Positions 1-64,000 of a stretch of 64,000 nt of DNA are shown in pieces. Position 1 is the stretch's first letter. Each line of letters opens with the position of its first letter. The stretch comes from Thermosynechococcaceae cyanobacterium MS004 (GTDB lineage: Bacteria > Cyanobacteriota > Cyanobacteriia > Thermosynechococcales > Thermosynechococcaceae): contig JAKRSB010000113.1 of assembly GCA_022402525.1 (NCBI GenBank), forward strand, positions 32,001 to 96,000, in the 5' to 3' direction. Both the position numbers and the translations under genes were made by a program. The notes beneath the pieces were generated by a model. That model searched no databases and was not told the origin of the DNA. It was given only the letters and a program-made list of their open reading frames with translations.

Positions 1-19
1 CGAATCGCTGATTGAATTC

Positions 20-511
20 ATGCTAAACAGCAGCTCTATTGCCCTAGAATTGGCAACTCTAGCCCAAACTCAGTCTCTGGGGGTTTACTTAGGACAAACC
101 CTCGATACGGGGACTGTGCTGTTACTGGAGGGGGATTTGGGCAGCGGTAAGACGACCTTGGTGCAGGCGATCGGTGCGGGGCTGGGCATTACAGAGGCGA
201 TCGTGAGTCCCACCTTTGCCTTGGTGCAGGAGTACCCTGAAGGGCGAGTTCCCCTATATCACTTTGACCTCTATCGCCTTAGCTCCCCAGAAGTCGAGGA
301 ACTTCACCCAGAGCTCTATTGGGAGGGGTTGGAGGTGCCTTTGGGGATTGTGGCGATCGAGTGGCCGATGCGACTCGTTGAGCAGCCTCAGTCATTTATA
401 CAGATTGCTTTGACCCATTCTGAGCAGGGGAGAAAAGTTGTAATTTCAGGCTCTGATTCAGCTTCAAGCAGCTTAATTGAGGGACTTCGGAATTTCCAAT
501 TTGCTGACTAA
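20..511 (+). CDS. tsaE: tRNA threonylcarbamoyladenosine biosynthesis ATPase TsaE
   Basis: This 163-residue protein is the ATPase partner of TsaB-TsaD in making the t6A37 modification of ANN-decoding tRNAs in the cytoplasm. The sequence shows a P-loop GDLGSGKTT at residues 38-46, followed by SPTFALVQEY and a HFDLYRL motif that are typical of the family, and a GIVAIEWPMR segment matching the conserved IEW region. The length is normal for TsaE (about 150-165). It starts at ATG 20 close to the window edge, so its upstream partner genes cannot be seen. It converges on pilQ. Identification is by family motifs and is very secure. Confidence 0.95.
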   Translation: MLNSSSIALELATLAQTQSLGVYLGQTLDTGTVLLLEGDLGSGKTTLVQAIGAGLGITEAIVSPTFALVQEYPEGRVPLYHFDLYRLSSPEVEELHPELYWEGLEVPLGIVAIEWPMRLVEQPQSFIQIALTHSEQGRKVVISGSDSASSSLIEGLRNFQFAD

Positions 512-576
512 GGTCTAGTGATCAAACGTTACCCTTTCACGAGCTTGTTAGATGTGAGTTTAATTATGCGCTTGAA

Positions 577-683
577 GCCCCTCACCCCAAACCCCTCACC
601 CAAAGGCGAGAGGCTTAAAAAGCTTGATTTTTAATGGCCCTTCCTTCTCCTTAGGGAGAAGGAAGATGGGAGGATGAGGGGCG
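577..683. repeat. Palindromic intergenic element between tsaE and pilQ
   Basis: The spacer between the convergent tsaE and pilQ holds an outer inverted pair (CCCCTCA near 578 and TGAGGGG near 676) around an inner perfect hairpin: 11-bp arms CTTCCTTCTCC (640-650) and GGAGAAGGAAG (655-665) with loop TTAG. The CCCCTCACCCC/GGCGAGAGG wording resembles dispersed palindromic repeats common in cyanobacterial spacers. There is no clean U-tract, so a two-way terminator role is an inference. Confidence 0.6.
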
Positions 684-748
684 GTTGTTTTTTGTTGACC
701 TCACGTCATTCAGGTTGCAGTTAGAGCTTGCAGCAAACTTGCAGCAGG

Positions 749-2803
749 TTATTTATTCAGTAGTTGCTGAACATCTGCTCCAGGGCTGTATTGATACCCA
801 AAAGCCGACTGCTGAGAGTCATCCAGAATGCGAGGCGTGACAATGACAACCAGTTCCCGACGGCCTTTTTCTCCGGATTCTCGGCGGAAAAGCTGACCCA
901 GTAAGGGGATATCTCCCAAAATGGGGACTTTACTGACCGTTCTGCGATCGGTGTCTTGAATAATCCCTGTGAGCACCAGAGTTTGGCCATCACGCAGCCG
1001 AATTTTGCCAGTTTCTAAGCGGCGCTGACTAATCAAGGTGCCCGTTGTCCCTTGAGCTTCAAACTCTCCTGAAGGCGCACTGACCTCAGGCGCTAAGTTT
1101 AATGTGACAAACCCATTGTCATCAATTCGATCAATCGTAACGTTAAAGATAACGCCTGCTTGACGAATATTAGGCTTAGTTGTCGTGCCTGTTGTCGTTC
1201 CGCCGGAGTCGCTAGCTGAATTAGTTTGCTCGGAAATGATACCAGAGAAAATTTCTTGGGTCAGATTAACCTGAGCGGAACTCCCTTCTTGGACAATTAA
1301 TGTTGGATTGGTCAAAATTTTGGCATTGTCATTTTGGATAGAAACCAAAAGTGAACCTAAAACCTGATTGGTGAGCGCTGTTAGTCCTCCGGTAAATGGG
1401 GCAGTCGCTGCGCCTAATACAACTCCAAACCCGCTTGTTCCGGTAGCTGTTGGTCTAAAACCGAAACCAAGAGAGTCATTTACGCGAAACTGAAGATCGG
1501 TGGAAGCTTCTTTGGTTTTGGCAAGGTTAACGTCCACAATCTTGACGTTGACAGCGGCCTGCCGCTTGCGAATATCGAGCTGCTGCAAGATGCCTGCCGC
1601 AATTTCAACCTTGCGAGGTGAGCCAATCAGCGTCACGGTGTTGGTGCGGCCATCGGCAACTACCTGCAATCCTTTGAGTAAGTCAGCAGAAGCTCCTGCT
1701 CCACTGGCGCTTGCGCCGCCATTGGCACCATAGGATTCTAAAATTTCTCTCGCACCCTTTTCTTCAAAGGTTTCTTCAAAGCCTGAGCCGCGTGTGGTGG
1801 TTGAGGCTGAGGTTGAGTCACCCGTTAGATTGCTGCCTTCGGCCGCACTACCAGTATTAATTTGACCGCCAATGCTGGATTTAGTAATAAGGGAGTTTGT
1901 GACCTTGGTGCCGCCGGTAGCGCGGAGCTGGTTGAGTCGGAGGGTACGGACGATACGATTTTGGGCGTCACCGGGTAAGGTTTTACCCACAAATACGGTG
2001 TTGCCGACTTTATTCGCGTCTAGGCCAGACAGCCGCAGGACGTAGTTAAACACATCCTGCACGGATTCATTCTCAATGTCTAAAGAGATGGTGGGGCCGC
2101 TGGGGCTAGCAGCATCACCAGTCGCTTCTCCTTCGGCGAAGGCTACGTTAACCCCAGAAGCTCGGCCCAGGAGGGTCAAGACTTCACGGACTGGAGCGTT
2201 CCGCAACAATAGCTTGGGAATGACTTGGGTACTGTTGAGGTCGATGGTGTCAGAGGCGGCATTAATTGCCCCGACGGCAATATCGCCTACAGGGGGGGCT
2301 GAAGCACGCTTAAGAAAGGGTGGTGCAACGTTGGGTGACTGGCCGACGCTGGGCGTGTTGTTGCTGGTGGCGGAATTACCCAGGGAGCCAGCGGGGTTAA
2401 AGCGCAAGACTAATAGCCCTTGGCGATCGTCCCGACGCACGGGGTCGCTGGAGGGGGCAGCGCTATTGCCCTGGACGGTAATGCGCACGGTATTGGCATC
2501 AAGCTGTCGAATTTCAACGCCGCTCACGCCAGCAGCCGGGTTGGGCTGACTGAAAGACTGTCCAGTAGGTAAGCGCAACTGCGCGTTATTGATATCGGCA
2601 ACGGAGGCATTTCCCCGATTGACGGTAAAAATGGGCGGGCGGCTGTTTCCTTGAATTTTAAGAACCAGTTCAAACCCCTGGCCTGCTGGGGTGACTTGAA
2701 CTCCGGTAATTTCTGTTTGTGCTGCCTGTGCAGGCTGATGCATCGCCATAAGAACAGCGGCGGAGCCGACTGCAAGTCCGTAGCGTTTAAGATCCCAGTT
2801 CAC
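749..2803 (-). CDS. pilQ: Type IV pilus secretin PilQ with AMIN domain
   Basis: This forms the outer-membrane secretin channel through which the type IV pilus (motility, DNA uptake) emerges. The sequence shows a signal peptide ending at AQAA, an AMIN domain (about residues 30-120), an STN/secretin N0-like domain (about 195-280), a Ser/Thr/Gly-rich linker, and the C-terminal secretin domain with the hallmark VPILGDIPLLGQLF. The start is placed at GTG 2803 because AGGAG lies 6 nt upstream; an in-frame TTG at 2824 is the alternative and would add seven residues. It is the last gene of pilM-N-O-Q, 135 bp after pilO. No pilP is present, as is usual in cyanobacteria. Confidence 0.95.
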   Translation of the reverse strand: MNWDLKRYGLAVGSAAVLMAMHQPAQAAQTEITGVQVTPAGQGFELVLKIQGNSRPPIFTVNRGNASVADINNAQLRLPTGQSFSQPNPAAGVSGVEIRQLDANTVRITVQGNSAAPSSDPVRRDDRQGLLVLRFNPAGSLGNSATSNNTPSVGQSPNVAPPFLKRASAPPVGDIAVGAINAASDTIDLNSTQVIPKLLLRNAPVREVLTLLGRASGVNVAFAEGEATGDAASPSGPTISLDIENESVQDVFNYVLRLSGLDANKVGNTVFVGKTLPGDAQNRIVRTLRLNQLRATGGTKVTNSLITKSSIGGQINTGSAAEGSNLTGDSTSASTTTRGSGFEETFEEKGAREILESYGANGGASASGAGASADLLKGLQVVADGRTNTVTLIGSPRKVEIAAGILQQLDIRKRQAAVNVKIVDVNLAKTKEASTDLQFRVNDSLGFGFRPTATGTSGFGVVLGAATAPFTGGLTALTNQVLGSLLVSIQNDNAKILTNPTLIVQEGSSAQVNLTQEIFSGIISEQTNSASDSGGTTTGTTTKPNIRQAGVIFNVTIDRIDDNGFVTLNLAPEVSAPSGEFEAQGTTGTLISQRRLETGKIRLRDGQTLVLTGIIQDTDRRTVSKVPILGDIPLLGQLFRRESGEKGRRELVVIVTPRILDDSQQSAFGYQYSPGADVQQLLNK

Positions 2804-2938
2804 CCTAGACTCCTGTTGTTTCAAAAATGCAAGCTGAAGAACGAAAAACTTGAAAAGGTTTGTAAGAAGAGGTCGATTTAGAAGCCTATCAAAGCTTATC
2901 GGAGCATCCCTGCGCTCCTTACTTACTGTGCTAGCTGC

Positions 2939-3685
2939 TTACTGCGCTGGCGGTGGGCTACCCTCCGGTGGCTGTTGGCTGGCGGCAGCGGCCTCTTGCG
3001 CACGGGCAGCGGCTAATTCTTCTTCGGTCAATGGAACATAGGCGTAGAGCTTAAAGCTAGAGGTCACAATGTTGTCTGGGGTGGCGTTGGGGCCAGAGGC
3101 GGCGGGCTTGAGGGTCATTTTGAAGTCCCGCAGCACCAAGACGGTCTGGAGCCGATCAATGGCTCTCATAATTTCTAGGGTTTGGGTAAAGTTCCCCTCA
3201 AAGGCAACATCGGTGACTTGACGCTTGAGCTTGCCGTTTAGCTCTGGCCCCAAGGAGCTATCCGCTAGGGTGCCGGAGGTGGCATAGTCAGGGGTAAATT
3301 TTTGCAGCTCAGCCCGACTCGACACGATGATGCGGTTGAGGTCTAGCAAGAGCGTTGCCAAAGATTGCTGGGTTGAGAATAGGCCCCGCACTTCTCTGTT
3401 TTTGGCCTGTGCCTGGTTGACCCGCGCCACGATCGCCTGAATATCGCGAAGGGTTTGCTGCTGGCTGGCAAGGTTTTGCTCTTTCTGGCTAATGCTGTTG
3501 CTCAGTTCCTGAGTTTCCGCAAGCTTGGGGCCAATGAAGTTGAGCGCTAGCCAGCCAGCCGCCCCAGCGCCCACAATTGCGAGCAGAAGGCCGCTAACGC
3601 TGGGCGTAAAGGAGATGCCGAAGGCGGAGGGGTAGGAAGGCTCACTGGAAACCGTATCCGGTGAATAACGTTCAGAGAAGGTCAT
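2939..3685 (-). CDS. pilO: Type IV pilus alignment protein PilO
   Basis: This inner-membrane protein dimerises with PilN and links the cytoplasmic PilM ring to the secretin. The 248-residue sequence has a short cytoplasmic N-terminus, one transmembrane segment at about residues 29-52 (SGLLLAIVGAGAAGWLALNF), a coiled coil rich in Gln/Glu (about 60-105) and a periplasmic ferredoxin-like domain. The C-terminus is Ala/Gln/Pro-rich low complexity. Its ATG overlaps the pilN stop by 4 bp (ATGA), implying translational coupling. Sequence conservation of PilO is low in general; the call rests on topology, coiled coil and gene order. Confidence 0.9.
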   Translation of the reverse strand: MTFSERYSPDTVSSEPSYPSAFGISFTPSVSGLLLAIVGAGAAGWLALNFIGPKLAETQELSNSISQKEQNLASQQQTLRDIQAIVARVNQAQAKNREVRGLFSTQQSLATLLLDLNRIIVSSRAELQKFTPDYATSGTLADSSLGPELNGKLKRQVTDVAFEGNFTQTLEIMRAIDRLQTVLVLRDFKMTLKPAASGPNATPDNIVTSSFKLYAYVPLTEEELAAARAQEAAAASQQPPEGSPPPAQ

Positions 3686-4464
3686 GGGTTCATCACTCCT
3701 TGGCGCTTGAGAATTTCGATACGGGCGACGAGGCCAGTTGCGCCTTTGGCATTGAGAACCTGCAATAGCTCTGATGCAGGCACATCATTCTGCTGGGTTT
3801 GGATCTCGTACTTAACAAGGGACGCTTTAGACTGACTGTCCACTTCGCGCTGAGAAGAGATGAGCTTAGATTCTTCTGGCTTAAGGAATGGAGATTTCCG
3901 CAGCGTTAGCTCAAAGTCATTGATGTCGCTAAAGGTGAGCGCATTACCGCTGATTTTGAGGTCATTATTGGGGGGTGGCGGCGGTGGAGCTGCCGCTTGG
4001 CCCTCAGGGGCTGGGCTGGGACTAGGCGCGGGCTGGGCAGCGTCGGCAGGCTGCTCGGCGGCGGAGACGGACTGCTCAATACTGGTGATTTGCAGCGTGG
4101 GTGGCACGCGATCGCGCAAGTCCTGCAGCGTGGCAGACCAAGGCTTAATTTGGTTAAAAACCTTAGCCAAGGCGGCAGTCTCGGCCAGAACCACCTTTTC
4201 TTTGGCCTCAAGGTCGGCCAGCTTAGCCAGCTCTGGAGCTAGTTTATTGAGATCCGATTCAAGCTGTTCATTTTTGCTAGCGAGCTGCTGATTGTAGAGA
4301 CTTAACCCACCCAGCAGCAGCAGCACAAGACCAACCAGCCCTCCAGCAAGCGCACCGCCCAAAATCAAAGGCGTTTTGTCGTCGGTACTGACCGCACGCT
4401 GGGCGGTACTGCCCATGCTGTACTCAGGGCGATCATTGAGAAGGTTAATGTCAATTCTGTTCAT
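3682..4464 (-). CDS. pilN: Type IV pilus assembly protein PilN
   Basis: PilN anchors PilM to the inner membrane. The N-terminus MNRIDINLLNDRPEY holds the conserved INLL peptide that docks into the PilM groove. One transmembrane segment follows (about residues 33-56, GGALAGGLVGLVLLLLGGLS), then a coiled coil and a periplasmic domain interrupted by a long Ala/Pro-rich insert (about 140-165, ending in a run of prolines) that is probably a flexible linker. Length is 260 residues, longer than proteobacterial PilN (about 180-200), mostly because of that insert. It lies 4 bp after pilM and overlaps pilO by 4 bp. Confidence 0.92.
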   Translation of the reverse strand: MNRIDINLLNDRPEYSMGSTAQRAVSTDDKTPLILGGALAGGLVGLVLLLLGGLSLYNQQLASKNEQLESDLNKLAPELAKLADLEAKEKVVLAETAALAKVFNQIKPWSATLQDLRDRVPPTLQITSIEQSVSAAEQPADAAQPAPSPSPAPEGQAAAPPPPPPNNDLKISGNALTFSDINDFELTLRKSPFLKPEESKLISSQREVDSQSKASLVKYEIQTQQNDVPASELLQVLNAKGATGLVARIEILKRQGVMNP

Positions 4465-4468
4465 GGGG

Positions 4469-5569
4469 TTATACCTCTCTCAATCCAAGGCCCATCACAA
4501 TGCCGAGTGAGGGGCGCTGGGCCACAGGCACCTCATCAAAGTTTTGAATTCCAAGGGCTTCGATTGGATCCACAAGGGATGATGGATAGCCGAGACGAAC
4601 AGAGAAAAACTCGTCGATTTGGCCAATGCCTGCCCCTGGCCCGGAGAGAAACACCTGACTAATTTCAAGGTCATCCCCTTGATTGAGGTAGAAGTCAATC
4701 GAGCGGCGTAATTCATCGGACAAGTCACCCAGCATTCGCAGAATCGCCGCCGCACTGGGGTTTGTGGCATCTTCTGTAAGGGTTTCGGTGGCGCTGGCGT
4801 TGAGGGGAACGCTCATACCCTGGAGCAAGTCCGCGCCCATAGATTGCGGCAGGTTCATGGCTCTGCTGAGGGCGCTCTGGAGCTGGTGGGTACCGATGGG
4901 AATTTTGCGGTTAAATTGCGGCACTCCATCCACCACAACGCTAATTTCTGAGCCATCACAGTCAATATTGACGAGGGCAACGGCTTCCCCGACGGAAAAC
5001 TGAAGGAGCTGGCTGTAGAGGGTGCGCAGCAAAGAAAAGCTGCTCACTTCCAAGACCTTAAGCTGGAGTCCAGCCCGCTCAAAAACGTTGAGATAGCTGT
5101 CTGTGATGTCTCTTGGCGTGGCGACCAATAAGATTTCAACCCGCTCAATGCCGTCTTCGTCGATGTCCGTGTCTAATTTTTGGAAGTCTACATCGGCATC
5201 TTCCCGCGAGAAGGGGAGATAAAGGGCAGCTTCCTGATTAAGAACCATATCCCTTAACTCAAAATCATCTAGCTCTGCGGGTAGCCGGATAAGCCGGATG
5301 ACTGACTCACCCACAGGCACCGCGCTAACGGCTTTGCGGGTTTTGATTCTTTTGTCGGTTAGCCCTTCTCGCAGTACCTCAGCGATCGCATCAGGGTCAG
5401 TGATGCGTCCATCCTGAAAGGCACCTTCCGGCAGAGGGAGTGAAATAAAGGCGCTAATTTTAACGCCCTTCTTGCCGTCTTCGAGTTGAATGAGATTCAC
5501 CCGCTCAGGCGTGAGTTCGACCCCTAAGCGTTGATTGGATTTGGAGAAAAAGTTGAGTGAAGTTACCAC
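4469..5569 (-). CDS. pilM: Type IV pilus assembly actin-like ATPase PilM
   Basis: PilM is the cytoplasmic actin-fold (FtsA-like) ring protein of the pilus alignment complex; it binds the N-terminal peptide of PilN. The sequence shows the family N-terminus (LGVELTPERVNLIQLEDG), the middle segment VALVNIDCDGSEISVVVDG that matches the second phosphate-binding loop, and LSGPGAGI near the C-terminus. Length 366 is close to the usual 350-370. The start codon is GTG at 5569 with no strong Shine-Dalgarno sequence. It is the first gene of pilM-N-O-Q, so the operon promoter should lie in 5570-6138. Confidence 0.93.
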   Translation of the reverse strand: MVTSLNFFSKSNQRLGVELTPERVNLIQLEDGKKGVKISAFISLPLPEGAFQDGRITDPDAIAEVLREGLTDKRIKTRKAVSAVPVGESVIRLIRLPAELDDFELRDMVLNQEAALYLPFSREDADVDFQKLDTDIDEDGIERVEILLVATPRDITDSYLNVFERAGLQLKVLEVSSFSLLRTLYSQLLQFSVGEAVALVNIDCDGSEISVVVDGVPQFNRKIPIGTHQLQSALSRAMNLPQSMGADLLQGMSVPLNASATETLTEDATNPSAAAILRMLGDLSDELRRSIDFYLNQGDDLEISQVFLSGPGAGIGQIDEFFSVRLGYPSSLVDPIEALGIQNFDEVPVAQRPSLGIVMGLGLREV

Positions 5570-6138
5570 TGACTTAACCGCTGTTCACAGGACGTTCAAG
5601 AGCTAAATAAAAATGAGTTTGATGGAATAATGGGTTTGACTTAGCTTGAGCCATCCTTAAGCTTCTGCTGATCTCAAAAACAGGCATTGCGATCGCAAAG
5701 TCTGTTTAGAAAGATTCAGGGGATGAGCAGAGGTTAGAAACACAAGTTATAAGTGCAAGCCCATCAAATCAAAACCATAAAAATCACAGGCAATCGTTGA
5801 GATTAACAAGTTGAGAGTAAGAGATTGAAATTAACAAGCTTAAAAACAATAAATTGAGAGAGATAAGCACAGAAAAATTGAAGCTGGGCTAGATCTTGCG
5901 ATTGAGGGCGCTCAATTAATGGCGCTGAGGTTCTAATCCTGATTGAATAGTACCCAAATCTATCGGAGGTTTGATCATTTAGCCATGCACATAAGTTATT
6001 AAAACAGACCTTAGGTGAATAGATGCATCAGGAATCAATACAAGAAGATGCCTTGGCATAATCTCATACAAAAGCGAAATAAGCACTGGGTCTCAATCCC
6101 AGGAATTCCGTGCTCAAGCCTCTACTCCGTTCCCGCGC
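5570..6138. other. Non-coding spacer upstream of pilM
   Basis: This 569-bp stretch separates the end of the minor-pilin operon from pilM, both read leftward. It is A/T-rich with loose repeats of TTGAGA and ATTAACAAG (5795-5870) and shows no credible reading frame, tRNA or terminator with a U-tract. It should hold the pilMNOQ promoter, but I cannot place a convincing -10/-35 pair. Confidence 0.5.
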
Positions 6139-8490
6139 CTAGGGCCACATAGGCCGAAGCGCTGCCAGAGCGCCTAGCCGCTGCCCCTTAAGCGCCAGAG
6201 AAAACCCATTCGCCCACCGAGCAAATCCTAATGGCGATCGCGATTGAGATTTCCCAAATACCTGACTTAGAGGTTGGACTAGAGGTAAACCCAGCGCCGT
6301 CTGCTCAAAGTCTCGCGTAAAGCGCTCCTGCCGGAGATAGACAGCACGGGGCGTCAGGGGCGGCAGATTGGCCGCATCGTTAAACCGAGGGTCATAACGC
6401 CAGTTGCGAATCGGCGGGTTATAGATATTGCAGTCTGCCGTTGAGCCACTGCCGCAGAACGCGCCATTCATCTTCCGAGACTTGCCAAGGCTCACCATTG
6501 AGCCTTGATAGGTAAAGACAATGGCGTTTGATCCGTCATTTGCATTGCGCCAGTCCTCATGGAACCGAAAATAGTTATTGACTCCCCCGCTTTCGGAGTT
6601 GATCCCCCCATTCTGTCCACCACGGCTTACGCCACCAGTAATGTCATTTCCACTTAACGCTGCGGCATTGACGGTTGTGGGGGAAGCCGGACGTCCGATG
6701 TTGAGAACAGTAGGCGTACCGTTGAAGGTACTAATGAGCTTGTCACTGGCAGAATCGTCAAGGTTCCAGTTATTAGAAAGGACATTCACTGCATCTGCCA
6801 TGACCGCTGCGGGTTTGCGCTCATCGTCATCAATGTTGCCGTTATTGCAGGTAGCGCCGCAGTTGTAGTCGCCGTGAATATAAACGGCCTGATCCGACAC
6901 CACCGATAAGCCTTTAATGCTTTTACCGCCGACTGGCGTGACGAGATCTCGTCCGTTGTAAATGCGTACCCCATAGTCGTTAATGGTGTTGGAATTGCTG
7001 CCTTTGACCGTCAAAAACCACACCAGTCCACCGTCCGAATCTTCATCCAGTGGCTTACCCATCAGGGTGCTGGCACAGCCCAGAAGTCCTCGTACATCAA
7101 CGTTGAGCATCTGGATGGGGGTATGGTCAAGGCGATCTTTTGCGCCGCGCTTCTCGCGGTAGTTTTTGAAGGTTTTGTCAGAGAACGAAACGACGGGTCT
7201 TTGCAGGGTGGTGTTGGCTGCGATCGCCGTCTTTAGCCCGCGCGTCAGGGTAATGCTGGAACCAGAAATACTGTCAATCACGTAGGCATTGCGATCGCTC
7301 CCCAAGGTGACGATATTGCCTACCGCCAATCCGTTATTGCTGCTGACCTGCACCACGGTTGCACCAGCAGCGGCGGGCTGGGTTAGGGTGGTTTGGGAGA
7401 TCGTGCAGGTTCCGTTTAGCTGGCTGGGCACCGCCACACCATCCTGCCCCACAACCTCAATAGACCCATCGGCCACATTCAGGGCAACTCTGAGGTCAGC
7501 ATTGTCCCAATAAAGCTTGCCAGGAGCCGCATCAAAGCTGTCGGGTTCTGGAATTTCGAGGGGCGTTAACCCCACCTGGATTTGATTATTCCAGGGCGTG
7601 AGGCTGGCGCTTAAAAAGTTCTGACGAGTGCCCGTGCAGGCCAGTTCTCGCTGATTGCTCAAGTCAAATATGCTAGCGGTGCCGGAGCAGACATCGGAAG
7701 ATTTTTGTCCTCGGTACAGACTACCAGCCGCTGTGACCTGCCCCGTAATGGCTAAAGTGTTGCCCACCGCCGCGTTCAGATACAGATCGTTATTGCTGTG
7801 GACGCGACCATTCACCGTCATCGTAGGCGGAATGGTGAAGTCCATATCTTCCTCATAGAAGGCCGCAAACTGGAACAGCGGAATCAGACGGCTCTTAAAC
7901 TGCATCTTGACGATCGCAGTGGGGTTGGGGTTGGTCTGGTTATCCCGCGCCACAGAAATCACGTCATAGCGGTATTCTTGGGCGCTCAGCCCTCCATAGG
8001 TTTCGGTTTGCGGAATAATGACAGAGATCGGATTATTGGGCGCTTCGAGCATAAAGGTAGTAGCACTCTGCGCGCCAATTTGATTGGCCGCTGCATCTTT
8101 GGTGTTGCCAGTCTGAAACGCAGCGGATTCCGTTTGGCAGGCAAAGTCTCCGGTGCCGTCATTGCTGGGATTTGCGTCCAGGCAGGCTTTCCAGTCTCCA
8201 GGAGAGTTTCCAGTGGGGCGGTTGTAGCCTTCAAATTTATTACGAATCTGTTTGGCCCTAAGGTTGAGTCCCGCCTCTGCTGTATAGAATCCCGTATTGC
8301 TTTTGGCTGAAGACATGGAGCTGGCGTTATCCACCTTGCTGGTGATGGCATAGGTAACCAACAGCACAGATAGGATCAGCAGCATCGCAATAGTGACTAC
8401 CAGGGTATAGCCACCCTGGCGCTGAGCACCGCCCTGAAGACGTACCAGGAGCCAAAGTAAGTATCGTTCTGCTGAGCGCTGAGGTTTCAT
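6139..8490 (-). CDS. Large PilX/GspK-like minor pilin (Slr2018/HpsA type)
   Basis: This 783-residue protein has a prepilin-like N-terminus: a basic leader, a probable cleavage site G27/Y28, and a hydrophobic helix YTLVVTIAMLLILSVLLV. The residue at mature position 5 is Val, not the usual Glu, as in GspK-type tip pilins. The large downstream domain carries repeated Asn/Gly-rich segments and several cysteine pairs. The four-gene order (FimT, PilV, PilW, then a large last protein) matches the GspH-I-J-K tip set and, from memory, the Synechocystis pilA9-slr2018 operon; the large protein also resembles HpsA of hormogonium polysaccharide secretion. Role: initiating or capping a pilus or pseudopilus. 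The exact family name is uncertain. It starts at ATG 8490 with a weak ribosome site. Confidence 0.75.
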   Translation of the reverse strand: MKPQRSAERYLLWLLVRLQGGAQRQGGYTLVVTIAMLLILSVLLVTYAITSKVDNASSMSSAKSNTGFYTAEAGLNLRAKQIRNKFEGYNRPTGNSPGDWKACLDANPSNDGTGDFACQTESAAFQTGNTKDAAANQIGAQSATTFMLEAPNNPISVIIPQTETYGGLSAQEYRYDVISVARDNQTNPNPTAIVKMQFKSRLIPLFQFAAFYEEDMDFTIPPTMTVNGRVHSNNDLYLNAAVGNTLAITGQVTAAGSLYRGQKSSDVCSGTASIFDLSNQRELACTGTRQNFLSASLTPWNNQIQVGLTPLEIPEPDSFDAAPGKLYWDNADLRVALNVADGSIEVVGQDGVAVPSQLNGTCTISQTTLTQPAAAGATVVQVSSNNGLAVGNIVTLGSDRNAYVIDSISGSSITLTRGLKTAIAANTTLQRPVVSFSDKTFKNYREKRGAKDRLDHTPIQMLNVDVRGLLGCASTLMGKPLDEDSDGGLVWFLTVKGSNSNTINDYGVRIYNGRDLVTPVGGKSIKGLSVVSDQAVYIHGDYNCGATCNNGNIDDDERKPAAVMADAVNVLSNNWNLDDSASDKLISTFNGTPTVLNIGRPASPTTVNAAALSGNDITGGVSRGGQNGGINSESGGVNNYFRFHEDWRNANDGSNAIVFTYQGSMVSLGKSRKMNGAFCGSGSTADCNIYNPPIRNWRYDPRFNDAANLPPLTPRAVYLRQERFTRDFEQTALGLPLVQPLSQVFGKSQSRSPLGFARWANGFSLALKGQRLGALAALRPMWP

Positions 8491-8507
8491 GATCTTGGAT
8501 CTCGGAA

Positions 8508-8585
8508 AACTAGGGAGTTGAAAGATTGGGGACTTAAAAAAATTGGGGACTTAAAAAAATTGGGGACTTGAAAGACTAGGGTCTC
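8508..8585. repeat. 17-bp tandem repeat between minor pilin genes
   Basis: Units beginning at 8525, 8542 and 8559 repeat ATTGGGGACTTAAAAAA with exact 17-bp spacing; degenerate copies flank them on both sides (ACTAGGGAGTTGAAAG and ACTAGGGTCTCG). The array sits just upstream of the large minor-pilin gene and reaches the 3' end of the PilW-like gene. Confidence 0.85.
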
Positions 8586-9664
8586 GAATTACTATTTCGC
8601 GGGTAAAATTGCGAGGTAAAAGTCTGTAGAGGCGATGGGGCATCAGGCCCCGTATTGGCAGATTGCAAGCGCACCTCGACGGCTTGGGTGGCTTGCCAGT
8701 TTTCAAAGGGTGGGCTACCAGCATTAAATTGATCGACCCAGCCCGATGGGGATAGAACCTTAGCCTGAAAGTCCCGGAGCCGATTGACCACGGCGTAGGT
8801 GACGCGATTTCGCGCATCGGTGAGCTGAAGCTGAAGGGTGCGATCGCCTTTAGCATCGGGGGCAGACAAGGAATACTGGCGCTGCTCTAGGAGATACAGC
8901 TTAGGACGGTTTGCTGCAGGGTAGGCGTTGGCAAAGGTGGTTTGGGCCGGAATAGTTTGAATATTGACCTGATACTGATCCGCATTGCTGGGGTTGGGGC
9001 GTTCCCCGGCGTAGACAAAAAACTCTCCCCGACCATTCACCGGATCATAGAGATAGGCCCAAGCACATTCGCGATCGCTCCCCCCAGCCTGCTGACAGTT
9101 AGGAGGCGTGGTGGTCTGACAGCCATCCACATCATCTTGCTGACAGCGAAAAGTCGTCCATTCTTGGACATCGTCCGGCACCCCATTGGTGTCCCCATCG
9201 CTGTAGATGCAGTTTGGATTATTTTTGTCCGCCACCAGGATTGCGGTAGGCGACCCTGCAGCCATGTCACTGCACACATTCAGCTCCAAAGCAATCAGCT
9301 TCCGCTGCAGTACAAGCCGATCCGGCGCACTAGCTGCCCCATCCAATAAGCTCAAGACAGGTAGCCTTGTCCCCGCCCCAATCTGTTCGCCTGCTTGGCG
9401 AATGTCATTCCCAATCATGTCCATCGCAGCCCGAAGGGTTTGCCCCGTATCGGTGTTGGCCTGCTGATTGAGATGCTGTCGCCGCTGGCTCACAATCACC
9501 CCCAGCGAAACGCTGAGAATGACCGTCGAAATGACCACCGTGACCAGCAGCTCCAGCAGCGAAAGTCCGGCGGGATAACCAGCACGCTGTTCAGCGAGAT
9601 GTCTCGCTGGGTACCTATTGCGTAAAGAAAACGGATACATAGCGCCTAACCCATTACTGGGCAT
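8576..9664 (-). CDS. PilW/GspJ-like minor pilin
   Basis: A prepilin with type III signal: a 33-residue leader ending in Gly, then LSLLELLVTVVISTVILSVSLGVIV with Glu at mature position 5. The rest (about 330 residues) contains many cysteines and a QQANTDTGQTLRAAMDMIGNDIRQAG segment that is common in PilW proteins. Length fits PilW (300-360). It overlaps the PilV-like gene upstream by about 11 bp and is 85 bp before the large PilX-like gene. I chose ATG 9664; an in-frame TTG at 9667 and an ATG at 9640 are alternatives. It probably forms part of the pilus-tip complex. Confidence 0.8.
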   Translation of the reverse strand: MPSNGLGAMYPFSLRNRYPARHLAEQRAGYPAGLSLLELLVTVVISTVILSVSLGVIVSQRRQHLNQQANTDTGQTLRAAMDMIGNDIRQAGEQIGAGTRLPVLSLLDGAASAPDRLVLQRKLIALELNVCSDMAAGSPTAILVADKNNPNCIYSDGDTNGVPDDVQEWTTFRCQQDDVDGCQTTTPPNCQQAGGSDRECAWAYLYDPVNGRGEFFVYAGERPNPSNADQYQVNIQTIPAQTTFANAYPAANRPKLYLLEQRQYSLSAPDAKGDRTLQLQLTDARNRVTYAVVNRLRDFQAKVLSPSGWVDQFNAGSPPFENWQATQAVEVRLQSANTGPDAPSPLQTFTSQFYPRNSNSRP

Positions 9665-10256
9665 CAAATTTTGTATAAATGGTGGAGACTTCGTACACTG
9701 GTGCTGAGCTCACAGTGCCGTTCTCAAATTTTTGAAAAACCGCTACCCGAACGTATCGAGAATTGGTATCGCAGAACGCTGCCTTTTCGCAGTAGTAGAT
9801 CGTGGCGCGATAGTTTTTACCGTAGGCGGCTAGATTATCAAGGGCTTTATTTTGAGGGGCAGGTGTCGTGTTGAAAGCCCCTGAGGAGGGCAGCGTATCC
9901 ACTGCAGGATTTTGGCGAATTTCTTCCATGACCTGTTGCGAGACGGCTACCGCTCCAGTGCGGACTGGATTTTGGAGCGTCTGGAGTCGGTAGGTCATAT
10001 AGACCGGAACCACCCCTGCCATGACGGCCAAAAAGACCAGCAGCGACACCATGGTTTCAATGAGCGTCAGCCCAGCTTCTGGACTGCCAGCATCAGAAGG
10101 TACGCCTCGTGCAATGACTCGTGTGATGACTCGTGCCATGAGAGGATGGGTGTCTAGGCGATTGGAATGTGAGAAAGCACGCGGTGCTAGATGCTGATCC
10201 AAAGGATGGAAGCATAACGTAGGGAGCGGTAAGCCCTTACGGAATTGCCTGGACAT
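9654..10256 (-). CDS. PilV/GspI-like minor pilin with long leader
   Basis: The prepilin motif is EAG/LTLIETMVSLLVFLAVMAG, with Glu at mature position 5, followed by a short globular domain (about 138 residues) with a QQVMEEIRQNP motif typical of PilV/GspI. The start is placed at ATG 10256, which has GGAGG 8 nt upstream and lies inside the end of the FimT-like gene. That gives an unusually long 62-residue leader; an internal ATG at 10139 would give a normal 23-residue leader but lacks a ribosome site. The leader near 10108-10143 is built on a 12-bp tandem repeat. Second gene of the minor-pilin operon. Confidence 0.8.
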   Translation of the reverse strand: MSRQFRKGLPLPTLCFHPLDQHLAPRAFSHSNRLDTHPLMARVITRVIARGVPSDAGSPEAGLTLIETMVSLLVFLAVMAGVVPVYMTYRLQTLQNPVRTGAVAVSQQVMEEIRQNPAVDTLPSSGAFNTTPAPQNKALDNLAAYGKNYRATIYYCEKAAFCDTNSRYVRVAVFQKFENGTVSSAPVYEVSTIYTKFDAQ

Positions 10257-10770
10257 CAATCGCGCCTCCAGGAAAAACCGTAATCTTTTGACCGCTTTGC
10301 TCATCTCTCAGCGTCATTTCTAAATTGTGGCTGGCTAGCCCTCGACTGCTATAGCACAGACTCCAGTTGTCGATAGGCTGCCCCTGTCCATTGAGCATGA
10401 CTTGGGAAACCTGCACGGGGCGATCAACTTGAGCATCTTCCACGGAAAAGCCAGGGTCAGCCGTCCAGGCCGTATCGGAGCAGAGTGCGGCGCGCTCTAC
10501 TCTAAAATCAACGGCTCCAGTAGTGCCAGGAACGGCGCGCAGACGATAGGCAGCGGTGTGAGACATAGCCTTGGCTCGCATCAGCTTTAGGTTGCCCACT
10601 AAACGACTGCTGGTGTCTTTAAGCGGGGCATTTCCAAATCGAATGGTGGGCGCTGCGATCGCGGTCAAAATGCCCAAGACCACAACCGTGACCAGCGCCT
10701 CCGTGAGGGTAAAACCGTGAACGGCCCGATGGCTGGAGCGGGGACGAAGGAGCCGATAAAAATTCATCAT
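10237..10770 (-). CDS. FimT/GspH-like minor pilin
   Basis: First gene of the minor-pilin operon. From ATG 10770 the product has a 19-residue leader ending HG, then FTLTEALVTVVVLGILTAIAAP with Glu at mature position 5, the standard type IV prepilin signal cut by PilD. The region after the helix (SRLVGNLKLMRAKAMSHTAAYRLR) is the conserved GspH/FimT helix-strand. The frame is open up to a TTG at 10860, but that would give a 49-residue leader, so ATG 10770 is preferred. GspH-like pilins often initiate or cap the fibre, and FimT-type pilins in some bacteria bind DNA; the latter is not provable here. Confidence 0.8.
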   Translation of the reverse strand: MMNFYRLLRPRSSHRAVHGFTLTEALVTVVVLGILTAIAAPTIRFGNAPLKDTSSRLVGNLKLMRAKAMSHTAAYRLRAVPGTTGAVDFRVERAALCSDTAWTADPGFSVEDAQVDRPVQVSQVMLNGQGQPIDNWSLCYSSRGLASHNLEMTLRDEQSGQKITVFPGGAIDVQAIP

Positions 10771-11280
10771 GAGAGTCAGGTGAAAAACAAAGGGGTAGGA
10801 TTTCCAAACCGACCTAAATCCGAGTGGAGCAGTTCCAACGGAATTTAGGGCTACAGACAATCTTCGTCACAAGCTCACGCTGCTCAGAAGCGCCTATAAA
10901 CCAAACTTTCTTTTTCGGTAGAAAAATCTACCGCCCCTTCTCTACTGCTTAGAAATCAATCTAGCAAGCAGCCGCAATGTTTAAGTCTGTATCGCCCAAA
11001 AAGTTGATAAAAGTCTTTGATAAGCCGCTTCTCTCTTGAAAGAGATTTTAAAGTCGTGAGATTAAAATCCTGAGAGTAGAATCCAAGCAACTGTGGCTCT
11101 GCCGCTCAGACCGGATAGAACCGATACTGAAAGACCGTTTAAGTCTCTACCAGATGCAGGTAAGCTCATAATAGCCTCGCTCACATAAATCGGCCACTAC
11201 TGGCTACAAGCTTTTATAGAATGATGACCGGGAGTGATGACCGGGAGTGATGGCCAGGAATGGTTGTAATGGAGTCGTCA
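10771..11280. other. Divergent promoter region, minor pilins / fumC
   Basis: About 500 bp between the leftward minor-pilin operon and rightward fumC. It must contain both promoters. At 11222-11260 a 13-bp unit TGATGACCGGGAG is present in two exact copies and one degenerate copy directly ahead of the fumC start. No reading frame, RNA gene or clear regulator site was recognised. Confidence 0.5.
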
Positions 11281-12666
11281 ATGCGAATCGAGCGCGACAC
11301 GATGGGCGAAATTCAGGTGCCGAGCGATCGCTACTGGGGGGCACAAACCCAGCGATCACTCACCTATTTTGCGATCGCTCAGGATGTAATGCCGCGAGAA
11401 ATGATCCGGGCGATGGGGCTGATCAAGCAGGCGGCGGCGGGGGTAAATGAGGCGCTTGGGCTATTGGCCAAGGACTTAGCCCAAGCCATTGAGGCTGCGG
11501 CGCAGGAAGTCGTAGAAGGCCGATGGGACGACCATTTTCCGCTGCGGGTATGGCAGACAGGCAGCGGCACCCAAACCAACATGAACGCCAATGAGGTGAT
11601 TGCGAATCGGGCGATCGAGCTACTGGGCGGCGTGATTGGGTCGCAGATGCCGGTGCATCCCAACGACCATGTGAATCGGGCGCAGTCTTCTAACGATGTG
11701 TTTCCGACCGCCATGCACATCGCAGCGGTAGAGGTGATTCACCATAATCTGTTGCCAGCCGTACTGCGCCTCAAAGATGCGCTGGCGGAAAAGGCCAACG
11801 CCTATCAAGATCTGGTCAAAATTGGGCGCACCCATCTGATGGATGCAGTGCCCCTCACTCTAGGACAAGAATTTTCGGGCTATGTGTATCAGCTTGATCA
11901 AAATATCGCCCGGATCAATCACGCGCTTCCGGACTTATACGAGCTAGCCCTAGGCGGAACCGCTGTAGGCACTGGACTCAATACCCATCCTGAGTTTGCA
12001 GAGCGTGTGGCGCTGCGCATTGCGACACTGACCGATCTGCCTTTTGTGACGGCACCCAATAAGTTTGCTGCCCTAGCCGCCCACGATGCGATCGTGATGA
12101 TGAGCGGTGCCCTCAAAACCCTCGCCACGTCTCTGATGAAGATTGCCAACGACCTACGCTGGCTGGGTTCTGGCCCCCGATGCGGTCTTGGAGAGCTGAT
12201 TTTGCCAGCCAATGAGCCAGGGTCTTCCATTATGCCGGGAAAGGTTAACCCGACCCAGTGTGAGGCCATGACGATGGTTTGTGTGCAGGTGATCGGAAAC
12301 GATACGGCGATCGCCTTAGCAGGGAGTCAGGGCAATTTTGAGCTGAATGTGTTTAAGCCCGTGATGATCCACAACTTGCTGCACTCAGTACGTCTGCTGG
12401 CCGATGCCTGCAGTTCCTTTACGGAGCATCTTGTGGTAGGACTAGAGCCAAACACCAGCCGCATTGGCGAGCTGTTAGGGCGATCGCTGATGCTGGTGAC
12501 GGCTCTAACGCCGAAGCTAGGCTACGATAAAGCCGCCGCAGTGGCCAAAAAAGCCCATGCCGAAGCCAAAACCCTGCGGGAAGTTTGTCTTGAGCTAGGG
12601 TATCTGACAGGTGAAGAATTTGATCAGGCGGTGCGTCCTGAAGACATGATTCAGCCCAACCTATAG
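11281..12666 (+). CDS. fumC: Class II fumarate hydratase FumC
   Basis: Catalyses reversible hydration of fumarate to L-malate in the cytoplasm. The 461-residue chain shows all three superfamily regions: [11 protein letters not shown] (about residues 97-107), the [10 protein letters not shown] segment, and the signature [11 protein letters not shown] (about 310-320), which includes the catalytic loop. The start at ATG 11281 has GGAG 6 nt upstream and gives the usual N-terminus [14 protein letters not shown]; in-frame ATGs at 11260 and 11269 would add seven and four residues. It appears to be monocistronic, with the next gene 41 bp on. Confidence 0.96.
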
Positions 12667-12707
12667 AAGATAGGTGTTAAGTCAGTAGACAAGAAAGGGA
12701 GCCGCCC

Positions 12708-13490
12708 ATGATGTTCGGAAGGGTCAATAGTCCTGTCAACTTTCAAACGACAAAGCAAAAGCTGGCGTCTTTAGCAGGACTGATCTGGATGGTGGGGCAA
12801 CCCGCGATCGCCCTACCCTTGGCTCAAATGTCCCTTGCACAAAGAGGCGTGCCGCTAAAACCACCCGTCCTCCCCACACAAACTTCCCAGCCCCAGAATT
12901 TACAGCCCCAGAACTTACAGCCCCAGAATTTACAGCCCCAGAATTTACAGCCCCAGAATTTACAGCCCCAGAATTTACAACCTAAAACGCCCCAGCCCCA
13001 AGCGTCCACAACGGTACAACAGTACCAGGCAGCCGGCGTCACCTTTTCCGCGCCGGCTGGATTTTCACCCCTCCAGCCCCTCGGCGGTGAGACCGTGGGG
13101 ATCATTTTCCCCGCTGCTGCCGCCCAAACCCGCCATGTTTCCGTGCGACTTGCCGACCTTAGCCCCACCGCGCGCGGGATTGCCTCACTTTCTCCCAGGG
13201 ACCTTGCTGAATACGCCCGCTTCAACTTTTTTGGCATTAGCAATCCGCCCCAGCAAACCCAAACCCGGCGCTTTTTAGGGCAGTCCGTGACGGGAGATAT
13301 CCTCATGCAGTCCAATCGGAATGGTGGGACATCCTACATTGAGTTCTATATTGTTCCGCTCTCCGAGCAGCGACAGGTGGCGATCGCTTTTGAAGTCGAC
13401 ACCGAGCTGCCCCTTTCACTGCTAGAAAACACGATCAAAACCGTCACCGAATCCCTGCGAGAGCTGCCCAGCAAGAAAAAACGGCGCTAG
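12708..13490 (+). CDS. Secreted protein with QPQNL pentapeptide repeats, unknown function
   Basis: A 260-residue protein with a likely Sec signal (hydrophobic LASLAGLIWMVGQPAIALPLAQ) and, at residues 61-90, six copies of QPQNL/LQPQN encoded by a 15-bp tandem repeat. The C-terminal 150 residues start VTFSAPAGFSPLQPLGGETVG and look like a compact beta-rich periplasmic domain of the type found in cyanobacterial hypothetical proteins; I do not recognise a named family. The repeat probably acts as an unstructured tether. The start is ATG 12708 after GGGAG. The tail ends in a basic KKKRR. Confidence 0.7.
   Translation: MMFGRVNSPVNFQTTKQKLASLAGLIWMVGQPAIALPLAQMSLAQRGVPLKPPVLPTQTSQPQNLQPQNLQPQNLQPQNLQPQNLQPQNLQPKTPQPQASTTVQQYQAAGVTFSAPAGFSPLQPLGGETVGIIFPAAAAQTRHVSVRLADLSPTARGIASLSPRDLAEYARFNFFGISNPPQQTQTRRFLGQSVTGDILMQSNRNGGTSYIEFYIVPLSEQRQVAIAFEVDTELPLSLLENTIKTVTESLRELPSKKKRR
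12888..12977 (+). repeat. 15-bp in-frame tandem repeat, six copies
   Basis: Six adjacent units of CAGCCCCAGAATTTA (one carries AACTTA) encode the QPQNL repeats. Near-identity between copies implies recent expansion. Confidence 0.95.
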
Positions 13491-13541
13491 CAATTATGAT
13501 GCCAGCAATTATGGCCCTAGACCAATCGCTACACTAAAGGG

Positions 13542-15446
13542 ATGGTCAACCTCAATCACTCCAGCCCCAATCATTCCAGCCCCAATCATTCAAGTCTTAT
13601 TCAGCCGCTCAAGGCCGAGCTAGTCTACCGCATTGCAGCAGGAGAGGTGATTGACTCTTTGGGGGCGGTGGTTCGTGAGCTGATTGATAACGCCCTTGAT
13701 GCAGGCGCTACCCGCCTTCAAATTGCGATCTGGCCGCAGGCTGGGCGTGTGCAGGTCACGGATAACGGCTGTGGCATGACCTGGGAAGATTTGCTACAGG
13801 CCGCTTTGCCCCACACCACCAGCAAACTTTCTGCATTTCACAACCTGGGCGAGCTAGGCACCCTAGGCTTTCGGGGGGAAGCGCTTCATAGTCTGGCGCA
13901 GCTCGGTCAGCTTGAAATTTACAGCCGCGCCGAATCTGGCCAGACCGGCTGGTGCGTCACCTATACCAGCCAAGGGGCGATCGCCACGGCCCAGGAGCTA
14001 GCGATCGCTGTGGGCACAACCGTTACCGTTACAGCGCTATTCAAGACTTGGCCCTCCCGACAAGACGCCTTGGCAAACCCCCAGCAGGCCATGCAGTCCA
14101 TTCAGTCCATGATTGGCGACTACGCCCTGTGCCATCCTCAGATCTCCTGGCAGGTTTTTCAGGCAGGGCGAGACTGGTTTTCTCTGGCCCCAGGCAGCCC
14201 TAAAGCAACCCTGATGCAGTTGCTGCGCAAGCTCTCACCCGATGATTTGCACTACAGCAAAACCTCACTCACCCCAGATCAAAATTTTTCGCTGGAGCAG
14301 TTCACCGCAGGTCTGTCCTCAAAGTCTGCCCCTACCATAGCCCCCACCGTGCCCTTCAGCGGCACCCTAGAGTTGCTCCTAGGCCTACCCGATCGCCTCC
14401 ATCGCCACAAACCAGACTGGATTCGGGTTGCAGTTAATGGTCGCCGCGTCTCCGTCAATATGGATGCCGCACCGGATACCAGGGGACTCGGCCCTCTAGA
14501 GCAAAGCATGTTGAATGCGTTTCGCCAGACCCTCCCCCGCCATCGGTATCCGGTCTGCTGGATACATTTGCACATTCCTTCCGCTTGGGTAGACTACAAC
14601 CGCACGGCCTCCAAATCCCATATCTACCTGCACCACCTTGAAGATTGGCGATCGCGCATCATGACGCAGATTGACCAGTCCCTTCATCTGGCAAATTCCT
14701 TGCTTCAAGACCCATTCTTGCCAGGCCCATCCTTACAAGACCTACCGCTTCACAATAGCCTGAGCCGGACTGCTGCTCTTTTCAAAAGTGCAGAGCAGCG
14801 GGGGCGATATGCCCTTGCCCCCGTCAACCTCTCCTCAGACCTGCCCAGCCCTGAGGCCAACCAAACACCGGAACAATCAGGGCTACATGTCGAAACATTA
14901 CGGGCGATCGCCCAGCTACATCAGACCTATATCCTGGCGGAACATCCCGCAGGGCTATGGCTCGTTGAGCAACATATTGCCCACGAGCGCGTCTTGTACG
15001 AGCAGCTTTGTAAAGACTGGCAGCTCATCCCCCTCCCCTCGCCGATTACACTACGCCACCTCAGCGAACCGCAGATTGAGTCCCTGAAGCAGATTGGCTT
15101 AGACTTAGAGCCCTTCGGTCAAGACCTTTGGGCCATCAGAACCGTCCCACAGCTACTTGCCCAGCGCCCAGACTGCGCCGAAGCCCTCCAAGAGCTGAGT
15201 CACTGTAGAACATTGCAGTCAGCCCTTGTTTCAACCGCCTGTCGAAGCGCCCTTCGGAACGGCCAGACCCTTGACCTGAGAGAGATGCAGACCTTACTCA
15301 ACCAGTGGCAGCAGACCCAGCACCCTCGCACCTGCCCCCACGGTCGTCCCATTTACCTTGCGCTAGAAGAGCAGTCACTCTCCCGATTTTTTAGACGACA
15401 CTGGGTTATTGGGAAAAGTCATGGATTATCAAATGATCGCCCTTAA
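13542..15446 (+). CDS. mutL: DNA mismatch repair protein MutL (endonuclease type)
   Basis: MutL couples mismatch recognition by MutS to strand incision. The N-terminal GHKL ATPase shows RIAAGEV, ELIDNALDAGA, DNGCGM and LGTLGFRGEAL. The C-terminal domain carries the endonuclease metal-site set: EQHIAHERVLYE at about residue 476 (the usual DQHA-x2-E-x4-E with Asp to Glu and Ala to Ile), TACRSALR, CPHGRP and a final FFRRH. So the nicking activity is probably kept, in line with the absence of a MutH system in cyanobacteria. Length 634 is normal. The N-terminus has an extra NHSSP repeat not found in typical MutL, which begins near LIQPL. Start ATG 13542. Confidence 0.95.
   Translation: MVNLNHSSPNHSSPNHSSLIQPLKAELVYRIAAGEVIDSLGAVVRELIDNALDAGATRLQIAIWPQAGRVQVTDNGCGMTWEDLLQAALPHTTSKLSAFHNLGELGTLGFRGEALHSLAQLGQLEIYSRAESGQTGWCVTYTSQGAIATAQELAIAVGTTVTVTALFKTWPSRQDALANPQQAMQSIQSMIGDYALCHPQISWQVFQAGRDWFSLAPGSPKATLMQLLRKLSPDDLHYSKTSLTPDQNFSLEQFTAGLSSKSAPTIAPTVPFSGTLELLLGLPDRLHRHKPDWIRVAVNGRRVSVNMDAAPDTRGLGPLEQSMLNAFRQTLPRHRYPVCWIHLHIPSAWVDYNRTASKSHIYLHHLEDWRSRIMTQIDQSLHLANSLLQDPFLPGPSLQDLPLHNSLSRTAALFKSAEQRGRYALAPVNLSSDLPSPEANQTPEQSGLHVETLRAIAQLHQTYILAEHPAGLWLVEQHIAHERVLYEQLCKDWQLIPLPSPITLRHLSEPQIESLKQIGLDLEPFGQDLWAIRTVPQLLAQRPDCAEALQELSHCRTLQSALVSTACRSALRNGQTLDLREMQTLLNQWQQTQHPRTCPHGRPIYLALEEQSLSRFFRRHWVIGKSHGLSNDRP
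13554..13598 (+). repeat. 15-bp tandem repeat in the mutL 5' end
   Basis: Units at 13554, 13569 and 13584 (AATCATTCCAGCCCC and variants) encode NHSSP copies at residues 5-19 of MutL. A separate 15-bp duplication (AGCAATTATG core) lies at 13488-13517, just after the preceding gene. Confidence 0.9.
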
Positions 15447-15898
15447 GCAACGGCTAAAGGTCTATTCAAAATTTTAGCAATCAGCATTCATTAAAAGACA
15501 TAACAGTTTGAGTCCGACCTGAAAGTTTGTTCTAAGACTAGGGAATGCTAGACCAAAGGCGCAGTAAGGCATCGCCTAGATGCCGCGCATCTGCACCTAT
15601 CTACCCGAAAATCTGTCCAGGGTTCTGTCAAGGAATTAGTTTCTACTTAGTCTTCATTGCTAAATCGATACATTTATGTACAGGTTTCGTAGATGTTATT
15701 TCCCAGTCTTAAGTTAAAATTTTTCTTGCTTAAGCTGTATGAATTTAACGACGTGAATTCAGTCAGGCACATCTAAAGCTCTCCAGAGATTCTTCTCGCT
15801 GAAGAGATCGCACGTCTCTATTTCCCGCAATGCGTCAAATCAGTCTCAAGCACGCTCTTTTTTAACCCCCTGTCTTTTCTGAGCCGCTGTTTTCAATA
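15447..15898. other. Long non-coding leader region before the EAL-glycosyltransferase gene
   Basis: A 452-bp spacer between two rightward genes. It holds one short perfect hairpin (AGATGC/GCATCT, 15578-15592) and little else that I can read. No c-di-GMP riboswitch consensus was recognised. It probably contains the promoter of the gene at 15899. Confidence 0.4.
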
Positions 15899-17356
15899 AT
15901 GCAGACGTTCCATCGCAACGAAACATCCTCCTTAAAGACAGATCGGTTTGAGCTGTGGTATCAGCCTGTCTATGATCTGACCGGCGGACAGGTGATCCAT
16001 AACGAAGTCTTGCTGCGATCGCGGGACCTCGGTGGTCAACTGCAAAGCCCAAAAGATTTTATGCTGTCAATCTTTAGATCTGGCCATGAACCCTGGCTGG
16101 ATCGCTTTGTGTTGGACAGAGCCGTTAAGGTTTTACATGAAAAGCCGCAGTCCGCACTCTCCATCAACCTTTCAAGGGATGCGACCGAAGATTCTCAAAT
16201 TGCGGATTTTATTCATGATTTAGTCTCTGAATTTTGTATTGATCCCAGTCGTCTCCATCTTGAGCTATCCGAAAAAAATATTTCAAAAGATATTAAAAGC
16301 TATATCTCACTCATTCAAGAGCTAAAGCAAATTGGCTGCACGGTGGTCTTGGATAATTTCTCCAATGACTACCTCAGCTTGATGCAGTGGGAATCTTTGG
16401 ATGTAGACTTGATGAAAATTCGCGGCGAGCTGATTCATCAGTCTGTTCATGACCGCAAGGCAAAAATACTGCTGCAATCGATTGTTGAGCTAGGCAGTGC
16501 GCTAGATCAGTTAACAGTTGCCAAGTCTGTAGATGCAGTGAGCACTTCTCTTGCACTCAAACCGTTTCGGTTTGGCTCTGCCCAGGGCTATCACCTGAAA
16601 CGGCCCAGTCCAGATCTTTGCTTTGCAAGTAAGGTTGAGATTCTAGGCGTCTCCATCGATAACTACACGATGGCTGAGATGCTGGATAAGTTAGACAGGG
16701 GGACTGTCTTTACGCCAAACGTAGATCATATTATCAACACGAGAAAGGACAAAGACTTTGGCTTTGCCTATAGCGTTGCGGACTACAAGCTTTGCGATAG
16801 CCAGATTTTATATTTTGCATCCCGATTTTTAGGGCATCCGCTGCGCGAAAAAATTTCGGGTTCTGATTTATTTCCTGCGTTCTATAGGCACCATAAGTAC
16901 GACCAGGACACGACGATTTTTCTGTTGGGGGGGATGGGTGACGTGCCCAAGCAGGCCCAGCGCAATATTAACCAAAAGGTTGGCCGTCCCATCGTAGTAG
17001 ATACCTATTCTCCACCCCTCGGCTTTGATGAAGACGAAGCACTATCCCAGGATATTGTGCAGCGCATTAACCAGTCCGAGGCAACGGTTCTGGCCATTGG
17101 GGTGGGGGCACCCAAGCAGGAGCGATGGATTGCACGGTATCGGGACGAGCTGAAGTCGGTCAAAATTATTTTTGCGATCGGCGCGGCGATCGACTTTGAG
17201 GCTGGGGTGGTGTCACGGGCACCACAGTTGATCAGCGAAATGGGCTGTGAGTGGCTGTATCGTTTGGCGATGGAGCCAAAACGCCTTTGGAAACGCTATC
17301 TCATTAACGACATTCCTTTTGTATGGCTTCTGCTTAAGCAAAAGTTTTTGGGCTGA
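15899..17356 (+). CDS. Degenerate EAL domain fused to WecG/TagA/CpsF glycosyltransferase
   Basis: A 485-residue two-domain protein. Residues 18-240 are an EAL c-di-GMP domain: E36-V-L-L-R40 in place of EALLR, N90, E122, D152, K173 and Q229 are kept, but the second Asp of the DDF motif is N153, the loop after it is altered, and the Glu of AEGVE is K209. This suggests binding or sensing, not hydrolysis. Residues 246-480 are a WecG/TagA/CpsF enzyme: TPNVDH, CDSQ (candidate catalytic Asp300), GSDLF, GVGAPKQERW, GAAIDFEAGVVSRAP and the membrane-associating tail EWLYRLAMEPKRLWKRYL. This family transfers ManNAc(A)-type sugars to lipid-linked intermediates at the membrane. The pairing suggests surface-polysaccharide synthesis gated by c-di-GMP (inference). 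No neighbouring polysaccharide genes. Confidence 0.88.
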   Translation: MQTFHRNETSSLKTDRFELWYQPVYDLTGGQVIHNEVLLRSRDLGGQLQSPKDFMLSIFRSGHEPWLDRFVLDRAVKVLHEKPQSALSINLSRDATEDSQIADFIHDLVSEFCIDPSRLHLELSEKNISKDIKSYISLIQELKQIGCTVVLDNFSNDYLSLMQWESLDVDLMKIRGELIHQSVHDRKAKILLQSIVELGSALDQLTVAKSVDAVSTSLALKPFRFGSAQGYHLKRPSPDLCFASKVEILGVSIDNYTMAEMLDKLDRGTVFTPNVDHIINTRKDKDFGFAYSVADYKLCDSQILYFASRFLGHPLREKISGSDLFPAFYRHHKYDQDTTIFLLGGMGDVPKQAQRNINQKVGRPIVVDTYSPPLGFDEDEALSQDIVQRINQSEATVLAIGVGAPKQERWIARYRDELKSVKIIFAIGAAIDFEAGVVSRAPQLISEMGCEWLYRLAMEPKRLWKRYLINDIPFVWLLLKQKFLG

Positions 17357-17419
17357 TTTTTCCTGGCTGACGGTTTTTCTTCTTGACATTTTCCGGGCTT
17401 CCATATGCTAGGCAACCTC

Positions 17420-17467
17420 AATCCTAGAAAATCTCAGTCCTAGAAAACCTCGTCCCTAGAAAACCTC
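17420..17467. repeat. 16-bp tandem repeat at a gene end
   Basis: Three copies of a CCTAGAAAACCTC-type 16-bp unit (17420, 17436, 17452). The last copy contains the stop and final codons (EVF) of the leftward nuclease gene. Confidence 0.85.
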
Positions 17468-18289
17468 GTCTAAAGAGAGGGCTGGGATGGCATCTATATC
17501 GGTCAGAGTGTGAGCCAGGGTAATATCCGCAGTCTCTGGTGCAGTGCGATCGCAGGGCGTCACAAAGGCACAGTTTCGGTGCGCAGAAAAGCAGTGTCCG
17601 GCGGTCAGTGGTACTTGGGGGAGGGGCTGTTGCTCAGCCTCTAGGGCCTGGAGCCACACTTGCAGTTGGGACAACATCGACTCAAGGGCGGCGCGGGTTT
17701 GCTCGTGCAGTTGAGTACTGTAGGGGAACCGAATCCAGTGGCTACCTGTGGCGGAAGGCTCTGCAAACCAGTAGGTCATGGCAAGCTGTTCTGGCAGATA
17801 GCCTGAGGTTTCCACCAAAATAAACGGATAGAGTCGAGTTTGCCAATGATGCTGGAGCTTTTGGGCATTGGGCGGGCGACGGTAGGTTTTCCAGTCTAGG
17901 ATCTGTGCCTGATCTGTGCCCTGAATCAGTAGGTCATAGATCGCGGTCAGCGCTATTCCGTTTGGCCAATCTCCATTCAACCAGGTAACGGTGCGCTGAT
18001 GCTCACTCTGGCGCAGGCCGGAGATCATCGGGGGCGGGGACTCGTGGAATTTATTGACCCAGGCTTCTAGAGTGGGGTTGTCTTGCAGGAGGGGCTGGAT
18101 GTCTAGCTCTAGTTCGCGCTGCTGCATTAACTGGTGGAACTGGGTGCCAAGCTCCTGCTGAGCGGACTGTTCGTCGGGCCGAGGAAGGCTCAAGGACTCT
18201 AAAAACGAATACTGGAATTTGCGAGGACAGGTACTCAGAATTTGGAGATGGCTTTGGGAAAGCTGGAGAAAAAACGGCGATCGCTCCAT
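17456..18289 (-). CDS. Stand-alone RecB-like PD-(D/E)XK nuclease with Fe-S type cysteines
   Basis: A 277-residue protein of the RecB/Cas4/AddB nuclease family. Visible elements are C21-P-R-K-F-Q-Y, G48-x3-H52, D119 in IYDLL, D132-W-K134 and QTRLYPF (150-156), which together make the metal site. C21 together with C233, C240 and C246 form the one-plus-three pattern that holds a 4Fe-4S cluster in Cas4/AddB. No Cas or Add genes are nearby, so it is probably a solitary nuclease in DNA repair; substrate unknown. Start ATG 18289. The C-terminus is inside a tandem repeat. Confidence 0.8.
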   Translation of the reverse strand: MERSPFFLQLSQSHLQILSTCPRKFQYSFLESLSLPRPDEQSAQQELGTQFHQLMQQRELELDIQPLLQDNPTLEAWVNKFHESPPPMISGLRQSEHQRTVTWLNGDWPNGIALTAIYDLLIQGTDQAQILDWKTYRRPPNAQKLQHHWQTRLYPFILVETSGYLPEQLAMTYWFAEPSATGSHWIRFPYSTQLHEQTRAALESMLSQLQVWLQALEAEQQPLPQVPLTAGHCFSAHRNCAFVTPCDRTAPETADITLAHTLTDIDAIPALSLDEVF

Positions 18290-18626
18290 AAAACTTAACA
18301 GGCTCAGGATGCGGCTTCAAGCTTTTGAAAATGGGGTTTTTGAGAAATCTACTAGGGCTAGATAGAGCTTTAGACTGGGCTAAAAATTGAGATTTGTAAG
18401 GGTTTAAAGATCTCTGAACGCAACCCTTTTAAACTAAGCCTTAATGTTAAGCGCAATCTCTAGATTTTGAATCTCTAGATTTTGAGTCTAAAGCGCTTGC
18501 CTCTTGAGTTTCTTGAGGGTGAGCAATATTTGTTTGCGAAATCCATTGGTGAAATCTCATTTGCGAAATTCTGATCTGCACTCTTGATCTGCACTCTATT
18601 GTTCTGTTCTTTCCTTCTTAAATCCT
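18290..18626. other. Divergent spacer with short duplications
   Basis: About 340 bp between the leftward nuclease gene and the rightward gene at 18627. It contains a 15-bp duplication AATCTCTAGATTTTG (18455-18484) and a GATCTGCACTCT duplication near 18580-18600. No RNA gene or terminator is visible. Confidence 0.5.
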
Positions 18627-19031
18627 ATGGCGATTGTATCCTTGCATGACTCGCTGCTGATTTTTTCTGGACTGACCTCTGTGGTAGGCATTGGGTATAC
18701 CTACGCCTCAGCGCTGAAAGACCCCACAGAGTCTGAGGCCATGCAGGAAACCTTAGTGCGGCTAACGTTTGTGTACTGGTCGGTCTTTTGCAGCGCGAGT
18801 CTGGCGGTGGGTTTAGGCGATCGCATTTTCCCCTTTTTCCCCAATGATGTCGCCTGTCGCCTCAAGCTCTTAACGCTCCTGAGCTTTATGCTGACCTTTT
18901 GCTGCCTACTGAGTTTACCGCTCCATCTTATTGAGCAGCACCAGCAAGCCAAGCGACAGCTCGCGCGACGTCAGCAAATCCAGCGGCGAGTTAGCCAACT
19001 ATCCAGCAACAGCCTGAATAAGGTCCCTTAG
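18627..19031 (+). CDS. Small integral membrane protein, unknown function
   Basis: A 134-residue protein with three likely transmembrane segments (about residues 8-28, 47-64 and 80-102) and a basic, Gln/Arg-rich C-terminal tail (EQHQQAKRQLARRQQIQRR) probably in the cytoplasm. No family recognised. Coding character is supported by HIP1 sites lying in frame and by a Rho-independent terminator 67 bp after the stop. The stop codon lies within a 23-bp duplication (CCCTTAGCGTCCCTGAA at 19025 and 19048). Confidence 0.6.
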   Translation: MAIVSLHDSLLIFSGLTSVVGIGYTYASALKDPTESEAMQETLVRLTFVYWSVFCSASLAVGLGDRIFPFFPNDVACRLKLLTLLSFMLTFCCLLSLPLHLIEQHQQAKRQLARRQQIQRRVSQLSSNSLNKVP

Positions 19032-19097
19032 CGTCCCTGAATAGCTTCCCTTAGCGTCCCTGAACGCCCCAAGACACAGGTCTAACCCGATCTCCCT

Positions 19098-19134
19098 AGC
19101 CCGATCTCCCTAGTTTGAAGGGGTCGGGCTTTTT
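19098..19134 (+). terminator. Rho-independent terminator
   Basis: Arms AGCCCGA (19098-19104) and TCGGGCT (19124-19130) are followed by TTTT. It is placed to stop transcription of the small membrane protein gene. Confidence 0.75.
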
Positions 19135-19383
19135 GGTGCAGGATGCGATCGCCTTTGGATTTCTGCTGAATTGCCCTAGCCCAAGGTGCCGTTCAGAAGG
19201 TCAGATCAAGAAAGTCGCTCAGCCAATCGTCCCCGTGATGGTTTAGGATGTCTCGGTTAGAGAGATGTATGGGTAGCGGATGATTCAGGGACTAGATTTC
19301 AGAGTCCTGCTTGTCCAGCGTCTTTCTCCACAGCACCATTAAACCCAGCTTCAGAATGCAGATGGATTGGATGTAGGCGTCCT

Positions 19384-19488
19384 GATTCAAGGGCCCCCGA
19401 TTCAACGACCCCCGATTCAACGACCCCCAACTCAAGGAGCCTCGATTTAAGAAGCTTCGATTTAAGGCGCTTCAATCCAAAGGCACTG
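19384..19488. repeat. 15-bp intergenic tandem repeat, seven copies
   Basis: Seven contiguous 15-bp units from 19384, starting GATTCAAGGGCCCCC and drifting stepwise to GATTTAAGGCGCTTC and AATCCAAAGGCACTG. It lies 60 bp upstream of the ABC operon. Divergence rises along the array, as expected from old duplications followed by mutation. Confidence 0.95.
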
Positions 19489-19548
19489 GTCAAAGACACT
19501 GGGGAATGAATGATGGTACAAAGAACGTAACAGTCAGGATCAAAGCCC

Positions 19549-20625
19549 ATGATTGATGTTGAGCATCTCGGCAAGGTATACGGCTCAACCTCTGCCATTC
19601 AGGATGTTACCTTTCAAGCCCAGCCCGGAGAAATTTTGGGGCTACTGGGGCCAAATGGAGCCGGTAAAACCACGACCATGCGTATTTTGTCGGGCTATTT
19701 GCCTGCCACTCAGGGAAATGCCTGGATCGCAGGCTATGAAGTCCACGAAAACCCAATGGCGGTGCGGCAGCGTATTGGCTACCTCCCCGAAACGCCGCCC
19801 CTCTACGCTGATATGACCGTGGAAAACTATCTCAACTTTGTGGTGAAGATTAAGGGCATTCCCGCCGGCGATCGCGCGGCAAAAGTTGAGTCCGCCCTTG
19901 AGCGCTGTTCTCTCCAAGAAAAGCGTAAGGTTCATATTCGCAAGCTCTCAAAGGGCTTTCGACAGCGGGTAGGCATTGCCCAAGCGATTGTTCACGACCC
20001 GCCCGCTATTATTTTGGATGAGCCAACAGTAGGCCTAGATCCCCGTCAGGTCATCGAAGTGCGTAACCTGATTAAAAATCTGGCGGGACAGACCACCGTT
20101 ATTCTCTCCACCCACATCCTGCCCGAAGTCAGTATGACCTGCGATCGCGTGGCGATTATTAACAAAGGCCGCATGGTTAGCTCTGGAACCCTGGACGACC
20201 TCATGCGTCAATTGGCAGGCGGGACGCGCTACGAACTCGAAGTAGAAGGCGATCGCAGCACCATTGCCGAACAGCTTCAGCGTGTTGAAGGACTCTCCAG
20301 CCTCGACTGGCTAGCCCCCGAAGACTTGCCAGCCCAACACCATAAGCTGCGGGTCAGTACAGAGACCAACCAAAACTTCGGAAAACAGCTTTCCACCGCC
20401 CTCGTCAACGCAAACCTAGGACTATATGAACTACGGCGCGTAGGCGCGAGCCTAGAGGATGTTTTCCTACAGCTCACCACCGAAGAACTCACCCCTGAAA
20501 ATCCAGGAGCAGAGACTTCTGGGTTGCCATCCGAATCGAGCGGTGAAGAAGCAAGCAGGGTAGAGGCCATGAATTTACCGCCAGCGATTGAGCCAGACGG
20601 ACCGTCGAAGGAGATCAAGTCATGA
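19549..20625 (+). CDS. ABC transporter ATPase, GldA/CcmA-like
   Basis: First gene of a three-gene ABC operon. The nucleotide-binding domain shows Walker A GPNGAGKTT (about residues 34-42), a modified signature LSKGFRQRVG, Walker B AIILDEPTVGLDP and the switch histidine in ILSTHILPE. After residue 230 is the extended C-terminal region typical of exporter-type ATPases for ABC-2 permeases, ending in a Ser/Glu/Pro-rich tail. It energises export through the permease encoded next (4-bp overlap ATGA). The substrate is unknown; homologous Bacteroidetes genes (gldA, gldF, gldG) are required for gliding. Confidence 0.88.
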   Translation: MIDVEHLGKVYGSTSAIQDVTFQAQPGEILGLLGPNGAGKTTTMRILSGYLPATQGNAWIAGYEVHENPMAVRQRIGYLPETPPLYADMTVENYLNFVVKIKGIPAGDRAAKVESALERCSLQEKRKVHIRKLSKGFRQRVGIAQAIVHDPPAIILDEPTVGLDPRQVIEVRNLIKNLAGQTTVILSTHILPEVSMTCDRVAIINKGRMVSSGTLDDLMRQLAGGTRYELEVEGDRSTIAEQLQRVEGLSSLDWLAPEDLPAQHHKLRVSTETNQNFGKQLSTALVNANLGLYELRRVGASLEDVFLQLTTEELTPENPGAETSGLPSESSGEEASRVEAMNLPPAIEPDGPSKEIKS

Positions 20626-21431
20626 CTGCACTGACAACCGTTTTGACCAACATTGACGCAATTTTCCGCAAAGAACTGCAAAGCTACTTTAAGTCGCCTC
20701 TATATTTCGTGATTGCCGGATTTTTCTGGGTGTTGACCGCCTTATTTTTACTCTTGATTGCGCAAAATATTATTGAACAGGCCGGACAGATGGACGCAGG
20801 TCGTCAGCTTGGCCAGAGCGGTAGCCCCGTGGATGTGCCCAATCTGGTTTTGCAGAACTTTTTGTCAGTGATGGGGTCTATCTTGCTGTTCGTGCTGCCA
20901 GTCCTCTCCATGAACCTCTACACCGAGGAGCGGAAGCGCGGCACCCTGGAACTCCTGGCCACCTCTCCTATTACCAACTGGTCTGTAGCCCTAGGGAAGC
21001 TCTTTGCCGTCGTCACCTTTGTGATTACCCTGATTTTTCCGGTGGCCTTGCTGGAGCTGTATTTGCTCAGTACAGCTAAGCCTGCCCTGCCGCTACAGAT
21101 TTTTTGGGTCGGTCACTTAGGGCTTGTGCTGCTCGCCGCAGCGGTCCTTTCCATTGGCATGTTTATTTCATCCCTGACCGATAGCGCCATTATGGCGGCC
21201 TTTTTAACCTTTGTAGTTGTGCTGCTGTTGTGGATTGTCAATGCCTTAGGACAGGCACTCGGCGGGGTACTAGGGGATGCGCTCAACCAGCTTTCTTTGC
21301 TGAAGCACTATTCAACCCTGAGTCAAGGCGTGTTGGATACGCCTAGCTTGGCGCTCTTTTTGAGCTACATCTTTTTGGGACTTTTTTTGACGGCTCAGTC
21401 GATTGATTTATTCCGCCTACAGCAGTCTTAG
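20622..21431 (+). CDS. ABC-2 type permease, GldF-like
   Basis: A 269-residue integral membrane protein with six predicted helices; the conserved segment ELQSYFKSPLYFVI at the N-terminus and YTEERKRGTLELLATSPI (an ABC-2 cytoplasmic loop that contacts the ATPase) are clear. Its start overlaps the stop of the ATPase gene by 4 bp, so they are translationally coupled. With the GldG-like protein downstream it makes an exporter of unknown substrate. Confidence 0.88.
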   Translation: MTALTTVLTNIDAIFRKELQSYFKSPLYFVIAGFFWVLTALFLLLIAQNIIEQAGQMDAGRQLGQSGSPVDVPNLVLQNFLSVMGSILLFVLPVLSMNLYTEERKRGTLELLATSPITNWSVALGKLFAVVTFVITLIFPVALLELYLLSTAKPALPLQIFWVGHLGLVLLAAAVLSIGMFISSLTDSAIMAAFLTFVVVLLLWIVNALGQALGGVLGDALNQLSLLKHYSTLSQGVLDTPSLALFLSYIFLGLFLTAQSIDLFRLQQS

Positions 21432-21473
21432 ATATCCAGTCTTAGGATATTCAGTTTTAGATATCCAGTCTTA
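21431..21473 (+). repeat. 14/15-bp tandem repeat in an operon spacer
   Basis: Three copies of GATATCCAGTCTTAG-like units (21431, 21446, 21460) immediately after the permease stop. Confidence 0.85.
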
Positions 21474-21523
21474 ACCCTTACTTCACACTTACCAGGCCAA
21501 GAAAACAGGAATAGGAAGTTCGC

Positions 21524-23107
21524 GTGAAACGTGTTTTGCCAAGTTTGCATCTGAATCCCCAGCTCATCAACTTTTTGTTCTGGGTCGGCTTGGGCCTGAC
21601 GATCGCTGGACTGAGTGCTGGCGTCGTGGCGGGTAGCGCCTCGCTCATTGCGGTGAGCTTGGTGGTGGTAGGGCTTTTAGTGGTCGTGGTCTGGCTGGTC
21701 TTGCGCTGGCTCAATGCGCCCGTCGAGGGGGCATCCTGGTGGCGGCAACGGTCTGTGCAGGTGAGTTCTAATGCACTCCTGACCACCTTGGCGGTAGTGG
21801 TAATTTTGGGGGGCATTAATTTTCTGGTAGTGCGGATGCCCAACCAGATTGACTTTACAGAAAACCAGGCCTTTTCTCTGGCTCCTCAAACAAAGCAGTT
21901 GGTAGCGTCCCTCCAACAGCCCGTGAAGGTGATGGTGTTCAATAGTCAGACTGACCCCCAAGTCGCGCAACAGCGATCGCTCTTGGAACAATACCGCCAA
22001 CAAAATGGCGCGCGCTTCAGTTTTGAATTTATTGACCCCAACGCCCAGCCGGGACTGGCGCAAAAGTATAAGATTCGCACCCTGGGCGAAACGATTCTCG
22101 AAACGGGTGATCGTACCAAAACCCTAGAAGGTGCCCTCACAGAACCCAACCTCACGCCCGCACTGGCGTCTTTAATCCGCGATCGCAAGCTCAATGCCTA
22201 CGTGGTGCAGGGGCATGGAGAAGCACCCATCAACGGGGGACAGGGCAACCTCGATGACGCGGTCGCCGAGCTAAAAAAGCGCGACTTTAACGTGACGGTG
22301 CTGAATCTTCTTACCCAGAAGCAGATCCCAGAAGATGCCAATGTGTTGATTATTCCTGGGCCAAAGCGAGCATTCCTAGAGCCGGAAGTTAAGCTGCTAG
22401 AAACCTATCTCAGCCAAGGGAAAAGTCTGCTATTGATGCTAGACCCCGGCATTGAAGCAGGGCTAGAGAATCTCTTAAAAAGCTGGGGAGTCATCCTCGA
22501 TAAGCGCATTGTGGTGGACGCCTCCGGGTCTGGCCAGTTGATGGGGCTAGGGCCAGCCATTCCCCTCGTCACCACCTACGGCGATCATCCCATTACCAAA
22601 GACTTCACTCAAGGGCCCTCCTTCTATCCCTTAGTGCAGGCCATTACGGTCACGCCCCCCTCTGCAGACTATCAATCCACTGACCTCTTGCTCACAGGCC
22701 CCCAAAGCTGGGCAGAGGGCGACCCCAACCAAGAAGAGCTTCAGTTCAATGCAGAGCGCGATCGCCAAGGGCCGCTCTCTGTTGGGGTTGCCATCACCCA
22801 AAAGCTAAAGGCCACCGCCACCTCTACTGAAGCCAGCCCCATTGCAAAGCTGGTGGTAATTGGCGACTCAGATTTCGCCACCACGGGTCCCTTTAGCAAA
22901 GGGCTGAATGGGGATGTATTTTTGAATGCTGTGACCTGGCTAGGCAGCAGCCAAGATGACGCAAGCTTGTCTATTCGTCCTAAAGAGCAGAAAGATCGTC
23001 GTCTAGAGCTAAGCGTCACAAACTGGCGAGTGCTGGTACTATTCGGCTTGTTCTTGCCCCTGGGAGCCTTTGGCACAGCCACGCTCCTTTGGTGGAAGCG
23101 TCGATAG
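21524..23107 (+). CDS. GldG-family ABC transporter auxiliary protein
   Basis: A 527-residue protein with two or three N-terminal transmembrane helices (residues about 10-70 and 82-105), a large extracytoplasmic domain with the family motif DFTENQAFSLAPQTKQLV and a VQGHGEAPI segment, and one C-terminal helix before a WKRR tail. This is the GldG/ABC-auxiliary architecture. It starts at GTG 21524 after AGGAAG, 92 bp behind the permease. The complex is likely to function in surface export or motility, by analogy with GldFG only; many non-gliding bacteria also have it. Confidence 0.88.
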   Translation: MKRVLPSLHLNPQLINFLFWVGLGLTIAGLSAGVVAGSASLIAVSLVVVGLLVVVVWLVLRWLNAPVEGASWWRQRSVQVSSNALLTTLAVVVILGGINFLVVRMPNQIDFTENQAFSLAPQTKQLVASLQQPVKVMVFNSQTDPQVAQQRSLLEQYRQQNGARFSFEFIDPNAQPGLAQKYKIRTLGETILETGDRTKTLEGALTEPNLTPALASLIRDRKLNAYVVQGHGEAPINGGQGNLDDAVAELKKRDFNVTVLNLLTQKQIPEDANVLIIPGPKRAFLEPEVKLLETYLSQGKSLLLMLDPGIEAGLENLLKSWGVILDKRIVVDASGSGQLMGLGPAIPLVTTYGDHPITKDFTQGPSFYPLVQAITVTPPSADYQSTDLLLTGPQSWAEGDPNQEELQFNAERDRQGPLSVGVAITQKLKATATSTEASPIAKLVVIGDSDFATTGPFSKGLNGDVFLNAVTWLGSSQDDASLSIRPKEQKDRRLELSVTNWRVLVLFGLFLPLGAFGTATLLWWKRR

Positions 23108-23499
23108 GAGCGGCCAGCTTTTCTAGCGCTAGGCAGCAAATTGTCAGAAATGGGGCGGACAAAAAAAGTGCGGCTATTTCGCCAAAAACGTTTCACAAAA
23201 CCGAACCGAGTCCTAGGGCGCGATTCGATACATTGTCGACACATTGCTATTTCTTCTAGACTCTTCGCCCGCTTTAGGATGCAGAGCTTGGCGTTGAGGG
23301 GGGAGAGCCCCTAAAGCGATCGCGATGATAGGTTCCATTCTTGAAGTCTAGGCATTTTGAGTTCTAGGCACTTCAAGAGAACCGCAACAGAGGGTGCCAT
23401 CTGACATTGCGCTATCTTAAGAGACAGATAAGAGACAGATCTGCTGCATCTGCGCTATTTTTCTAACCTATTTTGACTTTGCCTCAAGGAGCCTGGGTC
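23108..23499. other. Spacer before the DnaJ gene
   Basis: A 392-bp non-coding region. It contains loose duplications (GTCTAGGCATTTTGA / TTCTAGGCACTTCAA at 23346-23376, and GAGACAGAT twice near 23421-23439). No terminator with a U-tract was found after the GldG-like gene. Confidence 0.4.
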
Positions 23500-24474
23500 A
23501 TGCCAGCCGCTGATTATAAAGACTATTACAAAATTCTAGGTATTGATAAAAAGGCAAGCGAGTCTGAGATCAAAAAAGCCTTTCGCAAATTGGCGCGTCA
23601 GTATCACCCCGACCTGAATCCTGGCGATCGCGTTGCAGAGGCAAAGTTCAAGGAAATTAATGAAGCCTATGAGGTACTGTCCGACCTCGATAAGCGCAAA
23701 AAATACGATCAGTTTGGCCAGTACTGGCAGCAGATGGACGGTGGATTTCCAGGAGGTGCAGGTGGCCCTGGGGTTGACTTCGGTCAGTACGGCAGTTTTG
23801 AAGACTTTATTAATCAGCTCTTGGGCCGCTTTGGCGGGGGTGCTAGTTCCGGCGGCTACAGCACCACCAATCCGATGGGCGGGTTTGGCGGATTCCAAGA
23901 TTTTGGCGGATTTGGTAGCCCTGGTGGATCTGCCAGCAACGTTCCGGTGGATGCGGAGGCTGACCTTGCCCTAACCTTCAAAGAAGCGCTCCAAGGAACA
24001 GAAAAGCGCCTGAATTTAAGCACTCAAGAAACGATTTCGGTCAAAATTCCAGCGGGAGCCAAGCCCGGAAGTCGGATTCGGGTGCGCGGGAAGGGGAACG
24101 TGAACCCCATGAGCCAGTCGCGGGGCGATCTATACCTGCGGGTCAAGCTTCAGCCCCATTCGTTTTTTAAGTTTGAGGGGGATCAGCTCGTCTGCGAACT
24201 GCCCATTGCGCCGGATGAAGCCGTCTTGGGTGCAAAAATAGAGGTGCCCATTCCGGACGGGACGGTACAGGTCAGTATTCCAGCGGGGGTAAAGTCGGGG
24301 CAGTCTCTCCGGCTGCGTGGGAAGGGCTGGCCGATGAAGGGCGGTAAGGGCGACCTGCTTGTAAAGATTCAGATTGTGCCGCCTAAGGAACTGAGCCAGA
24401 TTGAGCGGGACTGCTACGAAAAAATAGCGGCGAACCGCAGCTTTAATCCGCGATCGCATCTGGCTGAGCTATAG
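23500..24474 (+). CDS. DnaJ-type co-chaperone without zinc finger (CbpA-like)
   Basis: A 324-residue J-protein that stimulates an Hsp70 (DnaK). The J domain occupies residues 5-70 with the HPD motif (QYHPDLNPGD), followed by a Gly/Phe-rich region (about 80-145) and two C-terminal beta-sandwich substrate domains (DLALTFKEALQGTEKRL onward). The CxxCxGxG zinc finger is absent, which makes it a type II protein. The start is ATG 23500, with AAGGAG 8 nt before it; an in-frame TTG at 23473 is less likely. Cyanobacteria carry several such DnaJ copies, so no specific gene name is given. Confidence 0.92.
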   Translation: MPAADYKDYYKILGIDKKASESEIKKAFRKLARQYHPDLNPGDRVAEAKFKEINEAYEVLSDLDKRKKYDQFGQYWQQMDGGFPGGAGGPGVDFGQYGSFEDFINQLLGRFGGGASSGGYSTTNPMGGFGGFQDFGGFGSPGGSASNVPVDAEADLALTFKEALQGTEKRLNLSTQETISVKIPAGAKPGSRIRVRGKGNVNPMSQSRGDLYLRVKLQPHSFFKFEGDQLVCELPIAPDEAVLGAKIEVPIPDGTVQVSIPAGVKSGQSLRLRGKGWPMKGGKGDLLVKIQIVPPKELSQIERDCYEKIAANRSFNPRSHLAEL

Positions 24475-24582
24475 AGCTGAGTTTTAGAAATTCACCTCAC
24501 ATGCGAGAATCCTGGTGATTTTTGCGATGGAGATGCTAAACAGACAAGATGTTGAATGGACAAGCTAAAGTATTGACAAGTC

Positions 24583-24638
24583 AATCCATTCAAATGAATC
24601 CATTCAAGTCAATCCATTTAAATTAACCCATTCACGTA
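24583..24638 (+). repeat. 14-bp tandem repeat upstream of ssb
   Basis: Four copies of AATCCATTCAA-type units spaced exactly 14 bp (24583, 24597, 24611, 24625), ending 28 bp before the ssb start. They would lie in the ssb leader or promoter. Confidence 0.9.
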
Positions 24639-24665
24639 AACGCAAAAGCACCGAAGGAATCCACT

Positions 24666-25157
24666 ATGAATAGCTGTGTATTGATGGCCGAGGTTGTCAA
24701 CGCGCCTGAACTGCGCTATCTCCAAGATGGGCAGACTGCGATCGCAGAACTGACGGTGCAGTTTCCGGCCTTGCGTGCTGAAGACCCCATGGAAACGCTG
24801 AAGGTTGTGGGGTGGGGGAACCTTGCCCAGCAAATTCAAGAACAGTTTCAGCCCGGCGATCAAATTATCGTTGAGGGCCGCCTCAACATGATCCTCGTGG
24901 ATCGCCCCGAAGGCTTTAAGGAAAAGCGCGCCGAACTGACCGCAGGCCGCGTCCATCGCGTCCAGGCCGACCTCAATGCCCCCAGTATTGCCGCAGCTCC
25001 CCCATCCAGACCAGCAGCAACACCCAGCGCTCCCGCAGCACCCAGCGCTCCTGTGGCACCCGCACCCGCTAGGGCCTCTGCCCCAGTACCTTCAAAGCCA
25101 GCTCAGCCTGCTCCAGTCGAGTATTCTGAGCCAAACTACGACGACATTCCGTTTTAA
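24666..25157 (+). CDS. ssb: Single-stranded DNA-binding protein
   Basis: An OB-fold protein that coats single-stranded DNA in replication and repair. Residues 1-105 form the OB domain (MNSCVLMAEVVNAPELRYL, then VVGWGNLAQQIQEQFQPGDQIIVEGRL); residues 115-150 are an Ala/Pro-rich linker of near-repeats; the acidic tip DDIPF at the end binds SSB-interacting proteins. The start is ATG 24666 with AAGGA upstream. It faces purD across a 221-bp convergent spacer in which I see no terminator. Confidence 0.93.
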   Translation: MNSCVLMAEVVNAPELRYLQDGQTAIAELTVQFPALRAEDPMETLKVVGWGNLAQQIQEQFQPGDQIIVEGRLNMILVDRPEGFKEKRAELTAGRVHRVQADLNAPSIAAAPPSRPAATPSAPAAPSAPVAPAPARASAPVPSKPAQPAPVEYSEPNYDDIPF

Positions 25158-25378
25158 GCGCTCACTCCTTAGCCCACAGCGCATTAATTTGTAGTGCGGT
25201 ATGGGGATTGGTTTTTGATGTCATCGGCGATCGCCTCAGAAGTACCCGCATCAACGGAGGGGAGATTGGCATCTAGACGAACCATGACCAAACTGCTCCA
25301 GAACACTATTTTGAGTATAGCGAAGGCGGTTTTGCACCATTTTCTAGGGAATATCCACCCCTCAATCTATGGGAGAAG

Positions 25379-26680
25379 CTATGGGATAGAGCCTGGAGTC
25401 TGGGTGCGGACACGGTAGCCAATATCCTGCCGCCAATAGCAGTCTTGAAAATGGATCGCTGCGATCGCAGCATAGGCTTGGGCAAAGGCTTGGTCAAAAT
25501 TGAGTCCCAATCCATTGACCGCAAGGACTCTCCCCCCATCGGTTAAAATCTGACCATCCTGAAAGCGGGTTCCGGCATGAAAAACCGTAGCGGCTGCGGA
25601 GCTTCCCCCCAGCGTTTCAAGTCCTGTAATGGGATAGCCCTTCTCGTAGTCTCCGGGATAGCCCCCCGCCGCCATGACGACGCAGGCCGATACGCCAGTT
25701 TTCCAGGCAATAGGGCCAACGGTCTTGAGGGTTTGGGTGGCGCAGGCGATCGCCAACTGTTCGAGGGGCGTCTCTAAGAGCGGCAGAATAGCCTGGGTTT
25801 CTGGATCACCGAAGCGACAGTTAAATTCAATGACCTTGGGATCTCCCGCTGGGGTAATCATGAGTCCGGCGTACAGCACCCCGCGATAGTCGATCTGCCG
25901 CGATCGCAATTCAGCCAAGACCGGCTCCAGAATTTCCGTCTGAATGCGATCCATGAGCGCCTCAGTAACCAACGGGACTGGCGCATAGACACCCATCCCA
26001 CCCGTATTTGGCCCCGTATCACCCTCTCCGATGCGCTTATGGTCTTGGGCTGGCAGCAACGGGCGCAGCGTAATGCCGTCGGTGAGCGCTAGAACGGAAA
26101 CTTCCTGTCCAACCAAGCAATCTTCAATTAAGACCTGAGCACCCGCTAAACCAAACTTACCGCTAAACACATCGGTGATGGCCGCGATCGCCTCCTCTAT
26201 CGTTTCGGCAACAGTCACGCCTTTGCCAGCGGCCAGTCCATCCGCTTTAATCACAATGGGTGCGCCCTGGTCTTTTACATAGGCCACGGCTAGGGCAGTG
26301 TCTGTAAAGGACTGGGCCTTTGCTGTCGGCACCGCCGCTGCCTCCATGAGTTCCTTGGCCCAGGTTTTGCTCGACTCTATTTGAGCCCCAGCCTGGGTGG
26401 GGCCAAAGACCAGAAGACCTTTTGCCGTCAGCACATCGGTAATACCTAGCGCCAGGGGCACTTCTGGCCCCACCACGACAAGATTGACCTGTTTGGCCTG
26501 AGCAAATTCAGCAATGCCCACAAAATCTTCAGGACTCAAGGCAATATTTTGGCAGCGCTCTAGGGTGGCTGTCCCACCATTCCCCGGAATGCAGTACACC
26601 TGATCCACCCCAGGAGATTGAGTAAATTTCCAGGCTAGGGCATGTTCTCGACCCCCATTGCCAACGACAATTATCCGCAC
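25379..26680 (-). CDS. purD: Phosphoribosylamine-glycine ligase PurD
   Basis: Makes glycinamide ribonucleotide from phosphoribosylamine, glycine and ATP, the second step of purine synthesis. The chain shows the N-domain motif VVGNGGREHALAW, ATP-grasp elements (IVIKADGLAAGKGVTV), the PurD signature RFGDPETQ, and the C-terminal domain. The start is taken as GTG 26680 (GAGG 5 nt upstream), giving the usual family N-terminus; an in-frame TTG at 26695 would add five residues. Length is 433. A 13-bp duplication (TTTATGTTTTGAC at 26697 and 26710) lies directly upstream. Confidence 0.96.
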   Translation of the reverse strand: MRIIVVGNGGREHALAWKFTQSPGVDQVYCIPGNGGTATLERCQNIALSPEDFVGIAEFAQAKQVNLVVVGPEVPLALGITDVLTAKGLLVFGPTQAGAQIESSKTWAKELMEAAAVPTAKAQSFTDTALAVAYVKDQGAPIVIKADGLAAGKGVTVAETIEEAIAAITDVFSGKFGLAGAQVLIEDCLVGQEVSVLALTDGITLRPLLPAQDHKRIGEGDTGPNTGGMGVYAPVPLVTEALMDRIQTEILEPVLAELRSRQIDYRGVLYAGLMITPAGDPKVIEFNCRFGDPETQAILPLLETPLEQLAIACATQTLKTVGPIAWKTGVSACVVMAAGGYPGDYEKGYPITGLETLGGSSAAATVFHAGTRFQDGQILTDGGRVLAVNGLGLNFDQAFAQAYAAIAAIHFQDCYWRQDIGYRVRTQTPGSIP

Positions 26681-26886
26681 GCAGTCCTCGCTCAATTTTA
26701 TGTTTTGACTTTATGTTTTGACTGGTCTTAATTTGACAGGTCTTAGCTTGATCTTCAGGAATCTCCATCCTTCAAAGTACACCGCAACGGCAAAGCGCGA
26801 TCGCTCTCCTCCGCCGATTTATGAGGCTTTAGCCGCACCCCAAGTTTTGCAGAGGCAGGTAAGCTTCCGGCTCAGTTTGTGATACA

Positions 26887-26939
26887 CCGAGATTAAGTCT
26901 CGGCCTTTCTTTTGACTACTTTAGGCCGTCGAACTCACT
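26887..26939 (+). repeat. Hairpin-tailed repeat, copy 1
   Basis: A perfect hairpin (CCGAGA at 26887-26892, TCTCGG at 26898-26903) is followed by CCTTTCTTTT and a 39-bp sequence (26901-26939) that recurs at 28139-28177 in the same orientation. The hairpin plus U-tract would work as a terminator on the plus strand, yet no plus-strand gene lies upstream; it could end a small RNA. Confidence 0.65.
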
Positions 26940-26945
26940 TTTACC

Positions 26946-27030
26946 GAGTATGACTAACGGAAACGCAGACTTTACTTAAGCTATGCTGACGCGATCGCCT
27001 CCCTTACATTCCATTTTTGAAGGGATAGCA
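26946..27030 (+). repeat. Direct repeat flanking the toxin-antitoxin pair, left copy
   Basis: These 85 bp match 27645-27730 with 11 differences including one 1-bp gap (about 87% identity), same orientation. The block ends with CCATTTTTGAAGGGATAGCA and contains a HIP1 site. Confidence 0.9.
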
Positions 27031-27073
27031 TAGCGATCGCCTTTCTGACCCAGATATCAAATCTTTTGCAGAA

Positions 27074-27370
27074 TTAATCGGAAAACAGCGATCGGAAATC
27101 CTGATAACCACTGACAACCCGAACAATCTCAATAGAGAAGTCGGTCACAGTATAGAAAATGACGTAGTTATCCAATGGAACACCACGCAATTGTTTTGAA
27201 AGTTCGGGATAATTTCGCCCCATCCTGGGGAAATTAGCTATGTATCTGCATTTTGTTTCAAATTTGGCTGTGAATTGTTCTCCAGCATCTATATTTTTCT
27301 CTAAAAAATAATCGAGAATTTTCACTAAATCTTTGCTTGCAATGGGGGAAATAATGCAGCGACGACTCAT
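27074..27370 (-). CDS. RelE/ParE family toxin
   Basis: A 98-residue basic protein with the RelE/ParE fold: the N-terminal strand RRCIISPIASKDLVKILDYF, then RMGRNYPELSKQLRGVPLDNYVIFYTV and a C-terminal IEIVRVVSGYQDF. The VIFYTV and RVVSG strands are typical of ParE-type toxins, which poison DNA gyrase, but RelE-like mRNA cleavage cannot be excluded. It overlaps the antitoxin gene by 4 bp. It is bounded by direct repeats, which suggests acquisition as a cassette. Confidence 0.88.
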   Translation of the reverse strand: MSRRCIISPIASKDLVKILDYFLEKNIDAGEQFTAKFETKCRYIANFPRMGRNYPELSKQLRGVPLDNYVIFYTVTDFSIEIVRVVSGYQDFRSLFSD

Positions 27371-27633
27371 GGTGTCTGTTTGCGTGCATTTTGAATTTTG
27401 TCTCTAAGTTGTTTCATCACAACATCTAGCTCAATGCCTTCGCCACGCTCTAGCTCCTGTAGACCAACCTCGATTTTCTCTTGCGTTTCGTTGACCCACT
27501 GCTCGTACTGAACGCCGTACTCTTCAAGTAAGTTCAGCGCTGCTTGAATCACGTCTTCTGATTTGTGGTAGCGCCCAGTGGTTAATAGATTTTGAACCAA
27601 CTGCTCTTGTTCGGATGTCAGGGTAATGCTCAT
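27367..27633 (-). CDS. ParD/CopG-type antitoxin
   Basis: An 88-residue antitoxin from ATG 27633: the N-terminal ribbon-helix-helix MSITLTSEQEQLVQNLLTTGRYHKSEDVIQAALNLLEE binds DNA and represses the operon, and the charged C-terminal part wraps the toxin. The SxDVIQAALNLLEE helix is typical of ParD. The open frame continues to a codon at 27714, but the ParD family starts at MSITL. The promoter should lie within the right-hand direct repeat (27645-27730). Confidence 0.88.
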   Translation of the reverse strand: MSITLTSEQEQLVQNLLTTGRYHKSEDVIQAALNLLEEYGVQYEQWVNETQEKIEVGLQELERGEGIELDVVMKQLRDKIQNARKQTP

Positions 27634-27644
27634 AATGCTTGACG

Positions 27645-27730
27645 GAGTATAGCTAACCGAAACGCAGGCTTTATCTAAGCCTATGCTAACGCGATCACCT
27701 CCCTTACAGTCCATTTTTGAAGGGATGGCA
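27645..27730 (+). repeat. Direct repeat flanking the toxin-antitoxin pair, right copy
   Basis: These 86 bp match 26946-27030 in the same orientation. The copy begins 11 bp upstream of the antitoxin start and is likely to carry its promoter and operator. Confidence 0.9.
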
Positions 27731-27787
27731 TTAGTTTTTCTTACCTAACCAAAGACAATATTCCCGCAGAGAAAACCTGGTCATGAA

Positions 27788-27931
27788 ATGCAGCCGATCG
27801 CCATTCCAAATGGTTACATTAGAGCCGCTGAAGTTCGGCGACTGCTCAACCTTTCGTCTCGTCAGGAAGCCTACTCATTCCTTAGGCGAGCAAAAGCCCA
27901 CCGGCCCTACACCAAGGGAGATCCAGAATAA
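27788..27931 (+). CDS. Short possible helix-turn-helix remnant
   Basis: A 47-codon frame, ATG 27788 to TAA 27929-27931, encodes a protein with YIRAAEVRRLLNLSSRQEA in its middle, which has the look of an excisionase/MerR-type winged-helix start, then a charged tail. It lies inside the repeat-rich purD-ruvC region. It may be a truncated regulator from a lost mobile element. No ribosome site is evident and a chance frame is possible. Confidence 0.3.
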   Translation: MQPIAIPNGYIRAAEVRRLLNLSSRQEAYSFLRRAKAHRPYTKGDPE

Positions 27932-28097
27932 AATGCTGATGCAACTCGCAGCGTTCTAAGCGCAGAGTCATAATTTGGATGCAGCCTTGACATCATTTTC
28001 CATGTTGCCCCACAATCCTCTGATGCTCTGCCTCAGGCCATTTTTTAGCATCGAACTCACGTTCCTTCAGATTGAGGCGGGCTAAACTGTTATCCCT

Positions 28098-28177
28098 GGC
28101 TGAGACTGCTTGAACGTCAATACTTTGATCTGAAGCCTCAGCCTTTCTTTTGGCTACTTTAGGCCGTTGAACTCACG
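28098..28177 (+). repeat. Hairpin-tailed repeat, copy 2
   Basis: Arms GGCTGAG (28098-28104) and CTCAGCC (28137-28143) enclose a 32-nt loop and are followed by TTTCTTTT and then the same 39-bp block as at 26901-26939. The shared feature of both copies is a stem-loop ending at CTTTCTTTTG. Confidence 0.6.
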
Positions 28178-28217
28178 TGAATTTTTAAGGCTGGTCAATT
28201 CAGCGACAGATTAATTT

Positions 28218-28231
28218 GGAGGTTTATTATT
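28218..28231 (+). promoter_or_regulatory. Ribosome binding site and ATT start of ruvC
   Basis: GGAGG at 28218-28222 is followed by TTTATTATTCGT. No ATG, GTG or TTG exists in the ruvC frame between the stop at 28178 and codon 30 of the protein, so the second ATT (28229, 6 nt from GGAGG) is the best start. Confidence 0.7.
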
Positions 28232-28702
28232 CGTATTCTTGGTTTAGATCCAGGTCTTGCCTCCCTGGGGTATGGCGCGATCGAGCTTGCCTCAGACCCA
28301 GAGGCAACTCCTCAAATGCTAGATTTTGGAATCATTCAGACCCTCCCCAAAGCAGACCTGGGCGATCGCCTTTGTACCATCTACGAAGATCTGAATAGCG
28401 TCATTGCACAAACTCAGCCCGACTTGGTTGCCCTAGAAAAGCTGTTTTTTTATCGAATGGGGAACGTCATTTTAGTAGCTCAAGCGCGGGGCGTCATTAC
28501 CCTCGTGGTAGCGCAGCATAAACTACCCCTCGTTGAATTTACCCCTGCCCAAATCAAGCAGGCCCTCACGGGCTACGGAAATGCAGATAAACAGTCTGTG
28601 CAAGAAGCGGTCTTGCGGGAACTGGCGCTGGAAACCATTCCAAAACCCGATGATGCGGCAGATGCCTTAGCCGTTGCGCTGACGGCACGCCTTCAGGTTT
28701 AA
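28229..28702 (+). CDS. ruvC: Holliday junction resolvase RuvC (ATT start)
   Basis: RuvC cuts four-way DNA junctions, working with RuvAB. Read from ATT 28229, the 157-residue product begins (M)[18 protein letters not shown], in register with the family, with catalytic Asp7 in LGLDPG, the second acidic residue in ALEKLFF and the pair in [12 protein letters not shown]. The first ATG in frame (28316) would remove Asp7 and strand 1 and leave an inactive protein. So either ATT (AUU) is used, as for E. coli infC, or the gene has a point mutation or sequencing error at its start codon. Everything else in the gene is intact. Confidence 0.9.
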
Positions 28703-28763
28703 GCTGCTCGGCGTTGATCTTGCTTGGATCTAGGCCAAATGCAGCTTAAAACCCAAAATAAAA

Positions 28764-28798
28764 GGCGAAAATTTTCTCTCGTCGAAAAAATTTTCGCC
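28764..28798 (-). terminator. Strong inverted repeat between ruvC and the FTR1 gene
   Basis: Perfect 12-bp arms GGCGAAAATTTT (28764-28775) and AAAATTTTCGCC (28787-28798). On the minus strand the stem is followed by TTTTATTTT, so it should terminate the leftward FTR1 transcript; it may also affect ruvC transcription. Confidence 0.75.
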
Positions 28799-28937
28799 TC
28801 GGCGAACCAAACAGATTCAAAAGTGGGCATCATGAGGTAGTTGATAAGCCATTCAACCCCTAGCACGATGATTGTAGGCAGGTTCGCACTGCTGGCTATA
28901 GCCAGATTAACGAATTAATAGTCGAACGTCCATTGCG

Positions 28938-29894
28938 CTAGGGGCTTTCTTTGCCTATTGAGGCGGTGGTTAGCTCCGGCTTGGCTAGATTTACGCCTGA
29001 GTTTTTTGGCTGTAAGCTCTGCCAGTAGAGCGTTCCAGCTACGACAAGAAAGCTCCCGTAGGCGATCGCCTGTCCTAAAAAGAGACGCTCCCGATATCCC
29101 AAAATCGTTTTAAGAATCAGTCCGGGAAACTGACGTTCTGGCAACAGAAGATGGCTGTCCCAAAGGAGCGGCCCCAGGATGCAGGATACCGTTTCGGAGC
29201 GGGCTGGGCAGAGTGATGATCCTGTCAAAAAGGGACTCACGACAGCAATGCTGAGGTCAAGCTGTTTGCCAGCGCCTATCACCAGTCCCCCCACAATAAG
29301 CAATAAAAACACTCCCATCACCTGAAAAAAGCGCTTCAGGTTAATGCGAATGCCCAGGGCAAAAATTCCCCAACCAATTCCGGTAGCCGTCACCAGCCCT
29401 GCGATCGCCCCAGCCACAGGCATCCACCCCTGCTGAAGCTGCGCCACTGTAAACAGTGCCGTTTCAATGCCTTCTCGCAGCACCGCCACAAACACTAAAG
29501 TCCACACGCCCCACTGTGCCTGCTGAGGCTGCTCAATCACCTGCTGGAGCGCCCCTTCTAGCTCAGCCTTAGCCGTTCTTGCCTGCCGCGCCATCCACAC
29601 CAGCATCCAGGTCAGCATGGCGATCGCCGCCACGCTAAAGCCCAGCTTAAGGAGCGGCAGCAGCACCGCGTAGGGCTGACCAGAGCTTTCTAGCCAACGC
29701 AGCAGGCTACTCAGCAAAACGCCCACCAGCGTACTCGCCCCTATCCCCGCGATAACACCCAAGTAGACCCAGGGTCTAAGATGAGGCTGCTGTGACTTTT
29801 GCAGGAGCGCCAAAACAATTCCCACCACCAGGGCCGCCTCCACCCCCTCCCGCAGGGCAATCATATAGGTCGGAAATGCCGCGCTAAAGTCCAT
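28938..29894 (-). CDS. FTR1/EfeU-family high-affinity iron permease
   Basis: A 318-residue inner-membrane protein with about seven helices and two iron-binding REGxE motifs, LREGVEAAL near the N-terminus (helix 1) and LREGIETAL near residue 150 (helix 4), which are diagnostic for FTR1. The start is ATG 29894, with AAGGA 5 nt upstream. Between helices 6 and 7 it has a loop with two cysteines (SSLCPARSETVSC). No EfeO/EfeB partners are present. It follows a PadR regulator gene by about 150 bp on the same strand, so the regulator may control it. Confidence 0.9.
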   Translation of the reverse strand: MDFSAAFPTYMIALREGVEAALVVGIVLALLQKSQQPHLRPWVYLGVIAGIGASTLVGVLLSSLLRWLESSGQPYAVLLPLLKLGFSVAAIAMLTWMLVWMARQARTAKAELEGALQQVIEQPQQAQWGVWTLVFVAVLREGIETALFTVAQLQQGWMPVAGAIAGLVTATGIGWGIFALGIRINLKRFFQVMGVFLLLIVGGLVIGAGKQLDLSIAVVSPFLTGSSLCPARSETVSCILGPLLWDSHLLLPERQFPGLILKTILGYRERLFLGQAIAYGSFLVVAGTLYWQSLQPKNSGVNLAKPELTTASIGKESP

Positions 29895-30046
29895 AATTTT
29901 CCTTTCAGCAGCAGGAGCTACAGCAGCCCTAAAGGCCACTCAATCATTGCTGCACTAATGGTTCTTCATTCATTATTGAACAGATCACCCTTTAGCAGAA
30001 AATGATTGGACAGCGCCAGACCAAATTCCGAATCATGGAGGCCTCT

Positions 30047-30427
30047 TTAGCCCGACTTCTGCCGAATGGGTGGATCTCCTTCAGACCCTTGTTCCAGATA
30101 TCGCTGCCAAAGCTTAGCGAGCTGGTGCGCTACTTCCAGCTGCTCAGCCTTCACTTGATACATGCGTCTTGGTCGGCCCCGTCCTTCCACTTTTTGCCAG
30201 TAGCCCTCAACAACCGCTTCATCTTCCAAAAACTTTAGGGCGCTGTATAAAACCGTATCGGACAGCCGATAGAGGGGGTACTCCGTTTCGATACAGTGGA
30301 TGAGCGCTGTACCGTATGATTCACCTTGTTCTAGCAAATTAGACAGCACATAGCAGACGGCAACCTCTTTACTGAGATAAATCGGTGGAGGGGCCTCAAA
30401 AAAATGATAGATATCTTGAAACTTCAT
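30047..30427 (-). CDS. PadR-family transcriptional regulator
   Basis: A 126-residue winged-helix regulator from ATG 30427. The sequence AVCYVLSNLLEQGESYGTALI followed by YRLSDTVLYSALKFLEDEAVVEGYW and the wing VEGRGRPRRMYQV are the standard PadR DNA-binding domain; the C-terminal helix is short, so dimerisation follows the PadR-s2 subtype. The frame is open upstream to 30523 but the family begins at MKFQDIYHFF. The signal it senses is unknown. Candidate target: the downstream FTR1 gene or its own promoter. Confidence 0.9.
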   Translation of the reverse strand: MKFQDIYHFFEAPPPIYLSKEVAVCYVLSNLLEQGESYGTALIHCIETEYPLYRLSDTVLYSALKFLEDEAVVEGYWQKVEGRGRPRRMYQVKAEQLEVAHQLAKLWQRYLEQGSEGDPPIRQKSG

Positions 30428-31102
30428 AGGCAATATCGTGAGTTGCGATGCTGAAAAACTTTCCTTCAAAGCAACAATGCCCCAGCTCAGCAAATGAGTA
30501 CAACAAGCAAATGAGTACAACAAAGACTCACGAAATATTCACGTGAATCGTGTGAGGATTCTGACCGCAAGGCTGGGGATGAAGCTAAAAGCCGTTGATC
30601 GACTTAACGAATATTGGCCGTTAAAGCAAGATAGCAATGATGGAAACAAGAAAAAAAGAGACCCTAAGACCGCTAGAAACAACGGAGTATATTGTTTTGT
30701 GCGGCTGATTGGCTTATTGGAAAGCATATCAAGATGCTCTCTCTGAGACTAACGCCATAACTAACGCTGCGGTATTAGTGCATCTATGCCAATAGCATGG
30801 ATGGTGTGGAGCAGGCCTATGGCATCATACAGGCAAAAAATAAAAAAAGATTCTACCTATAGGTATAAACTACCCAGACTGGCGCAAAAGATTTCCTAAA
30901 CCCACTAAAGTTTTGAATCTAGTACGGCTTGGCGTAAATCTATCAACCAATTAAGCGGTCAAATTAGGGATCAAGGCCTGCCTTTGCAAGTTCAATCAAA
31001 AGGCTTTATTCATTCACATTGAAGTTGCGACAGTCACGGAGTCCTAAAGATTTTGGCTCTTTGGCCCTTTGGCTCTTTGGCCTCTTGAAGTTTTCTGCCC
31101 CA
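30428..31102. other. 675-bp spacer with two perfect palindromes
   Basis: Non-coding region upstream of padR. It holds the 12-bp palindrome ATTCACGTGAAT (30537-30548) set between looser inverted arms CTCACGA and TCGTGTGAG, a second 12-bp palindrome TACCTATAGGTA (30854-30865), a duplication of CAAATGAGTACAA (30491 and 30508) and a 16-bp duplication TTTGGCTCTTTGGCC (31052-31082). The first palindrome, 110 bp ahead of padR, is a plausible operator. Two 62-67-codon frames here look random. Confidence 0.5.
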
Positions 31103-31765
31103 CTAAAGCCGTCCCCATAGAACATAGTGGCGATCGCTCACGGACTTCAGCGATAGGTGACTGAGCTGAGCTTGCTGGAGCTGGCTTTGCACTTCTTCTA
31201 TCCGGTAAGCGGCTAGAAGCGAGTTATAAAAATCCCGCTGGAGGATGTCAGGCTCATTTGCAGCATACTGCTGTACGAACTGAGCTGCCTGGTCGACGCT
31301 ATCGGGTCGCATCAGATCCATGATGAAGATCCAGGCATCTGGCTTTGCCCAGCGATGGATGGACTGCCACAAAATGTTGGGGTCTGCCAAGTGGTGCAGC
31401 AGACTATTGGAAAAAATGAGATCGTAGCGATCGCGGGGTGCAGATCCGTGGGGCAGGTACGCTTCAATCAGATGAATGCGATCGCTCAGGCCAGCCTGCT
31501 GAACGGCAGCATGACCGTGAGCCAGCATAGCCGCAGCCCCATCTAGACCATCGACCGTCCAACCCGGAAACGCACGGGCAAAGCGAATGCTAATATCCGC
31601 TGTGCCACAGCCAAGATCCAGAGCAGCGCCAGACTTGGGGAGGTCGGGGAGGGATGTTTTTAACAGATCAATACAGTAGGTATGCGGTTCAGAAAAATCC
31701 GCCTCAGCATAGGCAAGGGCTTGAGCGGCCTCGTTCATAAGGTCAGGTTCGGGGATGCGCTCCAT
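31103..31765 (-). CDS. Class I SAM-dependent methyltransferase
   Basis: A 220-residue Rossmann-fold methyltransferase. Motif I is LDLGCGTADISI (about residues 46-57), the acidic residue of motif II is in DGLDGAA, and YDLIFSNSLLHHL gives motif IV with the post-motif HHL. It belongs to the broad methyltransferase-11/12 group acting on small molecules; the substrate cannot be read. It lies 41 bp before the end of the LivF-type gene upstream on the same strand, so they may be co-transcribed. Confidence 0.85.
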   Translation of the reverse strand: MERIPEPDLMNEAAQALAYAEADFSEPHTYCIDLLKTSLPDLPKSGAALDLGCGTADISIRFARAFPGWTVDGLDGAAAMLAHGHAAVQQAGLSDRIHLIEAYLPHGSAPRDRYDLIFSNSLLHHLADPNILWQSIHRWAKPDAWIFIMDLMRPDSVDQAAQFVQQYAANEPDILQRDFYNSLLAAYRIEEVQSQLQQAQLSHLSLKSVSDRHYVLWGRL

Positions 31766-31805
31766 TGAAGTTAGTCCCTAGATTTAAGTCTCCGGCATTA
31801 AGTTT

Positions 31806-32543
31806 CTAGAGCTCGCTTTGAGCAACATGTCCACCCAAGTAAAGGGCACCCACGTTGGGGTCGTCTAGGAGGTCAGCACCGCGTCCTTCGTAGCGATCGC
31901 GTCCGGAGTCCAGCACATAGCCCCGATCCGCCATCGCCAGCGCCTTGCGTGCATTTTGCTCCACCAAAATGATCGCGGTGCCCGTTTTGTTGATTTCTTG
32001 GATCTTGGCAAAAATCTCGTCTACTAAAATGGGCGAGAGCGCCGCAGAGGGTTCATCCAAGATTAAAAGCTGTGGCTCTAGCATCATGGCGCGACCCATC
32101 GCCAGCATTTGGCGCTCACCGCCAGATAGGGTGCCAGCCGCCTGAGTGCGTCGCTCGGCCAGCTTGGGAAACGCATCGTAGATTTTTTGCTTGAGGGGCG
32201 CAAGGGGCACCGTCCGCACAAAGGCACCCATCTCTAGATTTTCTTCGACGGTGAGGGAGCGAAACACATTGGCAATCTGCGGCACGTAGCACATGCCGCG
32301 CGTCACAATTTCATTGGGCTTGAGTCCTGCGACATTATGGCCCTGAAAGGTAATGGTTCCGGTATGGGGTGGCACTAGGCCACAAATGGACTTAGCCAAA
32401 GTGGACTTGCCCGCACCATTGGGGCCAATGACCGCAATCAGTTCACCGGAGTTCACTGATAGATTAAGACCCCGCAGAATATCCAGCCCCGGAACATACC
32501 CAGCATGGATCGACTCGACGGACAGTAGCGGGACATCTGGCAT
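31806..32543 (-). CDS. LivF/NatE-type ABC transporter ATPase
   Basis: ATP-binding subunit of a branched-chain or neutral amino-acid importer of the HAAT family. Walker A is GPNGAGKST, signature LSGGERQML, Walker B LLILDEPSAALSP, with the H-loop position taken by VEQNARKAL (Glu-Gln in place of His), as in LivF. Start ATG 32543 gives 245 residues, the normal LivF size; an in-frame TTG at 32612 would add 23. The partner subunits (LivG, LivH, LivM, binding protein) are not here; cyanobacterial Nat genes are usually dispersed. Confidence 0.9.
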   Translation of the reverse strand: MPDVPLLSVESIHAGYVPGLDILRGLNLSVNSGELIAVIGPNGAGKSTLAKSICGLVPPHTGTITFQGHNVAGLKPNEIVTRGMCYVPQIANVFRSLTVEENLEMGAFVRTVPLAPLKQKIYDAFPKLAERRTQAAGTLSGGERQMLAMGRAMMLEPQLLILDEPSAALSPILVDEIFAKIQEINKTGTAIILVEQNARKALAMADRGYVLDSGRDRYEGRGADLLDDPNVGALYLGGHVAQSEL

Positions 32544-32706
32544 GAAGCGATCACTTCGGACGAAAGGAACGAGAGGATTTGAACGGACAGCCCTTATGGA
32601 GAAGATGCTCAAGAGCTGGTCGGCAAAGGTTTGAGAATGAAATTTATCCTACCAGCTCCAAAACGTCAGGAGCAAAGCTTTTCTCAATGCTCTGTCTCCT
32701 AATGCG

Positions 32707-33708
32707 CTACTTAATGGCCTTCACGCGATCGCCCACGCGAATTCCGCCCTTACCGGCCAAAATCTTGGCGACCGAGGACTGAGGATCAACCTCCGTCAAC
32801 TGGAGCCGACCGACAGATTGGGTCTGAACGCGCAGATCTTTTCCCGTGACGGGGTCTTTCACGCGCTTGATGACGCGCTCTACCGACAGCACCATGCCAG
32901 GGCGGAATCCCACCTGACCGCCCTTATTCAGCACTACCTGATTGCCCGTAATATCGGCAATAACAGCGTTGATGACGGGCAAAACAGCCGGAATCGCTGC
33001 CAACTTGGGTGCAGAGGCAGTCAACTGGGTGGAGAGCTGCTTAATAGCGTCTTCAGCCGCAGCACCCAAGACCTTCCCTCGACTGTCAGACTGAGACGTT
33101 GTACCAAAGCCAAAGACCGAGACGCTGTTGTCTTTTTGTTCCGAGGTTCCGGTGGTGTCAGCGACCGTCAAAATTTCTGCGGTGGCAGTGCTCACGAGCC
33201 GCGAGGAGATCTGTACCGTTGCAATTTGCCTGCGGTTACCTCCCCCAAACAGTCCACCGAGCTGTAGTCCCTTAGACTTATCCTCAACATCAAATTTGGT
33301 GACTGTGCCAATTAAGACCGCGTCTACCCCCAAGACCCGCCCAATTTGAGCGGCAGTGGTTGGCTCAATGCGGCCTGATGCTCCTAAGTTTTGTTCTGCA
33401 AGGATCGCGTCAATTCTGCTGCGCTCAATGACAACAAAGGCTCCATCTTTAACCAACTGATTGGTTAATAGATTGCTGACGCCCCTGGCGGCTCCTTCTC
33501 CACCCGCGCCGGATAAAAAGCTGAGGTCGGTAATATTTGAGAAGTCAAAGTCCATGACGGCAATGCGTCGCTTTTCTTGAGGACGAATGGTTTCGGCACC
33601 TAAGCCTCCTAGCCCTTGGGCGATCGCCTGCTGGGGAAGCATCAGGGTAGGCGACAAATTAGCAGCCGCAAGGATGAATCCGGTGGTCGTTAAAACTAAG
33701 CGTTTCAT
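32707..33708 (-). CDS. CsgG/HfaB-family secreted protein
   Basis: A 333-residue protein with a Sec signal (MKRLVLTTTGFILAAANLSP through AIAQ) and a CsgG-type domain: RRIAVMDFDF, VSNLLTNQLVKDGAFVVIERSRIDAIL, and GRVLGVDAVLIGTVTKF are the conserved parts. There is no lipobox cysteine, unlike CsgG lipoproteins. The family makes outer-membrane secretion pores or periplasmic assemblies. The C-terminal 90 residues (VIADITGNQVVLNKGGQVGFRPGMVLSV) form an extra domain, as found in cyanobacterial members. It precedes no curli subunit gene, so a curli role is not supported. Confidence 0.82.
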   Translation of the reverse strand: MKRLVLTTTGFILAAANLSPTLMLPQQAIAQGLGGLGAETIRPQEKRRIAVMDFDFSNITDLSFLSGAGGEGAARGVSNLLTNQLVKDGAFVVIERSRIDAILAEQNLGASGRIEPTTAAQIGRVLGVDAVLIGTVTKFDVEDKSKGLQLGGLFGGGNRRQIATVQISSRLVSTATAEILTVADTTGTSEQKDNSVSVFGFGTTSQSDSRGKVLGAAAEDAIKQLSTQLTASAPKLAAIPAVLPVINAVIADITGNQVVLNKGGQVGFRPGMVLSVERVIKRVKDPVTGKDLRVQTQSVGRLQLTEVDPQSSVAKILAGKGGIRVGDRVKAIK

Positions 33709-33838
33709 TCTTCTTTTTTAACTTCTGTTTGAATGGGTTGTTCGGATTGGCAAACAGGGCACTTAACGGGGAACTTAACTTAACGAGGAACTCAATCGAT
33801 TGGTTCCTGTCGGGAAAATTCAGCCACGGGTTGACTCC

Positions 33839-35221
33839 CTAGCGATCGCAGATGGTGCGGATAGACTGCTGACAGTCACGGTTAGCAATTTTAATAGCCT
33901 CCCGCGCCCGGTCATATTCTGGCTGATTGTTTTCAGCGAGGGCAATATCTGCAGACTTCCTTAAATCCTCTAGGGCGGCCTGTCGATTTCCTAAGTTGAG
34001 CTGCACAACCCCTCGGTTGTAGTAAGCCAATGCATCAGGGCTAAGCTGAATGGCTTGGGTATAGTCTGCGATCGCGGATTGTCCGTCCATCAGTGCAGAC
34101 TGGGTTAAGCCGCGCCCGATGTAAGCCGAGGCAAGCTGGCCGTCCAGCCGAAGCGCCTGGTTAAAGTCCTCTAGAGCCTCGTCGTAGTCTTGGCGAATAT
34201 AGTGAATATTCCCCCGGAGCGCATAGGCCGCAGCAAACCGGGGATTGAGCCGGAGTGATTGGGTGCTGGAGATAAGGGCTTCCCCTAAGTTGCCCTGCCG
34301 ATACTGGTTCATGGCGTTGAGGAAGAAGTCGCCACTTCCGGCACTGGTTCCGGAACTGGGCAGCGCAGCAATCGGTCGGGAACCCCCTTGGGCCGTAGAC
34401 TGCGCGGGGCGCGGGGCGGGCTTGCGAGCTGTCCCCTGATTGGGTGCGGTGCTAGAGCCACTTCCCTCAAGCCCTGTCCGGCTGGCTAGGGTTTGGCCTT
34501 GGGGGGCCACTGCTCCGCTGGCGGATACAAACCGATTAATGGGAATGCCCAAATTAAAGCCTGTCTTGACAAAAACTCTGGCATTGAGCTTTTCCAGATT
34601 TTGAGACTGGCCGTCTGCCCTCCCGTGAATGCCAATGAGCTGGGCATTCTGGTTAAAAACTGGCCCCCCGCTCATGCCAGAGAGGGTTTTGTTGGTATAG
34701 ACCAAGGCGTAACCATCGGGCTGCGGCTTGGCAGACTGTGCCGTGAGTTGGCCTGCGGTAAAGTTGTAGGCTAGCTCATTAATCACCGAGCCACGCCCAG
34801 GGAAACCCGCCACATAGACCGGGACGCCCTCCTGTAGCGTATTTGAATCGCCTAAGCTGGCGATCGCCTGGGGTTCGGACGCCTTAAACTTAAGAACTGC
34901 CATATCCAGTCCCGGCAGCTTGCGGATACTTTGACGTTCGACGGCATAGTTTTTCCCAGCAGTCGTGACAACTTCATAATTTCCGGGGGTTTCAATCACA
35001 TGGCGGGCCGTCAGTACCGTGTAGGTAGCCCCCTCCTGCCGGATCAAAACGCCCGACCCCGTGTCAGGCCCCTGAATTAAGACGGTCACCCGCTTCATCA
35101 CCTGGTTGATTTCGGCATTGCTCTTGGAGAAAGCAGGGTAGGGTAAAGGGAGTGCAGTTGCCCAAAGGCCAAGACTCACTGTGCAGAGACGGGCAGTAAT
35201 GTTCACAAGGCTCTTATTCAT
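33839..35221 (-). CDS. Secreted trypsin-like serine protease with TPR domain
   Basis: A 460-residue protein with an N-terminal signal peptide (ending near PAFSKS), an HtrA-like trypsin domain at about 35-215 with the triad His in TARHV, Asp in LDMAVLKF and Ser in GMSGGPVF, then a Ser/Pro/Gly-rich linker (about 245-295) and at least three TPR units (AYALRGNIHYIRQDYDEALEDF and following, 300-430). It ends in a short cysteine-bearing tail. It has no PDZ domain. Likely a periplasmic protease that binds partners via the TPR part. Common in cyanobacteria; target unknown. Confidence 0.88.
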   Translation of the reverse strand: MNKSLVNITARLCTVSLGLWATALPLPYPAFSKSNAEINQVMKRVTVLIQGPDTGSGVLIRQEGATYTVLTARHVIETPGNYEVVTTAGKNYAVERQSIRKLPGLDMAVLKFKASEPQAIASLGDSNTLQEGVPVYVAGFPGRGSVINELAYNFTAGQLTAQSAKPQPDGYALVYTNKTLSGMSGGPVFNQNAQLIGIHGRADGQSQNLEKLNARVFVKTGFNLGIPINRFVSASGAVAPQGQTLASRTGLEGSGSSTAPNQGTARKPAPRPAQSTAQGGSRPIAALPSSGTSAGSGDFFLNAMNQYRQGNLGEALISSTQSLRLNPRFAAAYALRGNIHYIRQDYDEALEDFNQALRLDGQLASAYIGRGLTQSALMDGQSAIADYTQAIQLSPDALAYYNRGVVQLNLGNRQAALEDLRKSADIALAENNQPEYDRAREAIKIANRDCQQSIRTICDR

Positions 35222-35672
35222 AACGCTCTAAGTATCTATAACGCTCAGCAACATTGACTAGCAGCATTAAACTGGCAACATTGACTGGCAACATTTACTA
35301 CAGTTGGCTCAAGGTACAGAGTCGGGGACACAATTGGGGAATGGGGTAGAGATAAATATGGGGCGCTGTTTTAATGGGGTGCTTAGGGCAATCTACCTAG
35401 AATAATCTACTCAGAAATAATCTGCCCAGGACAATCTTAAGATTGAAAAAGCAAAATTTTTAGAATGACTTCAATTTTTAGAACAACTTCAATTCTAATG
35501 AATGCAATGAATCAAGTGTAATCGCTCCAATGCGATCGCCCAAACCTAAAAGAACCAGGCGTTTAGATTCGGTTCTCTTAATCATAAGGTTTCAGCCATA
35601 AACTTAAGCCATAAACCTCGACCATAAATTTCAGCCATAAATCTCAGTAATAAACGCAATAAAGTTTCAGCC
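35222..35672. other. Divergent spacer with 13-bp tandem array
   Basis: 451 bp between the leftward protease gene and rightward pcrA. It contains duplicated AACATTGACT(G/A)GCA words (35250-35300), AATCTAC/AATCTGCC words (35390-35440), and at 35596-35660 five units of CCATAAA-headed 13-mers (starts 35596, 35609, 35622, 35635, 35648) reaching to 13 bp from the pcrA start. No RNA gene seen. Confidence 0.7.
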
Positions 35673-38012
35673 ATGACCGTTGCACCAGACTTTCTAAGCC
35701 ACCTCAACGCTTCCCAACGACAGGCCGTCGAGCATTTTTGCGGCCCCTTACTGGTGGTGGCAGGGGCAGGGTCGGGCAAAACGCGCGCGCTGACCTACAG
35801 AATTTCTAATCTAGTGCTGCGCCACCGCGTCAACCCAGAGAACATTCTGGCCGTTACCTTCACCAATAAAGCCGCCCGCGAAATGAAGGAGCGAATTGAG
35901 AAACTGTTTGCAGAGCAGCTTGCCCAACAAGATTATGGCAAGGCGCTGGAGCTACTGCCACCCTATGAACAAACCAAACTGCGATCGCGGGTGTACAAAA
36001 CAGTCACCAAACATCTCTGGATTGGGACATTCCATAGCCTCTGTGCACGGCTGCTGCGGATGGAAATCAATAAGTACCAAGACGAGCAGGGACGCCGCTG
36101 GGAGCGGAATTTCACGATTTTTGATGAGTCAGATGTCCAGAGCCTGATCAAAGATATCGTCATCAATCAGCTCAATTTAGACGATCGCAAATTCCAGCCG
36201 CGCTCAGTCCGCTTTGCCATCAGCAATGCCAAAAATCAGGGCTTCACGCCCCAAGAGTACGAACAAGAGGAAAATAACTTTCGCGGTCGGGTGATTGCCA
36301 GCGTCTATAGCGCCTACCAAGACACCCTTGCCGCCAATAATGCCCTAGACTTCGATGACTTAATTCGGGTTTTGGTCAAGCTCCTTGAGCAAAATGAACA
36401 GGTACTCGACTACTGGCATCGGCAGTTCCACCACATGCTGGTGGACGAATATCAAGACACCAACCGCACCCAGTACGATCTACTGCGGCTGATTGCCACC
36501 AATGGGGTGGCAGTGGAAGCCTTTGCAAACTGGCAAAACCGCTCCATTTTTGTGGTGGGGGATGCGGATCAGTCCATTTATTCGTTTCGCGCAGCAGATT
36601 TCAAGATTCTGATGGGGTTCCAGCAGGACTTTGGCGATCGCCTGCCGGATGATGATACCCGCACGATGGTCAAACTAGAGGAAAACTACCGCTCTACGGA
36701 AAATATTTTGGCAGCAGCCAATGCCCTCATTGAGCACAACACTGAGCGCATCGATAAAATTCTCAAGCCCACTAGGGGCACAGGCGAAATCATCTTTTGC
36801 TTTAAGGCCGATGATGAGCTGCATGAAGCAGAATTTGTGATCGATCAGATTCGCACCAACGAGCGCGACAACCCCGAAATTAGCTGGGGCGACTTTGCCA
36901 TTCTCTACCGCACCAACGCTCAGTCCCGCGCCTTTGAAGATTCTCTGGTGCGCTGGGCCATTCCCTATACCGTAGTGGGCGGCCTCAAATTTTACGATCG
37001 CCGCGAAATTAAAGATGTCTTGGCCTACCTGCGCCTCGTGGTTAACCCCGCCGATACCCTGAGTCTTCAGCGCATCATTAACGTTCCGCGACGCGGCATC
37101 GGCAAAACCACCCTGGAGCGACTCTCTCAGGCCGCCCAAGAGTTGGGAGTGCCCCTCTGGGATATTCTCAAGGATGATTCAGCCGTCAAAACCTTGGCAG
37201 GGCGAAGTTCGCGGCCCATCCTGCAGTTTGTGGAGATGATTCAGCACTGGCAGGAACAGCAGGAAAATCTCAGCGCAGCGGACGTAATTCAGGGCATCAT
37301 TGAGCAGTCTGGCTACGCCCGCGACCTTGAAAACCAGGGCACTGACGAAGCCGAAGAGCGCCTCGGCAACGTGCGTGAGCTATACAACGCCGCCGTACAG
37401 TACGCCGAAGAAAATGAGGATGAAGCCCTCAATACCTTTTTAGCCAGCGCCGCCCTAGCCTCCGATGCCGACAGCAAAGATGCCAAAGATACCGTCACCC
37501 TTATGACGCTTCATGCGGCCAAGGGGCTGGAGTTTCCCATTGTGTTTCTCGTGGGACTAGAGCAGGGACTGTTTCCTAGCTTCCGGTCTTTGGACGACCC
37601 CGCCTCTCTTGAAGAAGAACGCCGTCTCTGTTACGTCGGCATCACCCGCGCCCAAGAGCGCCTGTACATTTCCCACGCCCGTGAGCGCCGTCTCTATGGA
37701 TCCCGCGAGTCCGCCATTCCGTCCCTATTCCTCTCTGAAATTCCGCCGGAGCTGATGGCGTCCAACTCCAAAAATGCGATTCCTAAGCGCAAGCCCGACC
37801 TGCCGCCCCCAAAAGAAGAAGCTTCAAAAATGCCCAACATCGACGCTCAGGACTGGTCTGTGGGCGATCGCATTGTTCATAAAGGGTTTGGGATTGGAGA
37901 AGTTACCCACATTTTTGGTGCGGGGAATAAAATCTGCCTAGCGGTTAAGTTTCCCAGCGTCGGTCAGAAAATCCTTGACCCCAAGGTCACAACCCTTCAG
38001 CGGATTCATTAG
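35673..38012 (+). CDS. pcrA: ATP-dependent DNA helicase PcrA/UvrD
   Basis: A superfamily 1A 3'-5' helicase used in nucleotide-excision and recombination control. All helicase motifs are visible: LNASQRQAVEH (Q motif), AGAGSGKT (I), AVTFTNKAAREM (Ia), VDEYQDTN (II), GDADQSIYSFRAAD (III), LEENYRS (IV), VTLMTLHAAKGLEFPIVFLVGLEQGLFP (V) and EEERRLCYVGITRAQERLYI (VI). The C-terminus (about 720-779) is a Tudor-like RNA-polymerase-binding module (GDRIVHKGFGIGEV...). Length 779 is normal. Start ATG 35673. Confidence 0.96.
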   Translation: MTVAPDFLSHLNASQRQAVEHFCGPLLVVAGAGSGKTRALTYRISNLVLRHRVNPENILAVTFTNKAAREMKERIEKLFAEQLAQQDYGKALELLPPYEQTKLRSRVYKTVTKHLWIGTFHSLCARLLRMEINKYQDEQGRRWERNFTIFDESDVQSLIKDIVINQLNLDDRKFQPRSVRFAISNAKNQGFTPQEYEQEENNFRGRVIASVYSAYQDTLAANNALDFDDLIRVLVKLLEQNEQVLDYWHRQFHHMLVDEYQDTNRTQYDLLRLIATNGVAVEAFANWQNRSIFVVGDADQSIYSFRAADFKILMGFQQDFGDRLPDDDTRTMVKLEENYRSTENILAAANALIEHNTERIDKILKPTRGTGEIIFCFKADDELHEAEFVIDQIRTNERDNPEISWGDFAILYRTNAQSRAFEDSLVRWAIPYTVVGGLKFYDRREIKDVLAYLRLVVNPADTLSLQRIINVPRRGIGKTTLERLSQAAQELGVPLWDILKDDSAVKTLAGRSSRPILQFVEMIQHWQEQQENLSAADVIQGIIEQSGYARDLENQGTDEAEERLGNVRELYNAAVQYAEENEDEALNTFLASAALASDADSKDAKDTVTLMTLHAAKGLEFPIVFLVGLEQGLFPSFRSLDDPASLEEERRLCYVGITRAQERLYISHARERRLYGSRESAIPSLFLSEIPPELMASNSKNAIPKRKPDLPPPKEEASKMPNIDAQDWSVGDRIVHKGFGIGEVTHIFGAGNKICLAVKFPSVGQKILDPKVTTLQRIH

Positions 38013-38058
38013 GGCCTATTGCATTTGGGTTCATTTGGGTCTATCTCTCATGGCGATC

Positions 38059-38128
38059 GCTTAGGGGCGTTCGTTGAGGGGCGTTTGTTTGGGGCATTCG
38101 CTTAGGGGCGTTCGTTTGGGGGATTATT
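38059..38128. repeat. 14-bp tandem repeat between pcrA and the R3H gene
   Basis: Five degenerate copies of (G)CTTAGGGGCGTTC-type 13/14-mers in the 306-bp spacer. The rest of the spacer (38129-38318) shows nothing identifiable beyond the expected promoter. Confidence 0.8.
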
Positions 38129-38318
38129 CAGCAGAGAGAAGTTAATCGTCCGTTTTCAAGAAACTTTGCCAGAATAGAGACAGCACCTAAGTCTTGGCTG
38201 TGGGCAGGGGGAAGTCGGCCACAGCAGGGTGATCTGGCAGAGGGCGAAGGGAAACAGCCTAGACCAGAGTTTTAGCGCTAACGGTCAAAAGCAGCAGTCA
38301 TAGCGACTTCACAACATA

Positions 38319-40091
<1,773 letters not shown>

Positions 40092-40143
40092 GACTCTCGT
40101 TTTTTAGGGCGGTGACGCGTTAAGAATTCATACCTGAAACGCC

Positions 40144-40764
40144 ATGCAAACCATAGAAGTCAAAACACGATACACTCCGGCCGAATACTTAGCGCTAGAA
40201 GAGCAGGCCGAGTTTAGAAGCGAATATCTTGATGGTGAAATTATTCCTATGGCCGGAGGCTCCTTTAACCATAATCGCATCGTCAATCGTGTCTGCGCTT
40301 ATCTGCTAAATGTCCTGCGCGGCAAATCCTATGAACCTTTTAGCAGTGATGTTCGGGTCTGGATTCCCAAGTATCGCAAGTTTACTTACCCTGATGTAAT
40401 GGTGGTGCCAGATCCGCCGATTCCCTACGAAAATCGAACCGATACCCTCACCAACCCGCGCTTAATTATTGAGGTTTTGTCTAAGTCTACAGAAGATTAT
40501 GATCAGGGAAATAAATTTAAGTTTTACCGCGCGATTCCTGAGCTAAAAGAATATCTGCTGATTGATCAGTATGCGCTAGAGGTTCAGCATTACGTTAAAT
40601 CTGACGACGGCTTCTGGCTCTATCGAGCCTATGAGTCACTGGATGATGTCATAACCCTGACCTCCATTGACACCGAAATAACCGTCGCGCGTATTTATGA
40701 AGGGGTTGCTTTTAGCCCAGACCCCTTACTCCCGCACGATGGGGAGATCGAGGTACAGGCTTAG
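40144..40764 (+). CDS. Uma2-family PD-(D/E)XK protein
   Basis: A 206-residue member of the Uma2/DUF820 family, which is massively expanded in cyanobacteria. Visible: YTPAEYLALEE, DGEIIPMAGGS, the metal-site Asp in YPDVMVV, the E-x-L-S in IIEVLSKST, and the K-F-x-x-Y of NKFKFYRAIPELKEYLLID. The restriction-endonuclease fold is complete, so it may be an active nuclease, but no Uma2 substrate is known. Its last 39 bp overlap, tail to tail, the end of the kinase gene on the other strand. Confidence 0.9.
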   Translation: MQTIEVKTRYTPAEYLALEEQAEFRSEYLDGEIIPMAGGSFNHNRIVNRVCAYLLNVLRGKSYEPFSSDVRVWIPKYRKFTYPDVMVVPDPPIPYENRTDTLTNPRLIIEVLSKSTEDYDQGNKFKFYRAIPELKEYLLIDQYALEVQHYVKSDDGFWLYRAYESLDDVITLTSIDTEITVARIYEGVAFSPDPLLPHDGEIEVQA

Positions 40765-42138
40765 TTCCTGAGCCAGCCAGTCAAGCTCTTGCTGGGTAAG
40801 GGCTCCTTTGCCGAAGTAGCCATATTTGCGTGTGCCTGCCCAAATAAGAAGCTGTGGCTTTACTTCAACGCGATCGCCATCAGAGTCTCGTTTGAAGTAG
40901 GACTTGGTCAACTCTAGCTTGCTGATATCCTGGCGCTGACTGGGGGGCGGTACAGAGCGCTTAAACCCAAACATTTCAACCTCTTGACGAATCTGTCGGG
41001 GCGTCAGGGTAAGACGAGTTCGCCCCCAAATGCCAAAAATGACCCCGCCTGCCATCCCTATCCCCACAGCCCAAAACGGCAGGGAGAATAGGCTAAACAT
41101 GATGTTGACGGGAAAGGGTGCCATGAGCGCACCGCCCGTCCAAAACAAAATAAAGGAATTCCAGGCGATCGCAAAGATACCTAAAAAAACAAGCCCTGCC
41201 TTCCCTCCAGTGGTTGAGGCAGCGGGCGGCACCACAATCTCTAAAGAAGAGGCGGTTTTGGTCAGTGAGACTTGACTATGGGCGGGCTTACGAACCAAAG
41301 CTTTCACCTTTTGATCGCGCTGCTTTAGCTCTACTAACGCTTGCTGGGCTGAGGAAAATCGCTGACTGAGGCTGGGCTGCACCATTTTTGTGAGCCACTG
41401 TTTTAAGCCTGAACTCAGGTGAACCCTTTCTTCAATCTGGGGTGGCTGATCGATCTGAAGTAAATCGGCTGGCTGCTGCCCTGTGGCGAGATAAAGGAGT
41501 GTTGCGCCCAACGCATAAAGGTCAGAAGCTGGCACCGCGCGATCGCCAAACTGCTCTGGGGGCATATAGCCATAGGTGCCTACCACGGTAATGGTGCCTC
41601 CGGTTCTAGCAGCCTGCACCGCACCGAAATCGACCAGGTAGACAGATCCAACGCTATTGCCCGTGCGATCGCCTAACAAAATATTGCTGGGCTTTAGGTC
41701 GCGGTGAATCACAACCGGAGCGCGTTCGTGGAGGTAGCGCAAAATTTCAAGGAGGGCAGTGGCCAACTCAACTAGCTCGGCTTCGGTGAAGGTACGTCCG
41801 GACTTAAGATGTTCTTCTAAAGAAAGGGCTGGAATATAGGTCTGCACCAGGGCAAACCCCTTGCCAGAGGATAAGTCGAGGTCGAAGTAGTCAAGGTATC
41901 GAGGAATGGCGGGATGCGCCAAGTTTTTGAGGGTGGCCGCCTCACGTTCAAAGAGCTTGAGATCCTCCCACACAAAATCTTCCCCGAAGGAGAGGCGCTT
42001 GATCACAACCTGCTCCTGGGTCTGTAAATCCCGCGCCAGTAGGGTATATCGCCCCGCCCGTTTGCCGAGCAGTTGCTCAATTTGATAGCGATCGCCAAAA
42101 AGTTCGCCAGGGGCTTTACCAAAGGTTTGAGGCGGCAT
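40726..42138 (-). CDS. Membrane-anchored Ser/Thr protein kinase
   Basis: A 470-residue Hanks-type kinase. The catalytic domain (about 15-275) has the ATP-lysine in VVIKRL, HRDLKPSNILL and DFGAVQ with TVVGTYGYMPPEQF activation segment; the glycine loop is weak (GKRAGRYT). Residues about 315-375 form two transmembrane helices, and the last 95 residues form a PH-like beta domain (RLTLTPRQIRQEVEMFG, then LLIWAGTRKYGYFG). This layout puts both the kinase and the tail in the cytoplasm. Two 13-bp copies (GATGGGTCGTGGA, 42139-42164) lie directly upstream of the start. Signal unknown. Confidence 0.9.
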   Translation of the reverse strand: MPPQTFGKAPGELFGDRYQIEQLLGKRAGRYTLLARDLQTQEQVVIKRLSFGEDFVWEDLKLFEREAATLKNLAHPAIPRYLDYFDLDLSSGKGFALVQTYIPALSLEEHLKSGRTFTEAELVELATALLEILRYLHERAPVVIHRDLKPSNILLGDRTGNSVGSVYLVDFGAVQAARTGGTITVVGTYGYMPPEQFGDRAVPASDLYALGATLLYLATGQQPADLLQIDQPPQIEERVHLSSGLKQWLTKMVQPSLSQRFSSAQQALVELKQRDQKVKALVRKPAHSQVSLTKTASSLEIVVPPAASTTGGKAGLVFLGIFAIAWNSFILFWTGGALMAPFPVNIMFSLFSLPFWAVGIGMAGGVIFGIWGRTRLTLTPRQIRQEVEMFGFKRSVPPPSQRQDISKLELTKSYFKRDSDGDRVEVKPQLLIWAGTRKYGYFGKGALTQQELDWLAQELSLYLDLPIVRE

Positions 42139-42199
42139 GATGGGTCGTGGAGATGGGTCGTGGATAAGTCTCTACCTCTATCTTGCCCAAATCAGCTCA

Positions 42200-43597
42200 C
42201 TAACCCAGGCTTTCTAAGAACGCTGCGCATTCTACGTGGGCCGTCTGAGGGAAAAAGTCTGCAGGAATAGCCTGCACCAGACGATAGGGACCTTCTTGGC
42301 AGAGCTGCTGAAGATCGCGGGCGAGGGTGGCGGGGTTGCAGCTCATGTAGACAATGCGAGGGATATTGCGCCGAATCAAGTTCTGAATCACCGCAGGTTC
42401 TGCCCCCTTACGGGGCGGATCAAGCAATAGCACATCGGGCTGTAGCTCAAGCTGATCTAGACCCTGCGCTACGGTGCCCGTCTGGAACGCTACATTCGTG
42501 ATGCCGTTCAGCTGGGCGTTCTCGCGCGCTTGGGCGATCGCCTCAGCCTGCACCTCTAGCCCCACGCAGTGTCGCGCGACGCGGGCAATGGGTAAAGTTA
42601 ACGTGCCGATGCCGCAGTAGGCATCCACCACGGTTTCATGACCCTGCAAATTCAGTCGCTCCAGAATTTTTTGCACTAGGGCTTCGGCCTGCTCGGTATA
42701 AACCTGAAAAAAAGTATTGGGATGGACGTGAATCGTCAGCCCCGCAAAGATTTCGTTTAGAAAAGGTGCCCCAACAATGCAGCGCGTTTCGTTACCAAAA
42801 ATGCGGTTGGTGCGGTCTTCGTTGAGGTTAAGGCTCACGCCCACCACCGCTGGAAATTGCTTCATCCAGCTTTGGGCCAAGGCTTCCAGTCCTGGCAGGT
42901 TTTTGCCCGTCCGCGCCACCAGCGTGACCAAAATTTCGCCCGTGCGCCGCCCAATGCGCAGGGACAGATGCCGCAATTCTCCTCGATGGGAGGTTTCATC
43001 GTAGATAGACCAGTCCTGCTGCTGAATATCTTGCTTCAGCGCCGCCAGCAGCGGATTAAGTCGAGCATCCTGGACGGGACACTGGTTGAGGTTGACAATG
43101 CGATGACTGCGCTTTTGGTAGTAGCCCGCGACGACCTTACGCTTACCGTCCTGTAGATTAAATCCCAAGGGATAGGTGGCTTTATTGCGATAGCCAAAGG
43201 CTGAGGGCGCAGCCAAAATCTCTGCAACGGGCGGGTCAACAAACTTGCCGATCCGCTCCAGCGCCTGCACCAGTTGGTGGCGCTTGGCCTGCACCTGATA
43301 GGCGTAGCTAGCGGCCTGCCACTGACAGCCGCCACACTTATCCGCCACGATGCAGTGCGGCTTGACCCGATGCTCGGAGGCCTCGTGGACTGTGGTGAGC
43401 TGGCCGTGTGCATAGCTTGGCTTCACAAAGGTGAGCTTTGCCGTAATGCGATCGCCCGGAACCGTATCGGGGACAAACACAACTCGACGATCTTCGCCCC
43501 AGTGGCCAACCCCATCGCCCGTGGCGCTGAGGTCATCAATCGAGACTTCTATAGACTGATGCTGCCGCCAAGTATCTAAACGGGATTCGGGTTGCAT
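42200..43597 (-). CDS. rlmD: 23S rRNA (uracil-C5)-methyltransferase RlmD/RumA family
   Basis: Methylates a uridine in 23S rRNA (U1939 in E. coli). From ATG 43597 it has a TRAM domain (residues about 10-65), the 4Fe-4S cysteines HC-x5-C-x2-C (HCIVADKCGGC) plus the fourth in NLNQCPV, SAM motifs (VVDAYCGIGTLTLPIA), DPPRKGAEP and the nucleophilic Cys in YMSCNPATLARD. Length 465. The frame runs upstream to 43657, but those residues (SALLSSLLSSLLG) are encoded by a 12-bp repeat and are not typical of the family, so the ATG is preferred. Close paralogues (RlmC-type) exist, so site specificity is inferred. Confidence 0.92.
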   Translation of the reverse strand: MQPESRLDTWRQHQSIEVSIDDLSATGDGVGHWGEDRRVVFVPDTVPGDRITAKLTFVKPSYAHGQLTTVHEASEHRVKPHCIVADKCGGCQWQAASYAYQVQAKRHQLVQALERIGKFVDPPVAEILAAPSAFGYRNKATYPLGFNLQDGKRKVVAGYYQKRSHRIVNLNQCPVQDARLNPLLAALKQDIQQQDWSIYDETSHRGELRHLSLRIGRRTGEILVTLVARTGKNLPGLEALAQSWMKQFPAVVGVSLNLNEDRTNRIFGNETRCIVGAPFLNEIFAGLTIHVHPNTFFQVYTEQAEALVQKILERLNLQGHETVVDAYCGIGTLTLPIARVARHCVGLEVQAEAIAQARENAQLNGITNVAFQTGTVAQGLDQLELQPDVLLLDPPRKGAEPAVIQNLIRRNIPRIVYMSCNPATLARDLQQLCQEGPYRLVQAIPADFFPQTAHVECAAFLESLG

Positions 43598-43614
43598 AAC
43601 CACAATATGACCTA

Positions 43615-43650
43615 GTAGAGAACTGAGTAGAGAGCTGAGTAAAGCACTGA
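43615..43650. repeat. 12-bp tandem repeat before rlmD
   Basis: Three units GTAGAGAACTGA / GTAGAGAGCTGA / GTAAAGCACTGA at 43615, 43627 and 43639, in the leader of the leftward rlmD. A longer start of rlmD would translate it. Confidence 0.88.
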
Positions 43651-43813
43651 AAACCAAACAATTCTGTACTAGGAGTACAGAGGTTCCATAGAGGGCGGAA
43701 AGCCCAAGTTAACCTATTTGAGACACCTATTCGAGACAAATGGCGCTGGTGGTGTAACTTGCCTTACGAGTATCTGGAGGAAAACAAAAGAAGGAATGAT
43801 TCGACTCCAGTGG

Positions 43814-46807
43814 TTAGGCTGGCCGTGTGGCTGGCGGCTTAGCTGGTCGAGTCGAGGGTGATTGAGAGCCGGAACTCAAGATTGTAGCCAGGGCTTGATC
43901 CAGCGTTTTCTCCATCACAACCCGCTCTTGGTAGACCACAATCACCCGTGCTAGGGTCGGCACTCGATTTGCATCCGCTTCGAGATAGATGGGCTCTACA
44001 TAAAGCAACGACTGCTCAATGGGGATAATAAGTAAATTGCCTTGAAGCACGCGTGAACCCTGTCGATTCCAGAGGGAAATTTGCTGTGAAATCGTTGGGT
44101 TTTGGTTAATGAGGGCCTCAATTTGTTCTGGGCCAAAGACTAACGTCTGCTTCGGAAACCGATACAGCAGTCGCTTTCCGTAATTTGCCCCATCGGAGCG
44201 CGCCGCCAGCCAGGCAATCATATTGTTGCGACGGGCCGGGGTGAAGGGATAAAGCAGGACAAATTCTTCTTGCTCCCCTTCGGGCAGCTTCATAATCAGA
44301 TAGTAGGGCTGGACGGGCTGCTCTTTGTCGCCGTAGATTTCATTGGGCACCCGCCAAGGATCTTCCCGGTTATAAAAAACCTGCGGGTCGGTCATGTGAT
44401 AGTTCAGCAAACTTTGAGACTGGGCCTCAAAAAGATCGAGGGGGTAGCGGATATGACTCCGTAGGGAATCGGGCATGGCCTCAATGGGCTGAAAGGTACC
44501 TTTAAAGATTCTGCTCCAGGTGGAAAGAATAGGCTCGTTGGGGTCAAGGGTATAGAAAGTAACGCTGCCGTTATAGGCATCGACGACAACCTTGACGGGG
44601 TTACGGATGTAGTTAAAGGGCTGGTCGCCTGGATCTGAGTAGGGATAGCGATCGCTGATGGTGTAGGCATCAATAATCCAGTACAGGTTGCTGGTTTTGG
44701 CGGCGAAGTCAGAAGGGGCGGCATTTGCCGCAACCAGGTATGGGTCTCGGTCATATCGAAGAAATGGCGCGATCGCCCTCACCCGCGACCGAATCTCTCG
44801 TCGGAACAGCACCTGGGTTTGGGGGGTAAAGTTTTCGGTCAGCAGCATCTGCCAGTCGCGGAGGTAGATAGCCGTCAGGACTCGTTTCCAGGCGGTATCA
44901 ATATCAATGCCGCCTAGCCCGTCATAGGTGTTGTAGGCATTTTCACTGCCTCTGGGGTAATCCAGCTCTGGCACCTTGGTATGGGTCATGACGTAATTGC
45001 GGGTCATCTCGCCAAAGTAAATGCGAGGCCGCTCAATGGGAAGACTAGCGCGAATTTCAGGGCTAGAGGTTTGCAGACTAGAGTCGTCACTTTGGGTGCC
45101 AATATCCCTCACAAAGTATTCGGGCAGGCCGCTGCTGGCCGCCGTATTGACGGGGCTCAGGGTAAATCCATAGCCATGCGTGTAAATGAGGCGCTGGTTA
45201 ATCCAGGTTTGCGCTTGGTCGGCCACGTTCTGGTAGTCCAGCTCTCTGGCTGCAATTAAAACCTGTCGCGTTTCTGTGACGGGGTCGCTAGAGCGAGGGG
45301 ATTGACTCTCTTGCGCTGGGCGCGTTAGAGAAGCTGGACTGGCTACAGGAGCTGGACTTGCTGGAGACAAGACGGATGGACGAGAAGATTGGGGAGCAAC
45401 CCTCAAGGTATACCGATCCACATCAGCATCCGGAAATTCATAGTAGGGACGGATGCGCTGAAGCTGCCGATTAGCGTCTAAAAGAGGCCGAGTATCCCAG
45501 AGGCGAATATTCCGAATGGTGGGAAGATTGGCCTGAACCAGCGCTGGGGTGAGCTGATCTTGGGGGCTGAAGGGTTTTTCGTCGATGGAATTGAGGTCAA
45601 AGGCTTGGCGCGTCCGCTGAATGCTCTGGACAATATAGGGCCGCTCACGGGTTAGCTCGTTGGGCTGCACGATTAAAAGCTGCACGAGGCCAGGAAGGAC
45701 AACTATTCCTAGGATGATCGCCCCACCATATCCCACCAACAACCCTCTGGCAGGCAGTTCCTTTCTGAATTTTTGGCGACTAGATTTAAGACTGGGCAGT
45801 TTAATGGTGCTCAAAAATCGAAGCTTTAGCGGCGGCAGGGCCCGTTTCAAAAAAATGAGCGCCAGCACCACTGCCCCAACACTCAAGCAGGTTCTAGCAG
45901 GCAGTGAGACATGCACCGCTGTAAAGCCTGCGCCGACAATTGCCCCTTGAGTTGAATACAGCAGGGCATAGCGATCTAGCCAAAAGCTCAGGGCGATCGC
46001 CCCCAGAACACTGGCCAACAGACCGTAGAGGTGACGGGACTGGGAGAGCGTAAACCCTGCAAAGTACCCTTCACTAAAGCTATTGCCCGCCTCCAAATAG
46101 GCCAAAACCGTCACCAGAACCGCCACCAAAGACCCTTGAACCCACCAAAACCGAATCAGCTCCAGAACTGGCACGACAAAGACATAGAAGCCTACGTTCT
46201 GATTAAATACAGGGTCACTTTCAGAGAAAGCCGTTCCCTGAATTGCCGCCAGGACGGTTGTCCACTGCGCCGACAGAATGAACCCCATACTTAAGCTCAT
46301 TCCTAGGGCGATCGCACGATTGAGCCAGCGCCCCCCCAGAATCAGCAGGACGCTACCGCCCAGGAACACCCAGGCCAGACTCCCCTGCTGCCCTCGAAAC
46401 GCGACCCAAGGATCGGCCAAACGCTGGAGTCCCAGAACCGTCTCTCCAGGACTCTCCCAGAGCTGGGTTGCCGCATCCCACTGGCGCAGCAAAATGCCTA
46501 AGAGCAGTAAACTCGTGCCAATCAGCACGCCTAAAAAGGGGATCAGCTTGAGCTGGAGGCGCTTCATCTGGACTGAGTCTCTAGGCTGCCAGCGCTCTAC
46601 CAGCCACAGGTTAAATCCGAGCGCAACGCCGGTAATGCCGCTCCCCAAGAGGAGCAAGGCAGCTCTGGTGAACACCTGGGTTTGATAGATTGCGTCATAC
46701 CCCAAGCGATCAAACCACCAGCCTTCCACCACGAGGTAGGACGTGAGGTCTAGCGTGAAGGCGATCGCGATACTCGCCAGCAGAATGAGCCCAATCAGTC
46801 GTTTCAT
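43814..46807 (-). CDS. UPF0182 family large membrane protein
   Basis: A 997-residue protein of the COG1615/UPF0182 family. The N-terminal third (about 1-380) has seven predicted transmembrane helices; the rest is a large extracytoplasmic domain that keeps the family core (IYFGEMTRNYVMTHTKVPELDYPRG; YWIIDAYTISDRYPYSDP; VDAYNGSVTFY; GNLLIIPIEQSLLYVEPIYL). A Ser/Pro-rich insert lies at about 475-515. The function of the family is not known. Upstream (46824-46878) a 13/14-bp repeat links it with the lptC end. Length is close to the family norm of 900-1000. Confidence 0.93.
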   Translation of the reverse strand: MKRLIGLILLASIAIAFTLDLTSYLVVEGWWFDRLGYDAIYQTQVFTRAALLLLGSGITGVALGFNLWLVERWQPRDSVQMKRLQLKLIPFLGVLIGTSLLLLGILLRQWDAATQLWESPGETVLGLQRLADPWVAFRGQQGSLAWVFLGGSVLLILGGRWLNRAIALGMSLSMGFILSAQWTTVLAAIQGTAFSESDPVFNQNVGFYVFVVPVLELIRFWWVQGSLVAVLVTVLAYLEAGNSFSEGYFAGFTLSQSRHLYGLLASVLGAIALSFWLDRYALLYSTQGAIVGAGFTAVHVSLPARTCLSVGAVVLALIFLKRALPPLKLRFLSTIKLPSLKSSRQKFRKELPARGLLVGYGGAIILGIVVLPGLVQLLIVQPNELTRERPYIVQSIQRTRQAFDLNSIDEKPFSPQDQLTPALVQANLPTIRNIRLWDTRPLLDANRQLQRIRPYYEFPDADVDRYTLRVAPQSSRPSVLSPASPAPVASPASLTRPAQESQSPRSSDPVTETRQVLIAARELDYQNVADQAQTWINQRLIYTHGYGFTLSPVNTAASSGLPEYFVRDIGTQSDDSSLQTSSPEIRASLPIERPRIYFGEMTRNYVMTHTKVPELDYPRGSENAYNTYDGLGGIDIDTAWKRVLTAIYLRDWQMLLTENFTPQTQVLFRREIRSRVRAIAPFLRYDRDPYLVAANAAPSDFAAKTSNLYWIIDAYTISDRYPYSDPGDQPFNYIRNPVKVVVDAYNGSVTFYTLDPNEPILSTWSRIFKGTFQPIEAMPDSLRSHIRYPLDLFEAQSQSLLNYHMTDPQVFYNREDPWRVPNEIYGDKEQPVQPYYLIMKLPEGEQEEFVLLYPFTPARRNNMIAWLAARSDGANYGKRLLYRFPKQTLVFGPEQIEALINQNPTISQQISLWNRQGSRVLQGNLLIIPIEQSLLYVEPIYLEADANRVPTLARVIVVYQERVVMEKTLDQALATILSSGSQSPSTRPAKPPATRPA

Positions 46808-46867
46808 GACACTCGTCGGAGCGTGAGTCTAGGGAGCAAGTCTAGGGAGCGAGTTTAGAGAGTAAAT

Positions 46868-48025
46868 CTAGGGAATAATCTCTGTGACCACATCCCCCCC
46901 ACTCATGCGTAGGGTTTGGTCTGTTATTTTACCCACAGCTTTTGAGCCGCGCAGGGTCAGATTGGGGGAGGTCTGAACATAGCTGACATTCCCCGTGGCT
47001 TCAATGCGCTGGGTGCTGGTATTCCACAGCAGGGTTTCGGTCGTGAGCTGGGCGTTATTGCGTAGTCCCTTTACCTCCACATTGCCCTGAAGATCCACCA
47101 CATTCTGCGCCTGGGCTAAGGTGCCCCGATCCGCCAACAGCGAAAGCTGATTTCGAGGATCCTGAATCTGCACCAGTTCGCTAGCGGTCAGCCGCTGCGA
47201 TCGCGTATTCCAAATGAGCGATCGGCTGGTTAAGGTCATTTCACCAAAACGGAGCTGTACTGGACTCCGCAGCGTGATGATCCCACTCCCTAGATCTGCC
47301 TGAGCCGTTCCCGCTAATGCCAGAGATTTTTGTGGTGAGTCTGTTGTTGAATCCAACGCTGATGCAACCTGCTCAATCGCCACCGAGGGCTGAGCATCTG
47401 TGCTTTCTCCCCCCGCTTGAAACGTCTGCCTGTCCGGCTTCCAGAGCGCCCGATTGGTCTTTAATCGCACCTGGGATTGTCCTGCGCCAGCGCGGGTCTC
47501 CATGACCACATTGCCCGTAACGCTCACCGTTTGGCCTTGCTCAGACGCCTCTAGCTCATTTGCCCAGAGCTGAACTTTAGAATGAGAGACCGTTAGACCA
47601 TTCTGAACGCGCAGTCGCCCGGAAGCTGCATCCCACTGCGCAGCCTTCCCGCGAAAAAGCACCTTCCGCTGACGATCCACGATGCGAATGTTGCCCTGAA
47701 GGCGCACCTGCTGGTTCGTTTGCTGTACGGTGCCGCCCTCTGCCGCAAGATCAAAGATGGGTCGTCCTGCCTCAAAAAGCTGACCCTTTATCGTTTTGAC
47801 CTGGGCAACCTGCTGATTTTCGCCATAGGTAACGCCCTGGGCCTGAAATTTCCACAGCAGTTTGCCTTTAGCATCGGCTTGGGCAAGAACAACCTTAGAG
47901 AACGCGACGCCGCCCTTCACAGGCGTTGCTGGAGCCGTCTGACTTGGCTGAGGGGCACGCCAGGAACAGGCTCCCGTGGCCATAACCAGTGCGATCGCAA
48001 GCCCCTGAATCCAACTACCCTTCAC
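46868..48025 (-). CDS. lptC: LPS export periplasmic protein LptC, long cyanobacterial form
   Basis: A 385-residue lipoprotein-like protein: N-terminus MKGSWIQGLAIALVMATGAC carries a lipobox ending at Cys20. It has tandem LptC/OstA beta-jellyroll segments (GVTYGENQQVAQVKTIKGQLFE; ANELEASEQGQTVSVTGNVVMET; later LVQIQDPRNQLSLLADRGTLAQ). It should bridge LPS from the LptBFG transporter to LptA/LptD. It is about twice the length of E. coli LptC (191), as in other cyanobacteria. The start is GTG 48025 with GAAGGG 5 nt upstream; start and leader lie in a 13-bp duplication (48018-48043). Confidence 0.85.
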   Translation of the reverse strand: MKGSWIQGLAIALVMATGACSWRAPQPSQTAPATPVKGGVAFSKVVLAQADAKGKLLWKFQAQGVTYGENQQVAQVKTIKGQLFEAGRPIFDLAAEGGTVQQTNQQVRLQGNIRIVDRQRKVLFRGKAAQWDAASGRLRVQNGLTVSHSKVQLWANELEASEQGQTVSVTGNVVMETRAGAGQSQVRLKTNRALWKPDRQTFQAGGESTDAQPSVAIEQVASALDSTTDSPQKSLALAGTAQADLGSGIITLRSPVQLRFGEMTLTSRSLIWNTRSQRLTASELVQIQDPRNQLSLLADRGTLAQAQNVVDLQGNVEVKGLRNNAQLTTETLLWNTSTQRIEATGNVSYVQTSPNLTLRGSKAVGKITDQTLRMSGGDVVTEIIP

Positions 48026-48097
48026 AGATTCCCTTCACACGCTCCAAAAAGCCCCAGCACTGCATCGCAAATACCCTCATAAATCGGCATTAAGTCT

Positions 48098-48736
48098 TTA
48101 GGAAGCGCCCAACGCCGAGGAATCAACGGGCGTTAAATCAAGGTCGCCCACCGCCGCACTGGTTAGAGGGCGGTAGGTATAGCCAGGACGCGGAGCTTTT
48201 TGAATATCTTCCTTAATTGTGTCTAAATCAATATAGCGATCCGCCACATTGATCAAGCTATCGCTCGTCATGGAGCGTAAGCTAACCACCTCCACCCGAA
48301 TCCCACGATAGCTCACTGCATCAACCGCGTAGGCTAAATCACCATCCCCACTCACCAAAATGGCCGTGTCATAACAGCCCACCAAGGCAATCATATCGAC
48401 CGCAATTTCAACATCCAAATTGGCTTTCTTAGAACCATCCGGTAGCTGAATGAGCTCCTTCGTAATGACGCGGTATCCATTGCGCCGCATCCAAAGGAGG
48501 AATCCTTGCTGCTTGTCGTTGGTGGGGTCAACCCCCGTATAAAAGAATGATCGCAAAAGACGCGACCCCCCCGTGAGCCGACAGAGGAGCTTGGTATAGT
48601 CAATTTCAATTCCAAGCTGAAGCGCAGCATAAAATAGATTAGACCCATCAATAAAAATTGCAATGCGGCCACGGTTTTCTAAAACCTGTTCCGGGGTAAA
48701 AATCGAGTCTTGACTCGATGAATGATGGCTATTCAT
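48098..48736 (-). CDS. LabA-like NYN domain protein
   Basis: A 212-residue NYN/PIN-fold protein of the DUF88 group that includes LabA, a factor in circadian output of Synechococcus elongatus. Acidic site residues are visible in IFIDGSNLFYA (residues about 27-37), VEIAVDMIAL and VSGDGDLAYAVD, which suggests ribonuclease activity. A C-terminal region of about 40 residues is low in conservation. Several NYN paralogues occur in cyanobacteria, so the gene name labA is not assigned. Confidence 0.88.
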   Translation of the reverse strand: MNSHHSSSQDSIFTPEQVLENRGRIAIFIDGSNLFYAALQLGIEIDYTKLLCRLTGGSRLLRSFFYTGVDPTNDKQQGFLLWMRRNGYRVITKELIQLPDGSKKANLDVEIAVDMIALVGCYDTAILVSGDGDLAYAVDAVSYRGIRVEVVSLRSMTSDSLINVADRYIDLDTIKEDIQKAPRPGYTYRPLTSAAVGDLDLTPVDSSALGAS

Positions 48737-49057
48737 CGGAATTTAAATCCTTATTTTATGAAAACGATGGGGAAATATAGAAAAAATAAAAACAGCCTAA
48801 AATATTTTTATTGATTTACTCAAAAAGAAATATTCTGAAGAGAATAAAAATTCCTGCTTTTAAAGATTGATGCGTTAAGTCTCTAAAGCCAAAGGTGACA
48901 AAATATCCATAAACTCATCTTGAATGCTCAGGTTCTGCGGAGAAACAAATCATTAAGAAAACTTCAGGTTTAATCATCATTAGGTTTAATCCTCACTAGA
49001 GGTGCTGATCCAGGAATACGCTGATGAAGCCGCTGCAACAGCACCCAGCGAACCAGC
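48737..49057. other. A/T-rich spacer upstream of the NYN gene
   Basis: 321 bp between metG (downstream end) and the NYN gene. Strongly A/T-rich at 48740-48870 with oligo-A and AATAAAAA words, as expected of a promoter for the NYN gene; a GGTTTAATC(A/C)TCA duplication occurs at 48967-48994. No terminator with a clear stem was found for metG's neighbour. Confidence 0.45.
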
Positions 49058-50653
49058 CTAAGCCATATCAGACGCTAGCTCAAGCTTTTGAAAAATAGGT
49101 TCTGGCTGTCCTAGTGCTTGTCCAGGGGGTAAAGCACCCCACTGATGATGCACGGCATACTGTAATACCTGCAACGCTTGCCAGTCGTTAAAGTCTACCC
49201 CATACCCCAACTGCTGATAGACCTTGGTACTAAGACTAGGAATGACGGGCGACAAAATGTAGGCAGCGAGGCGCACACTTTCTAGCACGACATACAGGGT
49301 CTGATAAACGCTATCCAAATCCTGTGCCTTATATCGACTCCAGGGAGCCTGATCGTCAATAAACTTATTGCCCGCCCTGGCTAGGTTAAGGGCAACTTCA
49401 CAGGCCGTATGGAAGCTCAAGCGCTCGTAGGCTGCAGCAGACTCTGCCCCCGCAGACTTTGCAAGCTGCACGAGGGGGATGTCTTCCGGAATGTCTGCGC
49501 TCTGAATAGATGGCACTTTCCCTTCGCAATACTTAAGCGCCATCTTTAGGGTGCGGTTTAGGAGATTTCCTAAATCATTGGCTAAGTCTGCATTCACGAT
49601 ATTGATGAATCTGGTTTCGTTAAAGTCTCCGTCGCGACTCAGATCAATCTCTTTCAGAAAGTAGTAGCGCACTGCCTCTGCGCCATACTGCTCTACTAGC
49701 TCTACTGGGTCAAGGGTATTGCCTAGGCTCTTCCCCATTTTTTGACCATCCTTGGTTAAGAATCCGTGGCCAAATACGGTTCCAGGGAGGGGCAAGCCCG
49801 CAGAAATAAGCATGGCTGGCCAATAGACCGCATGAAAGCGCAGAATATCTTTGCCAATTAAATGTAAGTTAATTGGCCACCAGGTTTTGAGGGCATTCTC
49901 AAGGGTTGGTGCTTCATCTGGCTCTAGCAGGGCGGTAATGTAGCCAAGCAGGGCATCAAACCACACATAAAGGGTATGACTAGGATCCATTGGGACTGGA
50001 ATTCCCCAGTCTAGGTTGACCCGCGAGATTGAAAAATCCTGGAGCCCACTTTTGACAAAGCTCAGCACTTCATTCCGGCGGCCGTCGGGCTGAATGAAGT
50101 CGGGATGGTTGGCGTAATGTGTCTCTAGGGCTGCTTGATATTTCGAGAGTCGGAAAAAATAGTTTTGCTCGTCTCGCCACTCTACAGGTCGATGGGTATG
50201 AATGGGGCAAACTTGGCCCGGCAGGAGGTCGCGTGCTTCTTTGAATTCTTCGCAGTCTACGCAGTACCAGCCCTGCTGCTGGCTGAGGTAGATGTCCCCC
50301 TTGTCCCAAACCCGCTGAAAGAATTCTTTGACAATACTGGTGTGGCGATCGCTAGTGGTGCGGCTAAAGCGATCATACTGAATATTGAGTCGCTGCCAAA
50401 GGTCAATAAATCCGGCAGCAATTTCATCACAGTGGACCTGAGGCGCTAGCTGTCTTTGTTCCGCAGTTCTTTGAATTTTTTGACCATGCTCATCGGTGCC
50501 GGTAATGAGTAAAACCGCCGCTCCTCGTAACCGATGAAAACGCGCCAAGGCATCAGCCGCCATCGTCGTGTAGGCGCTGCCAATATGGGGTAGACCATTG
50601 ACATAGTAAAGGGGGGTCGTAACCGAAAATCTTTTTGGATGAGTGTCTGACAT
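49058..50653 (-). CDS. metG: Methionyl-tRNA synthetase
   Basis: A 531-residue class I synthetase charging tRNA-Met. HIGH is HIGSAYTT (residues about 21-28), KMSKS is present as KMGKSLGN, and the connective domain has the single zinc knuckle CVDCEEF...CPIH. The anticodon-binding helical domain follows (DLANDLGNLLNRTL; AGNKFIDDQAPW). The C-terminal EMAP-like dimer domain is absent, as in the short cyanobacterial form. Start ATG 50653. Confidence 0.96.
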   Translation of the reverse strand: MSDTHPKRFSVTTPLYYVNGLPHIGSAYTTMAADALARFHRLRGAAVLLITGTDEHGQKIQRTAEQRQLAPQVHCDEIAAGFIDLWQRLNIQYDRFSRTTSDRHTSIVKEFFQRVWDKGDIYLSQQQGWYCVDCEEFKEARDLLPGQVCPIHTHRPVEWRDEQNYFFRLSKYQAALETHYANHPDFIQPDGRRNEVLSFVKSGLQDFSISRVNLDWGIPVPMDPSHTLYVWFDALLGYITALLEPDEAPTLENALKTWWPINLHLIGKDILRFHAVYWPAMLISAGLPLPGTVFGHGFLTKDGQKMGKSLGNTLDPVELVEQYGAEAVRYYFLKEIDLSRDGDFNETRFINIVNADLANDLGNLLNRTLKMALKYCEGKVPSIQSADIPEDIPLVQLAKSAGAESAAAYERLSFHTACEVALNLARAGNKFIDDQAPWSRYKAQDLDSVYQTLYVVLESVRLAAYILSPVIPSLSTKVYQQLGYGVDFNDWQALQVLQYAVHHQWGALPPGQALGQPEPIFQKLELASDMA

Positions 50654-50844
50654 AGAGTAGAAACGGCTTAGTCCCCAGTCCCTTCATGATACTCGCGAGG
50701 ACTATCTTTTTGGGATTTTTGGTCAGTATTTATACTCAATTGCAATAAATAATGCTCCCACAAGGAATATTCCGTAAGGGTTTAGCAAAAAGCGTTAAGG
50801 AATTGTGAAGCTTTCAATTGAACTTCTCTTGGGCAGAACCTTGC

Positions 50845-50895
50845 CTCAATCTGCCGAAATTCTCAATCTGCCACAATTCTCAAGCTGCTGAAATT
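50845..50895. repeat. 17-bp tandem repeat in the metG upstream spacer
   Basis: Three units CTCAATCTGCCGAAATT with exact 17-bp spacing (50845, 50862, 50879), in the 333-bp region 50654-50986 between metG and the RsbW-like gene. Nothing else is recognised in that region. Confidence 0.9.
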
Positions 50896-50986
50896 CTTAT
50901 TAAGCGTTTGAAGTGAGGTCTTCTGTTTCGGTTATGTCAGTTGCGTGCTCAATGTCGCGTGCTGAATGTCGCGATCAATCAATCGC

Positions 50987-51421
50987 TCAATATAAACGTT
51001 TTGCAAGCCTGAGTTCTGTGCCTTCAGGATTCCAGGCAACCTGATCAAAAACCTGAAACAAAATAAAGAGGCCTCGGCCACATTCACATTCATTCTCTGG
51101 CAGGTGATCTTCTGACTGAGAAATGGGGCAGACCATCGGCGGGATAAACCCCCCACCTTGGTCTGTAATCACCCACTCATGGCAGTTATGTTCTCGTTTA
51201 TAGTTGACGGAGACGGACTTGCTAGGGTCTAGGTGGTTGCCGTGTTTTGCCGCGTTGACCAATGCCTCCTGTAGTCCTAGCCTCAAATCTAGCTGTAGCT
51301 CTACTGGGATTTCCTCAAGCAGTAGGTCTAAAACTGGACAGAGGTACAGGGTAGACGGAAAGCTTAGGGTAAGCAACCGGGGCTTAATGGGGCGTAATAG
51401 GAAAGAAACCACATTAGGCAA
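50987..51421 (-). CDS. RsbW-like anti-sigma factor / histidine kinase-fold ATPase
   Basis: A 144-residue HATPase domain of the RsbW/SpoIIAB family that phosphorylates Ser in an anti-sigma antagonist or controls a partner switch. N-box: LQEALVNAAKHGN; G1: DQGGGF; G2: CGRGLFIL. There is a short Cys-rich insert (EDHLPENECECGRG) before G2. The N-terminus is uncertain: the frame opens at TTG 51421 or GTG 51412 with no strong ribosome site. No sigma factor or antagonist gene is adjacent, so its partner is unknown. Confidence 0.85.
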   Translation of the reverse strand: MPNVVSFLLRPIKPRLLTLSFPSTLYLCPVLDLLLEEIPVELQLDLRLGLQEALVNAAKHGNHLDPSKSVSVNYKREHNCHEWVITDQGGGFIPPMVCPISQSEDHLPENECECGRGLFILFQVFDQVAWNPEGTELRLAKRLY

Positions 51422-51425
51422 CCAA

Positions 51426-51470
51426 ATACGTCAATCTTAGATACGTCAATCTTAGACACATCAACCGAGA
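51426..51470. repeat. 15-bp tandem repeat before the RsbW-like gene
   Basis: Two exact ATACGTCAATCTTAG units (51426, 51441) and a degenerate third (51456), only 5 bp from the presumed start codon of the leftward gene. Confidence 0.88.
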
Positions 51471-51623
51471 AACAAACCTTGAAAGCAGCTATTAAAAGGC
51501 TTTAGAGGGCTTACTTTGGGCTGATCTAATGGATATTTGACGGATAGACTCTGCTCAAGACCCAGGTCAAATATACCGAAAAGAACTCGCGCTGCGCAAA
51601 TTTTGGCTGGGGGTTGAAGGGGT

Positions 51624-51815
51624 TTAGCCCAGTCCTACTAGATCTAATCCCACTAGCCCTAATCTCACTAGCTCTAATCTCACTAGGCCTAAGGGAGCCG
51701 GAACCATTTCGCCTCGCATATCAAGAATTTGCACCATTGCTAGATATAAAAAGCCGAGCAGAAGGGAAAAGATCCCGGTAAGGACTGCTATAAATTTGGA
51801 GCGATCAAAGTTCAT
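51624..51815 (-). CDS. Small membrane protein coupled to mlaD
   Basis: A 63-residue protein with one transmembrane helix (FIAVLTGIFSLLLGFLYLAMVQIL) and the segment DMRGEMVPAPLG. Its ATG overlaps the mlaD stop (ATGA), so it is translationally coupled to mlaD. Similar short proteins of this pattern are, from memory, common in cyanobacteria. The last 20 residues (LVRLELVRLGLVGLDLVGLG) are encoded by a 15-bp tandem array and probably represent a repeat-driven extension of a protein that ended near MVPAP. Function unknown; an accessory of lipid transport is an inference from position. Confidence 0.7.
   Translation of the reverse strand: MNFDRSKFIAVLTGIFSLLLGFLYLAMVQILDMRGEMVPAPLGLVRLELVRLGLVGLDLVGLG
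51631..51690. repeat. 15-bp tandem array, four copies, in a gene end
   Basis: Four units AATCTCACTAGCTCT-like (51631, 51646, 51661, 51676) make up the 3' end of the 63-residue gene. Confidence 0.92.
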
Positions 51816-53335
51816 GGCAGGGTGGGGCGTAAGGATTCTGTGAGAGAGGCGTGACTAAAGGATGGGGGTTGAGCTGAGAAGAAGTAGCTTTGAAAGGAGT
51901 CTGAGCCATTAGCTTTGGAGCCGCTAGCTTTGGGGTCGGTAACTTCTAGACCGACAGACTCTGCATGAATGGGCAGAAGCCGTAAGGGAGAGTTCGATAG
52001 CAGTAGGCTGGATGACAGCTCTATCTCCATTGTACGATCGCGCTCTGGTGCTGTAGGGAATTGGCGATCGCTCAGCACTGCCGAGGGACGGCCAGCAGCA
52101 TTGGTCGCATTATTGCCTGAGCCACTCGTTGGGCCATTGGCTGGACTCTGGCGGAGCGCTGCGAGCTGTTGGTCAAGGGACTGACTAGAGGAGACGAGCT
52201 TACTGAGTCCGTTGATGAGCCTAATGAGATTTTGACGAAATTTAGGATTACCTGTGACCTGCTCTAAGTCCGTGGTAATTTTTTGGGTGTTTTGGAAGGT
52301 GACGCGGGCAGAATCTAGGGTTTGGGCCAGTCCTAAAACCGTAAGGGGGCTATTGAGAGTGGTGGTCAGTTTATTAAGGTTGGCTGAAGCCTTAGCGCCA
52401 TTTTCGGCAAGGGTTTCTAGGTTGTCGAGCAGCTTACCTTTCTCCACGCGGCTCACAATGGGGCCTAAATCGTTAACCACGCCCTTGAGGTCTTGACTGG
52501 CGTCTTTGAGGTTTCCGAGGGTGCTGGTGAGGGTGCCACGGTTGACCTGGACGAGGGCGCTGACTTGGTTGGCGGCGGTGCTGATGTCATTGGCGGTGGT
52601 TCCCAACTTGCCGCCTACGACGCTGACTTGCTTGACGGCTTGCGTCACAGAGTCAGAGACAGAGCCAAACTGCCTGATCTGCTGTCTGGTTTCTTGGCTG
52701 AGGGCGGTAAACTCCCCGGCGGCGGCGGAGACATCTTTGAGGGTTCTGTTGGTGCTACGGGTGAGCAGGCTAACGTTTTTGGCGGTGCCCGATAAGGTTT
52801 TTAGGGCTGTGTTGGCGTTATCAATGAGCTCATTTTCGCTGAGGAGGTTGGCGAGCTTGGTGGTGGACTGGATGAGTTCATCGAAGTTGGCTCCAACGGT
52901 GCCGCCAAGCCGATCGCCATCGCATAAAATCACGGTGCGATCGCAGTTGGGGCCATAGGGCGATAAATTGGCATCATTGGAAATGGCGATCGCCTCCTTG
53001 GGCTGAATACTCAGCTCCACCTGTCCAATAAAGCCAGATTGCGTCACGGCGAAGGTGCTATTTCGGGGAATGACCAGAGAGGGAGAGGAGATATCAACAT
53101 GGGCTACAACCCCGTTGACGCCCGGCGTCATAGAATTTACGCGCCCTACCTTAACGCCACGGTACTTCACGGGGCTCCCCACATCTAGGCCAACCGCATC
53201 GGTTAACTCCACTGCCAGAGCGTAGCGCGCTCCCAAGCTAGCGCCCCTGAGCCATGCGCCAATGCCTACGGTGCTCCCGATGCCTAGCAAAATTAACAGC
53301 CCGACCGATCCTTCCCTGACGGCTCGCGATCGCAT
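51812..53335 (-). CDS. MlaD-type MCE domain lipid transport protein
   Basis: A 507-residue protein with an N-terminal anchor helix (GLLILLGIGSTVGIGAWL), one MCE domain at about residues 37-120 (YALAVELTDAVGLDVGSPVKYRGVKVGRV), and a long helical, Thr/Ser/Asn-rich region (about 150-390) likely to form a coiled tube. The last 100 residues are low complexity. It belongs to the MCE transporter that moves phospholipids between membranes in Gram-negative cells and chloroplasts (TGD2 in plants). The start is ATG 53335 with GGAGG 4 nt upstream. It follows mlaF by about 280 bp; no mlaE permease gene is in the window. Confidence 0.9.
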   Translation of the reverse strand: MRSRAVREGSVGLLILLGIGSTVGIGAWLRGASLGARYALAVELTDAVGLDVGSPVKYRGVKVGRVNSMTPGVNGVVAHVDISSPSLVIPRNSTFAVTQSGFIGQVELSIQPKEAIAISNDANLSPYGPNCDRTVILCDGDRLGGTVGANFDELIQSTTKLANLLSENELIDNANTALKTLSGTAKNVSLLTRSTNRTLKDVSAAAGEFTALSQETRQQIRQFGSVSDSVTQAVKQVSVVGGKLGTTANDISTAANQVSALVQVNRGTLTSTLGNLKDASQDLKGVVNDLGPIVSRVEKGKLLDNLETLAENGAKASANLNKLTTTLNSPLTVLGLAQTLDSARVTFQNTQKITTDLEQVTGNPKFRQNLIRLINGLSKLVSSSQSLDQQLAALRQSPANGPTSGSGNNATNAAGRPSAVLSDRQFPTAPERDRTMEIELSSSLLLSNSPLRLLPIHAESVGLEVTDPKASGSKANGSDSFQSYFFSAQPPSFSHASLTESLRPTLP

Positions 53336-53614
53336 GTTTCCTCCGGTGTAGTCTCAATCTGTTTTAAACGAAGTGCTGCCCACTTTGGACTGCCCATTTG
53401 GACTGCCCATCTTGGACAAGCCAGCTCAATCTGCGAGGAACCACAAGCCTACTCTAAACGATTCAGCTCTCCCATCATCTATCTATCGTCTATCTGTAAT
53501 CGCCTGCCTGAATCATCGTACTCAAGCAGTGGCGATCGCCCATGAGTCAGCGTTTCAGTGCCGCTCCTAGTGACGCTTAGTGACGCTCTTAAGGCCTCCT
53601 AAGCGCTCCATGCG

Positions 53615-54403
53615 TCAAATCTGCTGCCCCAGAATTTCCATTGGGCCGTGGATGCTTCCGGTTAAAAACTGCTGAAGATAGGGATTGGTTGAAGCCTCCA
53701 GCTCATCGAGAGTGCCTCGCCAGTGAACTTTCCCACGATAGAGCAGAATTAATCGCTGTCCTGTCCGGCGAATCGTACTTTGCTGATGGGTCACAATCGC
53801 GTAGGTTTCGCAGCCAGAATTTTTTTGCAGATTGACAATTAAGTCTTCAATCACCGTTGAAGCGATCGGATCTAGCCCTGCAGTGGGTTCGTCGTAGAGC
53901 AGGATTTGAGGATCATCCGTAACATCGTCTGGGTTCTCCAATATGGCCCTTGCAAAGCTTACCCGCTTGCGCATTCCCCCAGATAGTTCGGAGGGGTAAA
54001 GTTTTTCTATTCCTGACAGCCCAACCAGCTCTAGCTTTTCGCGCGCTAAAGCGCGGATCCGCTTGCGGGGCAACTTAGAGTGCTGAAACAAAAAGAAGCC
54101 CACATTCTCTTCCACGGTCAGCGAGTCAAAGAGCGCCGCCTGCTGAAACACCATACCGATGCGAATGGGGCGCTCAAGGTCGTCATGGGCGGATCGATGA
54201 AGCTGCCCATTAATATAAATTTCTCCCTCATCCGGCTCCAGTAGCCCAGCAATAATGCGCAGGAGCGTGGACTTTCCGGTTCCGGATGGTCCCAGGATTG
54301 TAAGCGACTCTCCGGCCTCAAGGCGTAAATCCACACCATCTAAAATGACGGCAGGTCCAAATCGCTTAGAAATGCCTTTAAGTTCGATGAGGGGAGGAGC
54401 CAT
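53615..54403 (-). CDS. MlaF-type ABC transporter ATPase
   Basis: A 262-residue ATPase of the MCE lipid transporter (TGD3-like). Walker A GPSGTGKST, signature LSGGMRKRV, Walker B ILLYDEPTAGLDP, and the switch His in VTHQQS. The LSGGMRKRV signature and the C-terminal PYLQQFLTGS are typical of MlaF/Ttg2A. An insert VTDDPQ sits before Walker B, as in cyanobacterial forms. Start ATG 54403; an in-frame TTG at 54409 is the alternative. Spacer 53336-53614 to mlaD carries a 13/14-bp repeat CTGCCCA..TTGGA (53376-53416). Confidence 0.92.
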   Translation of the reverse strand: MAPPLIELKGISKRFGPAVILDGVDLRLEAGESLTILGPSGTGKSTLLRIIAGLLEPDEGEIYINGQLHRSAHDDLERPIRIGMVFQQAALFDSLTVEENVGFFLFQHSKLPRKRIRALAREKLELVGLSGIEKLYPSELSGGMRKRVSFARAILENPDDVTDDPQILLYDEPTAGLDPIASTVIEDLIVNLQKNSGCETYAIVTHQQSTIRRTGQRLILLYRGKVHWRGTLDELEASTNPYLQQFLTGSIHGPMEILGQQI

Positions 54404-54867
54404 AGCCAATTGAAAGTTTTAACGCGAAGAGTTTTGGGTTAGAGACGCTTTGAGAAGACGCTTTGAGAAGGCGTGCTGAGAAAACTTACTGAGAAGACAC
54501 GCTGAAAGCTGTACTTTCAAGAGACATTCTTAAGACCTGTATCCAAACAGGATAACCTCTGCCTGAATCGCTAGAATAAAAGTATAAAAGATTAGAAATA
54601 CCAATCTAAACAGATTCTTTGACTCATAATTTAAATCATAAATTGATATGAGTCATGCTTAATTTTCTCCGGCAAAGATGCGAAACCTGCAGGACGGACT
54701 GCAGGGAGAGAGATACAGGGGGAGAGATCAATCGAGCGCTTGGTGTGATCTGGGTCATATCTGCCTTTAGAAGGTGTATGAGAACTTGGTGGGTGGTTAA
54801 GTTAGAGCTGAAATCTTAGGGACGAAAGGCTCCCTAAGAAGATAGAGAGATAAAAGGAAGGTCACTC
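54404..54867. other. Divergent spacer, mlaF / TPR gene
   Basis: 464 bp holding promoters for the leftward mlaF and the rightward TPR gene. The mlaF side has a degenerate 13-bp array GACGCTTTGAGAA (54443-54508). A/T-rich stretch 54570-54650; GCAGG / GGACTGCAGG word cluster near 54688-54705. No RNA gene recognised. Confidence 0.5.
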
Positions 54868-55569
54868 ATGAAACGTACCTTGACCCTAAAAAATAAATCT
54901 AACCCTGGTGCTGCCAGCGCTGTATTGGTGTCCATTGCGATCGCAGTTGGAGCGCTGGCTGGGAGTGCTGTCAGGGTACAGGCTGATCCCCTATCTCTTG
55001 CTGCTCAAACTGTGACCGGACGACCAGTTGAGGCTTTGGTGACGGCCAGCATCAACGCGAAGGACTCCGCAGATCTCCTGAAGTCTCCGGCGAAGACCGC
55101 TGAAGACTTTTATAATCAGGGGCTTGTGCTTCAGGGGAAAGGGCAGTTTGAGCAGGCTGTCGAGAAATTCAGTCAGGCACTAACGCTTCAGCCTGGAGAT
55201 GCCGACCTGTACTTTAGCCGTGGCTTAGCGCTGGCCGATGCTGGGAACCTAACCCTCGCCATTCAGGACTACAGTCAAGCGATCGCCCTTGACCCCAATT
55301 TCCTGTCTGCCTACTACAACCGTGGACTAGCAAGGTTTGCACTCCAGCAGACCGATGGGGCGATCGCAGATTTTTCGAGCGCCATTGGAATTGATCGGCA
55401 GTTTGTAGCGGCCTACTACAGTCGCGGCATGGCCTACTACGATAAAGGCGAGGTTCAGCTTGCCCGTCAAGACTATAACCGCGCCTTACAGCTCAATCCT
55501 CAGATTGCGGAAGCGTTTTACGATAAGGGGTTTGTGCGCCCGCTGGTGGGTGGCGATCATCAACGCTAG
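54868..55569 (+). CDS. Exported TPR-repeat protein
   Basis: A 233-residue protein with a hydrophobic N-terminal signal (AASAVLVSIAIAVGALAGSA, residues 15-34) and four TPR motifs between about 78 and 222 (AEDFYNQGLVLQGKGQFEQAV, ADLYFSRGLALADAGNLTLAI, LSAYYNRGLARFALQQTDGAI, VAAYYSRGMAYYDKGEVQLAR). The C-terminal helix of a fifth unit is cut short (AEAFYDKGFVRPLVGGDHQR). It acts as a protein-protein scaffold in the periplasm; partner unknown. Start ATG 54868 after AAAGGAAGG. Confidence 0.82.
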   Translation: MKRTLTLKNKSNPGAASAVLVSIAIAVGALAGSAVRVQADPLSLAAQTVTGRPVEALVTASINAKDSADLLKSPAKTAEDFYNQGLVLQGKGQFEQAVEKFSQALTLQPGDADLYFSRGLALADAGNLTLAIQDYSQAIALDPNFLSAYYNRGLARFALQQTDGAIADFSSAIGIDRQFVAAYYSRGMAYYDKGEVQLARQDYNRALQLNPQIAEAFYDKGFVRPLVGGDHQR

Positions 55570-55581
55570 CTGGGTGCCTCT

Positions 55582-56130
55582 CTAGCCACTTAACCCTCTA
55601 GCACCTGCCAGTCCTGGCCGTCGGCCGTGATGCCGATAGGCGTAATAATCTGCCAAAATCTGGGCGTGGTCAAAGCAGAGGGCGGGTAAACTACTAGTCC
55701 CAAAAATGCCTACGGCCTTTGCGTCATCCGCAGCTTGAGGGGTACCGCTTGCCTGGGCAATAAAGACAATGCTCAAGGTATGTTGCCTTGGATCGCGCCG
55801 AGGGTCAGAGTAAACGTGAAACTGTTCTAAAAGCTGCACCTGGAGCCCCGTTTCTTCTTGGGCTTCTCGGATGGCTGCCGCTTCAGCCGTCTCGCCATAG
55901 TCCATAAATCCCCCTGGCAAAGCCCAGCCATAGGGTTCATTGAGCCGCTCAATCAGCACAATGCTGACCTCATGTCGGGGCGCAGACAAAGCTTGTATGA
56001 AGCCAGATGACGAAGGATCGGGCTGATCCATACCTCCAAACTCAGTCATTCCCAATTCAGTCATTCCCAACTCAGTCACTCCCAACTCAATAATGATGTC
56101 AACGGTCGGGACAGGATTGCGATAGGTCAT
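55582..56130 (-). CDS. NUDIX hydrolase with repeat-derived N-terminal insert
   Basis: A 182-residue Nudix enzyme hydrolysing nucleoside diphosphates linked to another moiety; the Nudix box is G-x5-E-x7-REAQEETGL in [24 protein letters not shown]. The N-terminal strand [16 protein letters not shown] should lead straight to IVLIER, but here about 40 residues ([16 protein letters not shown]...) are inserted, with TELGM copies made by a 15-bp tandem repeat. The active site is intact. Start ATG 56130 fits the family; the frame is open to 56178. Confidence 0.85.
56040..56084. repeat. 15-bp tandem repeat inside the NUDIX gene
   Basis: Units at 56040, 56055, 56070 (ACTCAGTCATTCCCA and variants) plus a partial fourth; encodes TELGM copies on the minus strand. 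Confidence 0.93.
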
Positions 56131-56167
56131 GGTTAGACTGGGAGAGTTCTGTGGCCGCACCAAAAGT

Positions 56168-56205
56168 ATAAAGCCCATCCAGCTCTCATCCTGAACGGGC
56201 TTTAT
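56168..56205 (-). terminator. Inverted repeat after pdhA
   Basis: Arms ATAAAGCCC (56168-56176) and GGGCTTTAT (56197-56205) with a 20-nt loop. It is 40 bp after the pdhA stop on the minus strand and is followed by ACTTTT; a weak terminator. Confidence 0.55.
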
Positions 56206-56244
56206 GGAGGACTCCTCATCAGACTTGAAAGCCTGAGAATTGCT

Positions 56245-57282
56245 TTAGCGATCGCCTTCTTCCGTAAAGATATAGCGGTATAGCTCACTCGGATCAGGGT
56301 CAGGACTTTGCTCCGCAAACTCCACAGCCTCATCCACCGTGGCCTGAATTTTGCGCTGAATATCTTTAAGCTCTTCCGTTTTGGCTAGGTTCTGCTCAAT
56401 CAGGTAAGCTTCAAATCCTTTAATTGGGTCGCGGGAAAACCAATTTTCCTTTTCGTCCTTAGGGCGTAGCTCATCAGGGTCAGCCAGGGAATGTCCTCGG
56501 AATCGGTAGGTGAGCGCCTCAATCAGCGTGGGGCCTTCTCCCGCACGGGCGCGCGCCACCGCCTCCTGCGCCACGGCACGCACCGCCATCACATCCATCC
56601 CATCCACCTCAACCCCAACCATCCCAAAGGCGCTAGCCTTACGATAGATTTCAGGATGAGAGGTCGCGCGATCGTGCGCCATCCCAATCGCCCACTTATT
56701 ATTTTCAACCACAAACAGAATGGGCAGCTTCCAGAGCGCCGCCATGTTTAGACATTCAAAAAACTGACCATTATTGGAGGCACCATCCCCAAAAAAGCAG
56801 GCCGTCACCTGGTCTGCAGTGTCATCTCCGAGCGCCACACGACGATACTTACTCTGGAACGCTGCGCCCAGCGCCACCGGAATGCCCTCTGCCACAAAGG
56901 CAAACCCTCCTAACAAATTATGCTCAGAGGAAAAGAGGTGCATCGAGCCGCCCCGACCTTTGCTGCATCCGGTCGCCTTGCCGAATAGCTCCGCCATCAC
57001 TTGCCGAGGCGGCACCCCAGCGCTCAGCGCATGAACGTGATCCCGGTAGGTGCTGCACACATAGTCATCTGAGCGCATGGCTCGAATGACGCCGGAAGAT
57101 ACCGCCTCTTGGCCGTTATAGAGGTGCACAAACCCAAACATTCGGCCGCGATAGTACATCTCAGCACATTTATCTTCAAAGGTGCGGCCTAACACCATGT
57201 CTTCATATACCTTTAGCCCATCCTCGCGCGAAATCTGCACAGGGGGAATAGAAAGCTTGGGTAGAATGCGTTCTTGAACCAT
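56245..57282 (-). CDS. pdhA: Pyruvate dehydrogenase E1 component, alpha subunit
   Basis: Thiamine-diphosphate enzyme subunit that decarboxylates pyruvate to feed acetyl-CoA synthesis. The ThDP-binding motif is [31 protein letters not shown] (GDG...NN), with [20 protein letters not shown] and the phosphorylation-loop-like region [13 protein letters not shown]. Length 345 is right for the alpha subunit. The beta subunit (pdhB) is not adjacent, as is usual in cyanobacteria. Start ATG 57282. Confidence 0.95.
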
Positions 57283-58078
57283 GAAGTATCCTTCGTCGAA
57301 GTGCTTGAGGTCGATTGGGTATGCGTTTGGGCTTTGTTCTGTGAGTTGGCTAACGGGCTTGCTAGCTCAGAAGCCCTTCACCAAAAGCCTGACTACTATA
57401 AGCCTGACTACATAAGCCTGATAATTATAAGCTTGCCAAATTATAAGTCTGGCAAATTGCAACATTGGCATCACTGATGACAATATTATCGCGACTCTGC
57501 CGCCGACTCTACTGCTAAACCTGCCGCTGCTCTTTTGTCTCATCTCCACCCACCCAATTCCCCGTACCTAACCCACTGCGCTCCGGCGATCGCCAAGTCT
57601 AACCGCCGCACCCAACCGACAATAGGCTGGCCAGACCCGATGAGGGGCGATCTCATTAGCAAAATGATGCCTGTCCGCGATAATTGAACAGATTTACAAA
57701 TCAATCCTTGGAATACTTCAAAGAATGGGGCTAGATATAAAATTTTGATCTCAAAAATCGGAAACCTACCGCTATAAATTAGCGTCATAGAACGATTATT
57801 TACAATCTATTTACGATGGCAGGCTAAGACTACTAGGTAGGGTTAAGGCAGTAGGGCAATGGCTCTATGGTCTGGTATGGCCTGAGTGTATCGCCACTCC
57901 ATCGCCAAAAGGTAAGGCCTACCAAAAATTAAGACCCAAAAATTACGGATTTAGAAGATGTTCAGGAAGTCCAGGCTATGATGTTTCCACGTAAGTCTGC
58001 TATTTTGGTCTTTTGCTGACTTGTTTTGCTCTGATTTTGTTCTGACGATACCTTCCATTGCTGCCAAGGACTCCCACT
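57283..58078. other. 800-bp divergent spacer, pdhA / ftn2
   Basis: Promoter region for both genes. Close to pdhA is a degenerate 14-16-bp array (ATAAGCCTGACTAC-like, 57385-57460). An 82-codon frame on the minus strand (57540-57788) shows no recognisable features and is not called. No RNA gene found. Confidence 0.5.
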
Positions 58079-60766
58079 GTGCAAATTCCCTTAGACTTCT
58101 ACAGAATTCTAGGTGTGCCTCATCGAGCGACCCTCGAACAGCTTCAGCAGGCATTTGATGACCGATTGCAGCAGTTGCCGAGACAGGAGTACTCGAATGG
58201 GGCGATCGCCGCCCGCAAGCAGCTTTTGGAAGAAGCCTATGTGACACTAGCGGATCCTGAAAAGCGTCAGGCCTATGATGCAAAGCTCAATGCCCAGGAA
58301 GTCAGCACAGCGATAGGGGAGCGTCTTGGTGCAGAGCTTGAAGGCGCAGAGCTTGAAGGTGTGAAGTTTGAAGGCGTAGCGTTTGAAACGCCGGACAATC
58401 AGCTTGCTGGGGTGCTCTTGGTTTTGCAGGAAGTTGGCGCATATCCCCAGATTTTAGAGATTGGCAGCGCCTATCTAGAGCGCCCCATTGATTTGGCAAA
58501 GTTGCCCCTAAGCGCTGGGGCAGTGGAAGATGACGTCATTTTGGCTATGGCGCTGGCCAACCTAGAGCTAGGCCGCGAGCAGTGGCAGCAGAGCCAGTTT
58601 GAGGTGGCGGGGAAGTCACTCCAGGCGGGGTTAGCGTTGTTAGAGCAAGAGCAAAAAAGCCCCGGAATTCAGGCCGAAATTCGCGGGGATCTGTTTAAGC
58701 TCAGACCCTACCGTATTCTAGATGCCCTAACCCACGAAGAACCGGAACAGCGCCAAGCTGGGCTGACTTTGCTCCAAGCCATGCTGGATGATCGAGACGG
58801 CATTGATGGCAACCAGGACGACCAGTCTGGGCTGACCGTTAATGACTTCTTACGCTTTGTGCAGCAATTGCGCGAGTATTTGACCGTTGAAGAGCAGCAA
58901 ACCCTCTTTGAGCGAGAAGCTGCCCGCCCCTCAGCAGTGGCCTCTTACCTAGCCGTTTATGCACTGATTGCGAGGGGGGTATCAGAGGGGACGCCTGCCC
59001 TCATTCAGCGGGCAAAGACGCTGCTGACCCAGCTTAGCGATCGCCAAGATGTCGCTGTAGAAGTGGGCATGTGCTGGCTACTGCTGGGCCAGCCCACTGC
59101 CGCCCATCAAAGCGTGGAGTTCAGTGAAGATGCAGATTCCCTGGCGTTTATGCGGCAATATTCAGAGGGCGCGCCAGACTTGATTCCAGGACTTTATTTA
59201 TATACCGAAAACTGGCTTCAGCAGGAAGTATACCCCTATTTTAGAGATCTGCTGGATCGGAAGGTGTCCCTACAGCACTATTTTGACGACCCAGCAATTC
59301 AAAAGACCCTTAGTGCGCTTGAGTCTACCTGGTCAGGTTCTGCAAAAACTCAGCTGAAGCAGACTCCAGCCCTTGAGCCTGGATCCGCTATCGCGACAGC
59401 TCCAGCCCCCTCAACCCTGGCGCCAGACTTTACAGCAGACTCCCTGAGCTTTGCCCCTGATCACCTTCAGAATTTAGAAATTAAGCAACCAGCAGCTAAG
59501 CAAGCAGGAGCTCAACAGGATACTCACCGACCACAGGAACGCGCAAAGCAGAAGTCTTCCCTTGGGCGGCAAGAAGCGCAGGCATCTCAAGACGCACAAA
59601 CATCAGCAGCGGCCTGGGCTGCCTTACTTGGTAAAGGCACTGGAGAGACGTCAGATCCTTGGATAACTGATTCTTGGTCAACTGAGTTGGGTTCTGCCGG
59701 ATTAAGCTCTGCCGAGTTAAGCTCTGCCGAGTTAAGCCCTACGGAGTTAGGTGCTAGTGCCGCTCCTTTTGTGACCGGGGATCGACAGGTTCCTAGTTCT
59801 CGTGCTTCTTCGGGTGGCGCACCCCCCGGTGACGCAAATAATGCACCTCGGCGACAGGGGCGTACCCGATCGCCTCTCCCACAAAACGCACCAGACCAAA
59901 CCCAGGCCCTGCGGTACAAAACGCGACTGGGACAATCTAGAGCAGGTCAGCAAGAAAAAGCGGCGGCTGGCTCGCCTGCCCATCCTCGCAAAAAGCGTCT
60001 ACGTCGATGGGTTCCTTGGGTGATCGCAGCGCTATTGGGCACTGGCGCAGTGGCTGGAGCGCTGGCTCTAGGCCGTCTGTTTAATCCTGAGCGTTCCTTG
60101 GTGAACAGCCCCACTTCCAGCCCCCCCCTCGCACCTTCTCAGCCTTCGGCTTCCTCTGGTGGAACCAAGACTCCTGCCGCTAACGCAGGGGGTCAGCCCA
60201 GTGCGGCGACGGCTGGCGCATCTAGTCCAGTCAGCACCCCTAGCGCCAACCCCACGACCCAAGGGACAACTCAAAGCCCTACGGTTCAGGGAGGGTCTAG
60301 CCCAGTTCCTGGCTCCGCGACTGCCTCAACCCCCAGTGTCGTTCGCCCTGCTGGGGCACCTGCGCCCACTGCTGCTTCAGGGAACCTTTCGTCAGCCGAC
60401 GCAAAGCAGCTCGTACAGTCCTGGCAAGCTGCTAAGGCAGAGGCGATGGGCGAAACCTCCCAAATCGATAAGCTCAAAACAGTTTTGGCTGAGCCGATTC
60501 TGGGCGAGTGGGAGTATAGCGCTAATCAGGTGCAGCAAAGTCAAGGTCACTGGAAATATACCCTCGATGAGCTGAATATTGAGTCCGTAAAGACCGTGGG
60601 CAAAGGACAGTCGCTGATTCAGGCTCAGGTTAAGGAAAAGGCTCAATACTATGAAAACGGTAAGCTGGTGAGCGATCGCTCCTACTCAGACAATTACCGA
60701 GTTCAGTACAGTGCGATTCAGAAGGGTCAGCAATGGTTGATTCGTGGGATGGAAGTTCTGAAGTAA
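58079..60766 (+). CDS. ftn2: Cell division protein Ftn2/ZipN (ARC6 homologue)
   Basis: An 895-residue divisome organiser that tethers FtsZ to the inner membrane, ancestor of plastid ARC6. J-like domain at residues 3-65 (PLDFYRILGVPHRATLEQLQQAF), helical FtsZ-interacting region (about 100-440), a long low-complexity linker, a transmembrane helix (WVPWVIAALLGTGAVAGALAL, about residue 650) and the C-terminal IMS/DUF4101 domain (last 125 residues, LVQSWQAAKAEAMG... to ...IRGMEVL). The J domain lacks HPD. The start is GTG 58079 with AAGGA 8 nt upstream; a TTG at 58058 is the alternative. Two 15-bp in-frame arrays extend it. Confidence 0.92.
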   Translation: MQIPLDFYRILGVPHRATLEQLQQAFDDRLQQLPRQEYSNGAIAARKQLLEEAYVTLADPEKRQAYDAKLNAQEVSTAIGERLGAELEGAELEGVKFEGVAFETPDNQLAGVLLVLQEVGAYPQILEIGSAYLERPIDLAKLPLSAGAVEDDVILAMALANLELGREQWQQSQFEVAGKSLQAGLALLEQEQKSPGIQAEIRGDLFKLRPYRILDALTHEEPEQRQAGLTLLQAMLDDRDGIDGNQDDQSGLTVNDFLRFVQQLREYLTVEEQQTLFEREAARPSAVASYLAVYALIARGVSEGTPALIQRAKTLLTQLSDRQDVAVEVGMCWLLLGQPTAAHQSVEFSEDADSLAFMRQYSEGAPDLIPGLYLYTENWLQQEVYPYFRDLLDRKVSLQHYFDDPAIQKTLSALESTWSGSAKTQLKQTPALEPGSAIATAPAPSTLAPDFTADSLSFAPDHLQNLEIKQPAAKQAGAQQDTHRPQERAKQKSSLGRQEAQASQDAQTSAAAWAALLGKGTGETSDPWITDSWSTELGSAGLSSAELSSAELSPTELGASAAPFVTGDRQVPSSRASSGGAPPGDANNAPRRQGRTRSPLPQNAPDQTQALRYKTRLGQSRAGQQEKAAAGSPAHPRKKRLRRWVPWVIAALLGTGAVAGALALGRLFNPERSLVNSPTSSPPLAPSQPSASSGGTKTPAANAGGQPSAATAGASSPVSTPSANPTTQGTTQSPTVQGGSSPVPGSATASTPSVVRPAGAPAPTAASGNLSSADAKQLVQSWQAAKAEAMGETSQIDKLKTVLAEPILGEWEYSANQVQQSQGHWKYTLDELNIESVKTVGKGQSLIQAQVKEKAQYYENGKLVSDRSYSDNYRVQYSAIQKGQQWLIRGMEVLK
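58331..58390 (+). repeat. 15-bp in-frame tandem repeat, N-terminal part of ftn2
   Basis: Four units GCAGAGCTTGAAGGC-like (58331, 58346, 58361, 58376) encode AELEG/VKFEG copies just after the J-like domain. Confidence 0.93.
59693..59752 (+). repeat. 15-bp in-frame tandem repeat, linker of ftn2
   Basis: Four units TCTGCCGAGTTAAGC-like (59693, 59708, 59723, 59738) encode SAELS copies in the disordered linker. Confidence 0.93.
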
Positions 60767-60811
60767 TTGGGTTGGCCTGGAATCCTATATTCTCCCGGAA
60801 TCTTATAACGC

Positions 60812-60853
60812 TTGGGACATGAAGATTGGGACATGAAGGTTGGGGCATGAAGT
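60812..60853 (+). repeat. 14-bp tandem repeat containing the lpxD start
   Basis: Three units TTGGGACATGAAGG-like (60812, 60826, 60840). Each contains ATGAAG; the third ATG (60847) starts lpxD, while the other two are in different frames because the unit is not a multiple of three. Confidence 0.92.
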
Positions 60854-61878
60854 TTCAAGAGCTGATTGAGCGCTTAAAGGTTCCAGCAGAGCAGACGAGT
60901 TTCGGGCAGGGTGGAGCGCTAAATCCAGAGCTATCAGGAATCTCGGCCATTGATCAGGCTCAGGCTGGGGAGCTTTCTTTTATTGGAGGGGCTGCTTTTG
61001 CTGGGTGGGTTTCTAAGACGCAAGCCAGTGCGCTAATTTTGCCCCAAGACCCCGCGCTTTGGCAGGCGGCAGAAGATCGACACATTGCGTGGATTGCGAC
61101 CGATCAGCCCCGTCTCTTGTTTGCCCAGGCCTTGGGGGCGTTTTATCGTCCCTGGCAGCCTAGCGCTGGTATTCACCCAACGGCGTTTGTGGATCCGTCG
61201 GTTCAGATTGGGCAAGCGGTTTCGATTGGGGCCAATGCTTCAGTTCAGGCTGGGGTGGTTCTGGGAAGTGGGGTCTGCATCCACGCGAATGCCGCACTTT
61301 ATCCACAGGTGGTGGTGGGCGATCGCACGGTGATTCACGCCAACTGCGTAATTCATGAACGTTCAGTGCTGGGCCGGGACTGCGTGATTCACAGTGGCGC
61401 AGTGATTGGTTCCGAGGGCTTTGGCTTTGTACCGACGGCGACGGGCTGGGAAAAAATGCCCCAGTCAGGCCGCACGATTTTAGAAGATGGAGTGGAAGTG
61501 GGCTGCAACTCTGCCATTGATCGGCCTGCTGTGGGCGAAACGCGGATTGGTCAGGGGACTAAGATTGATAACTTGGTGCAGGTGGGACATGGCTGTCAGG
61601 TGGGGCAGCAGTGTTTGCTGGTGAGCCAGGTGGGTTTGGCGGGTGCCGCACAGCTGGGCGATCGCGTGATGATTGGGGGACAGTCTGGGGTGGTGGAAAA
61701 AATCAAGCTGGGCGATCTCGCGCGGGTGACGGCAAAGTCTTTGGTCCTTCAGGATGTGGGTGCTGGGGAGACGGTTTCCGGAATTCCGGCCATGCCCAAT
61801 AAGCTGTGGCTCAGAACCGTGGTGTTGATCCGGCGCCTACCGGAGCTGTTTCGTCGAGGCGATCGCTCAGGGTCCTGA
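60847..61878 (+). CDS. lpxD: UDP-3-O-acylglucosamine N-acyltransferase LpxD
   Basis: Third step of lipid A synthesis: adds an acyl chain to UDP-3-O-acylglucosamine. The 343-residue chain has the N-terminal uridine-binding domain, a left-handed beta-helix of hexapeptide repeats (FVDPSVQIGQAVSIGANASVQ, CVIHSGAVIGSEGFGF) and the conserved QVGHGCQVG with catalytic His, then ARVTAKSLVL. Start ATG 60847 lies in the last copy of a 14-bp repeat; a TTG at 60826 is in frame but non-standard for the family. It follows ftn2 by 80 bp. Length normal. Confidence 0.94.
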   Translation: MKFQELIERLKVPAEQTSFGQGGALNPELSGISAIDQAQAGELSFIGGAAFAGWVSKTQASALILPQDPALWQAAEDRHIAWIATDQPRLLFAQALGAFYRPWQPSAGIHPTAFVDPSVQIGQAVSIGANASVQAGVVLGSGVCIHANAALYPQVVVGDRTVIHANCVIHERSVLGRDCVIHSGAVIGSEGFGFVPTATGWEKMPQSGRTILEDGVEVGCNSAIDRPAVGETRIGQGTKIDNLVQVGHGCQVGQQCLLVSQVGLAGAAQLGDRVMIGGQSGVVEKIKLGDLARVTAKSLVLQDVGAGETVSGIPAMPNKLWLRTVVLIRRLPELFRRGDRSGS

Positions 61879-62010
61879 TTGCTCAGCGCGATTGCTCAGG
61901 GTCGTGATTTCCGAAAGTCAGAATCCTGGGGCACTAGATACAATTGGATTCAAGAGCTTGATTTCAAGCCTGAATTCAAGAACTCTCTAACCCTGAATTT
62001 TGGTGAACTC

Positions 62011-62715
62011 ATGATTACGATTCGACCGACCCAAGAGCGAGGAGCTGCAAACTTTGGGTGGCTAGATAGTCGGCATACGTTTTCCTTTGGGGAGTACCAA
62101 GACCCCAAGCACATGGGGTTTGGGACGCTGCGCGTCATCAATGAAGATAAAGTAGCCCCCGGAAAAGGGTTTGCAACCCACGGACATCAAAACATGGAGA
62201 TTGTTACCTATGTTTTGGAAGGGGCGCTAGAGCATAAAGACAGCCTGGGGACTGGCTCAGTGATTCGACCCGGTGACGTGCAGCGGATGTCTGCGGGAAC
62301 GGGCATTCGCCACAGTGAGTATAATGCCTCAGATTCTGATGTGGTGCATCTTTTGCAAATCTGGATTCTGCCTGGGCAAGACGGCATAGAGCCCAGCTAC
62401 GAGCAGAAAAGTTTTGAAATCGCTGAACAGCCTGGCAGCCTGAAGCTCGTCGGGTCTCAACAGGGGCGAGACGGCTCCATCACGATCCATCAGGACGTGG
62501 ATCTCTATGCTGCGGTTCTGCAAAAAGATGAAGACATTCGCCATACCCTGAACCCTGGAAGAGTCGCCTGGGTTCAGGTGGTGCGGGGGGCTGTGCAGGT
62601 GAATGACCAAACGCTCACCGCTGGGGATGGGGCAGCGATCGCACAAGAGTCCCTCATTACTCTCCAAGGAACGGAGCAGGATGGGGAACTGCTGCTGTTT
62701 GATATGGCGGTCTAG
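62011..62715 (+). CDS. Pirin family bicupin protein
   Basis: A 234-residue pirin. N-terminal cupin metal ligands are in KGFATHGHQNMEIVTYVLEGALEHKDS (two His and one Glu region) and IRHSEYN (third His). The C-terminal cupin is degenerate. Members act as quercetinases or as redox-linked regulators; the function here is not known. The frame is open back to a TTG at 61879, but ATG 62011 gives the normal pirin N-terminus (MITIRPTQERG). Length matches E. coli YhhW (231). Confidence 0.93.
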   Translation: MITIRPTQERGAANFGWLDSRHTFSFGEYQDPKHMGFGTLRVINEDKVAPGKGFATHGHQNMEIVTYVLEGALEHKDSLGTGSVIRPGDVQRMSAGTGIRHSEYNASDSDVVHLLQIWILPGQDGIEPSYEQKSFEIAEQPGSLKLVGSQQGRDGSITIHQDVDLYAAVLQKDEDIRHTLNPGRVAWVQVVRGAVQVNDQTLTAGDGAAIAQESLITLQGTEQDGELLLFDMAV

Positions 62716-62767
62716 AGGCTATTTTCTGATCTAAAGGCTATTTCCTGGTCTAGAGGCTATTTCCTTG
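62711..62767. repeat. 19-bp tandem repeat spanning two convergent gene ends
   Basis: Three units TCTAGAGGCTATTTCCTGG-like at 62711, 62730 and 62749. The first holds the pirin stop codon (TAG) and the third the stop of the leftward membrane protein gene. Confidence 0.93.
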
Positions 62768-63421
62768 AGTGACCAGCGGTGCGGGGGATGTTGGCACCAG
62801 TGGCGATCGCACGATGAGGTACAGGCACGGGCCCAGGAGCGGCAAGACCGTCAACCAGAGCAGCACTGGACTGTCTATGCCGCGTCGCGCCATATCGTCC
62901 GGGACAAGGGTGGGAAACAGCAGACTCAATAGGCAAAAGTCGAGACTCATGACATGGATAAATCGGCTGGTCTGCCACTGCTGCACAAAGTTTGCCCCAT
63001 CGCCTTGGGTGATGCCAAACCCTAAACAGGCGATCGCACCTCCTAGGCCAATCAGACCCAGCCAGCGCAAGTCCCAAATTTTTAGTCCCCAGCCCTTTAC
63101 TCCAGACCAGGTTTGGTGCGGGGTCCGGAGCACGAGGTAGGGCAGTAGGGCAAAGGCTCCCACCGCCATGGAAGCGATCGCAAAGGGCCAAGCCCGTACC
63201 CGCTGACCATCCCCATCAGCAAACAAAATTCCGCTATAGACAAGGGGCCAGATACCCATCGCGTTAAACAGCGCAATAGTCCAAGGATTGATGCCGTCCC
63301 ACTGTCCTGTAGAGAGCTGGGTGATTAGCTCAACCGTATCAGGCTGGTCAGGGGGCGCAAAGGCGAAGGCATAGACCACCAATCCAACCCAAATTGCGGC
63401 AAATAGCAGTCTTCTTTGCAT
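62750..63421 (-). CDS. DUF2834-type membrane protein
   Basis: A 223-residue protein from ATG 63421 with about six transmembrane helices: LLFAAIWVGLVVYAFAFAPP, then NPWTIALFNAMGIWPLVYSGILFADG, FAIASMAVGAFALLPYLVL, and three more. The APPDQPDT motif and NAMGIWP are features I recall from a cyanobacterial/plastid family with a DUF2834 region. Function unknown. The frame extends upstream to 63463 but ATG 63421 is the natural start. Its stop lies in a 19-bp repeat. Confidence 0.8.
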   Translation of the reverse strand: MQRRLLFAAIWVGLVVYAFAFAPPDQPDTVELITQLSTGQWDGINPWTIALFNAMGIWPLVYSGILFADGDGQRVRAWPFAIASMAVGAFALLPYLVLRTPHQTWSGVKGWGLKIWDLRWLGLIGLGGAIACLGFGITQGDGANFVQQWQTSRFIHVMSLDFCLLSLLFPTLVPDDMARRGIDSPVLLWLTVLPLLGPCLYLIVRSPLVPTSPAPLVTQGNSL

Positions 63422-63452
63422 GGCTACGCCTTGGCTCCTTATTTTAATTTTC

Positions 63453-63500
63453 GTTTTGGTCAATCTGCGCTTTGGTCAATTTGCGTTTTAGTCTGCTTAG
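63453..63500. repeat. 16-bp tandem repeat before the membrane protein gene
   Basis: Units GTTTTGGTCAATCTGC and GCTTTGGTCAATTTGC (63453, 63469) with a weaker third copy at 63485, in the short spacer between the DUF58 and DUF2834-type genes. Confidence 0.85.
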
Positions 63501-63523
63501 TCTGTTCCTTTTGTGCGCTGCTC

Positions 63524-64000
63524 CTACAGACGGCCTCGTGTCTTTAAGCGTAAATATTGCTCAACGAGCTGCACACTAATTTGGGAGGCAGGGGCATCCA
63601 TCACCAAGGAACCCCGCTGCTGGAGCTTCGCAAAGGCCAACCGTCGCTGGTGCAGTAAATCTAGCGCTACGGCCTGACTATAGAGCCGCTGGATATTAGG
63701 TTGAAGATTGGACTGTGGACTGGATTGTAGATTGGACTGTGGACTGGACTGTAGATGGGGGTGTGCCTGAGCATCAATTTCAGGGTCACGAAGCGCAACA
63801 CAAAGGGGCAAAAATCTGGGGCTGAGTCGGCCCATAGCGCCCAGCAACTCCTGGGAGGCAATCTCATCCACAATATCTGTGAGCATCACCACCAATGCCC
63901 GACGGGTGTATTGGTTGAGCACTTGACTGGCTACGCCCACGTAGTCAGACTCAACGCCCTCTGGTTCTTGGGTATGCAGCCGCTCCAAAATATGGGATAG
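63524..64000 (-). CDS. DUF58 family protein, C-terminal part
   Basis: The frame continues unbroken to the window edge, so the N-terminal part is missing. The visible 158 residues include LNQYTRRALVVMLTDIVDEIASQELLGAMGRLS and FLPLCVALRDPEI, typical of the vWA-like C-terminal region of DUF58 proteins, which are usually coded with MoxR ATPases. A Gln/Ser/Pro insert (QSSPQSNL copies, residues about 85-110 here) comes from a 24-bp tandem repeat. Function unknown; a role in assembly of other complexes is suggested for the family. Confidence 0.8.
   Translation of the reverse strand, partial: LSHILERLHTQEPEGVESDYVGVASQVLNQYTRRALVVMLTDIVDEIASQELLGAMGRLSPRFLPLCVALRDPEIDAQAHPHLQSSPQSNLQSSPQSNLQPNIQRLYSQAVALDLLHQRRLAFAKLQQRGSLVMDAPASQISVQLVEQYLRLKTRGRL
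63701..63748. repeat. 24-bp in-frame tandem repeat in the DUF58 gene
   Basis: Two nearly identical 24-bp units (63701, 63725) and a partial third encode QSSPQSNL copies on the minus strand. Confidence 0.92.

Follow-up and report, generated by a model that had tools for sequence, protein, structure and literature searches.

The fusion gene and its neighbourhood

The window analysed here is a stretch of 64,000 nucleotides from the genome of Thermosynechococcaceae cyanobacterium MS004. On its forward strand, positions 15899..17356 hold one uninterrupted frame of 485 codons, from ATG to stop, whose product joins an EAL domain to a transferase of the WecG/TagA/CpsF family (GT26). Pfam places the EAL domain (PF00563, 3.6e-42) at residues 11-236 (15929..16606, + strand), with 144.8 bits for a cut-off of 31.3, and Glyco_tran_WecG (PF03808, 6.8e-52) at residues 294-467, with 176.1 bits for a cut-off of 27.4. 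The transferase as a whole covers residues 245-485 (16631..17353, + strand) and matches TagA (7mpk) with a phmmer value of 1.4e-31. Among NCBIfam models, TIGR00696 reached 113.2 bits (cut-off 69), and the EpsA and TarA models also matched, both under their strict cut-offs. A sequence-only reading of this DNA had described a single stop-free frame of 485 residues combining an EAL domain with a sugar transferase, and the open reading frame and Pfam matches confirm it.

An AlphaFold2 model built from the family alignment had a mean pLDDT of 85 and a pTM of 0.81, the C-terminal tail and the first residues being its weakest parts. Its EAL half matches the structures of FimX, MorA, PdeA and LapD with Z scores of 25-29, the receptors FimX (Z 28) and LapD (Z 25) fitting as well as active enzymes do. 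The transferase half matches TagA with a Z score of 25.7 and an rmsd of 1.7 over 191 residues.

The fusion gene sits between mutL and a PD-(D/E)XK nuclease gene, an order common only within the genus, and is not part of a polysaccharide cluster in the window. Four pseudopilin-like genes form a cluster at 6139-10860 (− strand); two of them encode an N-terminal methylation motif (N_methyl), one just under the cut-off. Pilus genes 5-10 kb away had been taken as a sign that the fusion takes part in a sessile/motile decision, a proposal that found no support. The genes fumC and mutL intervene between cluster and fusion, and outside the genus, loci read with at most 6 kb of flank showed no homologues of these pilin-like genes, of fumC or of mutL in the vicinity of the fusion. 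Pilus genes were not near the fusion in the relatives read, and we rejected this neighbourhood as evidence.

No Rfam match to a riboswitch or other known RNA was obtained within the window. The host genome contains about 16 GGDEF loci and 14 EAL loci, the fusion counted, and c-di-GMP should therefore be available in the host.

Distribution of the fusion in cyanobacteria

The fusion is real, conserved and restricted to one cyanobacterial family. It was found in 11 of the 29 genomes of the window's family, Thermosynechococcaceae, in five genera: two genomes in the window's own genus (g1), six in g11, and one each in g6, g8 and g9. Besides the window's own copy, these comprise eight full-length open copies, one cut by a contig end, and L016, whose frame is broken near the C-terminus; identity to the window copy ranges from 43 to 67%. 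Named carriers are Thermosynechococcus sp. WC_1 (a MAG), Petrachloros mirabilis ULC683 and Lyngbya confervoides BDU141951; the others include several Acaryochloris or Acaryochloridaceae MAGs and one uncultured cyanobacterium. The distribution is patchy within the family, all 11 genomes of genus g5 being devoid of the fusion.

Among 390 genomes of the class, no EAL-transferase fusion was found in other families: matches spanning both domains came from the window's family only, and headed the list. The transferase devoid of an EAL domain is common in other families, at 50-60% identity. Searching the whole of GTDB with the EAL part brought up nine members of the family and a single weak match that is unrelated; such a search would overlook an independent EAL-WecG fusion built on another type of EAL domain, the in-depth survey being that of cyanobacteria. 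Occurrence in 11 genomes rules out a one-off fusion or a rare assembly artefact, the case in which the sequence-only reading would have had to be abandoned. We found no description of an EAL-WecG fusion in the literature, but the collection searched was limited, so that this absence proves little.

The transferase half

Residues whose roles are described for TagA (PMC6493773) were located by alignment to 7mpk. T272-P-N274 (16712..16720, + strand) contains the equivalents of TagA T37 and N39, D300 (16796..16798, + strand) is that of the catalytic base D65 (PMC6493773), and Q407 and E408 correspond to Q167 and E168. The C-terminal appendage (17225..17353, + strand) is modelled as helices 443-448, 451-458 and 460-484, with a pLDDT of about 58-78, and carries R455, R462 and R466 at the places of TagA R214, R221 and R224. 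The protein resembles TagA of Thermoanaerobacter italicus (7mpk, 5wb4) in its fold, in T37, N39, D65, Q167 and E168, and in the three appendage arginines (PMC6493773). It differs in that TagA has no regulatory domain, has R83 where Lys318 is found here, and serves teichoic acid synthesis. Because the active-site residues are complete and the fold matches, we infer that the C-terminal half moves a nucleotide-activated sugar onto a membrane lipid-linked sugar, like TagA, WecG and probably HfsJ.

Every TagA residue checked is kept in 7 of the 11 fusions, window included, with K or R at the R83 site. L015 has A, N and Q at T272, D300 and R462, and L017 and L018 show several transferase active-site changes. 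In L015-L018 the transferase half is degraded, by loss of active-site residues or of the C-terminus, and the EAL pocket is intact; the EAL-transferase pair is therefore not always an enzyme.

One might regard the fusion as a relic in the course of being lost, with little importance for either half: L015, L017 and L018 lack transferase active-site residues, L016 ends early, and the distribution is patchy, with 11 g5 genomes devoid of it. Against this, seven copies, the window's among them, keep all the transferase residues checked, and in close pairs dN is far below dS in both halves, dS being saturated. We hold such a leftover to be most improbable.

Catalytic positions and nucleotide pocket of the EAL half

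In RocR, the metal ligands are E175, N233, E265, D295, D296 and E352, and the substrate is contacted by Q161 and R179 (PMC7911125). The equivalents in the window protein are E36, N90, E122, D152, N153 and K209 for the former, Q22 and R40 for the latter. The ExLxR ligand motif, E36-V-L-L-R40 (16004..16018, + strand), has E36 and R40 invariant in all 11 copies (RocR E175 and R179, PMC7911125). The RocR-type set of metal ligands is incomplete, two of the six being substituted: N153 (16355..16357, + strand) stands for the second Asp of DDF (D296), and K209 (16523..16525, + strand) for the Glu of AEGVE (E352 in RocR, E653 in FimX, E617 in LapD). These two replacements, as well as the retention of E36, N90, E122, D152, K173 and Q229, had all been named correctly from the sequence, and the latter six are invariant in the fusion copies.

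When the two altered sites were mapped over the fusions, position 209 differed from the RocR ligand in 11 of 11 (K in eight, T in three) and position 153 in 10 of 11 (N in nine, G in one, the last having D). Since N153 and K209 replace metal ligands of active EAL enzymes, c-di-GMP hydrolysis by the fusion's EAL domain is probably lost, as had been claimed. An EAL domain that has remained a working c-di-GMP phosphodiesterase, kept beside the transferase so as to couple local removal of the messenger with sugar transfer, would agree with the invariance of E36, N90, E122, D152, K173 and Q229, but two of the six RocR metal ligands are substituted in the window copy, one of them by a positive charge, and we consider this reading very improbable.

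Invariant positions in the 11 copies amount to 52 of 221 over the EAL domain. They include 12 of the 15 FimX c-di-GMP-contact positions (p 2.5e-6; list from PMC7288161) and 15 of the 19 known pocket positions taken together (p 1.2e-7), the FimX and LapD positions having been assigned by counting residues from the ends of the matched segments (4fok, i.e. FimX, 446-689 on 8-245; LapD 418-648 on 10-240, which places K209 on E617) and not read off a residue-by-residue alignment with FimX. Around K209, the printed alignments with RbdA and with MorA give the same assignment. Other FimX contacts are of a different kind in the fusion, namely S210, Y231, P236 and the variable S50. On the alignment of the 11 copies, loss of the catalytic residues is a fixed feature of the fusions, and the remaining pocket is conserved. 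This conservation could in part be left over from an enzyme ancestry, or serve folding.

FimX and LapD are degenerate EAL receptors (PMC7288161, PMC3032553, PMC3032545). The window protein would share with them an EAL fold devoid of phosphodiesterase activity, as predicted here, and part of the pocket (the Q, R, P, M, D, Q and G contacts of FimX). Unlike the window protein, which has Lys at this place, both keep the AEGVE Glu (E653, E617), and neither is fused to a polysaccharide-synthesis enzyme. This Glu contacts the ligand in FimX (PMC7288161), and its replacement in LapD (E617A) severely reduces c-di-GMP binding (PMC3032545); among the arguments against a c-di-GMP receptor here, this one weighs most. 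The suggestion that ligand binding may remain is consequently less safe than it had seemed: it draws support from the pocket, conserved at 15 of 19 positions, and loses some from the Lys at the LapD E617 site. An EAL pocket with K209 may either tolerate the Lys, or take another ligand, or bind none.

If it bound none, the EAL half would be a pseudoenzyme serving the transferase as a dimerisation or partner-docking scaffold, in the manner of YdiV, an EAL-fold protein that acts via protein contact (PMC3510510). Both the replacement by K209 of a Glu needed for c-di-GMP binding in LapD (PMC3032545) and the freedom of position 153 (N, D or G) speak for such a scaffold. On the other side, few parts of the domain are as conserved as the pocket, with polar residues such as Q22, R40, D68, N90, E122, K173 and Q229, which a pure scaffold would not need, and this pocket is nearly unchanged in free single-domain relatives. 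We regard the scaffold as possible, but rather unlikely.

Free EAL relatives and their loci

The free single-domain EAL relatives have a C-terminal hydrophobic segment and nearly the same pocket as the fusions. In 13 of the 15 (L126-L128, L130-L139), the 209 site is occupied by Lys; the other two, L129 and L140, have Glu there and keep the full DD + E set. For these reasons the change from Glu to Lys does not look like random decay.

A Lys209 EAL subfamily might bind pGpG, c-di-AMP or a mixed cyclic dinucleotide, and couple that ligand to the start of polysaccharide synthesis. The conserved passage from Glu to Lys, seen in eight of the 11 fusions and in 13 of the 15 free relatives, with the rest of the pocket nearly intact, speaks for this. 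The literature that we searched, however, yielded no case of an EAL protein that had switched ligand in this way, and three fusions have Thr. Binding of another dinucleotide thus appears improbable, and we think it quite improbable that a conserved Glu-to-Lys EAL subfamily has turned into a receptor for a dinucleotide other than c-di-GMP and, joined to a TagA-type enzyme, makes the start of a surface polysaccharide depend on that signal.

The genes of the two free EAL relatives that retain intact motifs are found in polysaccharide loci, L158 and L159, where each adjoins a Poly_export/SLBB (Wza-type) gene. L158 has an additional gene with a Wzy_C match near the cut-off. L159 also has a gene for a GT2 protein and, on the upstream side, one for an enzyme whose MshEN-like N-terminus is joined to a Bac_transf domain, the class that makes the first lipid-linked sugar. 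Positions 3721-9944 of L159 thus form a polysaccharide locus in which a Wza-type export gene accompanies genes for an MshEN-like Bac_transf enzyme and an intact-motif EAL protein. A Wzy_C ligase gene adjoins the EAL gene in L156. From these gene neighbourhoods, the EAL lineage is tied to polysaccharide export, though not universally, since the neighbours of the EAL gene in L160-L162 look unrelated to polysaccharide.

MshEN-like fusions of the same transferase subfamily

Relatives of the transferase half carry other domains. An MshEN-like domain lies directly N-terminal to the transferase in L068 and L080-L082, an MshEN-like domain and a Bac_transf domain precede it in L038-L040, L072 and L093-L096, and one or two MshEN-like units follow it in L041-L046 and L098-L100. 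A profile of these domains matched in the PDB the receptor domains of PilF (1.3e-21), PilB (2e-11) and MshE (6e-9); Pfam scans of the extensions did not report MshEN, and the link rests on this profile search. MshEN is a proven c-di-GMP receptor (PMC5013675). Its motif consists of two 24-residue units, RLGxx(LVI)(LVI)xxG(LVI)(LVI)xxxxLxxxLxxQ, with a 5-residue spacer. The N-terminal MshEN-like copies keep the Leu, the first Gly and the Gln of the motif, with a spacer of 10 and not 5, and in most of the relatives' MshEN-like domains one or both of its stacking Arg are missing. Binding of c-di-GMP by these domains is therefore predicted at most.

L038-L040, L072 and L093-L096 would unite, in a single polypeptide, a homologue of a c-di-GMP receptor with the enzymes for two consecutive lipid-linked steps. 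Related transferases with a helical N-terminal extension of the LYRKFRRAALESTARELQKQ type were also seen (L070, L071, L073, L097, L101-L104).

In a careful tree the EAL fusions form a single clade (100/99), and the MshEN-like units at the C-terminus are dispersed over the tree, with six changes, deep branches being weak. A quick tree placed the EAL clade beside the MshEN-Bac_transf-GT proteins of the family, as if MshEN-Bac_transf had been swapped for EAL within the family. The careful tree leaves the position of the EAL clade among the transferases without firm support and an AU test rejects neither grouping (p 0.48 and 0.11), for which reasons we do not claim such a swap.

Proposed control of the transferase by its EAL half

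Control of polysaccharides by c-di-GMP is known mostly at polymerases (cellulose, alginate, Pel), via PilZ, GGDEF-like or MshEN receptors. The fusion suggests that the building of a surface polysaccharide may be controlled directly at the transferase. A c-di-GMP-type control module on a polysaccharide glycosyltransferase is already known in kind; the pairing of EAL with GT26 appears to be new. Sequence comparison added two findings to the sequence-only reading: members of the same transferase subfamily in other cyanobacteria are fused to MshEN-like domains, and the free EAL relatives with intact motifs lie in polysaccharide-export loci. The cyanobacterial pattern, with a dead EAL or an MshEN-like domain on one transferase subfamily, points to the early lipid-linked step as the controlled one.

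Two proteins offer precedents. HfsJ of Caulobacter crescentus, a holdfast protein of the WecG/TagA family (PMC3900383), has been reported as an enzyme that c-di-GMP activates allosterically (PMC8846402, PMC6372794), and HfiA inhibits it via residues near its C-terminus (PMC3900383). Like the role proposed here for the window protein, that of HfsJ is the role of a membrane-associated WecG/TagA-family transferase at which a surface polysaccharide is controlled, with reported activation by c-di-GMP; in contrast to the window protein with its fused EAL domain, HfsJ is described without a fused receptor, and has a separate inhibitor. NfrB of E. coli, a GT2-MshEN protein, needs c-di-GMP binding for full activity (PMC8669469). 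It too is a glycosyltransferase with a fused c-di-GMP receptor domain, binding by the EAL domain being predicted from sequence in our case, but it joins GT2 to MshEN where the window protein joins GT26 to EAL. The MshEN-like fusions and, by analogy, the reported activation of HfsJ lend independent support to the c-di-GMP control proposed in the sequence-only reading. This comparative pattern lifts the idea above a guess, and K209 holds it at about an even chance.

The reading that we prefer, and judge slightly more probable than its negation, is that a phosphodiesterase-dead EAL receptor for a dinucleotide gates early lipid-linked sugar transfer in the synthesis of a surface polysaccharide. 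The protein would be a regulated early-step glycosyltransferase for an undecaprenyl-linked surface polysaccharide. Its EAL half, no longer hydrolytic, may hold a dinucleotide, most likely c-di-GMP, in the old substrate pocket, as the conservation of this pocket suggests. Occupancy of the pocket would change how the EAL half oligomerises or how it touches the transferase, and the transferase would thereby pass from an inactive form to an active one docked at the membrane, or back. TagA is described as alternating between an inactive dimer and an active monomer, which binds the membrane and is completed by the C-terminal appendage (PMC6493773). In the simplest model the EAL half, either ligand-bound or free, would shift a TagA-like balance between dimer and monomer; an attached EAL dimer had been suggested as a possible switch in the sequence-only reading. 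As to the direction of control, activation is favoured by the HfsJ and NfrB precedents.

If gating by a dead EAL receptor is true, it would provide a testable switch for exopolysaccharide production and sessile life in cyanobacteria. It would also broaden what is known from HfsJ to include enzymes that have a receptor domain of their own, and supply a natural fusion for asking how TagA-type enzymes get turned on.

Other features of the window

Two further features of the window were noted. Positions 12888-13000 contain a 15-base tandem repeat of about six copies, which encodes a QPQNL unit within a 260-residue protein (12708-13490). At 27074-27714 (− strand) lie genes for a ParE-type toxin (PF05016, 6.4e-16) and a ParD-type antitoxin (PF03693, 6.1e-4, just under the cut-off).
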